From NCBI GenBank assembly GCA_020850315.1, contig JADZEY010000082.1, forward strand, positions 1 to 43,496: a stretch of DNA of 43,496 nucleotides. The letters run 5' to 3'. Positions within the stretch are counted from its first letter, which is position 1; each line of letters starts with the position of its first letter. Of the stretch, positions 1 to 43,496 are shown piece after piece. Below the pieces are notes generated by a model. That model had not been told where the DNA came from. It saw only the letters and a list, made by a program, of their open reading frames with translations, and made no database searches. Source of the DNA: Armatimonadota bacterium. Its GTDB lineage: Bacteria > Bacteroidota > Ignavibacteria > OLB7. The translations under genes and the position numbers were made by a program.

Positions 1-1108
1 CCAATAATCGTTGTCCCGGCTTGCCAGCAAAGACGCTGATGCGTTCACCTGCAAAGTCACCACCAATCGTGACCAGATCAAGGACATGATCGCCCGTGAC
101 ATCACTGAACAGAGCGAACTCGCTGCCAGAAGAACGAACGTTGATGGACTGAATCTCGGTGGTATCTATCCATGGTATTTCCGAACGCTGATAGACAACA
201 TGAACATCTATGATGTTGTTGCCGAAGATGTTGCCGCTACCATCATAGAAGATGAGGTCATTCTCCCCCGAGCAATCATGGTCACGATATTCTATTCCTT
301 TATCACCAGGTGGAGACCACCACCGTTGCACAGGCGAATAGTCTCTGCCATTGCGTCCCCATCGTTTCCCTGGCTCCCCTGCAAACACATAGATCCTTGG
401 AATCTTCACCAATCCACCACGGGTGAACCCTGAGCCTGTTCCTCGCACCAACAGGTCGGCTATCTGGTCGCCATTGAAGTCACCACTGACACCTCGATTC
501 GGAGTAATCCAAATCGGCGCATCACAGGGTAATTGGGTGGTGTCGCTGGTTGAGTAACCACCATTGGGTTGCCCCCAGAAGACCACTGGCATACCGATGT
601 ATCGCCCTGTCGGCCCTTGTGAGGTATCGTTATAGAGATGGATGCCGCAAACGATGTCGAAGAATCCGTCAGCATCAAAGTCACCAGTACAGAGGAACGT
701 AGTCATCGAGCCGATTTCCGTTGGTCCGATGCGGAGACCATCGGCAGGAGTTGGCAGCTTGTTCTTCCTGCCATAGAACAACAGTAACTCGTTGCCACGA
801 GTTGTCTTATCAGTACCAAACGCTGTGTCACAACGGGTTCGCTCGATAATGTAATCGGCCAGTCCGTCGTTGTTCAGATCACCGGTTGGAATGATCTGCA
901 TACCAAACAGCTCTCCAGTTTCACCTACCCAACCGGGCAAGCAGGTTAATGTAGCCCCATCCATGGTTCCCCATTCTTGCATGTAAGCAACGGAGGGGTG
1001 TCGTGGGTCAATGCGGTCTTGGGCGTGGCTTCCGGTGTGGGCAAGCAGTAGCACTGCTGTTGTTAGCAGCAGAAGAAAAACGCAGTTGTTGGTGTGTGGT
1101 GTTCTCAC
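1..1108 (-). CDS. Secreted FG-GAP/VCBS-repeat protein, 3' end cut by the window edge
   Basis: An open frame of 369 codons runs without a stop from a GTG at 1108 to the left edge. It begins with a signal peptide (hydrophobic LLLLTTAVLLLA, probable cleavage after SHA near residue 29). Four FG-GAP/VCBS-type calcium-loop motifs follow: GDLNNDGLADY, GDFDADGFFDI, GDFNGDQIADL and SDVTGDHVLDL. In this family such repeats form a beta-propeller on exported or surface proteins; the ligand is not known here. The GTG overlaps the stop of the upstream ATPase gene (GTGA, 1105-1108), so the two are probably one operon with coupled translation. There is no alternative ATG near the signal peptide, which fixes the GTG start. 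A T9SS sorting domain might follow beyond the window, but this is inference. Confidence 0.85.
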   Translation of the reverse strand, partial: MRTPHTNNCVFLLLLTTAVLLLAHTGSHAQDRIDPRHPSVAYMQEWGTMDGATLTCLPGWVGETGELFGMQIIPTGDLNNDGLADYIIERTRCDTAFGTDKTTRGNELLLFYGRKNKLPTPADGLRIGPTEIGSMTTFLCTGDFDADGFFDIVCGIHLYNDTSQGPTGRYIGMPVVFWGQPNGGYSTSDTTQLPCDAPIWITPNRGVSGDFNGDQIADLLVRGTGSGFTRGGLVKIPRIYVFAGEPGKRWGRNGRDYSPVQRWWSPPGDKGIEYRDHDCSGENDLIFYDGSGNIFGNNIIDVHVVYQRSEIPWIDTTEIQSINVRSSGSEFALFSDVTGDHVLDLVTIGGDFAGERISVFAGKPGQRLL

Positions 1109-4100
1109 TCTTCTTCCTGTTGGGCTAATTTCATCTCTACTCGCGTGGCTTCGGTGCGCTTCCCCTGGCGCAGCAGCACTTCGCGGAAGAGCTCGGCAAT
1201 TTCCTCGTCGTCCGGCATTGCGGCAAAGGCTTGCTCCAGAAGTTCTTCGGCAGTGGGAAGGTCTCCTTCCTTAGTGAGCAGTTTGGCCACACGAAGCAAG
1301 GTCTCGCGCAAGGTGTTCTCGTAATCTTCGCGGGCGGATTCAAAGAACTCATCATACAGGGTGGGGAAGGGGACTTGGCCGCAGCCGATACGCATGGCGG
1401 CGGCAATGGCCGGAACCGCACGGAGCAATCCCCCTTCCTTTAATGCCCTGATCGCTTCTTTCAGCTGCTGGTCGGCTTCTAACAGGTCAACCCACACGGC
1501 TTCACGGTTCAGCTGGGGGACCTCGCCGATGGTGTCAACCGCTTCGCTCCCAATCGCTTCCCGCAGCCGGAAGACGGCAAAATTCAGCGACTTCCGCGCC
1601 TTGTCGGGGTCGCGCTCGTTGCCGATTGCCAATGCCATAAACTCACGGTGGGAAAGCCGGCGGGCCAGCATTTCGTTGGCGGTCATCAGCCCCAACAGTG
1701 TGGCAATTTGCGCCCCACGGACGCGCTCCGGTTCTTCGCCCGGGCGTTGCACGGTGATAGTCCCAAACATCATCACTTTGGTGCGGGTTTCTGCCGATTC
1801 GTTGCTGGCCAGTTGCTCCGATTCCCGTTCGCGTTGCAGTGCTTTCAGCCGTGCGCGGCGGGCCGTAAGCTCACCTTTACTGAAGGCGTAGCCGAACTCC
1901 TTCAGCAGCGGCGCAATCAGCGCCGGAAGCCGCAGCCGTTCAAGGTGTTCCACCGCACGTTCCAGCCCGTCGTGAAGGTGGCGGCGTAGCGTCTCCGGGA
2001 GCGATTTGAACTCCTGCGGCATGGACCCCACCAGCCGGAACACCGCGTGGGTGGCCGCCAGGTCTTCAATGGCTAAGATTGGGCAGCGGAAAATTTCCCC
2101 AACAACTCTCTCAACTTCCTGAAGCGCGCCCCCTTGCTGAACAAGCTGCTGCAACCGTGCCAGCAAGTTGAGTGGTTCGCGCAGGCTTGCGGTGCTGTCT
2201 TCAGTTTCGTTAATGGTTTCGTTCTCCAGCAAATAGCCAAGCGTAGCGGTCAGGTCTTGTGTGCGAATGCCGAATTGCTCACGTAATTGGCGGGCTTTCT
2301 GCTGATCGCACCGGAGCAGTGCCGTACGCATCAGGATGGAGCCGATAAGCTGATGCCCTAGTACTTTCAGCACGTTGGTGTTGCTGGCGCAGACTTCTTC
2401 GGCTTGTTGGGCAAGGGCGCCGAAATCGGCTCCAAGCATTGCGTTCGCGTTCAGCATCACAAGCTGGCAACTCATGACTTCCGGGCGCAGCCCAAGCTCG
2501 CGGAATCGTGGAAGGGAGCGTTGGGCATTGGCAAGCATCTCATCCAACAATCCGATCTCGTGATACAACCCAATCTTCTGGATTCGCAGGTCGCTTTTCC
2601 GTCCCTCTTTGGTCAGCTCCTCAAGTTCCTGGATGGATTGCAGCCGCCGTTGCAGTTCTTCCTCGGTTTGGTACAGCCACAGCAGGTTGGGGGAGATGCC
2701 AACAAAGGCACTGCGGACGATATCGGCAGGAATGGAGGGATCATTCTGTAGCTCGTTCAGTTTCCGTTCCACCATCCGCATCAGTTGCAGGTTCCGCAGC
2801 GAGCTTGCCGCGCGCCCTAGGTCAATCAGGTTCCCGGCGTAGCGTATATGGCGACGCAGTGCGGGGAATTGTTCCACCACCTGCTCCACTTCGCCCCATT
2901 GTTGCTCCAGTTGTTCGGGATGTTTACGCCGCAGCAATCGCCGCTGGAAGATCAAGCCGGCAAGGCGATACTCACCCCAGGTTTCGTTGATTGGGTTGGC
3001 GGTAAGCTCCAGCAACTGCTCCACAAGCTCGGTGTACTCAGGGGCTTGTTCGCGCCGCAGCAGTTGCAGCCGGTAGCGGATCAGCATCACATCGAGTTCC
3101 CGTTGTGCGGGTTCTTCTAACTGGGGTCGCACCCGTGTGGCCATTTCCGCACCGATACTCCATATCGCTAGGGAGGAACGCCACATTCTGGTTCCATCAA
3201 TCACAAAGGCGATGGTTAAGATGCCCCGAATCGCCTGCAACACTGTTTCGGGAGTGGCGGTGATGCTGCCAAGCTGTTTTCCCAATAGTTCCAGCGGGAG
3301 GATGGAGTAGAGGGTGCGTTGTTCGGCAAGGAGTTGCACGATCATGTTTGGGTCGTGCGTGCGGCTTTCCACAAAGTGACGGTGGATCAGGTTGTGGGTG
3401 AAGGTTAGTGGGGTTCCGATTGCACGATATTCGGCAAGGGAGGAGGGGGTTGCTGTGGGTACCGAGAGAACCCCTTTGAATATCAGCGGGTTGATTGCTG
3501 CGGCGGCATCCGGCAGCAGAAGGGCGGCGGTTTCGCGGGCGAAGACTTCCCCCAGCATCGCCACGGTTGCTGCGGCGGATTTCTCCGATTCGGTTAAGTG
3601 TGCCACCATTCCTTCGGAGAGCAGCCGAACGTTCCGCTCCAGCGAGTCAGTGAAGGCGCGTGCGTCAATCATTCCGCTTGCGGTGGAGGCCGCCGCCGCT
3701 GCGCGATTTCCTGCTTGGGTTGGGCGCACGGCACCACGCAACGCGGAGCGAATCGCCATGGCGTTCCCCAGCGTTTTTTCCGAAAGGGCGCGGATTGCAG
3801 CCTCATCCAGCGCGTGGTTGCCGAATATCTCCGTGCAGATCGTCGCAATGTCCGATTCATTTATGCCGGTTAGTACAATCTCATCTACAAGAAATCGCTC
3901 AATCAGCCCCCGTGCAGCAAGGGTGACGGGGCGGGCTGTGAGAAGAATGGAGAGGGGCTCATCGGCAAGGCGTTCCAGCAGTGGGGCGAACTCACCCAGG
4001 ACGTCGCCGCCCAGCAGGTGGACATCTTCCAGCACCAACAGCGTTGGCCGAAGCCCGCAGATGCGAAGGATTGCCGAAGTAACCCCCGACAACGTTTCTT

Positions 4101-4416
4101 CGGGATCAGATTTCAGCAGCTGCTGGGCGGCAGGGTTGCGGGAAACCGCGCGCGCCAGCAGCGAAGGGATAGAGGTTGCAGCGTCGGGATAGAATCGCGC
4201 CTGCATCACCACCCCTCCGGCAATCGAAATTTGCGATGCGGCTTCTTCGGTCAAACGACTTTTCCCCACCCCGGCTTCCCCCACTACCATCATTGTTCGC
4301 AGCCCGTGCGCCTGGAACGTTTCGCGCCAGAAATTCAGCAATCGCTCAAGCTCCGCCTCCCTTCCGGTAAACGGAAGCAGCCCGTGGTTCAGGAAATTTA
4401 TTAGTGTGCGGTTCAT
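1105..4416 (-). CDS. Large AAA-type ATPase with C-terminal SARP/BTAD-like DNA-binding domain
   Basis: A 1103-residue cytoplasmic protein. Residues about 15-330 are an AAA/STAND-type ATPase: Walker A GEAGVGKS at 46-53 and Walker B LLVLEDVH at 126-133. A long alpha-helical middle part (about 350-860) looks like TPR-type helical repeats. From about residue 878 the C-terminus resembles an OmpR-type winged helix followed by a bacterial transcriptional activator (BTAD) helical domain, with KARKSLNFAVFRLREAIG matching the usual recognition-helix region. SARP regulators such as AfsR carry these parts in the opposite order (DNA-binding N-terminal, ATPase after it), so this is an AfsR/MalT-like regulator with a rearranged layout. 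The next gene overlaps its stop codon. It adjoins a cluster of secreted-protein genes whose promoters carry 22-bp direct repeats, and it is the obvious candidate activator. No Shine-Dalgarno is seen before the ATG. Confidence 0.8.
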   Translation of the reverse strand: MNRTLINFLNHGLLPFTGREAELERLLNFWRETFQAHGLRTMMVVGEAGVGKSRLTEEAASQISIAGGVVMQARFYPDAATSIPSLLARAVSRNPAAQQLLKSDPEETLSGVTSAILRICGLRPTLLVLEDVHLLGGDVLGEFAPLLERLADEPLSILLTARPVTLAARGLIERFLVDEIVLTGINESDIATICTEIFGNHALDEAAIRALSEKTLGNAMAIRSALRGAVRPTQAGNRAAAAASTASGMIDARAFTDSLERNVRLLSEGMVAHLTESEKSAAATVAMLGEVFARETAALLLPDAAAAINPLIFKGVLSVPTATPSSLAEYRAIGTPLTFTHNLIHRHFVESRTHDPNMIVQLLAEQRTLYSILPLELLGKQLGSITATPETVLQAIRGILTIAFVIDGTRMWRSSLAIWSIGAEMATRVRPQLEEPAQRELDVMLIRYRLQLLRREQAPEYTELVEQLLELTANPINETWGEYRLAGLIFQRRLLRRKHPEQLEQQWGEVEQVVEQFPALRRHIRYAGNLIDLGRAASSLRNLQLMRMVERKLNELQNDPSIPADIVRSAFVGISPNLLWLYQTEEELQRRLQSIQELEELTKEGRKSDLRIQKIGLYHEIGLLDEMLANAQRSLPRFRELGLRPEVMSCQLVMLNANAMLGADFGALAQQAEEVCASNTNVLKVLGHQLIGSILMRTALLRCDQQKARQLREQFGIRTQDLTATLGYLLENETINETEDSTASLREPLNLLARLQQLVQQGGALQEVERVVGEIFRCPILAIEDLAATHAVFRLVGSMPQEFKSLPETLRRHLHDGLERAVEHLERLRLPALIAPLLKEFGYAFSKGELTARRARLKALQRERESEQLASNESAETRTKVMMFGTITVQRPGEEPERVRGAQIATLLGLMTANEMLARRLSHREFMALAIGNERDPDKARKSLNFAVFRLREAIGSEAVDTIGEVPQLNREAVWVDLLEADQQLKEAIRALKEGGLLRAVPAIAAAMRIGCGQVPFPTLYDEFFESAREDYENTLRETLLRVAKLLTKEGDLPTAEELLEQAFAAMPDDEEIAELFREVLLRQGKRTEATRVEMKLAQQEEE

Positions 4417-4716
4417 GGGATCAGGAAATCAGGAATTGGAGAGGGGAGAGGTTGGTTAATGGAACCAGCGATTGGTAAAAATATAGGGTACTGCTCTTAA
4501 TTAGAGTGCGTTGGGAATGGGAGTAGGGAAGATTTTGCTGGGGAGATTGCGTCCGCTACTCAACACGGGGGGGCGGGAACCAACGTCGAGAAGGAGATGG
4601 CAATGCTTCGGTTGTTCACCTCACCTCCGCTCATGCTGAGCCCGTCGAAGCCTGTCCTGAGCTTTGCCGAAGGGTATGAGTGGAGCCACCGAACGGGAAA
4701 TCTTTCACTCTTCCAG
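4417..4716. other. Intergenic region between divergent transcription units
   Basis: No convincing gene. On the minus strand a TATATTTT-like box (around 4480) could serve the ATPase gene. The only other structure is the dispersed repeat at 4632-4674, described separately. A short open frame here (4597-4794) has no ribosome site and spans the repeat, so it is not called. Confidence 0.5.
4632..4674. repeat. Dispersed 'TGCTGAG...CGAAG' repeat, two head-to-tail units
   Basis: Two near-copies of the motif TGAGC(C/T)(C/T)(G/T)(T/C)CGAAG follow each other. This short element, often read as CTTCGGCAAGCTCAGCATGA, is scattered through many bacterial genomes as an extragenic repeat. A further copy overlaps the end of the sigma-54 regulator gene at 27631-27654. 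Confidence 0.6.
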
Positions 4717-4784
4717 CCTAAATCGTTTTCCCACGATTACGGCAATCGGTTCGGAGCAAACCGGAAGGTTGGGCGGCTACCTTG
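4717..4784 (+). promoter_or_regulatory. Putative promoter with three degenerate 22-bp units and TACCTTG box
   Basis: Three consecutive 22-bp blocks (4717, 4739, 4761) resemble the clearer arrays at 5504 and 6505. AATCG occurs in the first two blocks (4721, 4744). The third block ends in TACCTTG at 4778-4784, which fits the TATCTTG box seen at the other arrays. This is the weakest of the three examples: the spacing of the core drifts by one base and the third unit lacks AATCG. It lies 75 bases upstream of the CARDB-like gene and is followed by an AC-rich leader. Confidence 0.4.
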
Positions 4785-4858
4785 TACAGCATAGTTCGGC
4801 ACAAAACTGGCCGAACCAGAACCACAACACAACCACAACACAACAAGGAAGCAGAACA

Positions 4859-5386
4859 ATGAAGACAACAATCAACGCAATCCTACGCTTTTGCATGATT
4901 CCGGCAGCACTGGTGGCAATGGTTGCCGCCACAGCAACCGCTCAACCGACGCAAATCCCGTTATCATCGGGCCAGCAACGCCCAAAACCAACCCGCGACA
5001 TCACTGCAACGGGGGACTTCCGGATTGTTGGCGCAACCCAAACATTCGGTGTGAACTACGGCGGGAGCATCACCCTGAAAGCCAGTGACCTAACTTTTGT
5101 GGCCACTACCAAGAAGTATGCCATGAATATGATCTATACCATGACCAACAACGGCAATGCTGGAACTGGTTTGTTCAACAATCGGATTGTTGATAATGGT
5201 GCCGGGATAAGCGGCGTAACCGGGCAATCGCTGAACGCTGGCCAAACAAAGGCGGTTACTCACTCCAAAGTGCAGCTCTCCGAGGGGACTCACATCATCA
5301 CGCTGATGCTGGATGACGCGAACGCCTGCGCCGAAACTGACGAGGGGAACAACACCTTCAAGCTGACAGTGGTGATTGTGCCATAA
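4859..5386 (+). CDS. Small exported CARDB-like protein
   Basis: 175 residues starting at the ATG that follows an AAGGA ribosome site. A signal peptide (hydrophobic core AALVAMVAATATA, cleavage near residue 28) is followed by about 145 residues. The second half has the features of a CARDB-type Ig-like fold: YTMTNNGNAGTG, an LNAGQTK strand turn and the diagnostic end LDDANACAETDEGNN. CARDB domains are adhesion modules of extracellular proteins in bacteria and archaea. The partner is unknown. A longer open frame reaches upstream to 4664, but it covers the promoter-like region and dispersed repeat, so the signal-peptide start is preferred. The signal peptide closely resembles that of the secreted protein at 7001, suggesting co-evolved export. 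A hairpin terminator follows 46 bases downstream. Confidence 0.8.
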   Translation: MKTTINAILRFCMIPAALVAMVAATATAQPTQIPLSSGQQRPKPTRDITATGDFRIVGATQTFGVNYGGSITLKASDLTFVATTKKYAMNMIYTMTNNGNAGTGLFNNRIVDNGAGISGVTGQSLNAGQTKAVTHSKVQLSEGTHIITLMLDDANACAETDEGNNTFKLTVVIVP

Positions 5387-5432
5387 CGAACCGACGGAAC
5401 GATGCTTCGGTAGCGATGCTTCAGTAGCAATA

Positions 5433-5468
5433 GCAGCGGGGAGCCATAACCCTTCCCGCTGCGGTTTT
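5433..5468 (+). terminator. Rho-independent terminator after the CARDB-like gene
   Basis: GCAGCGGG (5433-5440) pairs with CCCGCTGC (5455-5462). Three further G-T/A-T/G-C pairs extend the stem inward, and GGTTTT follows. Confidence 0.75.
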
Positions 5469-5503
5469 CCGAAACGGAGCAACCTCGACCCAAAATTTTT
5501 TTG

Positions 5504-5571
5504 CCGACAACCACTTTCTCCAAAACCGATAACCGCTTTCCCCCAAACCGACAATCGCCCCCGCTATCTTG
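5504..5571 (+). promoter_or_regulatory. Three tandem 22-bp repeats ending in TATCTTG promoter box
   Basis: Three exact-length units start at 5504, 5526 and 5548. Each begins CCGA(C/T)AA(C/T)C. The first two continue with TTTC(T/C)CC and A-runs. In the third the second half is replaced by the TATCTTG box (5565-5571). The core GACAATC ends seven to eight bases before the box. A 22-bp period is two helical turns, the arrangement described for SARP activators, which bind heptamer direct repeats spaced 11 or 22 bp with the last one about 8 bp from the -10. It follows directly on the terminator of the preceding gene. Confidence 0.55.
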
Positions 5572-5577
5572 ATAGAG

Positions 5578-6311
5578 TGCCTGGTAGCAACGGGCAATGT
5601 AAACCACCAACAAGAAAGAATCGCGGCACGGCCACCAACCGCGCCTGCCACACCAAACGAAAGGAAACCAGCAGATAGATCTGGTTGACAAGCAAGAGAG
5701 AGAGCAGTAATTAAAGAAGCGAGAGAGCCACCACCACAAAAAGCGGCGCACCACACTGCAAAGAAAAAGGGAAAGGAGAGCGGCACACCACCAGCCGCTG
5801 CAGATGGAGAGAAAGAGAGGAAACAACAACGCCGATAATGAGAGCAGGCACGGCGTATCACAACACACCATCAGCCGGGAACCACCACCCCGGCAAAACG
5901 GCAACACCACTGCCAACAGCTTGGAAAATCAACCGAGCAAAGGGAAGAGTGAAATAGAGAGATAGAACAATTCTTCCTGAAAAAACCACCACCAGAAGGA
6001 GCAGTGCCGAAGCATTGTGTGGGGGGAGTGAGCAAGAGAGAGAAAAAAGATGGCGCACCGGAGAATGCCATTGCAGCACAAAAGGCAATGGGGGCGGCGG
6101 TCCACCGCCCCCGAAGCCAACCAACTGAGGTCAAGAGAGAGAGACAGAGGTGTGGAGAGGCAAGAGAATCGCCAACAGCGCGATCATCACAACGCAAAAG
6201 AGAACCGATATCTTCTCCTTCGTTGTCTATAAACCGTAATTAGTCGCCAATCGTTTGTTCCTCCAATCCGCTGGGAAGCCTTGTGCAGCAAGGGCTTCCC
6301 AGCATTTTTTT
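5578..6311 (+). ncRNA. Candidate long T-depleted non-coding transcript
   Basis: About 730 bases lie between the promoter-like array at 5504-5571 and a strong terminator at 6270-6311, with no convincing gene on either strand. The plus strand is strikingly poor in T: by hand count about 46 T in the 540 bases 5641-6180. It is built of GA runs (CAAGAGAGAGA at about 5692, 6032 and 6132) and AC-rich stretches. Two hairpins stand out: GCCGGG/CCCGGC around 5874-5902 and GGGGGCGG/CCGCCCCC around 6089-6112. The long open frames on the minus strand are a consequence of T-depletion, not genes. It could be a regulatory RNA, an over-long leader whose gene was lost, or decayed DNA. Confidence 0.35.
6270..6311 (+). 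terminator. Strong rho-independent terminator without an obvious upstream gene
   Basis: GCTGGGAAGCC (6270-6280) pairs perfectly with GGCTTCCCAGC (6293-6303) and is followed by ATTTTTTT. Its orientation means that something is transcribed on the plus strand across 5578-6269, or that read-through from the CARDB-like gene needs stopping. Confidence 0.8.
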
Positions 6312-6504
6312 GCGGGGAAGAACCGGAGCCGTGCGCCCTTACAGGGCTTTGGATTGGGGGGGAATGTGATTCCCAGGACGATGCCATAGTCTTGAGTGGA
6401 ATGCCCTGTTGGGGCGGTAGGACACAGCACGCAGGTGAGGTTTTTTTCCGGCACACAGCGCAGGCAGGGCATAGATGAGGCAAAATTTCTTGAAGAAAAA
6501 TTCA

Positions 6505-6572
6505 CTGCCAACTCACATTGCCCAAAGTGATAATCGTTTCCGCTGATTCTGATAATCGCTGCCGATATCTTG
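6505..6572 (+). promoter_or_regulatory. Three tandem 22-bp repeats ending in TATCTTG promoter box
   Basis: Units start at 6505, 6527 and 6549. Units two and three share TGATAATCG, and unit one is more degenerate (GCCAACT core, GCCCAAA end as in the 5504 array). The third unit runs into TATCTTG at 6566-6572, seven bases after its AATCG. This is the same layout and spacing as at 5504-5571, although the sequences differ at many positions. It stands 76 bases before the zinc-ribbon gene. Confidence 0.55.
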
Positions 6573-6648
6573 AATGGTATAAACAACGCCACCACAACGA
6601 AAACAGAACAGAGAGTTCCAGAACGAGGGACTACGAAAGGAAGACGTT

Positions 6649-6936
6649 ATGCAGCCCGTTTCAACAATCCGACCAACAATGTCGCCAGGCTATCGGGAAC
6701 TTCGGCAATGCCCAAAATGTGGATCCTTCGGCAGCGAAGCGGACACCTTCTGTGCCTGCTGTGGAACCCAACTAAAACCCACCTGCAATGCCTGCGGAAC
6801 CGCAGTGGAGCAAACCATGGCATTCTACTGCACGCATTGCGGAACGCGGCTGGCAGAAGGGAGCAACGTAACGGAAGAACGGAGAAGCGAACCGGGGAGC
6901 GCAGCAGCATTTTTTCGGAACCACCGTGGGCAATAA
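6649..6936 (+). CDS. Small double zinc-ribbon protein
   Basis: 95 residues starting at an ATG preceded by GAAAGGAAG. Cysteine pairs CPKC, CACC, CNAC and CTHC form two consecutive zinc ribbons of the DZANK type (about residues 20-68). The remaining 27 residues are polar and unstructured. Such ribbons bind zinc and usually mediate protein or nucleic-acid contacts. No catalytic domain is attached, so the role is unknown. There is no signal peptide, so it is presumably cytoplasmic, unlike its neighbours. It is followed after a 64-base AC-rich leader by the secreted protein at 7001 and is probably co-transcribed with it from the 6566 promoter box. Confidence 0.65.
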   Translation: MQPVSTIRPTMSPGYRELRQCPKCGSFGSEADTFCACCGTQLKPTCNACGTAVEQTMAFYCTHCGTRLAEGSNVTEERRSEPGSAAAFFRNHRGQ

Positions 6937-7000
6937 CTGCCCAACAACCACATACAATCGAAACCAACACACAACCAACACACAGAAAGGAGCCAGAACC

Positions 7001-7492
7001 ATGAAGAAGCAACTCAGCAACCTGATCAAAATCGCAGCTATCGCCATTGCAATGGTTGCGGCAACGGCAATCCCAGCACTTGCACAACGGGGCGTAGCCG
7101 TTAATCCAAACATCCAGATTGCCAAAGTAACCGAAGTGCAAGTTGCCCCATACTTGGGTAGCGGCAACGGTGGCGGTAACTGCCCGCAAGGGGCAAGCTA
7201 TTCGGCAATGATTACCGTTGATGGGCCCTGCACCGTAAAGTTCGCGTGGATTACCGACAAAAATCCGAACCCGCCAGCATCCAGCTACACCAGCATCAAG
7301 TTCGACAAAGCGGGGTCGAAACCATACTACTACTACTTCAGCGCGACCAACGATCATCCAACGGTGTCCGGCTGGGTTGGCGTGAAAATCACTGCCCCAA
7401 ACCAGATGGAGTCCAACCATGTGAACTACTCGCTAAGCTGCACCCCAACCAATACTGTGCAGGTTAACCCGAACATCAAAATCAAGCCATAA
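7001..7492 (+). CDS. Small secreted protein of unknown function
   Basis: 163 residues starting at the ATG after AAAGGAGCC, an excellent ribosome site. A longer frame from 6926 overlaps the zinc-ribbon gene and is rejected. The signal peptide (IAAIAIAMVAATAIPALAQ) is cleaved after ALA near residue 28. The mature part is glycine-, tyrosine- and asparagine-rich, with a Cys pair about 23 residues apart (GGNC and GPC) and a late Cys in SLSCTP, which suggests a disulfide-stabilised beta protein. A curious internal echo exists: VNPNIQIAK near the N-terminus of the mature chain and VNPNIKIKP at the very C-terminus. No family was recognised. Confidence 0.75.
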   Translation: MKKQLSNLIKIAAIAIAMVAATAIPALAQRGVAVNPNIQIAKVTEVQVAPYLGSGNGGGNCPQGASYSAMITVDGPCTVKFAWITDKNPNPPASSYTSIKFDKAGSKPYYYYFSATNDHPTVSGWVGVKITAPNQMESNHVNYSLSCTPTNTVQVNPNIKIKP

Positions 7493-7516
7493 TCGGCAAG
7501 CAAAAAAAGATATTCT

Positions 7517-7546
7517 CCGAAGCAAAAAACTTTGCTAACTCTTCGG
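7517..7546. other. Nested stem-loop after the secreted-protein gene
   Basis: CCGAAG (7517-7522) pairs with CTTCGG (7541-7546) and an inner AGCAAA (7521-7526) pairs with TTTGCT (7531-7536). No T-run follows, so termination is uncertain. The block AAGCAAAAAA recurs 22 bases apart (7498 and 7520), so this could instead be a degenerate promoter array like those at 5504 and 6505. Confidence 0.4.
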
Positions 7547-7848
7547 GGATCGCTTCCGTTAAGCACCACAAGAGAGAGAGACAGAGAGAGGAGCGCAGGG
7601 AGAGAAACAACACGGAGCCTGCGCAACAGTAAGCATCACAAAACCCGGCGGAGAGATACCACCAACATCATCCGCCGGGGCTTCGGAACCGACAAGCAGC
7701 ACAGAGAGAGAGAGAAGGTTCAGAGAGTTCAGTTCCGAAATTCCAAACAGATAGGGGACGTTATCACACACTGCGTGCCCTTCCGCATCGGCAAATCAAG
7801 CCGAGAAATCACACAACCACCACACAAAGAACAGGAGAGAAGACGGCC
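7547..7848 (+). other. T-depleted, GA-rich leader before the NlpC/P60 lipoprotein gene
   Basis: No gene seen. The 180 bases 7561-7740 contain only about 14 T by hand count. GA runs appear at about 7570 and 7703. A stable hairpin, CCCGGCGGA (7644-7652) with TCCGCCGGG (7671-7679), has no T-run, so it is more likely a leader structure than a terminator. The last 40 bases are AC-rich and end in GGAGAGAAG before the ATG. Confidence 0.5.
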
Positions 7849-8931
7849 ATGCGTCAGAACGTCGCACGTACTATCAAAAGCGTCATCAGCGGGACCGCAC
7901 TGATGGCGCTTTCTATTGTCGGTTGCACCGATAGCAGCAACCCGTTAGCAAACCAAGAAATCGCGGCCCCATTTGCCAAGCACGCCAGCCAGTATAACTA
8001 CCAATCACAAAGCAATCCAGCCCGCACCGAGGTGTATGATGGATCTGCATTGATTGCTACTTTCACCAACGGCAGCTACACCGTCACCCTTAGCGGTCCG
8101 GGCCGCACCTTCACCGAAACCAACACCGTGAACGGAACCACCTACACCGCAACCGTTGCCCACACCACATGGGTTCGCACGCTTCCGGCAGCGTTCAACG
8201 GCACGGTAGATACCACCTGGCTGAACGATGCGATTGCCGCTAACACTGCCGGAACCGCCGATCTGCTGGCCATTGCCATGCAGTACGTTGACGGAGCCAC
8301 AGCAATCTATCAAGGCAATCAAAACATTGCTGGCGATGCTGACTACGGCCCGCTGCAAGATGACGGCACTCGCCAAGAAGGTTCCGATTTCAACGACTAC
8401 TTGGGGCTTGACTGGAGCTACGGATCCACCACCGATGCAGCCGAGAGCAACCAGCACAACTCCCTTGATTGCTCTGGCTTCATGCGGATGATCTGGGGGT
8501 ATCGTCACCACGGAACAGGTGCGGCTGGCGTTGTTGACACCATCCCGCTGTCGCTTGAGGCAACCGCTAATTTCACCACACTTCCGCGCAAGTCGTTCCA
8601 GATTTGCGATTCGGCGATGGGGGTGACGATTATCAGCAACAGCGGTGGTATGGTGACGAACTACGCGCCGCTGAACGTTGGCGATCTTGTGTTCTTCGAT
8701 GCCGACACCACCGCCTCCGACGGCTCGCGGATTGACCACGTGGGGATGTACATGGGGCTGGATAATGGTGGCAAACGCCGTTTCATCAGCAGCCGTAAAT
8801 CTATCAATGGGCCAACAATGGGGGATTACAAGGGGTCATCGTTGCTGGATAAGTTTGTGAAGAAAAGCGGGACGAACATCTACGAGCCGGTGCTGTACAC
8901 CAAAGCCTTCCGCGCCGCCCGCCGATTGTAG
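7849..8931 (+). CDS. NlpC/P60-family lipoprotein, probable cell-wall peptidase
   Basis: 360 residues. The N-terminus has a lipoprotein signal with lipobox SIVGC (Cys about residue 26). The C-terminal half is an NlpC/P60 cysteine peptidase: the catalytic Cys208 sits in NSLDCSGFMRMIWGY and His297 in RIDHVGMYMG, at normal spacing, with the GDLVFFD motif before the His. These enzymes cleave bonds of peptidoglycan stem peptides. The region between (about 40-180) is low-complexity Thr/Asn/Ala-rich and of unknown fold. It is likely anchored in the outer or inner membrane facing the periplasm. It has its own long T-poor leader. The catalytic assignment is firm; the substrate is inferred from the family. 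Confidence 0.8.
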   Translation: MRQNVARTIKSVISGTALMALSIVGCTDSSNPLANQEIAAPFAKHASQYNYQSQSNPARTEVYDGSALIATFTNGSYTVTLSGPGRTFTETNTVNGTTYTATVAHTTWVRTLPAAFNGTVDTTWLNDAIAANTAGTADLLAIAMQYVDGATAIYQGNQNIAGDADYGPLQDDGTRQEGSDFNDYLGLDWSYGSTTDAAESNQHNSLDCSGFMRMIWGYRHHGTGAAGVVDTIPLSLEATANFTTLPRKSFQICDSAMGVTIISNSGGMVTNYAPLNVGDLVFFDADTTASDGSRIDHVGMYMGLDNGGKRRFISSRKSINGPTMGDYKGSSLLDKFVKKSGTNIYEPVLYTKAFRAARRL

Positions 8932-9163
8932 GGAGTGTCGAATGGAGAATGGGGAAGAGAGAGAATGGGACATGGGGAATGGTGAGTGATAGATGGGGGA
9001 GGATCAAAGAAGCACATGACCTGCTTGGGTGAGATCAATCAGCATTCCCCCTGTTTCCCGTGTTGCTGTTTTCAGTAGATTGCTCCCCACACAACTGATG
9101 GAGTTGGCTCCATCGCGAACACACACACACATCAACAACCGTTGTACTTGGAGGAACCTTCCT

Positions 9164-9778
9164 ATGATGGACACCAGATTCCTGAACCGCATTGCACTAA
9201 CCGCACTGCTTGCCGTTGGAATTGCTGCCTGCGGCGGCAAAGAAAAAGCTGACGAATCCAAAAAAGATGACCCCAAAAAAGAAGCTCCTGCGGAAAAAGC
9301 ACAAGGGCGGCAGTACTCTTCCCAAATGGAGAAGTTCAGTGTGGCATTCCCTGGTGAGCTTGGCCCGCCACAGCGTTCAGAGCAACCGATAGCTACCGAA
9401 GCCGGAAACATCAACATGGTGCAGGTCGTCTCAAGCTCGGCCGATGGGAACACCGCGGCCATGGTGATGTATGGCGCGTATCCCGAGTCAGCATTCGAGG
9501 CTAAAACAACCGCCAAAATGTTGGATGACATTCGTGATGGAGCAATGAAAAGTGGGGAAGCAAAATTGGATAAGCAGGAAGATTACGACTTCAACGGGAT
9601 GCCCGCCCGCCGCTGCTTTTTCAACGTGAACATGGGTGGGCAGCAAGGTTACGCACGGTTCGATTTCATCCTTGCCAAGCCGGCACTGTACCAAGTGGCG
9701 TACATCAGCACCAGCAAAGCCAACGTGGATCGTTCCGAAACGGAGGACTACTTCAAATCCTTCAGCATTATGAAGTAA
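9164..9778 (+). CDS. Small lipoprotein of unknown function
   Basis: 204 residues. GGAGGA at 9150-9155 sets the start at the ATG 9164 (a second ATG follows directly). The lipobox VGIAAC gives a mature Cys at about residue 24, followed by a Lys/Glu/Asp/Pro linker. The folded part (about 50-204) begins YSSQMEKFSVAFPGE and ends DYFKSFSIMK. This pattern (a 'F.v.FPg' start, an 'A..F..SF' end) is seen in many bacterial proteins of unknown function that follow a lipoprotein linker. A hairpin (9097-9103 with 9108-9114) lies in its leader. The preceding 230 bases hold GAATGG-type simple repeats and no gene. A terminator follows. Confidence 0.75.
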   Translation: MMDTRFLNRIALTALLAVGIAACGGKEKADESKKDDPKKEAPAEKAQGRQYSSQMEKFSVAFPGELGPPQRSEQPIATEAGNINMVQVVSSSADGNTAAMVMYGAYPESAFEAKTTAKMLDDIRDGAMKSGEAKLDKQEDYDFNGMPARRCFFNVNMGGQQGYARFDFILAKPALYQVAYISTSKANVDRSETEDYFKSFSIMK

Positions 9779-9809
9779 TCTTCGGCAAAACAGCATGAGT
9801 AACAGGAGC

Positions 9810-9846
9810 CAGGGGCAGCATCATTCGGTGCTGCCCCTGCTTCTTT
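9810..9846 (+). terminator. Rho-independent terminator
   Basis: CAGGGGCAGCA (9810-9820) pairs perfectly with TGCTGCCCCTG (9829-9839), loop of eight bases, followed by CTTCTTT. Confidence 0.7.
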
Positions 9847-10007
9847 GGAGGAGAGCATTGCAGTCCCCAACTGGGGGCTATAAAAACTTTGTTAAGTCAA
9901 TCAAAAAAAAGTTGTAGGGTGTTGCATCGTTCAAGTTTTTTTTTATTGTTGCAGGTGATTCAGACTCCCTCTGACATCTATAACGTTAATCTGCAATAAG
10001 GAGTACT

Positions 10008-11060
10008 ATGATGATCTGTGAACAATGGTTCTGCCGCATTCAAATTTTGATAATGCTAATCACATTAGTTTTAATTCCAAGATTGGGAATTGCACAGTGT
10101 CCTCAACCCTTTGAAGGTACATACTCTATTATGCCTGGCAGTACTGATACGATTAGATCTACATCTGCGTATTTCACATTTCTGATGCCATATTCCAATT
10201 GCCATGTCTATTATATGATTGGTGAATTTAAAAAAAATCAACAAAATCTTATGCTGTCAGCTTGGTGTAATGGAAAAATATTAAATGATTTGTCAACAAC
10301 TCAATACGCAGATTCGAATTCAACACAATCGTTTATTGTGCGCTCTGGTGATACGCTTTCATTTTATAGAGAATTGTGGTGGATTAATCCAGCAAACCAG
10401 CATCAATTACCAAATGGATATTCTGCTGATGATAATATCGATTATGCGGTTGAGCTTATACAACATAGCACGGGTCAACGCCTCGCGTTAATTGATAGTT
10501 TAGGAGTATTATCAGCAATAGCTCCAACTATACCCGATTTTCATGGAAATAACACAATAATGGCAAAAATACAATATGTTGTACCTATAACAATGGATAG
10601 TATTAGGGTTAGAATGAGAACATTACCTTATGCTGTTGGCAATGGGCAATATTATTTTCAGAGAACAGATGCTATAGGGGTAGATCTATCAGCAAGGCTT
10701 CAAGATTCGTTGTGGATAAGTTACCTCCAAACTTATGGAGGAAGTGGGATGAATAAAGTTTCTATCGAAAATCTATCAAGAGTTTCATCATCAAATCTTT
10801 CAGCCAAACTCTCCGTTATATCACAAGTAGTGCGGAATCAACGCGAAGTCGCTATTGAGTACCTATTACCAAATGAACCTAATTCGGTTTCTATTATGAT
10901 ATATAATTCGAACGCAGAGTTGATATTTAGGCCATTGATATATTCAACAGAAAGATCAAAAAAAATAACATACGTTTTTCCTGATAATAATATTTTCTAC
11001 GTTGCGCTTGTTGTTGATGGCGCAATTGTTGCTGTTCAAAAACATATAACTACAGAGTAA
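10008..11060 (+). CDS. Exported AT-rich protein with a probable T9SS sorting domain
   Basis: 350 residues, with AAGGAG at 9998-10003 (either ATG 10008 or 10011). A signal peptide (IQILIMLITLVLIPRLGIAQ) is followed by a beta-rich Ser/Tyr/Asn-rich body. The last ~75 residues (VAIEYLLP..., SVSIMIYNSNAELI..., FYVALVVDG) have the spacing of the type A C-terminal sorting domain of type IX secretion cargo. T9SS cargo is moved across the outer membrane and released or attached to the surface. The body gives no recognised domain. The gene and the next are clearly more AT-rich than their neighbours, and codon use differs (ATA, TTA and AAT are common), suggesting transfer. The 160 bases before it carry A- and T-runs. 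Confidence 0.7.
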   Translation: MMICEQWFCRIQILIMLITLVLIPRLGIAQCPQPFEGTYSIMPGSTDTIRSTSAYFTFLMPYSNCHVYYMIGEFKKNQQNLMLSAWCNGKILNDLSTTQYADSNSTQSFIVRSGDTLSFYRELWWINPANQHQLPNGYSADDNIDYAVELIQHSTGQRLALIDSLGVLSAIAPTIPDFHGNNTIMAKIQYVVPITMDSIRVRMRTLPYAVGNGQYYFQRTDAIGVDLSARLQDSLWISYLQTYGGSGMNKVSIENLSRVSSSNLSAKLSVISQVVRNQREVAIEYLLPNEPNSVSIMIYNSNAELIFRPLIYSTERSKKITYVFPDNNIFYVALVVDGAIVAVQKHITTE

Positions 11061-11102
11061 ATACACGCTATCCTATCAACCTAAACCTAAGCAAAGAACA
11101 TC

Positions 11103-11429
11103 ATGAAACACCTTGCAATGCTGTGGGTAATCGCAACAATAACAATTTTAAGTACACTATCACTTCAAGCAAGAACAGCTTATCCCTCAGAGAATGATAA
11201 CTGCATTAGATATGTTACTGTTAATGGTACAACAATCAAATTAGAATTATGCTTTTGTATGGAAAGTCGATTGACAAAACAAGTAACGATAACAGAAAAT
11301 GGTGGAGATTTTTATGGCGAAACATGGGTCACAGATTATAATACTATAATGCTATACTGTGCTATGGCAGCAGTTCCTCGTTCACCTGAAGGCCTAATAC
11401 GCTGTCGAAAAAATCGAGATTGCTTATAG
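11103..11429 (+). CDS. Small exported cysteine-containing protein, AT-rich
   Basis: 108 residues with a signal peptide (LWVIATITILSTLSLQA, cleavage near 23). The mature 85 residues hold six cysteines (DNCIRY, ELCFCM, LYCAM, IRCRKNRDCL), compatible with disulfides. No family was recognised. It follows the T9SS-type protein after 42 bases and shares its AT-rich composition, so the two probably form one transcript. That transcript ends at the perfect hairpin three bases downstream. The ribosome site is weak (AAAGAACATC). Confidence 0.6.
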   Translation: MKHLAMLWVIATITILSTLSLQARTAYPSENDNCIRYVTVNGTTIKLELCFCMESRLTKQVTITENGGDFYGETWVTDYNTIMLYCAMAAVPRSPEGLIRCRKNRDCL

Positions 11430-11431
11430 CT

Positions 11432-11481
11432 TGTACTAAAAACGGATACCTCAATTAATAGAGGTATCCGTTTTTAGTACA
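11432..11481. terminator. Perfect 21-bp bidirectional terminator
   Basis: The left arm 11432-11452 (starting TGTACTAAAAACGG) and right arm 11461-11481 (ending CCGTTTTTAGTACA) are perfect reverse complements around an eight-base AT loop. The A-run of one arm is the T-run of the other, so it can stop both the plus-strand islet and the minus-strand glycosyltransferase gene, which ends at 11490. Confidence 0.85.
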
Positions 11482-11489
11482 TTGTGAAC

Positions 11490-12668
11490 CTATCGTTCAT
11501 TATCATGCAATAATTCTCTGACCCCTGATAACACAGATTCCAATATCTGCTCCACGATTGAGCCGTTGGTAACAACCACCCGCGACGGCACGCCAACAGG
11601 TTCCCAACCTCCAACCACATCTGCAGGAATTACTGCCACAATTGGCCGCCCCATTGCCGAGGCGATATGAACAATCGCTGTGTCGGGGGTGACAACCACC
11701 GCAGCTTTCCCAATCCCCGCAATCACCGCGCCCAACGTGCTAAACGGAAGCGCACGTATCCCCGGCCCCGCTTGCTGTGCAATGCTTTCTGCCCGGGAAT
11801 GTTCCTTTGGGCTTGCAATAATTCCCACCGGAAGCCCCAATGCCACCAGCCCTTTTGCTAACTCCACATTCTGTTGGTCGCCGAAATTGCGATCTGCCTT
11901 TCCGGTGCTGATATTCAGCAGAATCCACCGCTTGTTCAGCAGGGTATGGCGGGCAAGCATGGCATCGGCAATCGCTACATCCTCTGGCCGAAGTGGGATG
12001 GAATAGGGGAAGTGGGGAAGCTCAGTTCCCACCGCAATGTTCCCGGTCAGCACGGCAAGAGTGCGCTCGCTAAAATGAAGCTCGCTGGGGATGGTGACGC
12101 TGTGGTTGAACAACCGCTGGTGCAGCGGAACACGCATCCCAAGCGTTCGCCCTTTGGAAACGCACAGCCCAAGCAACAGTGCCGGAAGGGTTGTTCGCCC
12201 CAGCACCAACTGCAACCCCGCGTTGTACTGGCGGCGGCGGCAACGGAGTATCAGCGCAAGCCGCTTCAGCGGCGATCCTTCCAGCACTTCCACAACGCCA
12301 ATCCGCTTGTCGCTTCGGAAGAAATCTTGGTTGGCGGGGGCAGCAATCACATCAATCTGGACTGAGGGGTTCAGGTGGCGAAGCGCGTCAATCAGCGGCG
12401 TGGTGATGACTGCATCCCCCAAACGGTCGTGGCGCAACAGCAACACACGGTGCAGTTGTTCGGGGCGCAGCAGCGGCAACCCCTGCTGGCGGCCAAACAG
12501 TGCGTTCAGCAGCCAAAATTTGGCGCGGCGAAGCAACGATGGAGAGGTATAGCGATCTGGGTTCACACAAAAAATGATGTTGTGAAAGGTCAAAGTTACG
12601 CCAGCCGATTGCTTGCGCCCCCCATTTGGGCTATCTTGCCAACGCTCTCTTACATCCAAAACTGGCAT
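11490..12668 (-). CDS. Glycosyltransferase family 9 (heptosyltransferase-like)
   Basis: Up to 392 residues. RVLLLRHDRLGDAVITTPLIDALR is the family's N-terminal nucleotide-sugar fold entry, and VVVTPDTAIVHIASAMGRP is the C-terminal donor-binding motif. GT9 enzymes add heptose or related sugars to lipopolysaccharide core at the inner face of the inner membrane. The start is uncertain: the ATG at 12668 lacks a ribosome site and its first 35 residues are not family-like, and the TATCTTG box for the divergent gene lies inside this stretch. A GTG at about 12566 (NPDRYTSPSLLRRA) is an alternative start. A second GT9 gene lies at 20891-21967. Confidence 0.85.
   Translation of the reverse strand: MPVLDVRERWQDSPNGGRKQSAGVTLTFHNIIFCVNPDRYTSPSLLRRAKFWLLNALFGRQQGLPLLRPEQLHRVLLLRHDRLGDAVITTPLIDALRHLNPSVQIDVIAAPANQDFFRSDKRIGVVEVLEGSPLKRLALILRCRRRQYNAGLQLVLGRTTLPALLLGLCVSKGRTLGMRVPLHQRLFNHSVTIPSELHFSERTLAVLTGNIAVGTELPHFPYSIPLRPEDVAIADAMLARHTLLNKRWILLNISTGKADRNFGDQQNVELAKGLVALGLPVGIIASPKEHSRAESIAQQAGPGIRALPFSTLGAVIAGIGKAAVVVTPDTAIVHIASAMGRPIVAVIPADVVGGWEPVGVPSRVVVTNGSIVEQILESVLSGVRELLHDNER
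12632..12638 (+). promoter_or_regulatory. TATCTTG promoter-like box before the UPF0173 gene
   Basis: GGCTATCTTGCC with TTGCG about 19 bases upstream, about 90 bases before the ATG at 12731. Read by analogy with the boxes at 5565 and 6566. Confidence 0.35.
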
Positions 12669-12730
12669 ATCCAGCGGAAAAGAGGAGAGGGGTGGAGTAG
12701 GGGCAATTCTTCCAACAACGTGTATCCTTC

Positions 12731-13414
12731 ATGGCTGATATTTCACTGACGTTTCTGGGGCATTCCGCTTTCCAGATTCGCACTGGCGCGTTCGAGCTAC
12801 TGATAGACCCCTTCATTACGGGAAACCCTTCGGCTACGGTGACGGCCGATTCCCTGAATCCTACTCACATCATCTTAACTCACGGCCACGGGGATCACCT
12901 TGGCGATGCCGAAGCAATTGCCAAGCGAACCGGAGCGTTAGTGATTGCCCCGTTTGAGGTTGTCACCTACCTGAGCGAACGGGGATGCAATGGGTGGGAG
13001 ATGTCCACGGGAGGGGCGCGGGATTTTGAGTTCGGTCGCGTGAAGTTCACGATAGCGCATCACGGATCCGGTGGGCCCGGGGGATACAGCATGGGAACGG
13101 CTTGCGGGGTGTTGCTGATGATTGGCGGGAAAACCATCTATCACGCTGGCGATACCGCGCTATTCTACGACATGAAATTGCTTGGCGAACGCCACCCGAT
13201 GGACGTTGCATTGCTTCCGATAGGGGATAACTTCACGATGGGAATCGAGGACGCTGCCTACGCAGTGGAGCTTCTGAAGCCAACGCTGACAATCCCAATC
13301 CATTACAACACCTTCCCACCAATTCAGGTAGATGTCCATGAATTCAGCAGACTTGTCCAGGTGGCGGGCTATACAACACTGATACTGGAGCCTGGCCAAT
13401 CGCACCTGCTGTGA
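12731..13414 (+). CDS. UPF0173-type metal-dependent hydrolase
   Basis: 227 residues, the normal length for the family. It has the metallo-beta-lactamase fold: THGHGDHLGD (HxHxDH metal site) near residue 50, a second His in HHGSGGPGG, Asp in AGDTALF, and a late HYNTFP. Members of this family (YtkL-like) are widespread, cytoplasmic and binuclear-zinc, but their substrate is not established. It starts at the ATG 63 bases from the divergent GT9 gene. The Nudix gene follows after 49 bases on the same strand, which suggests co-transcription. Confidence 0.9.
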   Translation: MADISLTFLGHSAFQIRTGAFELLIDPFITGNPSATVTADSLNPTHIILTHGHGDHLGDAEAIAKRTGALVIAPFEVVTYLSERGCNGWEMSTGGARDFEFGRVKFTIAHHGSGGPGGYSMGTACGVLLMIGGKTIYHAGDTALFYDMKLLGERHPMDVALLPIGDNFTMGIEDAAYAVELLKPTLTIPIHYNTFPPIQVDVHEFSRLVQVAGYTTLILEPGQSHLL

Positions 13415-13463
13415 AATAGTTCAGCCAAGCACTGATATAGTTCACCGAATCTAACCGAGAATC

Positions 13464-14045
13464 ATGGATCCATCAGCCAGCGGTAGCATACAACAGTGGG
13501 AGACGCTGCAGAGCGAGCCGGTGTTCCGTTCGCCAATTTTTGAGATCGGGAAGGTGCGCCGCCGCAGCCGCAGCAGCGGAAACGAAGGGGAGTTCTACCG
13601 GATTGAGACTCGCGACTGGGTGAATGTGGTTGCCCTTCGCGATGACGGCCATGTGATTCTGGTCCGCCAGTATCGGCATGGTTCCGATGAGATCACTCTT
13701 GAAATTCCCGGCGGAATTGTTGACGATGGCGAAACCCCGCAGGAAGCTGCGCGGCGTGAATTGTTGGAGGAAGCCGGGTACAACTGCGCCGAAGCGATCA
13801 TCATTGGCCGGGTTCGCTCCAACCCTGCATTGTTCGATAACTGGACCTGGACGGTGCTGGCAACCGGACTAACCTTGGGCGCAACAAAGTTCGATGAACA
13901 TGAAGAGATTGAGCTTGTGGCGATTCCAGCAACGGATATTCTGCAGTTGCTTCGTAACGGAATCATCACCCACGCACTGGTGGTGGCGGCGTTCCACTGG
14001 TATCATCTTTGGCAAACCAGTGCTGGCAGCGATTCCAATCGCTGA
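13464..14045 (+). CDS. Nudix hydrolase, ADP-ribose pyrophosphatase-like
   Basis: 193 residues. The complete Nudix box (GX5EX7REX2EEXG) reads GIVDDGETPQEAARRELLEEAG at about residues 90-111, in a protein whose QYRHGSDEITLEIPGGI lead-in is that of ADP-ribose pyrophosphatases (NudF-like). The expected reaction is hydrolysis of ADP-ribose or related nucleotide sugars to AMP and a sugar phosphate. The exact substrate cannot be fixed from sequence. It is followed by 220 bases without a gene before parA. Confidence 0.85.
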   Translation: MDPSASGSIQQWETLQSEPVFRSPIFEIGKVRRRSRSSGNEGEFYRIETRDWVNVVALRDDGHVILVRQYRHGSDEITLEIPGGIVDDGETPQEAARRELLEEAGYNCAEAIIIGRVRSNPALFDNWTWTVLATGLTLGATKFDEHEEIELVAIPATDILQLLRNGIITHALVVAAFHWYHLWQTSAGSDSNR

Positions 14046-14266
14046 AAAGAATAACCACAACAATCCTGCTGTCATATCCCCAGCGTGCCGTATTTTCGGG
14101 GGGGCGGGAAGAACGCAGTGGGGGAGCGGAACACTCGGCCATTGCCCCGTCGGCGCGATGAGGAAGGGGAAGTTCCGATGAATCGTTCACATATGGCCAA
14201 CGCGCAATCCCGTAACTGCTATCAAGTTCCTCGATCCGTTCGTCAGTTTTTTTTACCAGCATCAAC

Positions 14267-15316
14267 ATGGGCAAAGTAATTGCAGTAGCAAACCAGAAAG
14301 GTGGAGTCGGGAAGACGACGACCGCAGTGAACCTTGCGGCCTCGCTTGCTGCTGCCGAGCAACCAACACTGTTGATTGATACGGACCCGCAAGCCAACGC
14401 CACCAGCGGGTTGGGGATCAATCCGCAAAAGCTGACAAAAACGATCTATGAGGTGATGGTTGATGGCATTGCCCCGGCAGAAGCCACCATGAAAACGGAT
14501 CTGGCATATCTAGAAATGATCCCATCCCACATCAATCTTGTGGGAGCGGAGATTGAGATGATTGAGGTGGTGCATCGTGAGAAAGTTCTGCTGAAAGCGT
14601 TGGAAGCTGTGCGGCGCAAATACACCTACGTGGTGATTGATTGCCCGCCGTCACTTGGCCTGCTGACGCTGAACGCGCTGACGGCGGCTGATTCGGTGAT
14701 GATCCCTGTGCAGTGCGAGTACTACGCGCTGGAAGGCTTGGGGCAGTTGCTGAACACTATCTCCATCGTGAAAAAACATCTGAACCAATCCTTGGATATC
14801 GAAGGGGTGCTGCTGACGATGTACGACAGCCGCCTGCGGTTATCGAACCAAGTGGCCAGCGAGGTGCGGCGGTACTTTGGCGATAAGGTGTTCCAAACAA
14901 TCATCACCCGGAACGTTCGATTAAGCGAAGCCCCCAGCCACGGCAAACCGGTGCTGCTGTACGACGCGCTCTCTATCGGGACCAAAAACTACATGGACCT
15001 TGCCACCGAGATTCTTCGGCGCGACGGAATCCTTGCCGAACCGCCCGCTATGGATGTGGCCTCAGCGATTATTTCCCCCCCGGCCGCGGTGCCCCCCCGA
15101 CAGCCTTCAGCTACTACGGTTAACCCAACCGAAACTGCCGTGCCGCCAAGCATGGAGGCCGTGGCAAAGCCGAAATCGCAAACCCCAGAGCCTGAGCAAC
15201 GTGTCGGCATGGCCAATGGCAACGGCAATGCCCAGCAGCAATCCCAGGATTCGGCAACTGCTTCTGTTGCCCCTGCACAACATCAACAACAACGCGACAT
15301 CTCTTCCCTCGGATAA
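14267..15316 (+). CDS. parA: Chromosome-partitioning ATPase ParA (Soj) with a long C-terminal tail
   Basis: 349 residues. Deviant Walker A KGGVGKTT at 11-18, DTDPQAN, and [16 protein letters not shown] define the ParA/Soj ATPase, which binds DNA as an ATP dimer and moves ParB-origin complexes. The family core ends near residue 256 ([10 protein letters not shown]). The remaining ~93 residues are a Pro/Ala/Gln/Asn-rich, probably disordered tail, uncommon in Soj proteins. parB follows after 24 bases, the standard arrangement. No parS-like palindrome (GTTTCACGTGAAAC type) was noticed nearby by eye. Confidence 0.95.
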
Positions 15317-15340
15317 AATAACGTGACTGGAACCGGAACA

Positions 15341-16306
15341 ATGGCCAAGAACAAAGGTGTGTTAGGGCGCGGACTTGGGGCGCTACTTTCAGGAAACGCC
15401 ACAGCAGGGGAAACCGACAACCTGCGCGAGGACCTTCCCAACGACGATGGCCGGTCGGTGGGGACTATCTGCAAAATTGACATTGCAAAGGTTAGCCCAA
15501 ACCCATTTCAGCCGCGTGTTGACTTCAATCCGCAGGCATTGGAGGAATTGAAACTCTCCATTTTGGAGCATGGAGTGATCCAGCCGATTACGGTGCGGCG
15601 GATTGGCGATCGCTTCGAGCTTATCTCCGGCGAGCGTCGTGTCCGTGCATCCATTGATGCAAACCTGACCGATATTCCTGCCTACATCCTTGACATCAAC
15701 AGCGACCGGGGGATGCTGGCAATCGCGCTGATTGAAAACGTCCAGCGCGAAAACCTTAACCCGATTGAAATCGCGCTTGGCTACCAACGGCTGATTAAGG
15801 AGTGCAGCCTAACGCAGGAAGACGTGGCCGATAAAGTTGGGAAGGATCGCTCCACCGTCACCAACATGCTTCGGCTGCTTCGGCTTCCGCAGCAGGTGCA
15901 GGGCTCGTTGCGGGACGGCGAGATATCGATGGGCCACGCCCGAGCACTGCTGACCATCCAAGATGTAGAAGGACAACTTAAGGTCTGGAACCAGGTTCGG
16001 GAGGAAGGGTTGTCGGTGCGGAAAACGGAGGCGATAGTGAAGCAGGTGGCGCAATCGGGGGCTTCGCGGAAGGAGAAAAAGAAAGCCGCAACAACTAACG
16101 GCATCGCCACCCCAAGCCCTACCCGCACCGAGTTTGATCTGACCCTGACGGAAATCTCCGCACGGCTGCGCCAAGTGTTCGGCACGCAAGTAAAAGTGAA
16201 GTCGAACGCGGCTGGCGACGGCAACATCACCATTGATTTTTACAACAGCGAAGATTTGGAGCGGTTGCTGGAATTGTTTGCGGTGATTGAGCGGCATGGG
16301 CGATAA
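15341..16306 (+). CDS. parB: Chromosome-partitioning protein ParB
   Basis: 321 residues from the ATG at 15341 (MAKNKGVLGRGLGALL, the canonical ParB beginning). A GTG at 15323 would add six residues. The N-terminal ParB/Srx domain contains the CTP-binding GERRVRA motif (about 97-103) and ENVQRENLNPIE. The HTH for parS follows (LTQEDVADKVGKDRSTVTNML, about 155-175), then a basic linker and a C-terminal dimerisation segment. It loads at parS, clamps the chromosome and stimulates ParA. The HindIII-type restriction genes are inserted immediately downstream. Confidence 0.95.
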   Translation: MAKNKGVLGRGLGALLSGNATAGETDNLREDLPNDDGRSVGTICKIDIAKVSPNPFQPRVDFNPQALEELKLSILEHGVIQPITVRRIGDRFELISGERRVRASIDANLTDIPAYILDINSDRGMLAIALIENVQRENLNPIEIALGYQRLIKECSLTQEDVADKVGKDRSTVTNMLRLLRLPQQVQGSLRDGEISMGHARALLTIQDVEGQLKVWNQVREEGLSVRKTEAIVKQVAQSGASRKEKKKAATTNGIATPSPTRTEFDLTLTEISARLRQVFGTQVKVKSNAAGDGNITIDFYNSEDLERLLELFAVIERHGR

Positions 16307-16370
16307 CGAAAACGGAGCGATTGCTTAATCAATACGCCCTCAATTAAGTATGTAAAAACATCAACCGTTG

Positions 16371-17282
16371 ATGCAAATAATATCAAACGAGGCTATACAG
16401 AAGCGATTCTTTTGGGTTGAGGGTATTCGAAAATTGAAGGGCAGTTTTAGCGATGATTACGGATATCTATCTGAAAAGCTAATCACAGAAATTAGCAAAG
16501 AAGGTAGTGCTTCTTTAATTAATCACTTAAGGCTTTGCGGTAGCATCCCAGAATCTTACAGCCATGATTCAAGCGAAGAAAAACTCTACTCTAAATATAC
16601 TGACTGCTTGCTCTCGTTAAGTTTTAACACTATAGGCTTAAAAAGCATAGTGCTTGCTGAACGATCTGATACTGCCGATGTGGAAGTATTTGGTGAAGAT
16701 TATAGCTTTGTAGCTGATGCAAAATCTTTTCGATTAAGCAGAACAGCAAAAAATCAAAAAGATTTTAAAGTGGAAGCAATCCATAGCTGGAAACGGGGTA
16801 AGTCCAACGCAATGATTGTTTGTCCAATTTATCAGCTTCCAAGAGCTTCAAGTCAGATTTACCAAAGTGCGATAGCACGCAATGTCTGTATCCTTACATA
16901 CTCCCATATTTCTTTAATCGTTGCCTATTCTAACATTAATGGGAATGAAAAGGCTCAAAAACTATTACATGAAATTTTCAACGTTGTCCCACAACTTCCA
17001 CTTTCAAAAAATGCTACTGATTATTGGATGGGAATAAACAAAGTCATGCTTGAATTCTCTGAAGATATTCAAAGATTATGGCAAGAAGAAAGGCAAGCCT
17101 CATTGGAAGCGATAGCAGTTGCAAAAGAAGCGGATTTGATGTTTTTAGCACAACAACGAGAAAAAATAATGAGAATGACCCATGAAGAAGCCTTAGCACA
17201 GTTAATAAAAGTTTATAAAATTGACAATAAAATCAAAACAATTAATACAATTACCGATAACGGCCTATTCGCAATTCAGTAG
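16371..17282 (+). CDS. Type II restriction endonuclease of the HindIII family
   Basis: 303 residues, against 300 for HindIII. It shares with HindIII, as remembered, a long identical stretch around the active site: VADAKSFRLSRTAKNQKDFK at residues 114-133, where D116 and K118 are the DxK metal-binding pair of the PD-(D/E)xK fold. Upstream similarity includes EKLYSKYTD (70-78), and the C-terminal third keeps the REEALAQL-like helix. The expected activity is cleavage at A^AGCTT. The gene is AT-rich compared with its neighbours and lies directly before its methylase, with six bases between them. The ATG 16371 follows a TTG; no clear ribosome site. No controller (C) gene is seen. Confidence 0.9.
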   Translation: MQIISNEAIQKRFFWVEGIRKLKGSFSDDYGYLSEKLITEISKEGSASLINHLRLCGSIPESYSHDSSEEKLYSKYTDCLLSLSFNTIGLKSIVLAERSDTADVEVFGEDYSFVADAKSFRLSRTAKNQKDFKVEAIHSWKRGKSNAMIVCPIYQLPRASSQIYQSAIARNVCILTYSHISLIVAYSNINGNEKAQKLLHEIFNVVPQLPLSKNATDYWMGINKVMLEFSEDIQRLWQEERQASLEAIAVAKEADLMFLAQQREKIMRMTHEEALAQLIKVYKIDNKIKTINTITDNGLFAIQ

Positions 17283-17288
17283 AAGAAA

Positions 17289-18128
17289 ATGGAAATTTTT
17301 TTGAACTCAATCATTGAAGGTAATTGTGTTGAAGTGATGAAGCATTTTGACAGTGAAACTGTTGACTTAACAATTACTTCACCGCCGTATGATGGCTTGA
17401 GAAGTTACAAGGGTTATGTGTTCCCTTTTGAAGATATTGCAAAGGAGTTATACAGAGTCACCAAGCAAGGTGGAGTAATAGTTTGGGTAGTTGCTGATGC
17501 TACAATTGAATCTTCTGAAACAGGAACCAGTTTTAAGCAAGCACTCTTTTTTAAAGAAATCGGATTTAATTTACATGATACAATGATTTTTAGAAAAAAG
17601 AACCCTATTCCGCAAATTTACCGTAAACGCTACAATAATGAATTTGAATATATGTTTGTGTTTAGTAAAGGGAGCGTGAAAACCCATAATCCAATTATGG
17701 TAGATTGTATGCACGCTGGATTAGAACTAAACGGAACAACATATAAAAATTATTCAAAAAACGAACAAACAAGAGAAAAATTTGCTACTCCTGTAAAGGA
17801 TAAAAAAATTAAAGGAAATATATGGGAATACGTTGTCGGTAAAAAACAAGAAGATCAAGAAGCAAAAAGACATCCAGCACCATTTCCTTGTGATTTAGTA
17901 AGAGACCATGTGATGTCTTGGACAAACCCTGGTGACATCATCCTTGACCCAATGTGCGGTAGTGGAACTACCCCAAGAGTAGCCGCTGAAATGGGAAGAC
18001 GGTATATAGGTATTGACATAAGCCATGAGTATTGTGATATAGCGAAAAAACGTGTCCAACGCATAGAAGCGCAACCGACATTATTCGTTGAGGAAAAAGA
18101 GAAGCCTAACTCTGCTAAAGCAGCATGA
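17289..18128 (+). CDS. Adenine-N6 DNA methyltransferase (M.HindIII-like partner)
   Basis: 279 residues. The catalytic motif IV TSPPY at 30-34 comes before the AdoMet-binding motif I DPMCGSGTT at 220-228, with the target-recognition region between. This is the circular permutation of beta-class N4-C/N6-A methyltransferases, the class of M.HindIII. Because it directly follows a HindIII-family nuclease, the likely reaction is methylation of the first A of AAGCTT, protecting host DNA. Alternatively it could be an N4-cytosine enzyme; TSPPY is compatible with both chemistries, so the adenine assignment rests on the partner. It starts after AGAAGAAA. The pair forms an AT-rich insert ending about 18180. 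Confidence 0.85.
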   Translation: MEIFLNSIIEGNCVEVMKHFDSETVDLTITSPPYDGLRSYKGYVFPFEDIAKELYRVTKQGGVIVWVVADATIESSETGTSFKQALFFKEIGFNLHDTMIFRKKNPIPQIYRKRYNNEFEYMFVFSKGSVKTHNPIMVDCMHAGLELNGTTYKNYSKNEQTREKFATPVKDKKIKGNIWEYVVGKKQEDQEAKRHPAPFPCDLVRDHVMSWTNPGDIILDPMCGSGTTPRVAAEMGRRYIGIDISHEYCDIAKKRVQRIEAQPTLFVEEKEKPNSAKAA

Positions 18129-18227
18129 TCGTCAACGGAATCCTGTAGAAAAAAATAGAGGGATTATATTCACGACCTACGCTGTATTTGCTATTTCCTG
18201 ACATTGCTTTCCTAAAATCTCCTAACT

Positions 18228-18812
18228 ATGGACTCTACTACTCTCCTCAGCATCATCTTCCTTCTAACTGGGATTGCTTTGTTTGGCATTGCTTATGCTG
18301 CCTGGCAGCGTGCGCGTGCCAACGCCGAAGCCGAAAGAATTTCCGGCGGGCGTATCCTGCTGAATATCGAGCCAACCACAATCCTAACCCACGAGGAACC
18401 CTCCGACGTTCGGATGAAAAAAATGGCGGACATCTGTGCTTCGGTCGGTCGGCGCAGCTTTGGCGAGGAGCTTGACTACTCCGTTGCCAGCATCAGCCGG
18501 ATGAATAGAATGATCCAGCGCGGATGGGGAAAAAACGGGGCGGCCCCCTCCGATAACACCGTGACCGCAATGGGGGCTTATATCGGCGAGGTGCTGGCGC
18601 GCAACAGCCGTGGCCGCTGGGTAAGCGACCTTACCTACGTGGACCCTGCCACACTGCTTTTCGTCCCGCGCAATGTTGCGCCGGAAGAAGATGTGATTCG
18701 CATAAGCCCGTTTATGATGGTGCGCCAGAAATTTGCCAAGATGCACGGCTACGATCTTGCCGCCGCCTTCACCGCCACCGAACAGAAATTGAAAGAACTA
18801 AACGCTGCATGA
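18228..18812 (+). CDS. Membrane-anchored protein of unknown function
   Basis: 194 residues. One N-terminal membrane segment (LLSIIFLLTGIALFGIAYAAW, about 5-25) is followed by a soluble domain. The core contains GAYIGEVLARNSRGRW and a final ISPFMMVRQKFAKM, and recalls small immunity-like or DUF3806-type proteins, but this is not secure. The anchor would place the domain in the cytoplasm or periplasm; the RAR..E start after the segment suggests cytoplasm. Its stop overlaps the start of the thioesterase gene (ATGA), so the two are translationally coupled. Normal GC content resumes here after the restriction island. Confidence 0.6.
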   Translation: MDSTTLLSIIFLLTGIALFGIAYAAWQRARANAEAERISGGRILLNIEPTTILTHEEPSDVRMKKMADICASVGRRSFGEELDYSVASISRMNRMIQRGWGKNGAAPSDNTVTAMGAYIGEVLARNSRGRWVSDLTYVDPATLLFVPRNVAPEEDVIRISPFMMVRQKFAKMHGYDLAAAFTATEQKLKELNAA

Positions 18813-19222
18813 TCTGCCACAGCACCAACGTCCGCGTTCGCTACCGCGATACCGACCAGATGGGGGTGGTTTATCATGGGGTCTATCTGGAATTTTTCGA
18901 GACGGGGAGAACGGAGTTGTTGCGCGCTTGTGGAATGGCCTACTCTATCATTGAACGCGGTGGGCTGTTGTTGCCAGTGCTGGAAGCAGTGCTGCGGATC
19001 CAACGCCCAGCCCGCTACGACGAACTGATTACCGTCACCGCCACGATGAAGGAGCCAACCGGAATCCGCTTGCTGATCGAGTACCAGATCCACCGGGGTG
19101 ATCTTCTGCTGGTAACTGGCTCCACCACCCACGTTTTCACCACTGCCGATGGCATGAAACCTGTTCGCCCGCCTGCCGGATTTTTGGAGGTGTTGCGGCA
19201 AGGCAATCATCCCACTTCCTGA
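18809..19222 (+). CDS. Acyl-CoA thioesterase, YbgC/4-hydroxybenzoyl-CoA thioesterase type
   Basis: 137 residues, full family length. The hot-dog thioesterase signature RYRDTDQMGVVYHGVYLEFF sits at about 11-30, with the catalytic Asp in the DQMGVVYHxxY stretch. Such enzymes hydrolyse short-chain or aromatic acyl-CoA thioesters, and in proteobacteria one member accompanies the Tol-Pal system, which is absent here. It overlaps the preceding membrane-protein gene by four bases and is followed after 17 bases by the metallo-hydrolase, so three genes form a run. The substrate is not predictable. Confidence 0.85.
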   Translation: MICHSTNVRVRYRDTDQMGVVYHGVYLEFFETGRTELLRACGMAYSIIERGGLLLPVLEAVLRIQRPARYDELITVTATMKEPTGIRLLIEYQIHRGDLLLVTGSTTHVFTTADGMKPVRPPAGFLEVLRQGNHPTS

Positions 19223-19239
19223 TGTTGTGACCCTTTCCC

Positions 19240-20115
19240 ATGCCTGAGTTATTCCCCTTCCTGACGGTTCTTGGCATCGCCCAAGATGGTGGCGTGCCGC
19301 AGGCCGGGGCGCATTGGCATCCGGCTTGGGAAGACCACACTTTGCGCCGCCGCGCCGCCTGTTTGGGGATTGCTGACCCAGCAACCAACCAACGTTGGAT
19401 GATTGAATGCACCCCCGATTTCCGCGAGCAGCTTCATCACTTTTGCACCCTTTCTCCGCCCCGTTCTTCTCCGCTACTTTCCGGTATTGCCATCACCCAC
19501 GCGCATATTGGGCATTATGCCGGGCTGGTTCATCTTGGCCGTGAGGCAATGGGCGCACGCGGGTTGCCGCTGCTGGTGATGCCACGCATGGCGGAATTTT
19601 TGAGGCGAAACGCACCCTGGGAGATGCTGATTCGGGAAGGAAATGTGGAAATAGTGGTGATGCAGCCAAACCGCGCAACGCCGCTGAACACACGGTTATC
19701 CATCACACCGCTGTTGGTTCCGCATCGCGATGAGTATTCGGAGACCGTGGGGTTTATGATCGAGGGAGCGCGACAGAAGGTGCTGTTTCTGCCAGATATT
19801 GATCGGTGGGAGCTACTGGATGCGTGGGGAACCAGCATCGAAGACCTTATCGCCAGCGTTGATGTGGCCTACCTTGATGCCACCTTCTTTGACCGGAATG
19901 AGTTGCCCGGACGCAACATGGCATCGGTTCCGCACCCAACAATCACCGAGAGCATGGAGCGATTTGCAGTGCTGCCAGAAACTGAGCGGAGGAAGATTCG
20001 ATTTATTCACCTGAACCACACCAACCCCGCGCTGCGCCCAAACACGAAAGCACGGCAAGCCATTGCAGAAGCAGGATATGCCGTGGCGGAGGAGGGGCAG
20101 GCGATGGAAATTTGA
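19240..20115 (+). CDS. PqqB-like metallo-beta-lactamase-fold protein
   Basis: 291 residues. VLGIAQDGGVPQAG at the N-terminus and the long middle region are those of the PqqB-like branch of the metallo-beta-lactamase superfamily. The metal motif reads THAHIGH instead of HxHxDH: the Asp is Gly, so one zinc site may be missing. Late HLNHTNPA and LDATFF motifs are kept. No other pqq gene is present, so a role in PQQ synthesis is unlikely; stand-alone members occur widely and are uncharacterised. It is preceded by the thioesterase in the same run. Confidence 0.8.
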   Translation: MPELFPFLTVLGIAQDGGVPQAGAHWHPAWEDHTLRRRAACLGIADPATNQRWMIECTPDFREQLHHFCTLSPPRSSPLLSGIAITHAHIGHYAGLVHLGREAMGARGLPLLVMPRMAEFLRRNAPWEMLIREGNVEIVVMQPNRATPLNTRLSITPLLVPHRDEYSETVGFMIEGARQKVLFLPDIDRWELLDAWGTSIEDLIASVDVAYLDATFFDRNELPGRNMASVPHPTITESMERFAVLPETERRKIRFIHLNHTNPALRPNTKARQAIAEAGYAVAEEGQAMEI

Positions 20116-20168
20116 ATTGCCCTGCTGGAGAATTGCAGATTAGAAATCCATTTCTATTTTGCAAAATC

Positions 20169-20850
20169 ATGATTCCTCGGACTTTTCAACAGGAATTGCT
20201 TCGGCGGTTGGATAGCTCGCCAGCGGTTGGGATAGTTGGGCCACGGCAATGCGGCAAGACAACGTTGGCGCGTTCGCTTAGTGCCAGTTATTTTGATTTA
20301 GAGCAGCCGACCGACCAGCTTCGGATTGATTTGGAATGGGAGGAGGTTGCCGCCAGCAACCAGCTTGTTATCCTTGATGAAGCGCAGGAGTGGCCAGCAA
20401 TACCATACAAACATTGGGAAACGGCTTATCAAAGCGCAGAAAATTTATTGGCGCGACAGCGGGTTGCTGCACGCGCTGCAAGGTGTGCAGGATCGCAACG
20501 ATTTGGTAAGCCGACCCTGGGGCGGAGCAAGCTGGGAAGGGTATGTGATTGAGCAAATTCTTGGAACGTTGAGCAGCAAGGGTATTCTTGCTTCCCCCTA
20601 CTTCTTCCGCACAAGCGATCAGTATGAGCTTGATCTTTTGTTAGAGTTCGGCAGCCAGCGCTGGGCGATTGAAATCGAACTAACCACTGCCCCTTCGGTA
20701 GCACACCTTGAGCATCTTGATAAAGTTGCCGATATGGTTGGGGCAACGCACCGCTTTTTGATTTCGCAAACCACCAAACCAACCGGTGGCCAACATCGCG
20801 CCTCCTGTAATCTTTCAACGTTCTTGGAGCGGCTGACAGGAAATGATTGA
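20169..20850 (+). pseudogene. Decayed AAA_14/DUF4143 ATPase with internal deletion and frameshift
   Basis: The first frame (20169-20552) encodes the N-terminal part of an AAA_14 ATPase: Walker A GPRQCGKTT at about 24-32 and Walker B LVILDEAQEWP at about 70. It then loses homology. The second frame (up to 20850) takes up at GKRLIKAQKIYWRDSGLLHAL, the start of the DUF4143 domain, and continues to the natural end. Intact relatives are about 380-400 residues; here roughly 150 residues between Walker B and DUF4143 are missing and the halves are out of frame near 20395-20425. These ATPases are common accessory genes of unclear function. This copy cannot make a full protein. Confidence 0.8.
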
Positions 20851-20890
20851 GTGCGCGGGAGCTTCCCCTGGCAAGAAAAATATGCCAACA

Positions 20891-21967
20891 TCAACCATGC
20901 GCTGTCTCTATTTTTTTCACCTCCTCAATTCCCTCCATCACTTTTCTAACATCAATATCCACCATACAGCGGAAGTGGCCTTTGGGGCAGCGGGCGCGCC
21001 CGATTGTGCTGCATGGGCGGCAATCAAGCTCGGCTACCTCGATCACCCGCACGCGTGTGCCGTACGGCGCAAACCCGAACTCCGGAACCGTCGGACCAAA
21101 CAGCACCACCACCGGACGTTTCCGCGCGGCAGCGATGTGTGCCATTGCCGAGTCGTTTGTCACCACAACGTCGCAGCCGTCAAGGGTGGCGGCGGTTTGC
21201 AGCCATGATGTCCTTCCGGCAAGATTCAGCGGCGTGGGGGGAGGGGGGATGAATTGAGAAGTGTTTTGCAACGCAACATCACCGAAGGTGCTTGCGGCGA
21301 TTCCATCGGCAATCATCTGGCAAAGCTCCTGTTCCTGCGGCGCGCCAAACAACACAATGCGTGCTTGATAGCGTTCTTGCAGATGCTTTCCCAGCGCAAT
21401 AAATCGTTCTGGCGGCCACTGCTTTGTTTGGTGGCGCGCGCCGGGGGCAAAGGCAACAGTGAGGTGGCCCGGCCATGTCGGAAGCGGGCTTGTGGTTGTT
21501 CCGGTGAACAACTCCAACCCTTCGCCATCGTTGGCAACTCCATCCCGTTTCCCGACGGCAAGATAGAGTTCAGGAATCGGGACGGTGGGCCGTAGCAAAT
21601 TCCACTTGAACCAGACAAGAATCCGTTTCTTTAACGAAGGCTTCTTGATGACCTCCACGCGCCCCCCAACCCCGTGGCGGAACCAACGGCTTCGCAAGGA
21701 ATTATGCAGATCATAGACCACGTCGTAACGCCCGCCAAGCTGGCGCAGCAACGTATCTTTTAGCACTCCAAGCTGGCGCAGTCCATCGTTCTTGGCAATG
21801 GTGATAATCCGATTGATGTGTGGAGATTGGTCAAGCAGTGGGGCAAATTCTTGCTTGGTCAGGTAGTGGATTGTGGCATTCGGGAATCGCTTGCGGAGGG
21901 CGCGGACGAACAGGCTTGTCAGGATAATATCCCCGGCGGAGCTGAAGCGGATGACAAGAAGATTCAT
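20891..21967 (-). CDS. Glycosyltransferase family 9 (heptosyltransferase-like)
   Basis: 358 residues, typical family length. The N-terminus MNLLVIRFSSAGDIILTSLF and the late motif VVVTNDSAMAHIAAARKRPVVVLFGPT are the acceptor- and donor-side signatures of GT9. The expected role is transfer of heptose or a related sugar from an ADP-sugar during lipopolysaccharide core assembly, at the cytoplasmic face of the inner membrane. It is a different protein from the GT9 at 11490 but the same family. It is divergent from the AAA ATPase gene (22172) and convergent with the decayed AAA_14 gene. A CPKGHFRCM stretch near the end may bind metal or be structural. Confidence 0.9.
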   Translation of the reverse strand: MNLLVIRFSSAGDIILTSLFVRALRKRFPNATIHYLTKQEFAPLLDQSPHINRIITIAKNDGLRQLGVLKDTLLRQLGGRYDVVYDLHNSLRSRWFRHGVGGRVEVIKKPSLKKRILVWFKWNLLRPTVPIPELYLAVGKRDGVANDGEGLELFTGTTTSPLPTWPGHLTVAFAPGARHQTKQWPPERFIALGKHLQERYQARIVLFGAPQEQELCQMIADGIAASTFGDVALQNTSQFIPPPPTPLNLAGRTSWLQTAATLDGCDVVVTNDSAMAHIAAARKRPVVVLFGPTVPEFGFAPYGTRVRVIEVAELDCRPCSTIGRARCPKGHFRCMVDIDVRKVMEGIEEVKKIETAHG

Positions 21968-22171
21968 TGCGGGCGCAATCTACAATCCCGAGCGATTGAA
22001 GCAATGGTGGAATGGTGGTTGCGTGCCGAAAATGCTACACCCTCTGCAATCGCTTATCCAGCTAAACCGTCATCTTGCCACCTCACAGAGATTTCTGCAA
22101 GCAGATTCCGCAACGGTTTCTGCAACAGTTTCTGCAAACTTCGGCACACGAACAACAACCCTTTCAACTGC

Positions 22172-23698
22172 ATGATTCGCACATCGCAAAGTGGGCCTGG
22201 CCCAGCAACATTTGGCCAACTGAAAGATAGCGGCTACCAACCGCTGACGGTGAAAGAGGAGATGCGGAAGAACCTGATCCGCAAACTCCGTTCCAACCAG
22301 CCATTGTTCCCGGGGATTGTTGGGTTCGATGACACGGTGATCCCGCAACTTATCAACGCAATCCTTGCCCAGCACGACATCCTTCTGCTTGGGCTGCGCG
22401 GCCAGGCAAAAACACGCATTGCCCGAATGCTGACGCTGCTGTTGGATGACCATCTGCCAATCGTTGCCGGATCAGAAATCAACGACGATCCGTTTGCCCC
22501 GGTAAGCCAACACGCCCGCACCCTGATTGCCGAGCAGGGAGATAACGCCCCGATTGAATGGATTGTGCGCGATGCCCGCTACGGCGAGAAACTTGCCACC
22601 CCCGATGTCACCATTGCCGACCTTATCGGCGACATTGACCCGATTAAAGCTGCCAGCCGCCGCCTTACTTACGCCGACGAAGGAGCCATCCATTTCGGCA
22701 TTATCCCACGGACGAACCGTGGCATTTTTGTTATCAACGAACTGCCAGACCTTCAGCCTCGCATCCAAGTTGGGTTGTTCAACATCATGCAGGAGAAGGA
22801 TATCCAGATTCGCGGGTTCAACGTCCGAATGCCGCTGGATCTTGTGATGGTGTTCACCGCCAACCCCCAGGACTACACCAACCGTGGCTCAATCATCACC
22901 CCGCTGAAGGATCGAATTGATGCCCAGATTATCACCCACTACCCACGCACGTTGGAGGATGGAATCGCCATCACCCGCCAAGAAGCATGGGTTGGCCGCG
23001 AGCGCGACGGAATGGTGGTAATGCCGGAATACATTGAACAGATTGTGGAAATGGTGGCGGTGCAAGCGCGGCAATCCGAGTTTGTGGATCAAGGCTCGGG
23101 GGTTTCGGCACGGATGACTATTTCCACCATGGAGTCGCTGGTCTCCAACGCCGAACGCCGCGCAATCATCAATGGCGACCAAGCGGTGGCACCACGCATT
23201 GTTGATTTGCAGCACGCGCTGACAGGAGTGACTGGAAAAGTGGAGTTAGTGTTTGAAGGGGAGCAGGAAGGGGCGCTGAAAGTGGCGCGTGCGTTAATCG
23301 GGAAAGCTGTGCGCCAGGTGTTCGTTGCCTACTTCCCAAACCCGTTGGAACGCCCGCGAAAATCGAGCAAAGGGGAAGCCCCAACCGATCCCTATGCTGC
23401 AATCCTTCATTGGTTTACCGAAGGGAATGAGTTGAATCTTGAGGATATGATGCCGTTTGCAGCATACCAGAAGGAGCTTGCGCGCGTCCCGGGCTTGCAG
23501 GAGCTATCGGTGAAATATCTGAACATCAATCGCGCTAACCCGTGGGAGCTTGCCACCGGAATGGAGTTTGTGATTGATGGACTTCACCAAAATTCAAAAA
23601 TTGCCAAGGAGGAATTTGACGGGCGCACCAGCTACAAAGATCTGGTCGGAACCATTTTCACAGGGCGTGGGAAATTTGATGACGAAGATCTGGAATGA
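22172..23698 (+). CDS. MoxR/magnesium-chelatase-like AAA+ ATPase
   Basis: 508 residues from the ATG at 22172; the open frame extends upstream into the divergent gene but that part has no family resemblance. Walker A GLRGQAKTR sits near residue 74 and the Walker B region GIFVINELPDL near 190, with sensor-1 VFTANPQDYTNRG near 230. The C-terminal ~180 residues are an additional helical domain. This is the long, ChlI-related branch of AAA+ proteins, which often works with a von Willebrand factor A protein in remodelling other proteins. No VWA gene adjoins it. A symmetric terminator lies 36 bases downstream. Three near-repeats of TTTCTGCAA lie just upstream (about 22090-22140). Confidence 0.8.
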   Translation: MIRTSQSGPGPATFGQLKDSGYQPLTVKEEMRKNLIRKLRSNQPLFPGIVGFDDTVIPQLINAILAQHDILLLGLRGQAKTRIARMLTLLLDDHLPIVAGSEINDDPFAPVSQHARTLIAEQGDNAPIEWIVRDARYGEKLATPDVTIADLIGDIDPIKAASRRLTYADEGAIHFGIIPRTNRGIFVINELPDLQPRIQVGLFNIMQEKDIQIRGFNVRMPLDLVMVFTANPQDYTNRGSIITPLKDRIDAQIITHYPRTLEDGIAITRQEAWVGRERDGMVVMPEYIEQIVEMVAVQARQSEFVDQGSGVSARMTISTMESLVSNAERRAIINGDQAVAPRIVDLQHALTGVTGKVELVFEGEQEGALKVARALIGKAVRQVFVAYFPNPLERPRKSSKGEAPTDPYAAILHWFTEGNELNLEDMMPFAAYQKELARVPGLQELSVKYLNINRANPWELATGMEFVIDGLHQNSKIAKEEFDGRTSYKDLVGTIFTGRGKFDDEDLE

Positions 23699-23733
23699 TA
23701 CTTCAATGAATAAATTCCTCCCGATGTGTTGTT

Positions 23734-23789
23734 AAAAATGGAGGGATCATGCCAGAGGAGCAAGCCTCTGATATGATCCCTCCATTTTT
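23734..23789. terminator. Bidirectional terminator between the AAA+ gene and ispG
   Basis: AAAAATGGAGGGATCAT (23734-23750) pairs with its perfect complement at 23773-23789. A smaller hairpin (AGAGG/CCTCT) sits inside the loop. Both strands end in a T-run. Confidence 0.85.
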
Positions 23790-23802
23790 TTCATTATTGC
23801 AA

Positions 23803-24942
23803 TTATTCTTCCGGCTGGAATTTCTCCACTTCTTCCAGCACCGTGCTGACGATTTCTTCCTCTTTGATGCGCCGCACCACTTCCCCTTTTCGGTACAAAA
23901 TTCCAACTCCTTTTCCGGCGGCAATGCCGATGTCCGCTTCCGATGCCTCGCCGGGGCCATTCACCACGCAGCCAAGCAGTGCAATTTTCACTGGCTTTTT
24001 CACCCCTTTCAATGCTTCCTCCAGTTCGCGGGTGACTTTGAACAGATCAATCTCCAAGCGGCCACAGGTTGGGCAGGCGATAATCTCCACCGCACGCGAA
24101 GCAAGGCCAAGCGAGCGGAGAATCTCCTTTCCGGTTTCCACCTCTTTTTCTGGTTCGTCGGTAAGCGAGACGCGGATGGTGTCACCGATTCCTTCGGCCA
24201 ACAGTGTGCCGATTCCAACTGCCGATTTGATAGTCCCGACACGGGTTGTTCCGGCTTCGGTAACGCCCAGATGCAGCGGGTAATCGGTTCGTTCGGCAAT
24301 CAGTCGGTAGGCCTCGATCATTAGCCGGACATCGGTGGATTTCACGGAGATGATGACATCCCCAAAACCGAACTCTTCGCAGATTCCGGCGTGGCGCATG
24401 GCGCTTTCAAACAGAGCTTCGGCGGTGGGGTAGCCATGTTTTTCCAGGATATCGTTCTCCAACGAACCACTGTTTACGCCGATGCGGATTGGGGTTCCCC
24501 GTTCTTTGGCGGCTTTCAGCACTTGGTGAATCCGCTCGCGCGAGCCGATGTTCCCTGGATTGATCCGTACTTTTGCAACCCCGGCTTCGATTGCTTTCAG
24601 CGCGAAGACGTGATTGAAATGGATGTCGGAAACAATCGGGACGTTCACGCCACGGACGATTTCGCCGATGGCGTTGGCGGCATCCCAGTCGTTGACGGTG
24701 ACGCGAACGATGTCCACGCCCGCTTCCTCGCACCGCTTGATTTGGGCGATGGTGGCCGCTGCGTCCCCCGTTTTTGTTTTCGTCATGGTCTGCACGCTGA
24801 TTGGGGAGTTGCCGCCAACCGGCACATTCCCAAGCATCACCCGCCGCGATTTCCGGCGGCGAAATGGTGCGGTTGCAATCGGTTGTTCGTGCGTGGCAGC
24901 GTTGCCGTTCTGCCCAAGTATCGGAAGCTCTGGGATTGTCAT
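23803..24942 (-). CDS. ispG: 4-hydroxy-3-methylbut-2-enyl diphosphate synthase IspG (GcpE)
   Basis: 379 residues from the ATG at 24942; a frame nine codons longer (24969) starts inside the tandem repeats and is less likely. It converts methylerythritol cyclodiphosphate to hydroxymethylbutenyl diphosphate in the non-mevalonate isoprenoid pathway, using a [4Fe-4S] cluster. The N-terminal TIM barrel (RRVMLGNVPVGG..., DIVRVTV, SDIHFNH) and the cluster-binding C-terminal part (CPTCGRLEIDLF and LGCVVNGPGE) are complete, as in the two-domain bacterial form. It is the last gene of a minus-strand series. Polyprenyl synthase at 33664 uses products of this pathway. Confidence 0.95.
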   Translation of the reverse strand: MTIPELPILGQNGNAATHEQPIATAPFRRRKSRRVMLGNVPVGGNSPISVQTMTKTKTGDAAATIAQIKRCEEAGVDIVRVTVNDWDAANAIGEIVRGVNVPIVSDIHFNHVFALKAIEAGVAKVRINPGNIGSRERIHQVLKAAKERGTPIRIGVNSGSLENDILEKHGYPTAEALFESAMRHAGICEEFGFGDVIISVKSTDVRLMIEAYRLIAERTDYPLHLGVTEAGTTRVGTIKSAVGIGTLLAEGIGDTIRVSLTDEPEKEVETGKEILRSLGLASRAVEIIACPTCGRLEIDLFKVTRELEEALKGVKKPVKIALLGCVVNGPGEASEADIGIAAGKGVGILYRKGEVVRRIKEEEIVSTVLEEVEKFQPEE

Positions 24943-24951
24943 TATTGAGTT

Positions 24952-25084
24952 GTCAGTTGTCAGTTGCAAAGAAAGTCATTGGTCATTGGGCATTAGTCAC
25001 TCACGTTACGCAAAGCCAAGGTCAGTTGTCAGTTGCAAAGAGGGTCATTAGTCCTTGGTCATTAGTCACTCACCTTAGGCAGAG
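24952..25084. repeat. Two adjacent direct repeats of about 65-69 bp
   Basis: Copy one (24952-25020) and copy two (25021-25084) both start GTCAGTTGTCAGTTGCAAAG and run through ATTAGTCACTCAC. They contain scattered GTCATTA/GTCATTGG heptamers, the unit of the tandem array at 25246. They lie directly upstream of the ispG start. Confidence 0.85.
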
Positions 25085-25151
25085 TTTGGAGAGTGAAGAC
25101 TTGCCGGCCCGGTGGCTTGCTTCGATGCTCTTCTTCTGTTCAGCTTTGGCT

Positions 25152-25208
25152 CCCTCTCCCAGCCGACCAATGGAGTGGAAGCAGTAGCATCACCTGTTTG
25201 GGAGAGGG
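25152..25208. repeat. REP-like inverted repeat
   Basis: CCCTCTCCCA (25152-25161) and TGGGAGAGGG (25199-25208) are perfect complements with a 37-base spacer. Such CCCTCTCCC/GGGAGAGGG pairs are a frequent form of dispersed extragenic repeat. A GTAAGGTGAG word after it complements CTCACCTTA in the direct repeat before it, enlarging the inverted structure. Confidence 0.6.
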
Positions 25209-25245
25209 CTGGCAGCGAGCGAGGGCAGGTGCGTAAGGTGAGCTA

Positions 25246-25294
25246 GTCATTAGTCATTAGTCATTAGTCATTAGTCATTAGTCATTAGTCATTA
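25246..25294. repeat. Heptamer tandem array, seven copies of GTCATTA
   Basis: Seven exact head-to-tail copies of GTCATTA begin at 25246, 25253, 25260, 25267, 25274, 25281 and 25288. It lies just after the 3' side of the rhomboid gene, so its copy number can vary without touching coding sequence. The rest of 24943-25332 holds no gene. Confidence 0.95.
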
Positions 25295-25332
25295 GTGGAG
25301 AGTTCGCTGTTCATTGGCATTTGGCATTCGTC

Positions 25333-26262
25333 CTACCTCAGGTTTTTGCTGGCTTCCATCAAGGTTCCTTTTTCTTCGGGGGTTAGGCTTTGGTAGCCGT
25401 GGCGGCTGATTTTATCCAGAATCGCATCAATGGTTTCCTGGTGATGACCAAAGTCCATGCCTGAGCCGGTGGTGGTGCTTGGCTGTGGAGCCTGGCGGAA
25501 ATGAGCCTCGATGATATTCCCCCGTGGTGCGGAGGGAATCGGGCGTTCAGTGTTGGTCGGGAAGGTATCGGCTGCGGCGGGGCGGCTGCGGCGGTCAGCA
25601 AGCTGGAACAGGCCGCCACGAAGGTGAATGCCGCTGGTTTTCAACAACAGAAATCCCACCAATGCCCCCCCCAAGTGTGCGAAGTGTGCAACGCCGTCGC
25701 TGCTGTTGGAGATACCGAGCACAAGGTCTAATCCGGCAAACATGAACACAGCATATTTGGCGCGCATCGGGAAGAAGAAATAGACCATGATGATCCGGTC
25801 GGGGAACATCAGGCCGAACGCGATCATCACCCCCATGATTGCCCCCGACGCACCGACTGTGGGCGCGCCAGTTCCCATTGCCAGCGTCACCAGCGAGTGG
25901 ATGACCCCGGCCCCAAGCCCACACAGCAGATAGTAGAGTAGAAACCGCCGCGATCCCCACGTTTGCTCAAGCTCCATGCCGAACATCCAAAGGATCAGCA
26001 TATTGAAGAATAGGTGCATCACCCCGCCATGCAGGAACATGTAGGTGAAATACTGCCAAGCTCCAAATGCTGAGTGGCCCAGCGGCCACAGTGCTCCGTA
26101 AGCGGTAAGGTAGTCCTCGACCGCAAGTTGAAATCCTTCCTGAACCCCAGCTGGCAGAAGCCCAGCTACAAAGATCACAACATTGATTCCCAACAGCCAT
26201 TTAATCACTGGTGGGAACATCGAAAAAGGGCGCGAGCCATAAGGATTGCCGTAGGATGCCAT
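25333..26262 (-). CDS. Rhomboid-family intramembrane serine protease
   Basis: 309 residues with six predicted membrane helices in the first ~210. The catalytic Ser139 lies in GASGA and His196 in VAHFAHLGG; the family's HxxxN helix is HLFFNM (83-88), and GMELEQTWGSRRF is the L1-loop-type region. It cuts substrates within the membrane; the target cannot be told. The C-terminal ~95 residues are a soluble, Pro/Ser/Thr-rich tail ending in a short helical segment (ETIDAILDKISRHGYQSLTP), similar to tails of Bacteroidota rhomboids. Downstream of pgk on the same strand, with 90 bases between them. Confidence 0.9.
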   Translation of the reverse strand: MASYGNPYGSRPFSMFPPVIKWLLGINVVIFVAGLLPAGVQEGFQLAVEDYLTAYGALWPLGHSAFGAWQYFTYMFLHGGVMHLFFNMLILWMFGMELEQTWGSRRFLLYYLLCGLGAGVIHSLVTLAMGTGAPTVGASGAIMGVMIAFGLMFPDRIIMVYFFFPMRAKYAVFMFAGLDLVLGISNSSDGVAHFAHLGGALVGFLLLKTSGIHLRGGLFQLADRRSRPAAADTFPTNTERPIPSAPRGNIIEAHFRQAPQPSTTTGSGMDFGHHQETIDAILDKISRHGYQSLTPEEKGTLMEASKNLR

Positions 26263-26352
26263 TCAGTTCGGTTGTGTTAGTAGAAGATCGGACGGATTGA
26301 CGCGCTGCTGGCGGAGTTCTTGTAATCGCTGCCTTGATTCCAGCATACTCTA

Positions 26353-27540
26353 TCAAGCCAACGCCGTTACCCCGGGCAGTTCTTTCCCCTCCAAAAATTC
26401 CAGCGACGCACCGCCGCCGGTGGATACGTGTGAGACTTGTTGCTCTAGCCCAAACTGCGCAATGGCCGCTGCGGAATCACCGCCGCCGATGATGGTGGTG
26501 GCCCCGGCGTGGGTTGCTGCAACCAATGCTTCGGCAACGGCGCGGGTTCCGGCGGCAAACGGTTCCATCTCAAACACCCCCATCGGGCCGTTCCAGACGA
26601 TGGTTCTGGAGTCGGTGATTGCTTTGGCAAACGCCGTGCTTGTTTCCGGGCCAATGTCCAGCCCCATCCAGCCGGCGGGAATGGCATCCACCGAGGCCAC
26701 TTGCGTTGCAGCGTCGGCAGCGAACTTGTCGGCCAGCACAACATCGGTTGGCAGCAGAAGTTGGACGTTGCGGGCGGCGGCATCGGCCAGCACACGCTGG
26801 GCTACCTCAATTTTGTCCTGTTCCACCAACGACGCGCCAACCTCCTTCCCTTGTGCTTTGAAGAAGGTGAACATCATTCCGCCGCCAACAATAATGGTAT
26901 CGCACTTGCCAAGCAGGGCATCAATTACATCAATCTTTCCGGAAATTTTCGAGCCGCCCAAAATTGCTGTGAATGGCCGAACGGGGTTGGCCACCGCATC
27001 CCCCAAAAACTGAAGTTCCTTCATCAGCAAGTAGCCAGCGGCTTTCTCTGGCACAAACCGTGCGACCCCTTCGGTGCTGGCATGGGCGCGGTGTGCGGTG
27101 CCAAAAGCATCGTTGATATACACGTCGCCAAAGGTTGCTAACTCCTTCGCGAACGCTTCATCGTTGGCTTCTTCTTGGTTGTGGAACCGGAGGTTCTCCA
27201 GCAGCAGTACGTCGCCATCCTCCATGGCTTCGGCAAGCGCGGCGGTTTCTGGACCGATGCAGTCGGGGGCAAGCTCCACCGGTTTCCCCAACAACTCCGC
27301 AAGCCGTTGGGCAACGGGGCGAAGTGAGTACTTCATCTTCCGTTCTCCTTTTGGGCGGCCCAGGTGCGACATCAGGATTGCTCGCCCGCCATCGGCAATG
27401 ATTTTGCGGATGGTGGGGAGCGATTCCACAATCCGTTTGTCGTCGGTGATTGTGCCGCCCTCGTTCAGTGGCACGTTGAAATCAACGCGAACAAGAACCC
27501 GTTTGCCGGAAAGATCCAGCGAGTCAATGGAAGTTGCCAT
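26353..27540 (-). CDS. pgk: Phosphoglycerate kinase
   Basis: 395 residues, full length. It transfers phosphate from 1,3-bisphosphoglycerate to ADP in glycolysis, or the reverse in gluconeogenesis. [12 protein letters not shown] (about 18-29) is the substrate-binding signature, with SHLGRPKGE following. The hinge and nucleotide-binding parts ([21 protein letters not shown]-like [14 protein letters not shown], and GGGDSAAA) are all present. No feature suggests altered activity. Lies between the sigma-54 activator and the rhomboid protease on the minus strand. Confidence 0.97.
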
Positions 27541-27630
27541 GCGGAATGGAGAGAGTTGATGAGTTGGTTAATGGATAGCCGCCAGAGTGTGAAACGAGTC
27601 AAGAGAATTCCCAGCGAACCTCACTCCTGG

Positions 27631-27654
27631 TTCATGCTGAGTTTGCCGAAGCAT
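27631..27654. repeat. Copy of the TGCTGAG...CCGAAG repeat overlapping a stop codon
   Basis: TTCATGCTGAGTTTGCCGAAG corresponds to the unit at 4632-4674. Read on the minus strand it supplies the last codons (ASANSA) and the TGA of the sigma-54 activator. Confidence 0.55.
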
Positions 27655-28849
27655 CCGCCGCGCCACCGGACTCCATCTGATACTCCTGAAGTTTCCTGAA
27701 CAGCGTTCGCTCGCTGATGCCCAACGCTTGGGCCGTGCGGCGTTTGTTGAAACCGTGGCGTTTGTAGGCGTGCAAGATAACGCGGCGTTCTACCTCGGCA
27801 AGGTTCACTTGGCCAAGCTCGGCAATCGGATCGGTGGGTTCCGGAATTGGCGCGGGGGCGGGGGGGAGCGCGGGGAAGTTGCTGGCAGGCTCCAGAACAA
27901 CACGCCGGCCACCGTCGCGGATCAATTCTTTCAGTTCGCCCACCTCGTTCCGAAGCTCAATCAATGCGCGGTAGATCAGTTCTCGTTCTACCTGTTCGCT
28001 GGTTTTTCCGGCAAGGTGAACGATTGCGTTGGGGTTCTCGATCACCGGCGGGCGATTTTCGATATCAAGGTGGCGGAACACTGTTTCTTCGGTGATTTGT
28101 GTTCCCCCTTCAAGGGTAATCAGCAGCTCAATAAAATTCCGGAGTTCGCGGATATTTCCCGGCCAGGGATAGCGCATCAGCACCTCGAGCGCGCCACGGG
28201 TGATTCCGCTGAAGCTGACCCCGATGCGCCGCGCGGTGGCCGCAGCAAACCAAGCGATCAGGATTGGAATATCCTCCACACGTTCGCGCAGCGGGGGGAT
28301 GCGAAGCTGTGCGGAATGGAGCCGGTAGTACAGGTCGGCGCGGAACCGGCCAAGCCGAACATCCTCGGCAAGGTCGCGGTTGGTGGCGGCAATCACCCGA
28401 ACGTTTGCCTTGCGAAGTTCGGTGCTTCCAACACGAGTGAACTCCAGCGATTCCAGCACCCGCAGCAATTTCACTTGGGTTGCCAATGTCATCTCGCCGA
28501 TTTCATCCAGAAAGACTGTGCCACCATCTGCGGCTTCGAATAACCCTTTCCGCGAATCCACGGCCCCGGTAAACGCGCCCCGTTCGTGTCCGAACAATTC
28601 CGATTCTAACAGTGTTTCCGGGATTGCACCGCAGTTGACCGGGATCATTCGCTCGGCAGAGCGGCTGCTAAGTTGGTGGATAGCCTGGGCGAACACTTCC
28701 TTGCCAACGCCGCTTTCGCCAACCAGCAGCACTGTCAGGTCGGTTGGGGCAATCTGGCGAATCAGCCGAAGCAGTTCCTCGATAGCCGCCGAACGGCCAA
28801 CAATGCCAAGTTCTGCCTGGGAGCGTTCGGTGGGTTGCTGCTTGGGCAT
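27632..28849 (-). CDS. Sigma-54-dependent transcriptional activator without receiver domain
   Basis: 405 residues from the ATG at 28849 (MPKQQPTERS); a longer frame to 28987 is not supported by homology. The AAA+ domain comes almost at once: GIVGRSAAIEELL, Walker A GESGVGKE, the sigma-54 contact loop GAFTGA, Walker B GGTVFLDEIGE, and the R-finger region. A Pro-rich linker follows, then a Fis-type HTH (FNKRRTAQALGISERTLFRKLQEY). These proteins open sigma-54 promoters with ATP. The usual N-terminal receiver or ligand domain is missing, so control must come from the AAA part, from abundance or from a partner. The last codons are formed by a dispersed repeat. Confidence 0.9.
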   Translation of the reverse strand: MPKQQPTERSQAELGIVGRSAAIEELLRLIRQIAPTDLTVLLVGESGVGKEVFAQAIHQLSSRSAERMIPVNCGAIPETLLESELFGHERGAFTGAVDSRKGLFEAADGGTVFLDEIGEMTLATQVKLLRVLESLEFTRVGSTELRKANVRVIAATNRDLAEDVRLGRFRADLYYRLHSAQLRIPPLRERVEDIPILIAWFAAATARRIGVSFSGITRGALEVLMRYPWPGNIRELRNFIELLITLEGGTQITEETVFRHLDIENRPPVIENPNAIVHLAGKTSEQVERELIYRALIELRNEVGELKELIRDGGRRVVLEPASNFPALPPAPAPIPEPTDPIAELGQVNLAEVERRVILHAYKRHGFNKRRTAQALGISERTLFRKLQEYQMESGGAADASANSA

Positions 28850-28901
28850 GATGCTTCGTCGGTGTTGATAGTTGTTGTGCCGTGGCTTCTTCCGCCGTAC
28901 T

Positions 28902-29309
28902 CTACACCCGCTCGTGGGTCTGGAACCACTCCTTGATGTAGGAAGAAATTGCCGTGGTTGGCGCGCCGGGGGTGAACAGGTCACCAACGCCTATTTTTTT
29001 CAGATCCTCGATATCAGCATCGGACATGATGCCGCCGCCGGTCAGTAGAACGTCATCCATGCCACGCCCCCGCATCAGTTCCAGCACTTTCGGGAAAATG
29101 GTCATGTGTGCGCCGCTTAACATGCTGATGCCAATAACATCAACGTCCTCCTGCAAGGCAGCTTCCACAATCATCTCTGGGGTTTGGCGCAGCCCGGTGT
29201 AGATCACCTCCATGCCGGCATCGCGCAGTGCTGCGGCAATCACTTTCGCGCCACGGTCGTGCCCGTCAAGGCCAGCTTTGGCAATCAGTACTCGAATCGG
29301 TCGGTCCAT
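28902..29309 (-). CDS. Stand-alone B12-binding domain of the methylmalonyl-CoA mutase type
   Basis: 135 residues from the ATG at 29309 ([20 protein letters not shown]). The DxHxxG motif (DGHDRG) supplies the lower axial histidine to cobalamin, with the later SMLSGAH and GGG motifs binding the nucleotide tail. The sequence matches the small C-terminal domain of methylmalonyl-CoA mutase or isobutyryl-CoA mutase, encoded here as a separate protein as in the McmA2/IcmB-like split forms. No mutase large subunit is nearby; it must be elsewhere or the protein may serve as a B12 carrier or sensor. It stands upstream of the sigma-54 activator, 52 bases apart, on the same strand. Confidence 0.9.
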
Positions 29310-29486
29310 TGTGTTTCCCTGTGTGTGTTGGTTGTGGTATAACAAGTGTGCTATCACGAAAACCGCAAAAAAATACATCACTTCCCCTGCATGGCAAACC
29401 ACAGGAAGTAACGGGAAAGCGAAGGGACTTCAATAACAAGCTGTGGAAGCCCCAGCGCAATCGGCTGAACTTTGCGCTGCCTTCTC

Positions 29487-29493
29487 TATCTTG
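29487..29493 (+). promoter_or_regulatory. TATCTTG promoter-like box before the P-type ATPase gene
   Basis: TTCTCTATCTTGGAGC with TTGCG about 15 bases upstream, about 77 bases before the ATG at 29571. Same box as at 5565, 6566 and 12632. Confidence 0.35.
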
Positions 29494-29570
29494 GAGCGGG
29501 AACGCTTCTGGTGGCAGTGCCGTGCCGCCACCGTTGCCGCACTCAATCCGCTTACACACACACCTTGATT

Positions 29571-32345
29571 ATGCCAGCAACGCAGTATCCAAACGCTCAG
29601 TTTCTTGCCGCCAGTTTCGCACATCCATCTGGCCAGTTGGCCGAAACGCTTGGGGCAGATATTGAGCAAGGGCTGAGCAACAGCGCGGTTGCCCAGATGC
29701 GCGCCCAGTACGGAAGCAACACGATTCCGCAGCCGAAGCAAAAATCCAAGCTGCTGCTGTTCTTGGAACAGTTCAATAATCCGTTGATCTTCATTCTGTT
29801 TGGGGCCGCCGCGCTAACGATTGTGGTAAGCGATGTGGGGGAGGCTATCACCATTTTTATTGTGGTGATGTTCAACGCCATTATTGGATTTGTTCAGGAG
29901 CAACGCGCAAGCGACCGGCTGAAAGCGGTGATGGACCTTACCGCACCCACCGCCCGCGTGATTCGCAATGGGGCGCAAACCTCAATCGCTGCCGAGGAAC
30001 TTGTGGTGGGGGATCTGGTGCTGTTAGAAAGTGGCGTGCGAATCCCCGCAGACATTCGCTTGGCCGAGACGGTGGAGCTGACGGTGGATGAATCCATGCT
30101 GACCGGCGAATCGCTGCCGGTGCTGAAAAAATCCGATGCACAGCTTCCCGAACGGATTGCTCTGGGTGATAAAATCACCATGGCCTTTGCCGGAACCACC
30201 GTCCGGAAAGGGCGGGCAAAAGGGTTGGTTGTTGGCGTGGGTGAGTTCTCCGAAATCGGAAAAATCAGCAAAGGCGTTGCCGAAGCGCAGGACACCAGTT
30301 CGCCATTGCAGGAACGGTTGGAGAAATTTGGGAAAGTGATGGTTATTATCATTGCTGCGGTGATTGGAACCATCTTCACGGTTGGACTGCTGCGTGGCTA
30401 CGAGACAACCCAGATGCTGCTCACCTCCATCGGTCTGGCCGTCTCAGCAATCCCGGAAGGGCTTCCGATTGCTGTCACCGTCGCGCTCTCCATCGGGGTC
30501 TATCAGATGGCGCGGCAGAAGGCAATCGTCCGGCGAATGCGTGCGGTGGAGACGCTTGGCTCCACCACCGTCATCTGCTCGGACAAAACCGGAACCCTGA
30601 CCCGCAACCAGATGACGACCGTTGCTGTTGCCACCGACGACCGTATCTACCAAGTGACCGGCGGTGGCTACCAGCCGGATGGTGAGTTGCTGGATGATGC
30701 CGACACACCGATAATCCCAGAATCCGGAACACCACTGTTCTGGACGCTGCAAGTGGGGCTGCTCTGCACCGAATCCTCCTTTGCGCTCAACGACGACGGA
30801 AGCCGCGAACTGCTTGGCGACCCAACCGAAGGGGCAATGATTGTTGCGGCAGAAAAAGCCCGTGTGGCCAAGTCAATCCTGAAATCGTGGAAACCCACCA
30901 CGGTGCTGCCGTTCGAATCGGAACGGATGTTTATGGTGACGCAGATTGACGGCGCGGCGGGAAGCTACTACCTGATAAAAGGCTCGGTGGAAAAAGTGCT
31001 GGCAATGTGCCGCAGCGAGCTACGCAAGGAAGGAGAGAGGGGGATAGATATTGCTTGGATTCAGGAGCGTCAGGAGCAGTTCTCGCACCGTGGATTGCGG
31101 GTAATCGCCACCGCTTATCTGCCGATTGATCCGACGGCTCCGCCAGATCCAACAACGCTTGAAGGTTGCATTTTTGCCGGATTGCATGGCATTGAGGACC
31201 CCCCCCGCGACGAAGCCCGCACCGCCATTGCCGATGCCCACAACGCAGGGATAAAAGTGGTGATGATTACTGGCGACCACGTTGCCACCGCCGTCTCGAT
31301 AGCGCGCCAACTCAACATCAAAACTGGGCAACAGGTGCGTGCTGTTCCCGGGATGCAGTTGGAGGATATGAGCGATGATGATCTGTACGAGCGGGTGAAC
31401 ACTACCGACGTGTATGCCCGCGTCGCGCCCGACCACAAGCTGCGAATCGTACGGCAGCTTCAGCACCACGGCCACGTTGTTGCCATGACTGGCGACGGCG
31501 TGAACGACGCACCAGCACTGAAACAAGCCGACATCGGTGTGGCAATGGGGAGCGGAACCGACGTAGCAAAAGAAGCATCGGCACTGGTGGTGCAGGATGA
31601 CAATTTCGCCACCATCGTTTCGGCGATTCGATACGGGCGGGTGATGTTTCGCAATCTTCAGCACATGGTGCTGTACGTCCTTTCCACCAGCACCGGCGGG
31701 GTGCTAACGCTTACCGCTGCCGTCTTCCTCGATTTCGCGCTCCCGATGTTGGCCGTCCAGCTTCTGTGGATCAACCTTGTCACCGACGGAACCAGTACCA
31801 TTCCGCTGGCCTACGAGAAGGAGCATGGCGACACCATGAAGGAGCAGCCGCGCCGGCGTTCGGAAGGGTTGGTTAGCGTAAAAATGACCGAGCGAATTTT
31901 AGGAAGCGCGTTGATTATGATGTTCGGCACACTGATCGTGTTCGAGGTTGTCCTGGCCCAGTACGGCTACAACGCATTATCGAAAGATATTCCGGCCGAC
32001 GTGCTGACCTACGCTCGCACCGCAGCATTCACCACGCTGGCGTTATTCCAAATCTGGAATGTTCACAACTCGCGGGCATTGGATCACTCAGTGTTCCAAA
32101 TCGGTCTGTTTGCCAACCGCCCGTTGCTGGCCGTGACGATACTGGCACTGCTGCTGCAAGTGGCGGCGGTGCAGCTGCCGTTCATGCACAGCTTAATGAA
32201 AACAATGCCACTACGGGGCGACACCTGGTTGCTCTGCATCGGCACCAGCATATCGCTTCTGGTGTTGGTGGAAGTGCGGAAATGGGTGGGACGGTTTCTT
32301 TTGCGAATAAAGGAGCAACACGCTACGGCGGCATCACACAGATAA
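29571..32345 (+). CDS. P-type cation-transporting ATPase (type II, Ca2+/Na+/Mg2+-like)
   Basis: 924 residues. The ATG 29571 starts the family's N-terminal cation-ATPase domain (MPATQYPNAQF..., HPSGQLAETLGADIEQGLSN). Actuator motif TGES (MLTGESLPV), phosphorylation site CSDKTGTLT with Asp338, and MTGDGVNDAPALK hinge are intact, and membrane segment 4 has AIPEGLPIAVTVAL, the PEGL form of type II (SERCA/PMCA/Na+) pumps. Ten membrane helices are expected. The transported ion is probably Ca2+ but a Na+ or Mg2+ pump cannot be excluded. Its 3' end overlaps the end of the convergent glycosyltransferase gene by 12 bases. Confidence 0.93.
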   Translation: MPATQYPNAQFLAASFAHPSGQLAETLGADIEQGLSNSAVAQMRAQYGSNTIPQPKQKSKLLLFLEQFNNPLIFILFGAAALTIVVSDVGEAITIFIVVMFNAIIGFVQEQRASDRLKAVMDLTAPTARVIRNGAQTSIAAEELVVGDLVLLESGVRIPADIRLAETVELTVDESMLTGESLPVLKKSDAQLPERIALGDKITMAFAGTTVRKGRAKGLVVGVGEFSEIGKISKGVAEAQDTSSPLQERLEKFGKVMVIIIAAVIGTIFTVGLLRGYETTQMLLTSIGLAVSAIPEGLPIAVTVALSIGVYQMARQKAIVRRMRAVETLGSTTVICSDKTGTLTRNQMTTVAVATDDRIYQVTGGGYQPDGELLDDADTPIIPESGTPLFWTLQVGLLCTESSFALNDDGSRELLGDPTEGAMIVAAEKARVAKSILKSWKPTTVLPFESERMFMVTQIDGAAGSYYLIKGSVEKVLAMCRSELRKEGERGIDIAWIQERQEQFSHRGLRVIATAYLPIDPTAPPDPTTLEGCIFAGLHGIEDPPRDEARTAIADAHNAGIKVVMITGDHVATAVSIARQLNIKTGQQVRAVPGMQLEDMSDDDLYERVNTTDVYARVAPDHKLRIVRQLQHHGHVVAMTGDGVNDAPALKQADIGVAMGSGTDVAKEASALVVQDDNFATIVSAIRYGRVMFRNLQHMVLYVLSTSTGGVLTLTAAVFLDFALPMLAVQLLWINLVTDGTSTIPLAYEKEHGDTMKEQPRRRSEGLVSVKMTERILGSALIMMFGTLIVFEVVLAQYGYNALSKDIPADVLTYARTAAFTTLALFQIWNVHNSRALDHSVFQIGLFANRPLLAVTILALLLQVAAVQLPFMHSLMKTMPLRGDTWLLCIGTSISLLVLVEVRKWVGRFLLRIKEQHATAASHR

Positions 32346-33482
32346 ACCGCGCCGAAGGAGTGAATCAAAAAAATCAGCAATTCGGTGGTGGTTTTGCTGA
32401 TAACCGTGATGGGCTTCGGCATACGTTCGGGCGCGCTGCCCCATCTGCTGGCACTCCGTTGGGTGCTCAATCATCCAACGGAGATCGGCAAGAAGTTGCG
32501 GGAAATTACCGGAGCAGATACCAATGTCCTGCGAAGCCAAAATCCCTGCCGGATCAACAGAGATGGAAAGGGTAGGGGTTTGGCGCAGCCACGATTCAAT
32601 AAACACATTGGAAAATCCTTCATACTCACTGGTATTTATCAGCAATGATGCTGATCTCAATAATTCATCAATTTCCTGGGGTGAGAGTTTTCCAAAAATC
32701 TGAAGATTGGGAATGGCCGTAGCTTGGCGGTGTAATGCGGCCGTGTACTGCTGGCGTGCGTTGCCCAACACCATAATAAATTTTGCATGAAGATCACTGC
32801 ATTGCTCTGCCAGCTGAAGAAATAATTCCCCACGTTTTAATGGGCGATAATTGCTAATCCATGCAACAGTTATTTCGGGAGGTTTGATTATTGCTGCTGC
32901 AATTTCGGGGTGTAGGTTAGGTAAAATTATGGCCTTCTGGGAAAGGGAATGGGGAAGGAGTTCATATTGCTGTTTGTGCTGCGTAATAATTGCATCGGCG
33001 TGGCGCAATGTTCCCCTCATTCTACAATCAGTCCAAACCCCGTAGGGGATTATTGCAGCTTTTTTGATAAAAGATTGCTTGGCACGGGATAATTCGGTAA
33101 TGCCATGAAATCGCTTTGTGTCCGCATCGCTTGATAATCCAATCACGTACGGAATTTGTTTGCGCTTGCAGTAGCGTACTATCACCCCGCTTTCTTGCAA
33201 AATGCTGCGCCCACGCTGATACATAATATCAGGGGAAATTTCTTGAAGGATTTTTGCAATCTGAGTGCTATCTATCTGGAAACCGTAGCTTGGCTGCCGA
33301 AACCCATACACACCCACAGCCCCATCATCAGTTTGCCAGCCAACGGACCCTGCTGTTGGGCACAGATATACCACCCGCCAGCCAAGTTGCTGCATTGCTT
33401 GCCCGATGTACAATATCTGAGTTTCCACCCCACCTTGTTTTTCGGTGTGGAAGTAGGATCCGGCAATGCATAATGTGGGCAT
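32334..33482 (-). CDS. Glycosyltransferase of the GT4/GT-B type
   Basis: 382 residues from MPTLCIAGSYF at 33482; upstream codons to 33563 are not family-like. The N-terminus (GSYFHTEKQGGVETQILYIGQAM) and C-terminal donor domain (VAWISNYRPLKRGELFLQLAEQ, LLINTSEYEGFSNVFIESWL) are the GT4 signatures, with the EYEGFSNVFIE motif that holds the sugar nucleotide. The acceptor is not known; surface polysaccharide or glycolipid assembly is likely. The region is somewhat more AT-rich than its neighbours. Convergent overlap with the P-type ATPase gene (12 bases) means no room for a separate terminator. Confidence 0.85.
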   Translation of the reverse strand: MPTLCIAGSYFHTEKQGGVETQILYIGQAMQQLGWRVVYLCPTAGSVGWQTDDGAVGVYGFRQPSYGFQIDSTQIAKILQEISPDIMYQRGRSILQESGVIVRYCKRKQIPYVIGLSSDADTKRFHGITELSRAKQSFIKKAAIIPYGVWTDCRMRGTLRHADAIITQHKQQYELLPHSLSQKAIILPNLHPEIAAAIIKPPEITVAWISNYRPLKRGELFLQLAEQCSDLHAKFIMVLGNARQQYTAALHRQATAIPNLQIFGKLSPQEIDELLRSASLLINTSEYEGFSNVFIESWLRQTPTLSISVDPAGILASQDIGICSGNFPQLLADLRWMIEHPTECQQMGQRARTYAEAHHGYQQNHHRIADFFDSLLRRGLSV

Positions 33483-33663
33483 GGTCAGCGGAAGTAGGGA
33501 TAATAATTTTATGATATGTACCTCAGTTCCTTCTCTCAACGCCTCTGCAACTATCCGGAACAATGGGGCGGCAAAGCTACGATTTCCGGAATTGGTGAGC
33601 TATCTTCGTTGTAAGCATTATTTCCCGTTGTTCCCAGTATCCTACTCATACTTCCCACACAGC

Positions 33664-34644
33664 ATGACCTTTGAAGAACGCTACCAGCAGTACCGCGCCC
33701 AGGCCGACGAGCGAATTATTCAACTTCTGGAACGCACCGAACCGCAATCGCTGTACCAGCCAACCCGCTACGTGCTGGAAGCCGGGGGGAAACGCGTCCG
33801 TGCGGTGTTGGTGATGCTGGCTGCCGAAGCTGTTGGCGGCAATCCCGACGCAGCGTTGGATGCTGGGGCCGCCGTGGAAATCCTCCACAATTTCACCCTT
33901 GTTCACGACGACATCATGGATCGCTCGGCCACCCGGCGTGGTCGGCAAACTGTGCATACCCGCTGGGATGAAGGGACTGCAATTCTGGTGGGGGATGTGA
34001 TGATTGGCATTACCTACCAGATCATCCTGCGCAGTGTTCAATCACGCCAGCCCGAAGTTCTTGCTGCCGTCTCGCAAGGGTTGGTGGATGTCTGCGAAGG
34101 GCAGATGTTGGATAAAGATTTCGAGACCCGCGCCCGGGTTCAGATGAATGAGTACCTGCAGATGATTACCATGAAAACGGGCCGCTTGCTGGAAACCGCT
34201 GCCGAAGTTGGCGGGCTGATCGGCGGCGGAACAGCCGCACAGATTGCCGCACTCTGCGAACACGCCCGGCATCTGGGCTTGGCCTTCCAAATTCAGGATG
34301 ATCTGCTGGACATCACCGCCGCTGCCGACGAGCTTGGAAAACCGATTGGCGGCGATGTGATGGAAGGGAAGCGAACATGGCTAATTGTGCAAGCATTGGA
34401 GCGAGCAACCTTGCCAGACGATCGCCAGTTGCTCCATCGCTTTCTTGCCAACAAAGGGCTTCCGCCGGAAGATGTGCCGGCAATGCGCGAACTGTACCAA
34501 CGCAATGGAGTGATTGAAGCCGCCCAGCAAGAAGTACGCCTGCATACCGAGCGGGCCGAATCTGAGCTTCAACATCTTCCCGAAGGGGAGGCGCGCCAGA
34601 TGCTTGCGTGGTTCACCCAGATGCTGCTGAATCGTCGGTTCTGA
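33664..34644 (+). CDS. Polyprenyl (trans-isoprenyl) diphosphate synthase
   Basis: 326 residues from the ATG after 'CACACAGC'. First Asp-rich motif LVHDDIMD and second motif QIQDDLLD bind Mg2+-diphosphate, and GGKRVRAVLV is the N-terminal substrate-binding site. The enzyme condenses isopentenyl diphosphate onto an allylic primer to give a long chain for quinones or, less likely, a C15/C20 product. The chain length depends on residues just before the first motif (AVEILHNFTLVHDD), not safely readable here. Uses isoprenoid units made via IspG (23803). A possible promoter GCTATCTTCG lies at 33599. A symmetric terminator follows. Confidence 0.93.
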   Translation: MTFEERYQQYRAQADERIIQLLERTEPQSLYQPTRYVLEAGGKRVRAVLVMLAAEAVGGNPDAALDAGAAVEILHNFTLVHDDIMDRSATRRGRQTVHTRWDEGTAILVGDVMIGITYQIILRSVQSRQPEVLAAVSQGLVDVCEGQMLDKDFETRARVQMNEYLQMITMKTGRLLETAAEVGGLIGGGTAAQIAALCEHARHLGLAFQIQDDLLDITAAADELGKPIGGDVMEGKRTWLIVQALERATLPDDRQLLHRFLANKGLPPEDVPAMRELYQRNGVIEAAQQEVRLHTERAESELQHLPEGEARQMLAWFTQMLLNRRF

Positions 34645-34740
34645 ATCTCGTTCTCTGCCGACTTCATTCGTGCTGGGTGGGAGAGCGGAGAGAGGGGAGC
34701 CAAAGCTGAAGAGGGGAGAGCATAGAGAAACGGTGAGATG

Positions 34741-34794
34741 ACAACAAAAAAAACGGGCAGTGATGCGTTGTGCATCACCGCCCGTTTTGTTGTT
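34741..34794. terminator. Bidirectional terminator between polyprenyl synthase and OmpA-family gene
   Basis: AAAACGGGC plus GTGATGC (34750-34766, one interrupting base) pairs with GCATCAC plus GCCCGTTTT (34772-34788). Runs of A before and T after the stem serve both strands; outer ACAAC/GTTGT extends it. Confidence 0.85.
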
Positions 34795-34817
34795 CGGATT
34801 ACCGCAATCCCGTGAGA

Positions 34818-36788
34818 TTAGTCGTTCGGGATTACCTCAATCATCACGCCACGGTTGTACTGGCGGCCTTCCGGCATCGAGTTGTCGAAGCTGAGTTGCG
34901 ACTGCTCTTCACCGTAGCCCACAACTTCGTAGGTGACGGTTTTTCCAGTTTTTCCGGTTTCCCCTTTCAGCATATCCCGCACCTCGCCCGCACGCGATTT
35001 CGACAAGCGATAGTTCACGTCGGCGTTCCCAACTGCGTCGGTGTGGCCTATCACATAGACGGTGGAGCCGTCATCAATGCGTGGGGCAACCACGGTTTTC
35101 AGGAAGGTGTCGTACAGGCGCACTGGATCGTCGGATCCATACGGGAAGACAATCGTGAAGCGGCGTGCCGGCTTGCTCAGGCCATCTTTCCGCACCAACT
35201 CAAAGTCCTTGGTTTGGCGGATCACTTGGCCGTCGGTAGTGGTGGCAATCACTTCGGCGGTGTATTTCCCTTTTTTCAGATCCTTCATCATCTCGCGCGA
35301 GTCAATCCGCTGGTTTGCGTGGTCGAATGGGCCGTAGGTAAGTTCCTTCCCTTCGCCAGTGATTTTCACTTGCCAGCTTGCAATTTTTCCTTCCTCAACA
35401 TTCAGCACCAAGTCGTTTTCGATGGAGGAGGTCTCGATGGAGGTGATGCGAACCGGCTCGTTCTTGATTGGTGATGTCACCAAATCAACGCGGCGGTTTT
35501 CGGCATTGACCAGCGGGCGATCCTCGGCTGGCGTGCGTGCCGAACCGGATGGCACAGCTGGAAGTTCGCGATCCTCGACGCTGATGCGGCTTGCATCAAT
35601 GCCAACGGTGTTTACCAGATAGTCTTTGACTTTGTTTGCCATCGATGCGCCATCCTTGGCTCCGTAAGGCCCGGCTGCTCCGGATAGTTTCACGGTGGAC
35701 GATGGATCCGCTTTCATCCGTGTGCCGATGATGTTCATCACGTTGTGGTAGATGTTCATCTGGGCTGCGCGGCGTTTGGTGAGGTCAATCTTGCCAGCCT
35801 CGGTGGAATCCATCAGGTCGTTCTCATTGAATGTGGCGATATCGCTGCTGCTGATCTGCTCGTAGCGGCTTGGAATGTCGGCTGAAGTTGAGTCGAAGAA
35901 GACAGCGTTGATAACCGGGAAGAACTCCTCGAACTGGCGTTGGCGCAGATACCCACCCGCCGGGGTTGCCAGCGCAAGGTTGATGATCCCGCTCCCATCT
36001 TCCGTTGCCACTTCGTCCAGCGGTGGCATGATCCCCATCTTCAGGGCAATGCCGGCGCGGATGTTTGGCGTGCTCCAGATGTCATCGAACTTATCTTGAT
36101 CTGCCTCGATGATGGTGATGCCGCGTTGGTGAAGCATCCAGGAGCTTTCAATCCATGGAGCCAAGTACCAGCGGAGGTCGGCCATGCGGTCGTTCAACAC
36201 AAAGTCGTAGCTGAAGCCGCCGCCGAAGCCAACGGTAAGGGAGTTGATGTCGGTGATCTCTTGTGCGGTTGCCGAACTTGGCTGGCCAAACGGGTTCGGG
36301 TCGGTGAAGTCATACTCGCCGCTCATGTTGATGCCGAACAGCGGGCCGAACGTCATGTAGAAAGGAGATTTGCTGACCAAGTTCAGCCGAAGCATCGGCT
36401 CGATAGTAACGTAGCTGCTGCGAGTGTCGAATGTTTTGTCGTAGCCGAATGTGGGGTCGGTGACTTTTGTGTTGCGGACATCGAAGCTGGCACGCAGCTG
36501 CGCACCCCACCAATTCTTGGAATTGTACTCGGCCATCAAGCCAATGTACGGGCCGATCCCCGTTCCATCGTTGGCCACAAAGGGGGCAAAGTTGCTGGTG
36601 GTTCCGTCCGGCTGTAGGTTCTGGTAGCCAAACGCGCCGAAGTTGTAGTTCAACCCAGCGTTCAGCCCGATACGCCACGGGGCTTCAATCTGTGTGCGGC
36701 TTTGCGCCTGTGCTGATACTGCCAAAGCTAACACGCCAACCACAGCCAGCGAAAGCTGTGCGAAGTGGTGTGCAAGGTTCCGTTTCAT
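34818..36788 (-). CDS. OmpA-family outer-membrane protein with two OmpA-like domains
   Basis: 656 residues from MKRNLAHHF at 36788, preceded by AGGAG; a signal peptide (SLAVVGVLALAVSAQAQ) is cleaved near 29. Residues about 30-280 look like a beta-barrel or porin-like domain (GLNAGLNYNFGAFGY..., alternating Trp/Tyr). An OmpA-like, peptidoglycan-binding domain appears twice: a degenerate one at about 300-450 (INAVFFDSTSADIPSRY ..., NAENRRVDLV) and a canonical C-terminal one (VYVIGHTDAVGNADVNYRLSKSRAGEV). Between them is a beta-sandwich region (SWQVKITGEGKEL...). It probably anchors the outer membrane to the wall. The 3' end faces the symmetric terminator. Confidence 0.88.
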   Translation of the reverse strand: MKRNLAHHFAQLSLAVVGVLALAVSAQAQSRTQIEAPWRIGLNAGLNYNFGAFGYQNLQPDGTTSNFAPFVANDGTGIGPYIGLMAEYNSKNWWGAQLRASFDVRNTKVTDPTFGYDKTFDTRSSYVTIEPMLRLNLVSKSPFYMTFGPLFGINMSGEYDFTDPNPFGQPSSATAQEITDINSLTVGFGGGFSYDFVLNDRMADLRWYLAPWIESSWMLHQRGITIIEADQDKFDDIWSTPNIRAGIALKMGIMPPLDEVATEDGSGIINLALATPAGGYLRQRQFEEFFPVINAVFFDSTSADIPSRYEQISSSDIATFNENDLMDSTEAGKIDLTKRRAAQMNIYHNVMNIIGTRMKADPSSTVKLSGAAGPYGAKDGASMANKVKDYLVNTVGIDASRISVEDRELPAVPSGSARTPAEDRPLVNAENRRVDLVTSPIKNEPVRITSIETSSIENDLVLNVEEGKIASWQVKITGEGKELTYGPFDHANQRIDSREMMKDLKKGKYTAEVIATTTDGQVIRQTKDFELVRKDGLSKPARRFTIVFPYGSDDPVRLYDTFLKTVVAPRIDDGSTVYVIGHTDAVGNADVNYRLSKSRAGEVRDMLKGETGKTGKTVTYEVVGYGEEQSQLSFDNSMPEGRQYNRGVMIEVIPND

Positions 36789-37091
36789 GGTCAACAGACT
36801 CCTGTAATGTGTATGAGTTTTTGAGAAGATCATCAAGATTCTGGTTCGTTCAAGAGAGTAGGATATAACGCCCGGCGCGAAGCAATCGCGATGCCACTGT
36901 AACCAGTGCCCATTCGGATGCCTTCGGCTTCACATTGAACCGCCAGCACCACCGAAACGGCGCAAAGCGGAGAAATGTTGGCGCGAACATCGGGGAGAAA
37001 TATCAAATGGCGGGTTCAGAATTGTAAGAAGGGGGGGGAGGAAGGGATTTCCAAACAGCCAAACTGGCAGAAATGGAAAGACCAAACTCCA
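36789..37091 (-). promoter_or_regulatory. Intergenic region upstream of the OmpA-family gene
   Basis: No gene seen. On the minus strand it carries the ribosome site CAGGAGTCTG of the OmpA-family gene. A TACTCTCTTG-like box around 36855-36870 could be its promoter. A run of nine Gs and purines (37031-37050) lies near the desulfurase end. Confidence 0.4.
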
Positions 37092-38270
37092 CTACCGTTC
37101 ACTGCTTCTGCTACGCTGGCGTTGGATCACCGCAAGCAATGCGTCGGCAGCAATGGCAATGTCCTGCTGTGTGGTGAATCGCCCAAACGAAAAGCGAACC
37201 GCACCACGTGCTTGCGCCGCCGGAAGCCCCAATGCCAACAGCACATGGCTGGGCTGCTGACTGCCAGAAGTACAGGCGGATCCGTTGGAGACGGCCACCC
37301 CCGCCAAGTCCATTCCCACAATCAACCCTTCTCCATCCAATCGCTCGGCATCGGCAAAGGTGATGTTCAGGATGTTCGGCAACGCCCCTTCGTGGGGGGT
37401 GATGATCCGAAGCTCCGGGATCGCCTGCAACAACTGCCGAAGCTGGTTGTTCAGCTGCGTAAACATCTCCCGTGATTGCTCCATCCGTTCGGCACACAAC
37501 TGCGCTGCCATTGCAAACCCCGCCGCTAACTCGGGCGATTCGGTTCCACCACGCCGGTTCCGTTCCTGCGCGCCGCCGTGGATCAGCGGCTCAAGCTCAA
37601 GCTCCTTGCTGACAAACAACGCCCCAATCCCTTTTGGGCCGTGGATTTTGTGGGCCGATAGCGTTGCCATATCCACCCCAAGCTCCCGCACATTGAACGG
37701 CAGTTTGCCAAAGGTCTGCACGGCATCGGTGTGGAAAATTCCGCCGGCTTGGTGGGCGGTTGCTGCAAGCTGGGAGATTGGGTTGATGGTTCCTGTCTCG
37801 TTGTTTGCGTGCATCACCGAGACAAGCGGCTTTCCTGAGATTGCCGTATCAGCCAAGCATTTCTGAAGTTCCTTCGGCGCAACTCGCCCTTCGTGATCCA
37901 CCTCCATCATGTTCAGGGAAGCCCCCATCACCTCCAAAAATTCGGCAGGGTGAAGCACTGCGTGATGCTCGGCGCGGGGGATCAGCAGCGTTGGCCAATC
38001 GCCGGTGGATAGCTTCTGTTGCAGCGCAACGCCTTTCAATGCAAGATTGTTTGCCTCGGTTCCGCCGCTGGTGAAAATTATCTCCTTCGGTTCGGCTCCA
38101 ATACTTGCTGCAATCTGCTGGCGCGATTCCTCCAGAATGACCCGCGCCAGTTGCCCGCCACGGTGCACCGAACTTGCGTTGGCCTGGGTTTGGGCGCGCA
38201 CCTGCTCCATCCGTTGGAGTACTTCCGGAGCAATCGGCGTGGTTGCGCTGTTATCAAGATATGCTGGCAT
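37092..38270 (-). CDS. Cysteine desulfurase (NifS/IscS-like)
   Basis: 392 residues, family length. The enzyme takes sulfur from cysteine via a persulfide and feeds iron-sulfur cluster or thiolated-RNA synthesis. YLDNSATTP starts the fold; PLP binding Lys208 lies in LSAHKIHGPKG; the persulfide Cys333 sits in NGSACTSGSQQPSHVL, with the longer loop typical of IscS/NifS rather than SufS. No scaffold (iscU, sufU) adjoins, so which sulfur branch it serves is unclear. It is the last of a five-gene minus-strand series beginning at 40887, and IspG elsewhere in the window is a cluster-containing client. Confidence 0.93.
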   Translation of the reverse strand: MPAYLDNSATTPIAPEVLQRMEQVRAQTQANASSVHRGGQLARVILEESRQQIAASIGAEPKEIIFTSGGTEANNLALKGVALQQKLSTGDWPTLLIPRAEHHAVLHPAEFLEVMGASLNMMEVDHEGRVAPKELQKCLADTAISGKPLVSVMHANNETGTINPISQLAATAHQAGGIFHTDAVQTFGKLPFNVRELGVDMATLSAHKIHGPKGIGALFVSKELELEPLIHGGAQERNRRGGTESPELAAGFAMAAQLCAERMEQSREMFTQLNNQLRQLLQAIPELRIITPHEGALPNILNITFADAERLDGEGLIVGMDLAGVAVSNGSACTSGSQQPSHVLLALGLPAAQARGAVRFSFGRFTTQQDIAIAADALLAVIQRQRSRSSER

Positions 38271-38324
38271 GGCAGGGTTCAGGAACTATGTTTTTTAGGC
38301 GCGGAGGGGAAGCGGTGCGGCGCA

Positions 38325-39161
38325 TCACCGCAGTGCTGACTCGATTGCGGTACGGCCATCAGTTTTGTCGTCGCGGTATTTCAGGATGATTGGAGTGGAT
38401 AGACTTAAGCCTTGCTCCTGGGCCCACGGGTCGCGGATTGGGCGGCTGCCGCCGATCACTACCGCGCCTTCGGGAATTTCCAGGGTTCCGGTTTCGGCTG
38501 AAGAAAGTATCCGCTGGTTTGGCACGTCGTACACCCGCGACGAAGCCGTTAGCACCACCCCAGCCGCAAGCACCGCACGGCGGCGAACAATGGTTCCTTC
38601 GTACACGCCACAGTTCCCGCCAACCAGCACATCATCTTCGATAATCACCGGGTTGGCTCCCACGGGTTCTAACACGCCACCAATCTGCGCGGCCGCGCTA
38701 AGATGAACCCGCCGCCCAATCTGGGCGCAGGTTCCCACCAGTGCGTGCGAGTCCACCATGCTCCCTTCGTCCACGTAGGCGCCGATATTGATGTACATCG
38801 GCGGCATACAGATCACCCCCGGGGCCAGATACGCGCCGTCGCGGATTGCCGAACCCCCGGGAACCAGCCGCACATTGTTCTGGAGTTCAAGGCTTCGCAT
38901 CGGCAAGTTTTCTTTGTCGAAAAAACTGAAACCGCCAGTGGAGGCATCGGCTAACTGGCCAGCGCGGAAGCCGAGCAAAATCCCCCGTTTCACCCAAGCG
39001 TTCACCTGCCATCCGCCATTTCCATCCGGCTGGGCCGAGCGAACTTGACCGCTGTTGAGCAGTGCTTTCAGCTCAGAAAAAAGGGCGTTGGCTTCTTGGA
39101 GAGGAAGTTCGGAAATCGGCAATGCAAACAGTTCATCAATGCGTGTTTGAAGGTGGCTCAT
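38325..39161 (-). CDS. dapD: Tetrahydrodipicolinate N-succinyltransferase DapD
   Basis: 278 residues, near the 274 of E. coli DapD. It succinylates tetrahydrodipicolinate in the diaminopimelate/lysine pathway, giving the peptidoglycan cross-linking amino acid. The N-terminal helical part (LQTRIDELF...) leads to VNAWVKRGILLGFR. The left-handed beta-helix of hexapeptide repeats follows (IRDGAYLAPGVICMPPMYINIGAYVDEGSMVDSH, VGTCAQIGRRVHLSAAAQIGGV). The C-terminal part with VYDVPNQRIL and the last strand are complete. No other dap gene adjoins. The gap to the desulfurase gene is 54 bases, allowing co-transcription. Confidence 0.95.
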   Translation of the reverse strand: MSHLQTRIDELFALPISELPLQEANALFSELKALLNSGQVRSAQPDGNGGWQVNAWVKRGILLGFRAGQLADASTGGFSFFDKENLPMRSLELQNNVRLVPGGSAIRDGAYLAPGVICMPPMYINIGAYVDEGSMVDSHALVGTCAQIGRRVHLSAAAQIGGVLEPVGANPVIIEDDVLVGGNCGVYEGTIVRRRAVLAAGVVLTASSRVYDVPNQRILSSAETGTLEIPEGAVVIGGSRPIRDPWAQEQGLSLSTPIILKYRDDKTDGRTAIESALR

Positions 39162-39229
39162 GGTTAATGGTTGTTGGAAATTGGGTTGATAAAGAGGGAG
39201 AGTACGGGGCGGCGCTGTGGATTGTAGAG

Positions 39230-40213
39230 CTACCAGCTTCCCCCTGTTTTTGCCAGAAGTGCCGCGCCGATAATCCCAGCATTATTCTGGAATCGGGCGG
39301 GGCGTAGCTGGACATCGCGGCTGATGGATTGCATCAGGCGGGCGCGTAGGCTGCGTCGTGCGGGTTCCAGAAGGTAGCGTTCGGCTTGGGCGATTCCCCC
39401 GCCAATAATCACCAGATGGAGGTCTAGAAGGTTCATTGCCGAAGCAAGCCCTGCGCCAAGAATTTCCCCCATTTCTTGCAAGAACTCTGCAGCAAACGGA
39501 TCGCCAGCTTCGGCAGCGTCGTTGATCAGTTTTGGCTCCAATTCCTTTCCATCGGCCAGCATTGTGTGCAGCAGCGATTCGGGGAAGCGGGAGAGTTGGG
39601 ATGCGGCAAGCGCGGTCATGTAGCGTTGCCCCAGATAGGCTTCCACACAGCCGCGTGCGCCGCAGTTGCAGAGTTGCCCGTTCATCGCAACCGATAGGTG
39701 GCCAATCTCCCCCGCGCCGCCGGTGGCTCCGCGCCAGATTGCTCCGTTGCTGATAATGCACCCCCCCACACCGGTTCCCAGTGTGATGAAAAGGAAATCA
39801 CGGTCGGTTGCGCCGGGGGCTTGTGCTTCGGCAAGTGCTGCAACGTTCGCATCGTTCTCGACGGCTATCGGAAGCGGTTGCTTCAGCAACGGGCGCAGCC
39901 GCTTGGCCACGGGAACAACCTCCCACCCTGGGAAGTTTGGCGGGTAAGAAATTTCCCCCCGTTGATTGATAACCCCCGGAACCCCCAGCCCCACACCCGC
40001 AACCGGTTCATGCTGTTCGTCCAGCAGTCTGTTGATTCCTTCAGCAATCCGTGCCAGCACTGCATCAACGCCAAGCTGGGCGTTGGTGGGGAGCGCGAAT
40101 TGGTGCCGGATCTGGCAATCGGGGGAAACAAGGCCAAACTTCAGAGTGGTTCCGCCAACATCCACCCCAATCGCTGGTTGGCCCAACGGTGTGCTGTTGT
40201 TGTGCAAGCTCAT
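39230..40213 (-). CDS. ROK-family sugar kinase (glucokinase-like)
   Basis: 327 residues. The N-terminal phosphate loop IGVDVGGTTLKFGLV, substrate-binding EIGHLSV, and the ROK zinc motif CNCGARGCVEAYLG are all present. ROK kinases phosphorylate glucose, N-acetylmannosamine or similar sugars; without specificity residues that I can read safely, glucokinase is the default guess. A repressor is excluded because there is no N-terminal winged HTH. Its start overlaps the stop of the FtsB-like gene by four bases (40210-40213), so the two are translationally coupled. Confidence 0.88.
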   Translation of the reverse strand: MSLHNNSTPLGQPAIGVDVGGTTLKFGLVSPDCQIRHQFALPTNAQLGVDAVLARIAEGINRLLDEQHEPVAGVGLGVPGVINQRGEISYPPNFPGWEVVPVAKRLRPLLKQPLPIAVENDANVAALAEAQAPGATDRDFLFITLGTGVGGCIISNGAIWRGATGGAGEIGHLSVAMNGQLCNCGARGCVEAYLGQRYMTALAASQLSRFPESLLHTMLADGKELEPKLINDAAEAGDPFAAEFLQEMGEILGAGLASAMNLLDLHLVIIGGGIAQAERYLLEPARRSLRARLMQSISRDVQLRPARFQNNAGIIGAALLAKTGGSW

Positions 40214-40521
40214 TCGGGGACGCGGTAGATGATTTCACCGCTGCGGACCATTCCGTAGCGTTCGCGGGCAAGCCGCTCGATGGTGGAGGTGTCGGCGGTG
40301 TATCGGCTGATCTCGCGCCGCAGGGAATCGGACTTGGCTCGCTCGGTGTTCAGCTGGCCGCGTGTTTCGGCAGCTTGCGATTCCAACTGAATGCGGCGAA
40401 GCACCCCACGGCTACCAAAGGTGGCAATGGCCAGCACCGGCAGCGCGACCACCAGCACCAGCAAGGTGCGGCGGCGCATCGTCAGCGGCGTTGGGCGGAA
40501 ACGGCGGCGGAAAAGTCTCAT
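40210..40521 (-). CDS. FtsB/DivIC-family septum formation protein
   Basis: 103 residues. A basic cytoplasmic start (RLFRRRFRPT), one membrane helix (LLVLVVALPVLAIATFG, about 20-37), a coiled coil (RIQLESQAAETRGQLNTERAKS) and the family's end motif ERLARERYGMVRSGEIIYRVPE are the exact layout of FtsB/DivIC. The protein joins FtsL and FtsQ/DivIB in the divisome. The final ARERYGMVRSGE is highly diagnostic. It overlaps the ROK kinase gene by four bases and follows the acidic protein gene by nine. Confidence 0.88.
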   Translation of the reverse strand: MRLFRRRFRPTPLTMRRRTLLVLVVALPVLAIATFGSRGVLRRIQLESQAAETRGQLNTERAKSDSLRREISRYTADTSTIERLARERYGMVRSGEIIYRVPE

Positions 40522-40530
40522 CGGAAAAAA

Positions 40531-40887
40531 TTATGGCATTGGTTCGCGGTCGTACTCCCCTCGCTCGATTGGCCCGTCGTCGAACTCCCCAATGTTGTTC
40601 ATCCGCTCGAACATCTCATCAATCTCCTGCTCGGCGGGGTCTTCTTCCTGTGGTAGATCCCAGATTGATCGGACTCCAAACGGGTCATCCACCGTCGGCT
40701 CAAGATGCCCTTCCTCGGCAAGCATGGTGATGGTGTAGCGGCGGTCGTCGCCGAACGTCACGTAGTAATCGTGGCCGGCATCCAGATGCTCGGCCAACTC
40801 CATTGTGGAAAGGTGATCCTCTTGTTCGGTGACAAGGTGCGTGATCGTCCCCTGGTCATCGGTGAGGATTCGTACAATCTCCGGCAT
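40531..40887 (-). CDS. Acidic protein of unknown function
   Basis: 118 residues, strongly acidic (many Asp and Glu), no signal peptide or membrane segment. The first part (IVRILTDDQGTITHLVTEQE...) might be a small beta domain; the C-terminal half is probably disordered and ends EYDREPMP. No family recognised. It is the first gene of the minus-strand run leading into ftsB-like, ROK kinase, dapD and desulfurase genes and is separated from the first by nine bases, so co-expression with cell-division and wall genes is likely. Confidence 0.7.
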   Translation of the reverse strand: MPEIVRILTDDQGTITHLVTEQEDHLSTMELAEHLDAGHDYYVTFGDDRRYTITMLAEEGHLEPTVDDPFGVRSIWDLPQEEDPAEQEIDEMFERMNNIGEFDDGPIERGEYDREPMP

Positions 40888-41028
40888 AGCACTCGGCTCC
40901 TACGTCGCAGGGACGTAATTTTGTGGAGAAAAAATTAGGCTACGGGGCTGTTCGTCATGGCCAGCAACGGATTGCCAACATGCAAGAAGAGAGTTCTGCT
41001 CGGATTGCTGATTAGCAGCTCAGAGTGC

Positions 41029-41086
41029 ATGAAGTGAGCAAGGGGAAATGGCCAATGCCAAACCAATATCTATCCTGCACTCTGAG
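41029..41086. promoter_or_regulatory. Perfect 11-bp inverted repeat between divergent genes, possible operator
   Basis: CTCAGAGTGCA (41029-41039) and TGCACTCTGAG (41076-41086) are perfect complements with a 36-base spacer, in the gap between the divergent acidic-protein and heavy-metal lipoprotein genes. The second arm is 64 bases before the lipoprotein start. A looping repressor or a stem-loop in the mRNA are both possible. No T-run follows. Confidence 0.55.
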
Positions 41087-41149
41087 TTGCAAACCAACAT
41101 GATGACGAACGCCAACTCAACTTACTCAATCATCAGGAGAAAACACACC

Positions 41150-41581
41150 GTGAAGAACAGTTTGATTGCAGGGCTGATTGCCCTAACCGTGGCTTTTGCA
41201 GCTTGTGCCAAAGAAGAAAAAGCCGCCGAAACCACCAAGCCAGAAGCCGCGCCAGTTGCCGAGAAAAAAGTTGAAGCAACGCCAGCAATGGATCTGAACA
41301 GCCCAAACGTCGTGAAAATTGCACTGCCAACCATGCAATGCGAATCGTGCGCCAAAACAATCAAGGGGGCGGTGAAAGGGGTGAGCGGTTATGAAGATGC
41401 CACCGTTGACGTTGACAACAAAGTTGCATTCATCCGCGTGGCAAACAACACGCCGGAAATGAAAATGGAGTTGGAGAAAGCGATTGCCAAATCGGGCTAC
41501 AGCACCGAGAACGTGCAGCGCGACCAAGCCGCCTACGATGGCTTGGATGAATGCTGCAAAGAAGATGGAATGAAGAAGTAA
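41150..41581 (+). CDS. Lipoprotein with heavy-metal-associated (MerP/CopZ-like) domain
   Basis: 143 residues from the GTG at 41150, which follows CAGGAG; the lipobox VAFAAC supports this start over the upstream frame from 41048. A Lys/Glu/Ala/Pro linker (20-50) leads to a heavy-metal-associated domain with MQCESCAKTI, the CxxC that binds Cu+, Hg2+ or Zn2+. The C-terminus adds a CC pair (LDECCKEDGMKK) that may also bind metal. The protein would hold metal in the periplasm on a tether, perhaps scavenging or delivering it. The partner transporter is not visible nearby. A hairpin terminator follows. Confidence 0.88.
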   Translation: MKNSLIAGLIALTVAFAACAKEEKAAETTKPEAAPVAEKKVEATPAMDLNSPNVVKIALPTMQCESCAKTIKGAVKGVSGYEDATVDVDNKVAFIRVANNTPEMKMELEKAIAKSGYSTENVQRDQAAYDGLDECCKEDGMKK

Positions 41582-41607
41582 TCGTTTTGGGCTACTGCCG
41601 AAGCACT

Positions 41608-41649
41608 CACACAAGGGAGCATCGTTCAATCGAGGCTCCCTTGTGTGTT
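41608..41649 (+). terminator. Hairpin, probable terminator of the lipoprotein gene
   Basis: CACACAAGGGAGC (41608-41620) pairs perfectly with GCTCCCTTGTGTG (41635-41647). Only TTC follows, so the T-run is poor; the T-rich 3' arm may compensate. Confidence 0.6.
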
Positions 41650-41770
41650 CTACGCGCAAAATTTGCCGAAGCCTTCCCCTTGAACGCACGCTGTGGCAGG
41701 AGGCGAGACCGTTCCCACCATACGTCTCTGCGCCCACAGCACAACGAACAATCAAGCACAGCAAACCAGC

Positions 41771-43135
41771 ATGGATATTATCCGCATCGAACGCCCAACT
41801 TCCCCGCTACGTGGCCAGGTTCATGCGCCGGCTGATAAATCTATCACCCACCGCGCCTTGCTGTTTGGCGCGCTGAATCGCCGTGCAACCCACATCCTGA
41901 ACCCTTCCGTATCTGCCGATTGCTTGGCCACTGCAAACCTGCTGCAAACATTGGGCTATCGTTTGGTCGCCAGCCAGAACCAGGTTACTCTGTTTCCCCC
42001 CGAAGCTCCATTATCCCGCAATTCCGAGCCGCTTTGGATTGATTGCCACAACAGCGGAACAACCGCGCGAATGTCCATGGGGTTGCTTGCCGCAACCGCT
42101 GGAACGTTTCAATTAACGGGGGATGATTCGCTGCGGAAACGCCCGATGGAGCGGGCCGCTGCGCCGCTTCGTCTGCTTGGTGCATCGGTGGAGGTTGCAA
42201 ACGGAACAATGCCGATCACCATTCATGGAAAGGAAGGGCTGGCGGGTTATCAGGGCGATCCGATTCCTGTGGCTTCGGCGCAAGTCTGGACTGCGTTGGC
42301 GTTGGCTGGATTGCGTTCGCGGGATGGAGTAATCCTTCGCCAAACCACCCCCATGCGGGATCACTCTGCACGGATGATGGAGCATCTGGGGATGCCGCTA
42401 TCAACCGCCAATAGCCTATCAACAATTCATCCTGCAAGGTTGGATGCTGAAGTCGTCATCTCCATTCCGGGCGACCTTAGCGGGGCGGCATTTCTGGTGG
42501 CTGGAGCGGTGTTGGTCCCTGGCTCGCATCTGGTGATTACTGATGTTGGATTGAACCCCACCCGCATCGCCTTCTTGCAGGCATTGCGGGGGATGGGAGC
42601 CCAAGTGCAATGGGAAGTTGAACGTGAGATAAACAACGAGCCGCGTGGCTGCATCACCGCCGAGTATTCCCCCGATCTGCGCGGCATTGAGTTGGACCCA
42701 GCCAACCGGAAAACCCAGCCCGCCCCCTCCGTCGCCCAGATGATGGATGAGCTTCCGTTGCTTGCATTGGTTGCGGCCCGTGCCGAAGGATCAACGGTGA
42801 TCCGTGGTGCGGGGGAGCTTCGTGTGAAGGAATCGGACAGAATTCGCCAAACAGCGGCGGTGCTTCGTGCGCTGGGGGGGGAAGTGAAAGAATTGGAAGA
42901 TGGTTTCAGCATCACTGGAGTTCAGGAACTGCACGGTGATTGCCGGATTGATCACGCTGGCGACCACCGAATCTGCATGATGGCTGCCATAGCCGGATTA
43001 GTGACCAAACAACCAGTTGAAATCCCCAACCCCTCGGTCGCGGAAGTGTCGTTCCCGAAATTTTGGAAGGCGTTATTGGGCGGAAGAGATCAGAAGAGAG
43101 CGGAGGGAGGAGGTATAGCTCTGGTGAAAGGGTGA
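41771..43135 (+). CDS. aroA: 3-phosphoshikimate 1-carboxyvinyltransferase (EPSP synthase)
   Basis: 454 residues from the ATG at 41771. It makes 5-enolpyruvylshikimate-3-phosphate from shikimate-3-phosphate and phosphoenolpyruvate, the sixth step to chorismate. LRGQVHAPADKSITHRALLFGAL is the N-terminal substrate site; NSGTTARMSMGLLAA contains the phosphoenolpyruvate-binding region; and DHSARMMEHLG, RVKESDRI (ELRVKESDRIRQT) and the final DHRICMMAAIAGL are the remaining signatures. The longer upstream frame (from 41693) is not supported. GC content is typical of the core. No other shikimate gene adjoins. Confidence 0.95.
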   Translation: MDIIRIERPTSPLRGQVHAPADKSITHRALLFGALNRRATHILNPSVSADCLATANLLQTLGYRLVASQNQVTLFPPEAPLSRNSEPLWIDCHNSGTTARMSMGLLAATAGTFQLTGDDSLRKRPMERAAAPLRLLGASVEVANGTMPITIHGKEGLAGYQGDPIPVASAQVWTALALAGLRSRDGVILRQTTPMRDHSARMMEHLGMPLSTANSLSTIHPARLDAEVVISIPGDLSGAAFLVAGAVLVPGSHLVITDVGLNPTRIAFLQALRGMGAQVQWEVEREINNEPRGCITAEYSPDLRGIELDPANRKTQPAPSVAQMMDELPLLALVAARAEGSTVIRGAGELRVKESDRIRQTAAVLRALGGEVKELEDGFSITGVQELHGDCRIDHAGDHRICMMAAIAGLVTKQPVEIPNPSVAEVSFPKFWKALLGGRDQKRAEGGGIALVKG

Positions 43136-43168
43136 AGTGTTCACTGACCAAATACTGCGTAAGGTCAG

Positions 43169-43375
43169 TTAGTCGCTCACAATAAATACACAGTTGGAAG
43201 GCGGAATGTGTGCTTCTGACTTCCAATGCCCTACACAGAGATATGAGCCTGAAGGTAATGCCGCTATTTCCAAGCGAACAGTATGGGTACCTCGCTCATA
43301 CTGTTGTGCGGGTTGAGTTTTTACAATTTCACCATGTGAGTTATAGATCATTAGCAATAATTCCATTGGTTTATA
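43169..43375 (-). pseudogene. C-terminal remnant of a T9SS cargo gene, 5' side interrupted
   Basis: The last ~66 residues (PMELLLMIYNSHGEIVKTQ... ending NCVFIVSD) match the type A C-terminal sorting domain of T9SS cargo: LLMIYN.HGEIV, PAQQYERGTHTVRL, LPSGSYLCVGHW. The homology stops at about 43375. Upstream the frame runs into a TAG at about 43439-43441 and no cargo-like sequence is visible. At the same place a new coding start begins on the plus strand (43427), so an insertion has probably separated this domain from the rest of its gene. An ATG at 43366 exists but no signal peptide, so the fragment would not be exported. Confidence 0.6.
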
Positions 43376-43426
43376 CTCGAGTGCTTTCAGATTGCGAAAA
43401 CAGGAAAAAAGTAGGATATTGGGTTT

Positions 43427-43496
43427 GTGATAGAACTAGACACGAAAACGCGCACGGCACTGCGTGAACTCCAACGCAGAGAGAAAGATACTCGCC
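43427..43496 (+). CDS. Start of a probable IS630-type transposase, cut by the window edge
   Basis: A GTG at 43427 opens a frame (VIELDTKTRTALRELQRREK...) that stays open to the right edge. The LRELQRREKDTR segment resembles the N-terminal helix of IS630-family transposases, just before their helix-turn-helix. Only 23 codons are visible and there is no clear ribosome site, so the identity is tentative. The position, about 50 bases inside the point where the T9SS domain breaks off, is what one expects for an insertion element. The break falls at a TA dinucleotide (TTATACTCGAG, about 43371-43380), the target of IS630. Confidence 0.35.
   Translation, partial: MIELDTKTRTALRELQRREKDTR

Follow-up and report, generated by a model that had tools for sequence, protein, structure and literature searches.

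Direct-repeat arrays beside a STAND ATPase with a C-terminal SARP module: candidate operators of an exported-protein cluster in an Ignavibacteria genome

INTRODUCTION

SARP regulation has been described mainly in actinomycetes, and SARP operators are built of direct repeats spaced by 11 or 22 bp, with the 3' repeat located 8 bp from the −10 box (PMC10936776). In AfsR, the SARP domain is N-terminal and is followed by NOD and then by TPR. It takes up the −35 region, holds region 4 of sigma, and acts as an activator, while NOD and TPR restrain it until ATP binding relieves the restraint (PMC10936776). Literature searches, which covered open-access papers, retrieved no description of SARP regulators in the Chlorobiota/Bacteroidota lineage.

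Here, we analyzed a stretch of 43,496 nt, hereafter called the window, from an organism named Armatimonadota bacterium (assembly GCA_020850315.1, contig JADZEY010000082.1, positions 1 to 43,496 of the forward strand) and placed by GTDB in Bacteria; Bacteroidota; Ignavibacteria; OLB7. The source genome (G000, 4.24 Mb) belongs to an uncultured bacterium and was compared with that of a congener (G001) and with others; the genomes compared are metagenome assembled, and the named relatives are Chlorobiota/Bacteroidetes MAGs. Our analysis makes it quite probable that the direct-repeat arrays found in the window are operators of the C-terminal SARP module of a neighboring STAND ATPase and that such operators are activating and mostly private to each paralogue.

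RESULTS

Two arrays on the forward strand are clear. Array 1 (5504 to 5571) consists of three 22-bp units with the cores GACAACC at 5506, GATAACC at 5528, and GACAATC at 5550, in exact 22-bp steps, and the last core is separated by 8 nt from a TATCTTG box (5565 to 5571). Array 2 (6505 to 6572) displays GATAATC at 6529 and 6551, again 8 nt before TATCTTG (6566 to 6572), and its distal unit, GCCAACT, is degenerate, which leaves two clear units of the three initially assigned to it. The initial annotation had recognized three blocks of three 22-bp units that run into TATCTTG-like boxes, with the core ending about seven bases before the box. This description stands for arrays 1 and 2, with the gap corrected to 8 nt in both, but not for block 3 (4717 to 4784, forward strand), the weak one. 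Block 3 is a promoter region ending in TACCTTG (4778 to 4784) that is well conserved in G001. Of its three units, only the middle one has an in-register core, GGCAATC (4741 to 4747); the proximal sequence, GGAAGGT, fails to match the core, and the distal AATCG is shifted by 1 bp. A clean array of three 22-bp units was therefore rejected here. The 22-bp step and the 8-nt gap of the clear arrays match the SARP rule, as had been proposed (PMC10936776).

No −35-like element was evident by eye before the boxes. Over the upstream regions of genes as a whole, TATCTTG showed only weak enrichment, and we therefore treat it as a putative −10 element. A de novo search of upstream regions for a general −10 box gave no clear box, the set being blurred by mechanically listed open reading frames.

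The DNA flanking the arrays has a skewed composition and contains simple repeats, which would favor reading the arrays as chance or low-complexity tandem repeats with no regulatory role. The counts argue otherwise. A pattern of two units plus the box (up to 3 mismatches) occurs twice in the window and in none of 100 dinucleotide shuffles, both arrays are conserved in G001 (array 2 on contig C55), the operator is also present in a third genome, G002, and period 22 stands out among 24 periods (see below). A chance origin is therefore hardly credible; it is refuted for the two strong arrays, though not fully for block 3. Elsewhere in the window, intergenic DNA carries a perfect run of the heptanucleotide TAGTCAT (25244 to 25296) and a 69-bp tandem repeat (24952 to 25081).

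In the whole 4.24-Mb genome, the same pattern (up to 3 mismatches) is found at four sites, and the reversed-pattern control gave 0. A genome-wide scan of this kind had been suggested with the initial annotation. All four sites were placed in the ATPase gene cluster. The two sites outside the window are on contig C73, at 17907, preceding another zinc-ribbon gene, which is accompanied by one for an exported protein, and at 18970, preceding a short stretch that adjoins FG-GAP genes. Contig C5 of G001 carries the same pair of arrays as C73, and its last 54 bases are the start of the contig with the ATPase orthologue. Since C5 (L170) aligns to the end of C73 (L037) and to the start of the window, with a gap of about 80 bp, all four arrays of G000 belong to one gene cluster. 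The FG-GAP genes break the assemblies of both G000 and G001. In G001, the block comprising the ATPase, the CARDB gene, array 1, and the U-poor stretch appears in the opposite orientation with respect to the FG-GAP genes (L038 1 to 6412 versus window 1 to 6313), which may reflect either a true inversion or an assembly artifact. A single-core match on contig C20 falls within a coding gene and was discarded. A stricter three-unit scan matched the window array and its orthologue only, and a two-unit scan anchored on the box was required.

Upstream of array 1, an exported protein of 175 amino acids (4859 to 5386, forward strand) carries a CARDB domain (E value of 1.5e-9) and a hydrophobic N terminus. 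Past array 1 lies a predicted untranslated, U-poor transcript (5572 to 6313, forward strand) with a T content of 7 to 10% and no open reading frame of at least 80 amino acids. It ends in a strong, conserved intrinsic terminator formed by a hairpin (6270 to 6303; −26.5 kcal/mol, z score of −5.2) and a T run, and the stretch has a counterpart in G001. It is probably a long noncoding RNA of about 740 nt; an Rfam search of window positions 4400 to 9000 gave no match. The first gene past array 2 encodes a double zinc-ribbon (DZR) protein of 95 amino acids (6649 to 6936, forward strand), with Zn_ribbon_3 and DZR matches above the cutoff. It is followed on the same strand by an exported protein of 163 amino acids without a Pfam match, conserved in G001 and with a signal-peptide-like N terminus (7001 to 7492), and by a lipoprotein-like NlpC/P60 protein of 360 amino acids (7849 to 8931; NLPC_P60 E value of 1.8e-6). 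The N-terminal signals of the 175- and 163-amino-acid proteins were judged by eye. The Pfam search detected no type IX sorting domain (Por_Secre_tail) in the window's own exported proteins.

The ATPase, P0001 (1105 to 4416, reverse strand; 1,103 amino acids), has a NOD/AAA_16 N terminus, a putative helical middle (residues 420 to 870 or so), and a C-terminal SARP module. The AAA_16 match covers residues 15 to 155 (Pfam E value of 1.3e-13) and includes the P-loop GEAGVGKS. The predicted fold of the N-terminal 420 residues (pLDDT of 71) matches CED-4, Apaf-1, plant NLRs, and Orc1/Cdc6. The Pfam TPR matches fall only within the C-terminal BTAD region. P0001 can be described as a STAND-like protein (AAA+/NOD-like and TPR), with moderate confidence as to the N-terminal fold.

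The SARP-like module that had been noticed at the C terminus (residues 870 to 1103; 1108 to 1809, reverse strand) was borne out by both profile and fold searches. It comprises an OmpR-type winged helix and then BTAD. A profile of 22 C termini of the family, compared with the PDB, retrieved AfsR (8hvr) as the best match over the whole length (E value of 6.6e-6), and BTAD was matched by 20 of the 22 paralogue C termini. The AF2 model of the module (pLDDT of 87.6) matched AfsR (Z score of 16) and EmbR (Z score of 14), the sole PDB matches with an E value of ≤0.001 in the fold search (Foldseek/VIA). The agreement of profile and predicted fold argues that the C-terminal 230 or so residues are a real SARP module of the AfsR/EmbR type. 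The predicted recognition helix of the winged helix, RKSLNFAVFRLREAI (1552 to 1596, reverse strand), was located by alignment to AfsR. In the profile alignment, the AfsR DNA-contact residues R92 and R94 are kept in P0001 (R950 and R952), and T88 and K95 are not.

P0001 is one of a family, which the initial annotation had not recognized. G000 encodes 18 complete or almost complete paralogues along with several others that have diverged or are truncated, about 20 in all, and most have an orthologue in G001. Among 395 genomes sampled across the phylum, only 9 gave any match to the ATPase family; long matches came only from the window's family and from two more families in the same class. An orthologue of P0001 itself is present in three genomes, G000, G001, and G002. 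The G002 protein is 42% identical overall, has an almost identical recognition helix (RKSMNFAVFRLRE versus RKSLNFAVFRLRE), and has the operator in common. The GAYAATC operator (up to 2 mismatches) was found four times in G000, four times in G001, twice in G002, and a single time among the other 38 genomes, which suggests that it is essentially confined to genomes with a P0001 orthologue.

The enrichment of arrays near ATPase loci of related genomes that had been predicted was indeed found. The box-anchored scan covered 721 boxes within 4 kb of paralogues and 24 periods, with the repeat in a fixed position. At period 22, 12 of the 721 boxes were positive, a count that includes orthologous loci twice and corresponds to about 9 independent cases; the remaining 23 periods averaged 0.74. 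Near other paralogues, arrays of this geometry were found with different cores: GTGACGG (L042), CGTAAGA (L050/L064), CTTGGCA (L051/L065), GNAATYGG (L055/L070), GTTACCG (L079), GCAAYCG (L080), TGAATCG (L081), and CGTAAGC (L082). In one further case (L052/L066), the core CTGTTATC is repeated at 23 bp. Orthologue pairs retain their own core. At 11-bp spacing, no box-anchored case was conserved between orthologues, and orthologue-pair footprinting at all periods from 10 to 45 gave arrays for only a few pairs.

Several arrays lie 70 to 460 bp from the start of the ATPase gene, between divergent genes, a position that would also suit operators through which the linked ATPase represses or regulates itself rather than activating its neighbors. 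Such a mode of action is unlikely. All 12 period-22 positives are oriented divergently from the ATPase and point away from its gene, and a fixed gap of 8 nt before a −10-like box, in promoters where no −35 is evident, is the geometry of SARP activation (PMC10936776). Because the distances agree and no −35-like element is evident, activation by the AfsR route is the best inference.

The arrays might instead be bound by another regulator, not linked to the ATPase, that controls the same genes. Shared occurrence does not amount to binding, roughly half of the paralogues have no detectable array nearby in the box-anchored scan and the orthologue-pair footprinting, and control stretches away from paralogues contained three array-like sites. 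Against these points, the GAYAATC operator essentially follows the P0001 orthologue, the cores differ among paralogues and persist between orthologues, and the ATPase itself bears a module of the class known for this geometry, all of which makes a separate regulator very unlikely. Regulation by the linked ATPase is thus the reading that we retain, and its proposed role as regulator of the exported-protein cluster is supported computationally by the SARP fold, the array geometry, and the enrichment near ATPase loci.

The CTTGGCA operator has three sites genome-wide (control, 0). One of them is located 42 nt before a gene for a 566-amino-acid exported protein on a different contig, which shows that the candidate regulons are not always local. 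A second array with another core (TGTAATCACC, two copies) is present at L051 (11254), 190 bp upstream of the CTTGGCA array; it is absent at the orthologous locus of G001 and may serve another regulator. Arrays at L125 (3098) and L172 (6974), on different contigs and far from any known paralogue, precede similar-looking outer-membrane-like proteins of 555 and 566 amino acids. At L047 (5311 to 5370), a run of 11-bp TTTTTACGGGG repeats lies about 2.2 kb from another paralogue, and its distance to any box does not fit the 8-nt rule.

For 11 regulators, the distances between recognition helices and between operators were uncorrelated (rho of −0.01, permutation P value of 0.50). A readable helix-operator code was dropped on these grounds, and operator choice is not established as following from the recognition helix; the conservation of cores between orthologues is unaffected.

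The first gene past an array is usually a small double zinc-ribbon gene, again a point beyond the initial annotation. A zinc-ribbon profile search gave 13 matches in G000 and more in its relatives. Among the stand-alone zinc-ribbon genes, 10 of 12 have a period-22 array, whereas each of the other periods between 12 and 35 gave 0 or 1, and the optimum spacer at these promoters was 8 nt when the spacer was varied. The downstream genes are mostly for exported or outer membrane proteins and include type IX-like exported, Rieske, globin, and outer-membrane-like proteins. At three other loci, Por_Secre_tail was matched just under the cutoff (E values of 6.6e-6 to 1e-3) in the first exported gene. 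Globin genes are found behind arrays at L039 (13081) and L080 (12245), in two relatives of another genus. In G000, at L052 (2 to 2737), near a STAND-SARP paralogue, a double zinc ribbon, a cyclase-like region, and an AAA_16-like ATPase form one chain; this fusion hints at, but does not prove, a joint function of the zinc ribbon and the ATPase.

DISCUSSION

The arrays most likely belong to a family of SARP activators that is specific to this lineage, gated by ATP, and equipped with private operators. We propose that a signal would switch on the NOD/TPR part of P0001, allowing the regulator to bind two or three direct repeats placed two helical turns apart. With the proximal repeat 8 bp before the −10 box, the SARP domain would stand in for the missing −35 element and recruit RNA polymerase, in the manner of AfsR. 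Transcription from array 1 would yield the U-poor untranslated RNA and that from array 2 the zinc-ribbon gene followed by the exported proteins. P0001 would also switch on two further promoters immediately to the left of the window. Paralogues with a detectable operator would mostly use their own core. Since the cores mostly differ while the geometry is constant, these switches for surface and exported proteins should run in parallel and be largely non-crossing. More speculatively, the 20 or so STAND-SARP proteins could form an NLR-like repertoire of sensors, each with its own signal, its own operator, feedback of the zinc-ribbon protein on the ATPase, and an exported output; we consider this broader scheme rather unlikely.

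These observations place the SARP operator rule and fold in Chlorobiota/Bacteroidota, with the domain order reversed. The paralogue expansion, in which operators vary from copy to copy at fixed geometry, offers a natural set for studying how SARP recognition evolves. It also supplies candidate orthogonal regulator-operator pairs, a naturally orthogonal series if the sensor repertoire is real, and a testable handle on the control of exported proteins in uncultured bacteria.

Among known systems, AfsR of Streptomyces coelicolor shares with P0001 the SARP fold, combined in one protein with a STAND NTPase and TPR, and, with the arrays described here, a direct-repeat operator whose 3' repeat is 8 bp from the −10 box. 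P0001 differs in the reversed order (AAA_16 at residues 15 to 155, SARP module at 870 to 1103), in a spacing of 22 bp (once 23), whereas the AfsR box is two 11-bp repeats, in its Chlorobiota/Bacteroidota lineage with about 18 full-length paralogues, and in its likely targets, zinc-ribbon and exported proteins instead of antibiotic regulation. The small SARPs of the ActII-ORF4/DnrI type likewise use directly repeated heptamers, one or two turns apart, near the −10 box, but they are actinomycete pathway regulators without ATPase or TPR (PMC10936776). EmbR of Mycobacterium tuberculosis has the same fold, a winged helix and then BTAD, but its C terminus is an FHA domain and it lacks a STAND ATPase. 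The STAND activators of the MalT/LAL type combine a STAND NTPase and TPR with a C-terminal LuxR-type helix-turn-helix; the placement of the DNA-binding domain is that of P0001, whereas the type of domain and the operator geometry are different. Finally, the fused protein at L052 unites in one polypeptide the zinc ribbon and the ATPase that are encoded by neighboring genes in the cluster described here, with a cyclase-like region where P0001 has its DNA-binding module.

Follow-up and report, generated by a model that had tools for sequence, protein, structure and literature searches.

Composition of the U-poor interval

What is made from several hundred bases that nearly lack U on the transcribed strand, lie between a promoter and a terminator and hold no convincing gene? 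Such an interval occurs at 5578-6311 on the forward strand of the window analysed here (the whole stretch of DNA, 43,496 nucleotides), where the first-pass annotation had placed a candidate long non-coding RNA with some 8-9% T. On the evidence presented below, 5577-6311 is very probably a real non-coding unit and, as judged from its sequence, its product is probably a genuine regulatory RNA, because a related species retains the unit.

The depletion is borne out, since T accounts for 55 of the 633 bases at 5578-6210 (8.7%), compared with 22.2% in the window as a whole, and the maximal-scoring T-poor segment (8.2% T, score 42.6) delimits a U-poor core at 5586-6208. The extent first assigned to it holds only in part: the interval is U-poor as far as about 6208, but 5578-6311 overall contains 91 T in 734 bases (12.4%), because its final 100 bases, comprising a conserved 3' segment and the terminator, are T-rich. 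In a sample of 844,894 bases (~0.84 Mb, some loci overlapping) of the 4.24-Mb host genome (G000), 123 T-poor segments score above 10; the core ranks first among the 17 that are less than half coding, with the runner-up scoring 20.0. In a first sample of 434,949 bases it ranked second of 31 segments scoring above 12, the top-ranked one lying inside a called gene. A whole-genome scan for T-free runs gave, among the matches listed, mostly overlapping windows on few tracts, and no second copy of the core was found elsewhere in the host genome, where the promoter box alone recurs.

Also significant is the enrichment of two motifs within the core, GAGAGA in the linkers between hairpins (10 copies versus 0.95 expected from dinucleotide shuffles) and ACCACC in loops and linkers (7 versus 0.36). 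The corresponding core of a same-genus relative (G001; Chlorobiota bacterium MAG-306, contig JAEUSP010000116.1), which at 12.4% T is less extreme, contains 11 copies of GAGAGA (0.84 expected) and 6 of ACCACC (0.36 expected), and none of 300 shuffles reached the counts of either core. Relative to other intergenic DNA of the sample, the density of GAGAGA is raised ~40-fold and that of ACCACC ~28-fold. When whole genomes were scanned for the pattern GAGAG-CCACC-GAGAG, the matching places numbered 4 in G000 and 5 in G001, each set including the unit, as well as 21 in G002 and 10 in G004; one of these places, on contig C108 of G000, is another U-poor region, and some others look like chance.

Several other compositional features were observed in the window. 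A low-GC island (~32-41%) at 16200-18200 contains a restriction endonuclease of the HindIII type (16368-17282, E 2.9e-106) alongside a DNA methylase (17289-18128), a second low-GC stretch (~35-40%) at 9800-11400 contains a 350-aa open reading frame (10008-11060) without a Pfam match, and a perfect 7-bp tandem repeat, TAGTCAT, is present in 7.6 copies at 25244-25296, with a 69-bp tandem repeat nearby (24952-25081).

Promoter and candidate regulator

The promoter with a repeat array and the strong terminator that had been noted on either side of the interval are both present. Upstream, three direct repeats CCGAYAAYC begin at 5504, 5526 and 5548 (5504-5556, forward strand; 22-bp period), the second and third of which are kept in G001, and a -10 element read as TATCTT (5565-5570) lies 8 bp past the heptamer GACAATC, with the transcription start predicted near 5577. 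Downstream, an intrinsic terminator with a 13-bp stem and a T7 tract (6270-6311) is likewise kept in G001. According to passages of PMC10936776, the direct repeats of SARP boxes are spaced at 11 or 22 bp, and 8 bp separate the 3' repeat from the -10 element; a passage of PMC10972967 gives spacers of 4-15 nt between the heptamers. By its sequence, the repeat array thus reads as a SARP-type activator box, an identification that is new over the first-pass annotation. A second promoter of this type, with GATAATCG repeats 22 bp apart and a -10 TATCTT, lies at 6529-6575 ahead of a gene for a double zinc ribbon (DZR) protein.

The period of 22 bp was the best repeat lag (lags 9-30) in 12 of the 12 promoters tested, four of them from the unit's regulon in the host genome, two from G001 and six from other regulator/DZR clusters in three genomes; this is not an unbiased rate, because the promoters were picked after repeats were already visible in most. 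The scoring does not extend to clusters without obvious repeats (C32 and C67, with G001 counterparts C12 and C106) or to the versions of C7 and C87 in G001, and a thirteenth promoter, that of the CARDB gene at the same locus, has no 22-bp repeat lag. The 8-bp spacing from repeat to -10 was read by eye in 10 of the 12, with the heptamer also picked by eye within the repeat; the exceptions are C7, where the spacing is 8-10 depending on register, and contig C27 of G002, which is without a clear -10. The box pattern of the unit recurs at four sites only in the host genome, where a control pattern gave none, and in G002 the same GATAATCGCT repeat adjoins the best homologue of the neighbouring regulator (42% identity).

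This regulator, a 1103-aa STAND/SARP-type protein encoded divergently from the unit (1105-4416, reverse strand; 83% protein identity in G001), is likely its activator, as suggested by Pfam, profile and structure-model evidence. It carries an AAA_16 domain near the N terminus (Pfam, 1.3e-13), and its C-terminal part comprises a winged helix and a BTAD-like region. A PDB search using the whole regulator gave nothing useful. When the C-terminal 235 aa were aligned for 14 members of the family, which has 21 matches in the host genome, the best PDB match of the resulting profile was AfsR (E 0.0027). Pfam BTAD was matched in 13 of the 14 (E up to 5, best 4.5e-6) and Trans_reg_C in one (E 0.069); the BTAD matches are to relatives only, the domain not being found among the listed Pfam matches of the window's own regulator. 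The AlphaFold2 model (pLDDT 91.5) gave six Foldseek matches in the PDB at E<=0.001, of which three are chains of AfsR and three of EmbR, and on this model the C terminus adopts a SARP-like winged helix plus BTAD fold. We consider it likely that this neighbour controls the unit, and the RNA would belong to a small regulon, because the box is SARP-type and the divergent neighbour's DNA-binding region is a SARP region resembling that of AfsR.

AAA_16 regulators with a SARP-like C terminus were observed at 1105-4416 of the window, on C60, C87 and C7 of G000, and in G001, G002 and G004. Several are divergent from a DZR gene and have their own cluster-specific 22-bp repeat box; the family may comprise regulators that act in parallel, each with a DNA specificity of its own.

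Folding and conservation of the RNA

The first-pass annotation had offered a weakly folded RNA as one explanation of the depletion, which the folding calculations contradict. The folding energy of the core is -167.0 kcal/mol compared with -142.2 kcal/mol for 100 dinucleotide shuffles (z -4.6), and that of the G001 core, which includes an inserted palindromic repeat, is -185.2 versus -143.7 kcal/mol (z -5.8). The cores of both species are thus more stable than their shuffles, with around ten discrete hairpins, and the unpaired parts are the GA linkers. Counting stems of 5 or more pairs, 11 hairpins are listed in the window's core and 10 in that of G001, not all of them orthologous and a few weak. 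They include, all on the forward strand, a 5' hairpin TGCCTG-GTAGCAA-CGGGCA (5578-5596), retained in G001, where two changes, each on one side of the stem, leave the pairs intact; AGCGGC-ACACCACCA-GCCGCT (5779-5799) and GCCGGG-AACCACCAC-CCCGGC (5874-5894); a hairpin at 6049-6072 that is kept in G001, where one pair differs by a double compensatory change (G-C to U-A); and TGGGGGCGG-CGGTCCA-CCGCCCCCG (6089-6113), also kept. In the block that contains 6049-6072, two of the 19 predicted pairs are changed on both sides, the second of them in a 2-bp helix, a comparison of two sequences only, which are too few to prove covariation. GAGAGA is unpaired above chance in global folding (0.84 versus 0.50 in the window's RNA, 0.65 versus 0.42 in G001), and the unpairing of CCACC is marginal in the window's RNA (p ~0.03) and in G001 reaches p 0.001 globally and 0.14 locally.

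Compared with G001, the unit shows 83% DNA identity in its promoter part, 87% in its terminator part (6213-6311), where the RNA is best conserved, and 69% in the alignable middle. The core has turned over, with a repeat inserted and a middle that aligns poorly, and the numbers of GAGAGA and ACCACC are about equal; the comparison of composition in a related genome that had been suggested for this interval finds the unit kept, at 12.4% T, with its motif numbers. The inserted element is a dispersed palindromic repeat with >45 matches in G001, and because it is itself palindromic, some of the hairpins and of the stability of the G001 core are due to the insertion; the ACCACC and GAGAGA counts are unchanged when it is left out. 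A DUF559 gene (E 5e-38 in L169) at L169 3460-4410 (G000:C97) and L170 2060-2830 (G001:C27) has the same palindromic repeat pair on either side; the second of these repeats is dispersed in G001 (>45 matches) and less so in G000, and a copy of the pair also lies inside the U-poor unit of G001.

A search for related loci returned the G001 record alone, and the unit is found in two genomes only; among 13 genomes, a close relative of the neighbouring CARDB gene likewise occurs just in G000 and G001. The gene 3' of the unit differs between the two species, being DZR here and an FG-GAP-like gene (by eye) in G001, where DZR lies on a different contig from the unit, and this difference argues for an autonomous unit.

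Neighbouring leaders and alternative explanations

The genes around the unit, all on the forward strand, bear on the other explanation first advanced, selection for a leader function. Upstream lies a small secreted-type CARDB-domain protein (4859-5386; 92% identity to G001), whose leader (4797-4858) contains 1.6% T and whose promoter is without the 22-bp repeats. Downstream are the 95-aa DZR protein (6649-6936; Pfam), also with a U-poor leader (6581-6648, by composition), a 163-aa protein (7001-7492) with a signal-peptide-like start by eye and no Pfam match, and an NlpC/P60-domain protein (7849-8931; Pfam). Ahead of the last of these, 7493-7848 forms a second hairpin region that is U-poor (9.4% T at 7561-7848) and GA-rich; it is a leader or an intercistronic stretch and is kept in G001. 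In this NlpC/P60 leader, GAGAGA occurs 11 times per species and is not significantly unpaired, ACCACC is rare (2 copies and 1), and one of 19 pairs shows a double change relative to G001, again between two sequences only.

When T was counted at -60 to -1 of 61 secreted-like genes sampled (mean 24%), the lowest three values (1.7, 3.3 and 3.3%) were those of genes at this locus; 10% or less was seen in 5 of the 61 compared with 8 of 183 other ATG genes. The idea that leaders are U-poor throughout the genome was rejected, T being 23.9% in tandem intergenic DNA and 23-26% in the 60 bases upstream of genes (from a simple gene caller with crude starts). More U-poor GA-rich non-coding regions are nevertheless present on contigs C45, C96 and C108 of G000, and together such regions form a sparse class in the genus. 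Because the CARDB leader is U-poor without a 22-bp-repeat promoter and U-poor regions occur elsewhere, U-poverty is not tied to the regulon of the unit. One such region lies between two small secreted CARDB-type genes (L203 13098-13447, G000:C108; L204 9885-10286, G001:C63), with a 12-bp hairpin by eye in C108 and a long hairpin in the G000 and G001 counterparts. Another (L213 1797-2116, G000:C45) follows a lipoprotein-like gene, has an 8-bp stem around a GA loop by eye and is followed by a MalT-like gene (by eye). The unit is the longest of the U-poor regions found and the sole one with a promoter and a terminator but no gene.

Selection for a leader function is therefore an idea that survives in one respect, that neighbouring leaders are U-poor too, but the unit runs to its own terminator and its 3' neighbour differs in G001. 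It might instead be the relic of a secreted-protein gene that has been lost: the long U-poor leader of that gene would still be transcribed but functionless, its composition reflecting a selection for leaders that are open and stable, as in the adjoining genes. The three adjoining U-poor leaders with the lowest T of the sampled set, the NlpC/P60 leader built alike and the rapid turnover of the core are all consistent with this possibility; since both species are without the gene, its loss would predate their split, and yet the promoter, the terminator, some hairpins and the motif numbers persist in both. On balance we regard such a relic as somewhat unlikely.

The conserved T-rich 3' segment (6213-6269, defined by alignment to G001), which contains GTTCCTCCA, a possible base-pairing seed, raises a different prospect. 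A trans-acting sRNA could use this pyrimidine-rich sequence to base-pair at ribosome-binding sites on its target mRNAs, with the U-free body serving only to prolong its lifetime. The 87% identity of 6213-6311, the best conserved part, and the AAGGAG-like sites seen in the sequence of the neighbouring genes favour such pairing. RNase E/G is encoded in the genome, and, as a passage of PMC5222698 has it, the main signature for cleavage of single-stranded RNA by Salmonella RNase E is a U located two bases beyond the cleavage site on the downstream side, so that U-free linkers should be poor substrates, to the extent that a signature from another organism applies. However, a 630-base body is unusual for a trans-acting sRNA and Hfq was not found in G000, G001 or G002, and we judge this account improbable.

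The poor alignment of the middle, together with GA-tandem tracts that have no apparent role elsewhere, could also mean that the interval has no function, its low-complexity sequence having drifted while the regulatory ends on either side were conserved. This, too, we think improbable, given the excess of stable hairpins in both species with pairs kept, the parallel motif numbers, and a length and score that are unmatched.

Finally, the claim that the interval holds no convincing gene is upheld by the comparison that might have overturned it, a search for a conserved frame. Six-frame translation of 5576-6269 gave 20 peptides of at least 25 aa, none with a convincing counterpart in G001: the best matches span at most ~30 residues with E 2e-5 or weaker and track DNA similarity, one crosses a stop, and the few longer alignments are weaker still, compared with E 1e-111 for the CARDB gene as a control. 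Mismatches fall evenly over the three phases of the alignable blocks (15/12/18 and 3/5/5), unlike those of the CARDB block (27/66/37). That the unit encodes one or more short peptides is therefore very improbable, despite plus-strand open stretches of up to 96 codons.

Discussion

Our preferred reading, held tentatively and at less than even probability, is that the RNA acts as a decoy or scaffold. The STAND/SARP protein (1105-4416) would bind the direct repeats of 22-bp period (5504-5556) and initiate transcription near 5577, giving a stand-alone RNA of ~730 bases that would end at the terminator near 6310. The molecule would resemble hairpins on a string, with ~ten GC stems and nearly U-free GAGAGA/ACCACC spacers; because these linkers are almost U-free, they would find no pairing partner and would contain few sites of the RNase E type. 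It would present ~10 GAGAGA and 6-7 ACCACC sites to an RNA-binding protein, as a multivalent decoy or scaffold, and would compete for that protein with the NlpC/P60 leader, which is U-poor and similar in build. Such a model accounts for the motifs kept through turnover, for the autonomy of the unit and for co-regulation. CsrA was found in none of G000, G001 and G002 (0 of 3; control rings in 3 of 14), nor was Hfq (0 of 3; control rings in 5 of 14), which speaks against the model. A bolder version, which we rate as rather doubtful, is that the unit represents a new class of bacterial decoy/scaffold RNA, its hairpins set on U-free GA/ACC linkers, under a STAND/SARP activator, titrating an RNA-binding protein from leaders of similar build on secreted-protein mRNAs, with the co-regulated zinc-ribbon protein perhaps being the one titrated.

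Among known systems, the large ornate RNAs OLE, ROOL and GOLLD are several hundred bases long and contain no gene; the unit, by contrast, is a plain chain of hairpins where those RNAs have a conserved compact fold, and Rfam covariance models gave no match to it at the gathering score, with three matches at chance level (E 5.7-8.7). CrcZ-type Hfq decoys carry A-rich, U-poor repeated motifs, and the unit shares the U-poor repeated design, whereas the motifs themselves differ and Hfq was not found in the three genomes. CsrB/CsrC and RsmY/RsmZ are stand-alone decoys with short motifs repeated on a multi-hairpin RNA, the number of motifs being kept as the sequence drifts, and CsrA and Hfq are the known owners of such decoys. 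The unit is like them as an autonomous multi-hairpin RNA whose motif number is stable despite drift, and unlike CsrB and RsmZ in that its motifs are GAGAGA and ACCACC and not a loop GGA, a triplet that is in fact below expectation in the unit (12 versus 16), and in that CsrA was not found in the same genomes. The sequestering role of CsrB is treated in a passage of PMC5027483. A narrowly worded literature search found no paper on U-poor sRNAs.

The regulator and its box resemble AfsR, EmbR and SARP boxes in the C-terminal fold, the 22-bp direct repeats and the 8 bp to the -10 element. In the large SARPs described in passages of PMC10936776, however, the extra domains lie behind an N-terminal SARP domain, whereas the SARP region of this regulator is C-terminal and follows AAA_16. 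The present system also differs from AfsR and EmbR in that its host belongs to the Chlorobiota and that one putative target is a unit without a gene.

If the decoy or scaffold reading is correct, the unit would provide post-transcriptional regulation in a lineage whose searched genomes yielded neither CsrA nor Hfq. It would also illustrate a natural design for a long RNA without misfolding of its modules, in which hairpins are insulated by non-pairing linkers, and it links a likely RNA with an AfsR-like regulator outside the Actinobacteria.
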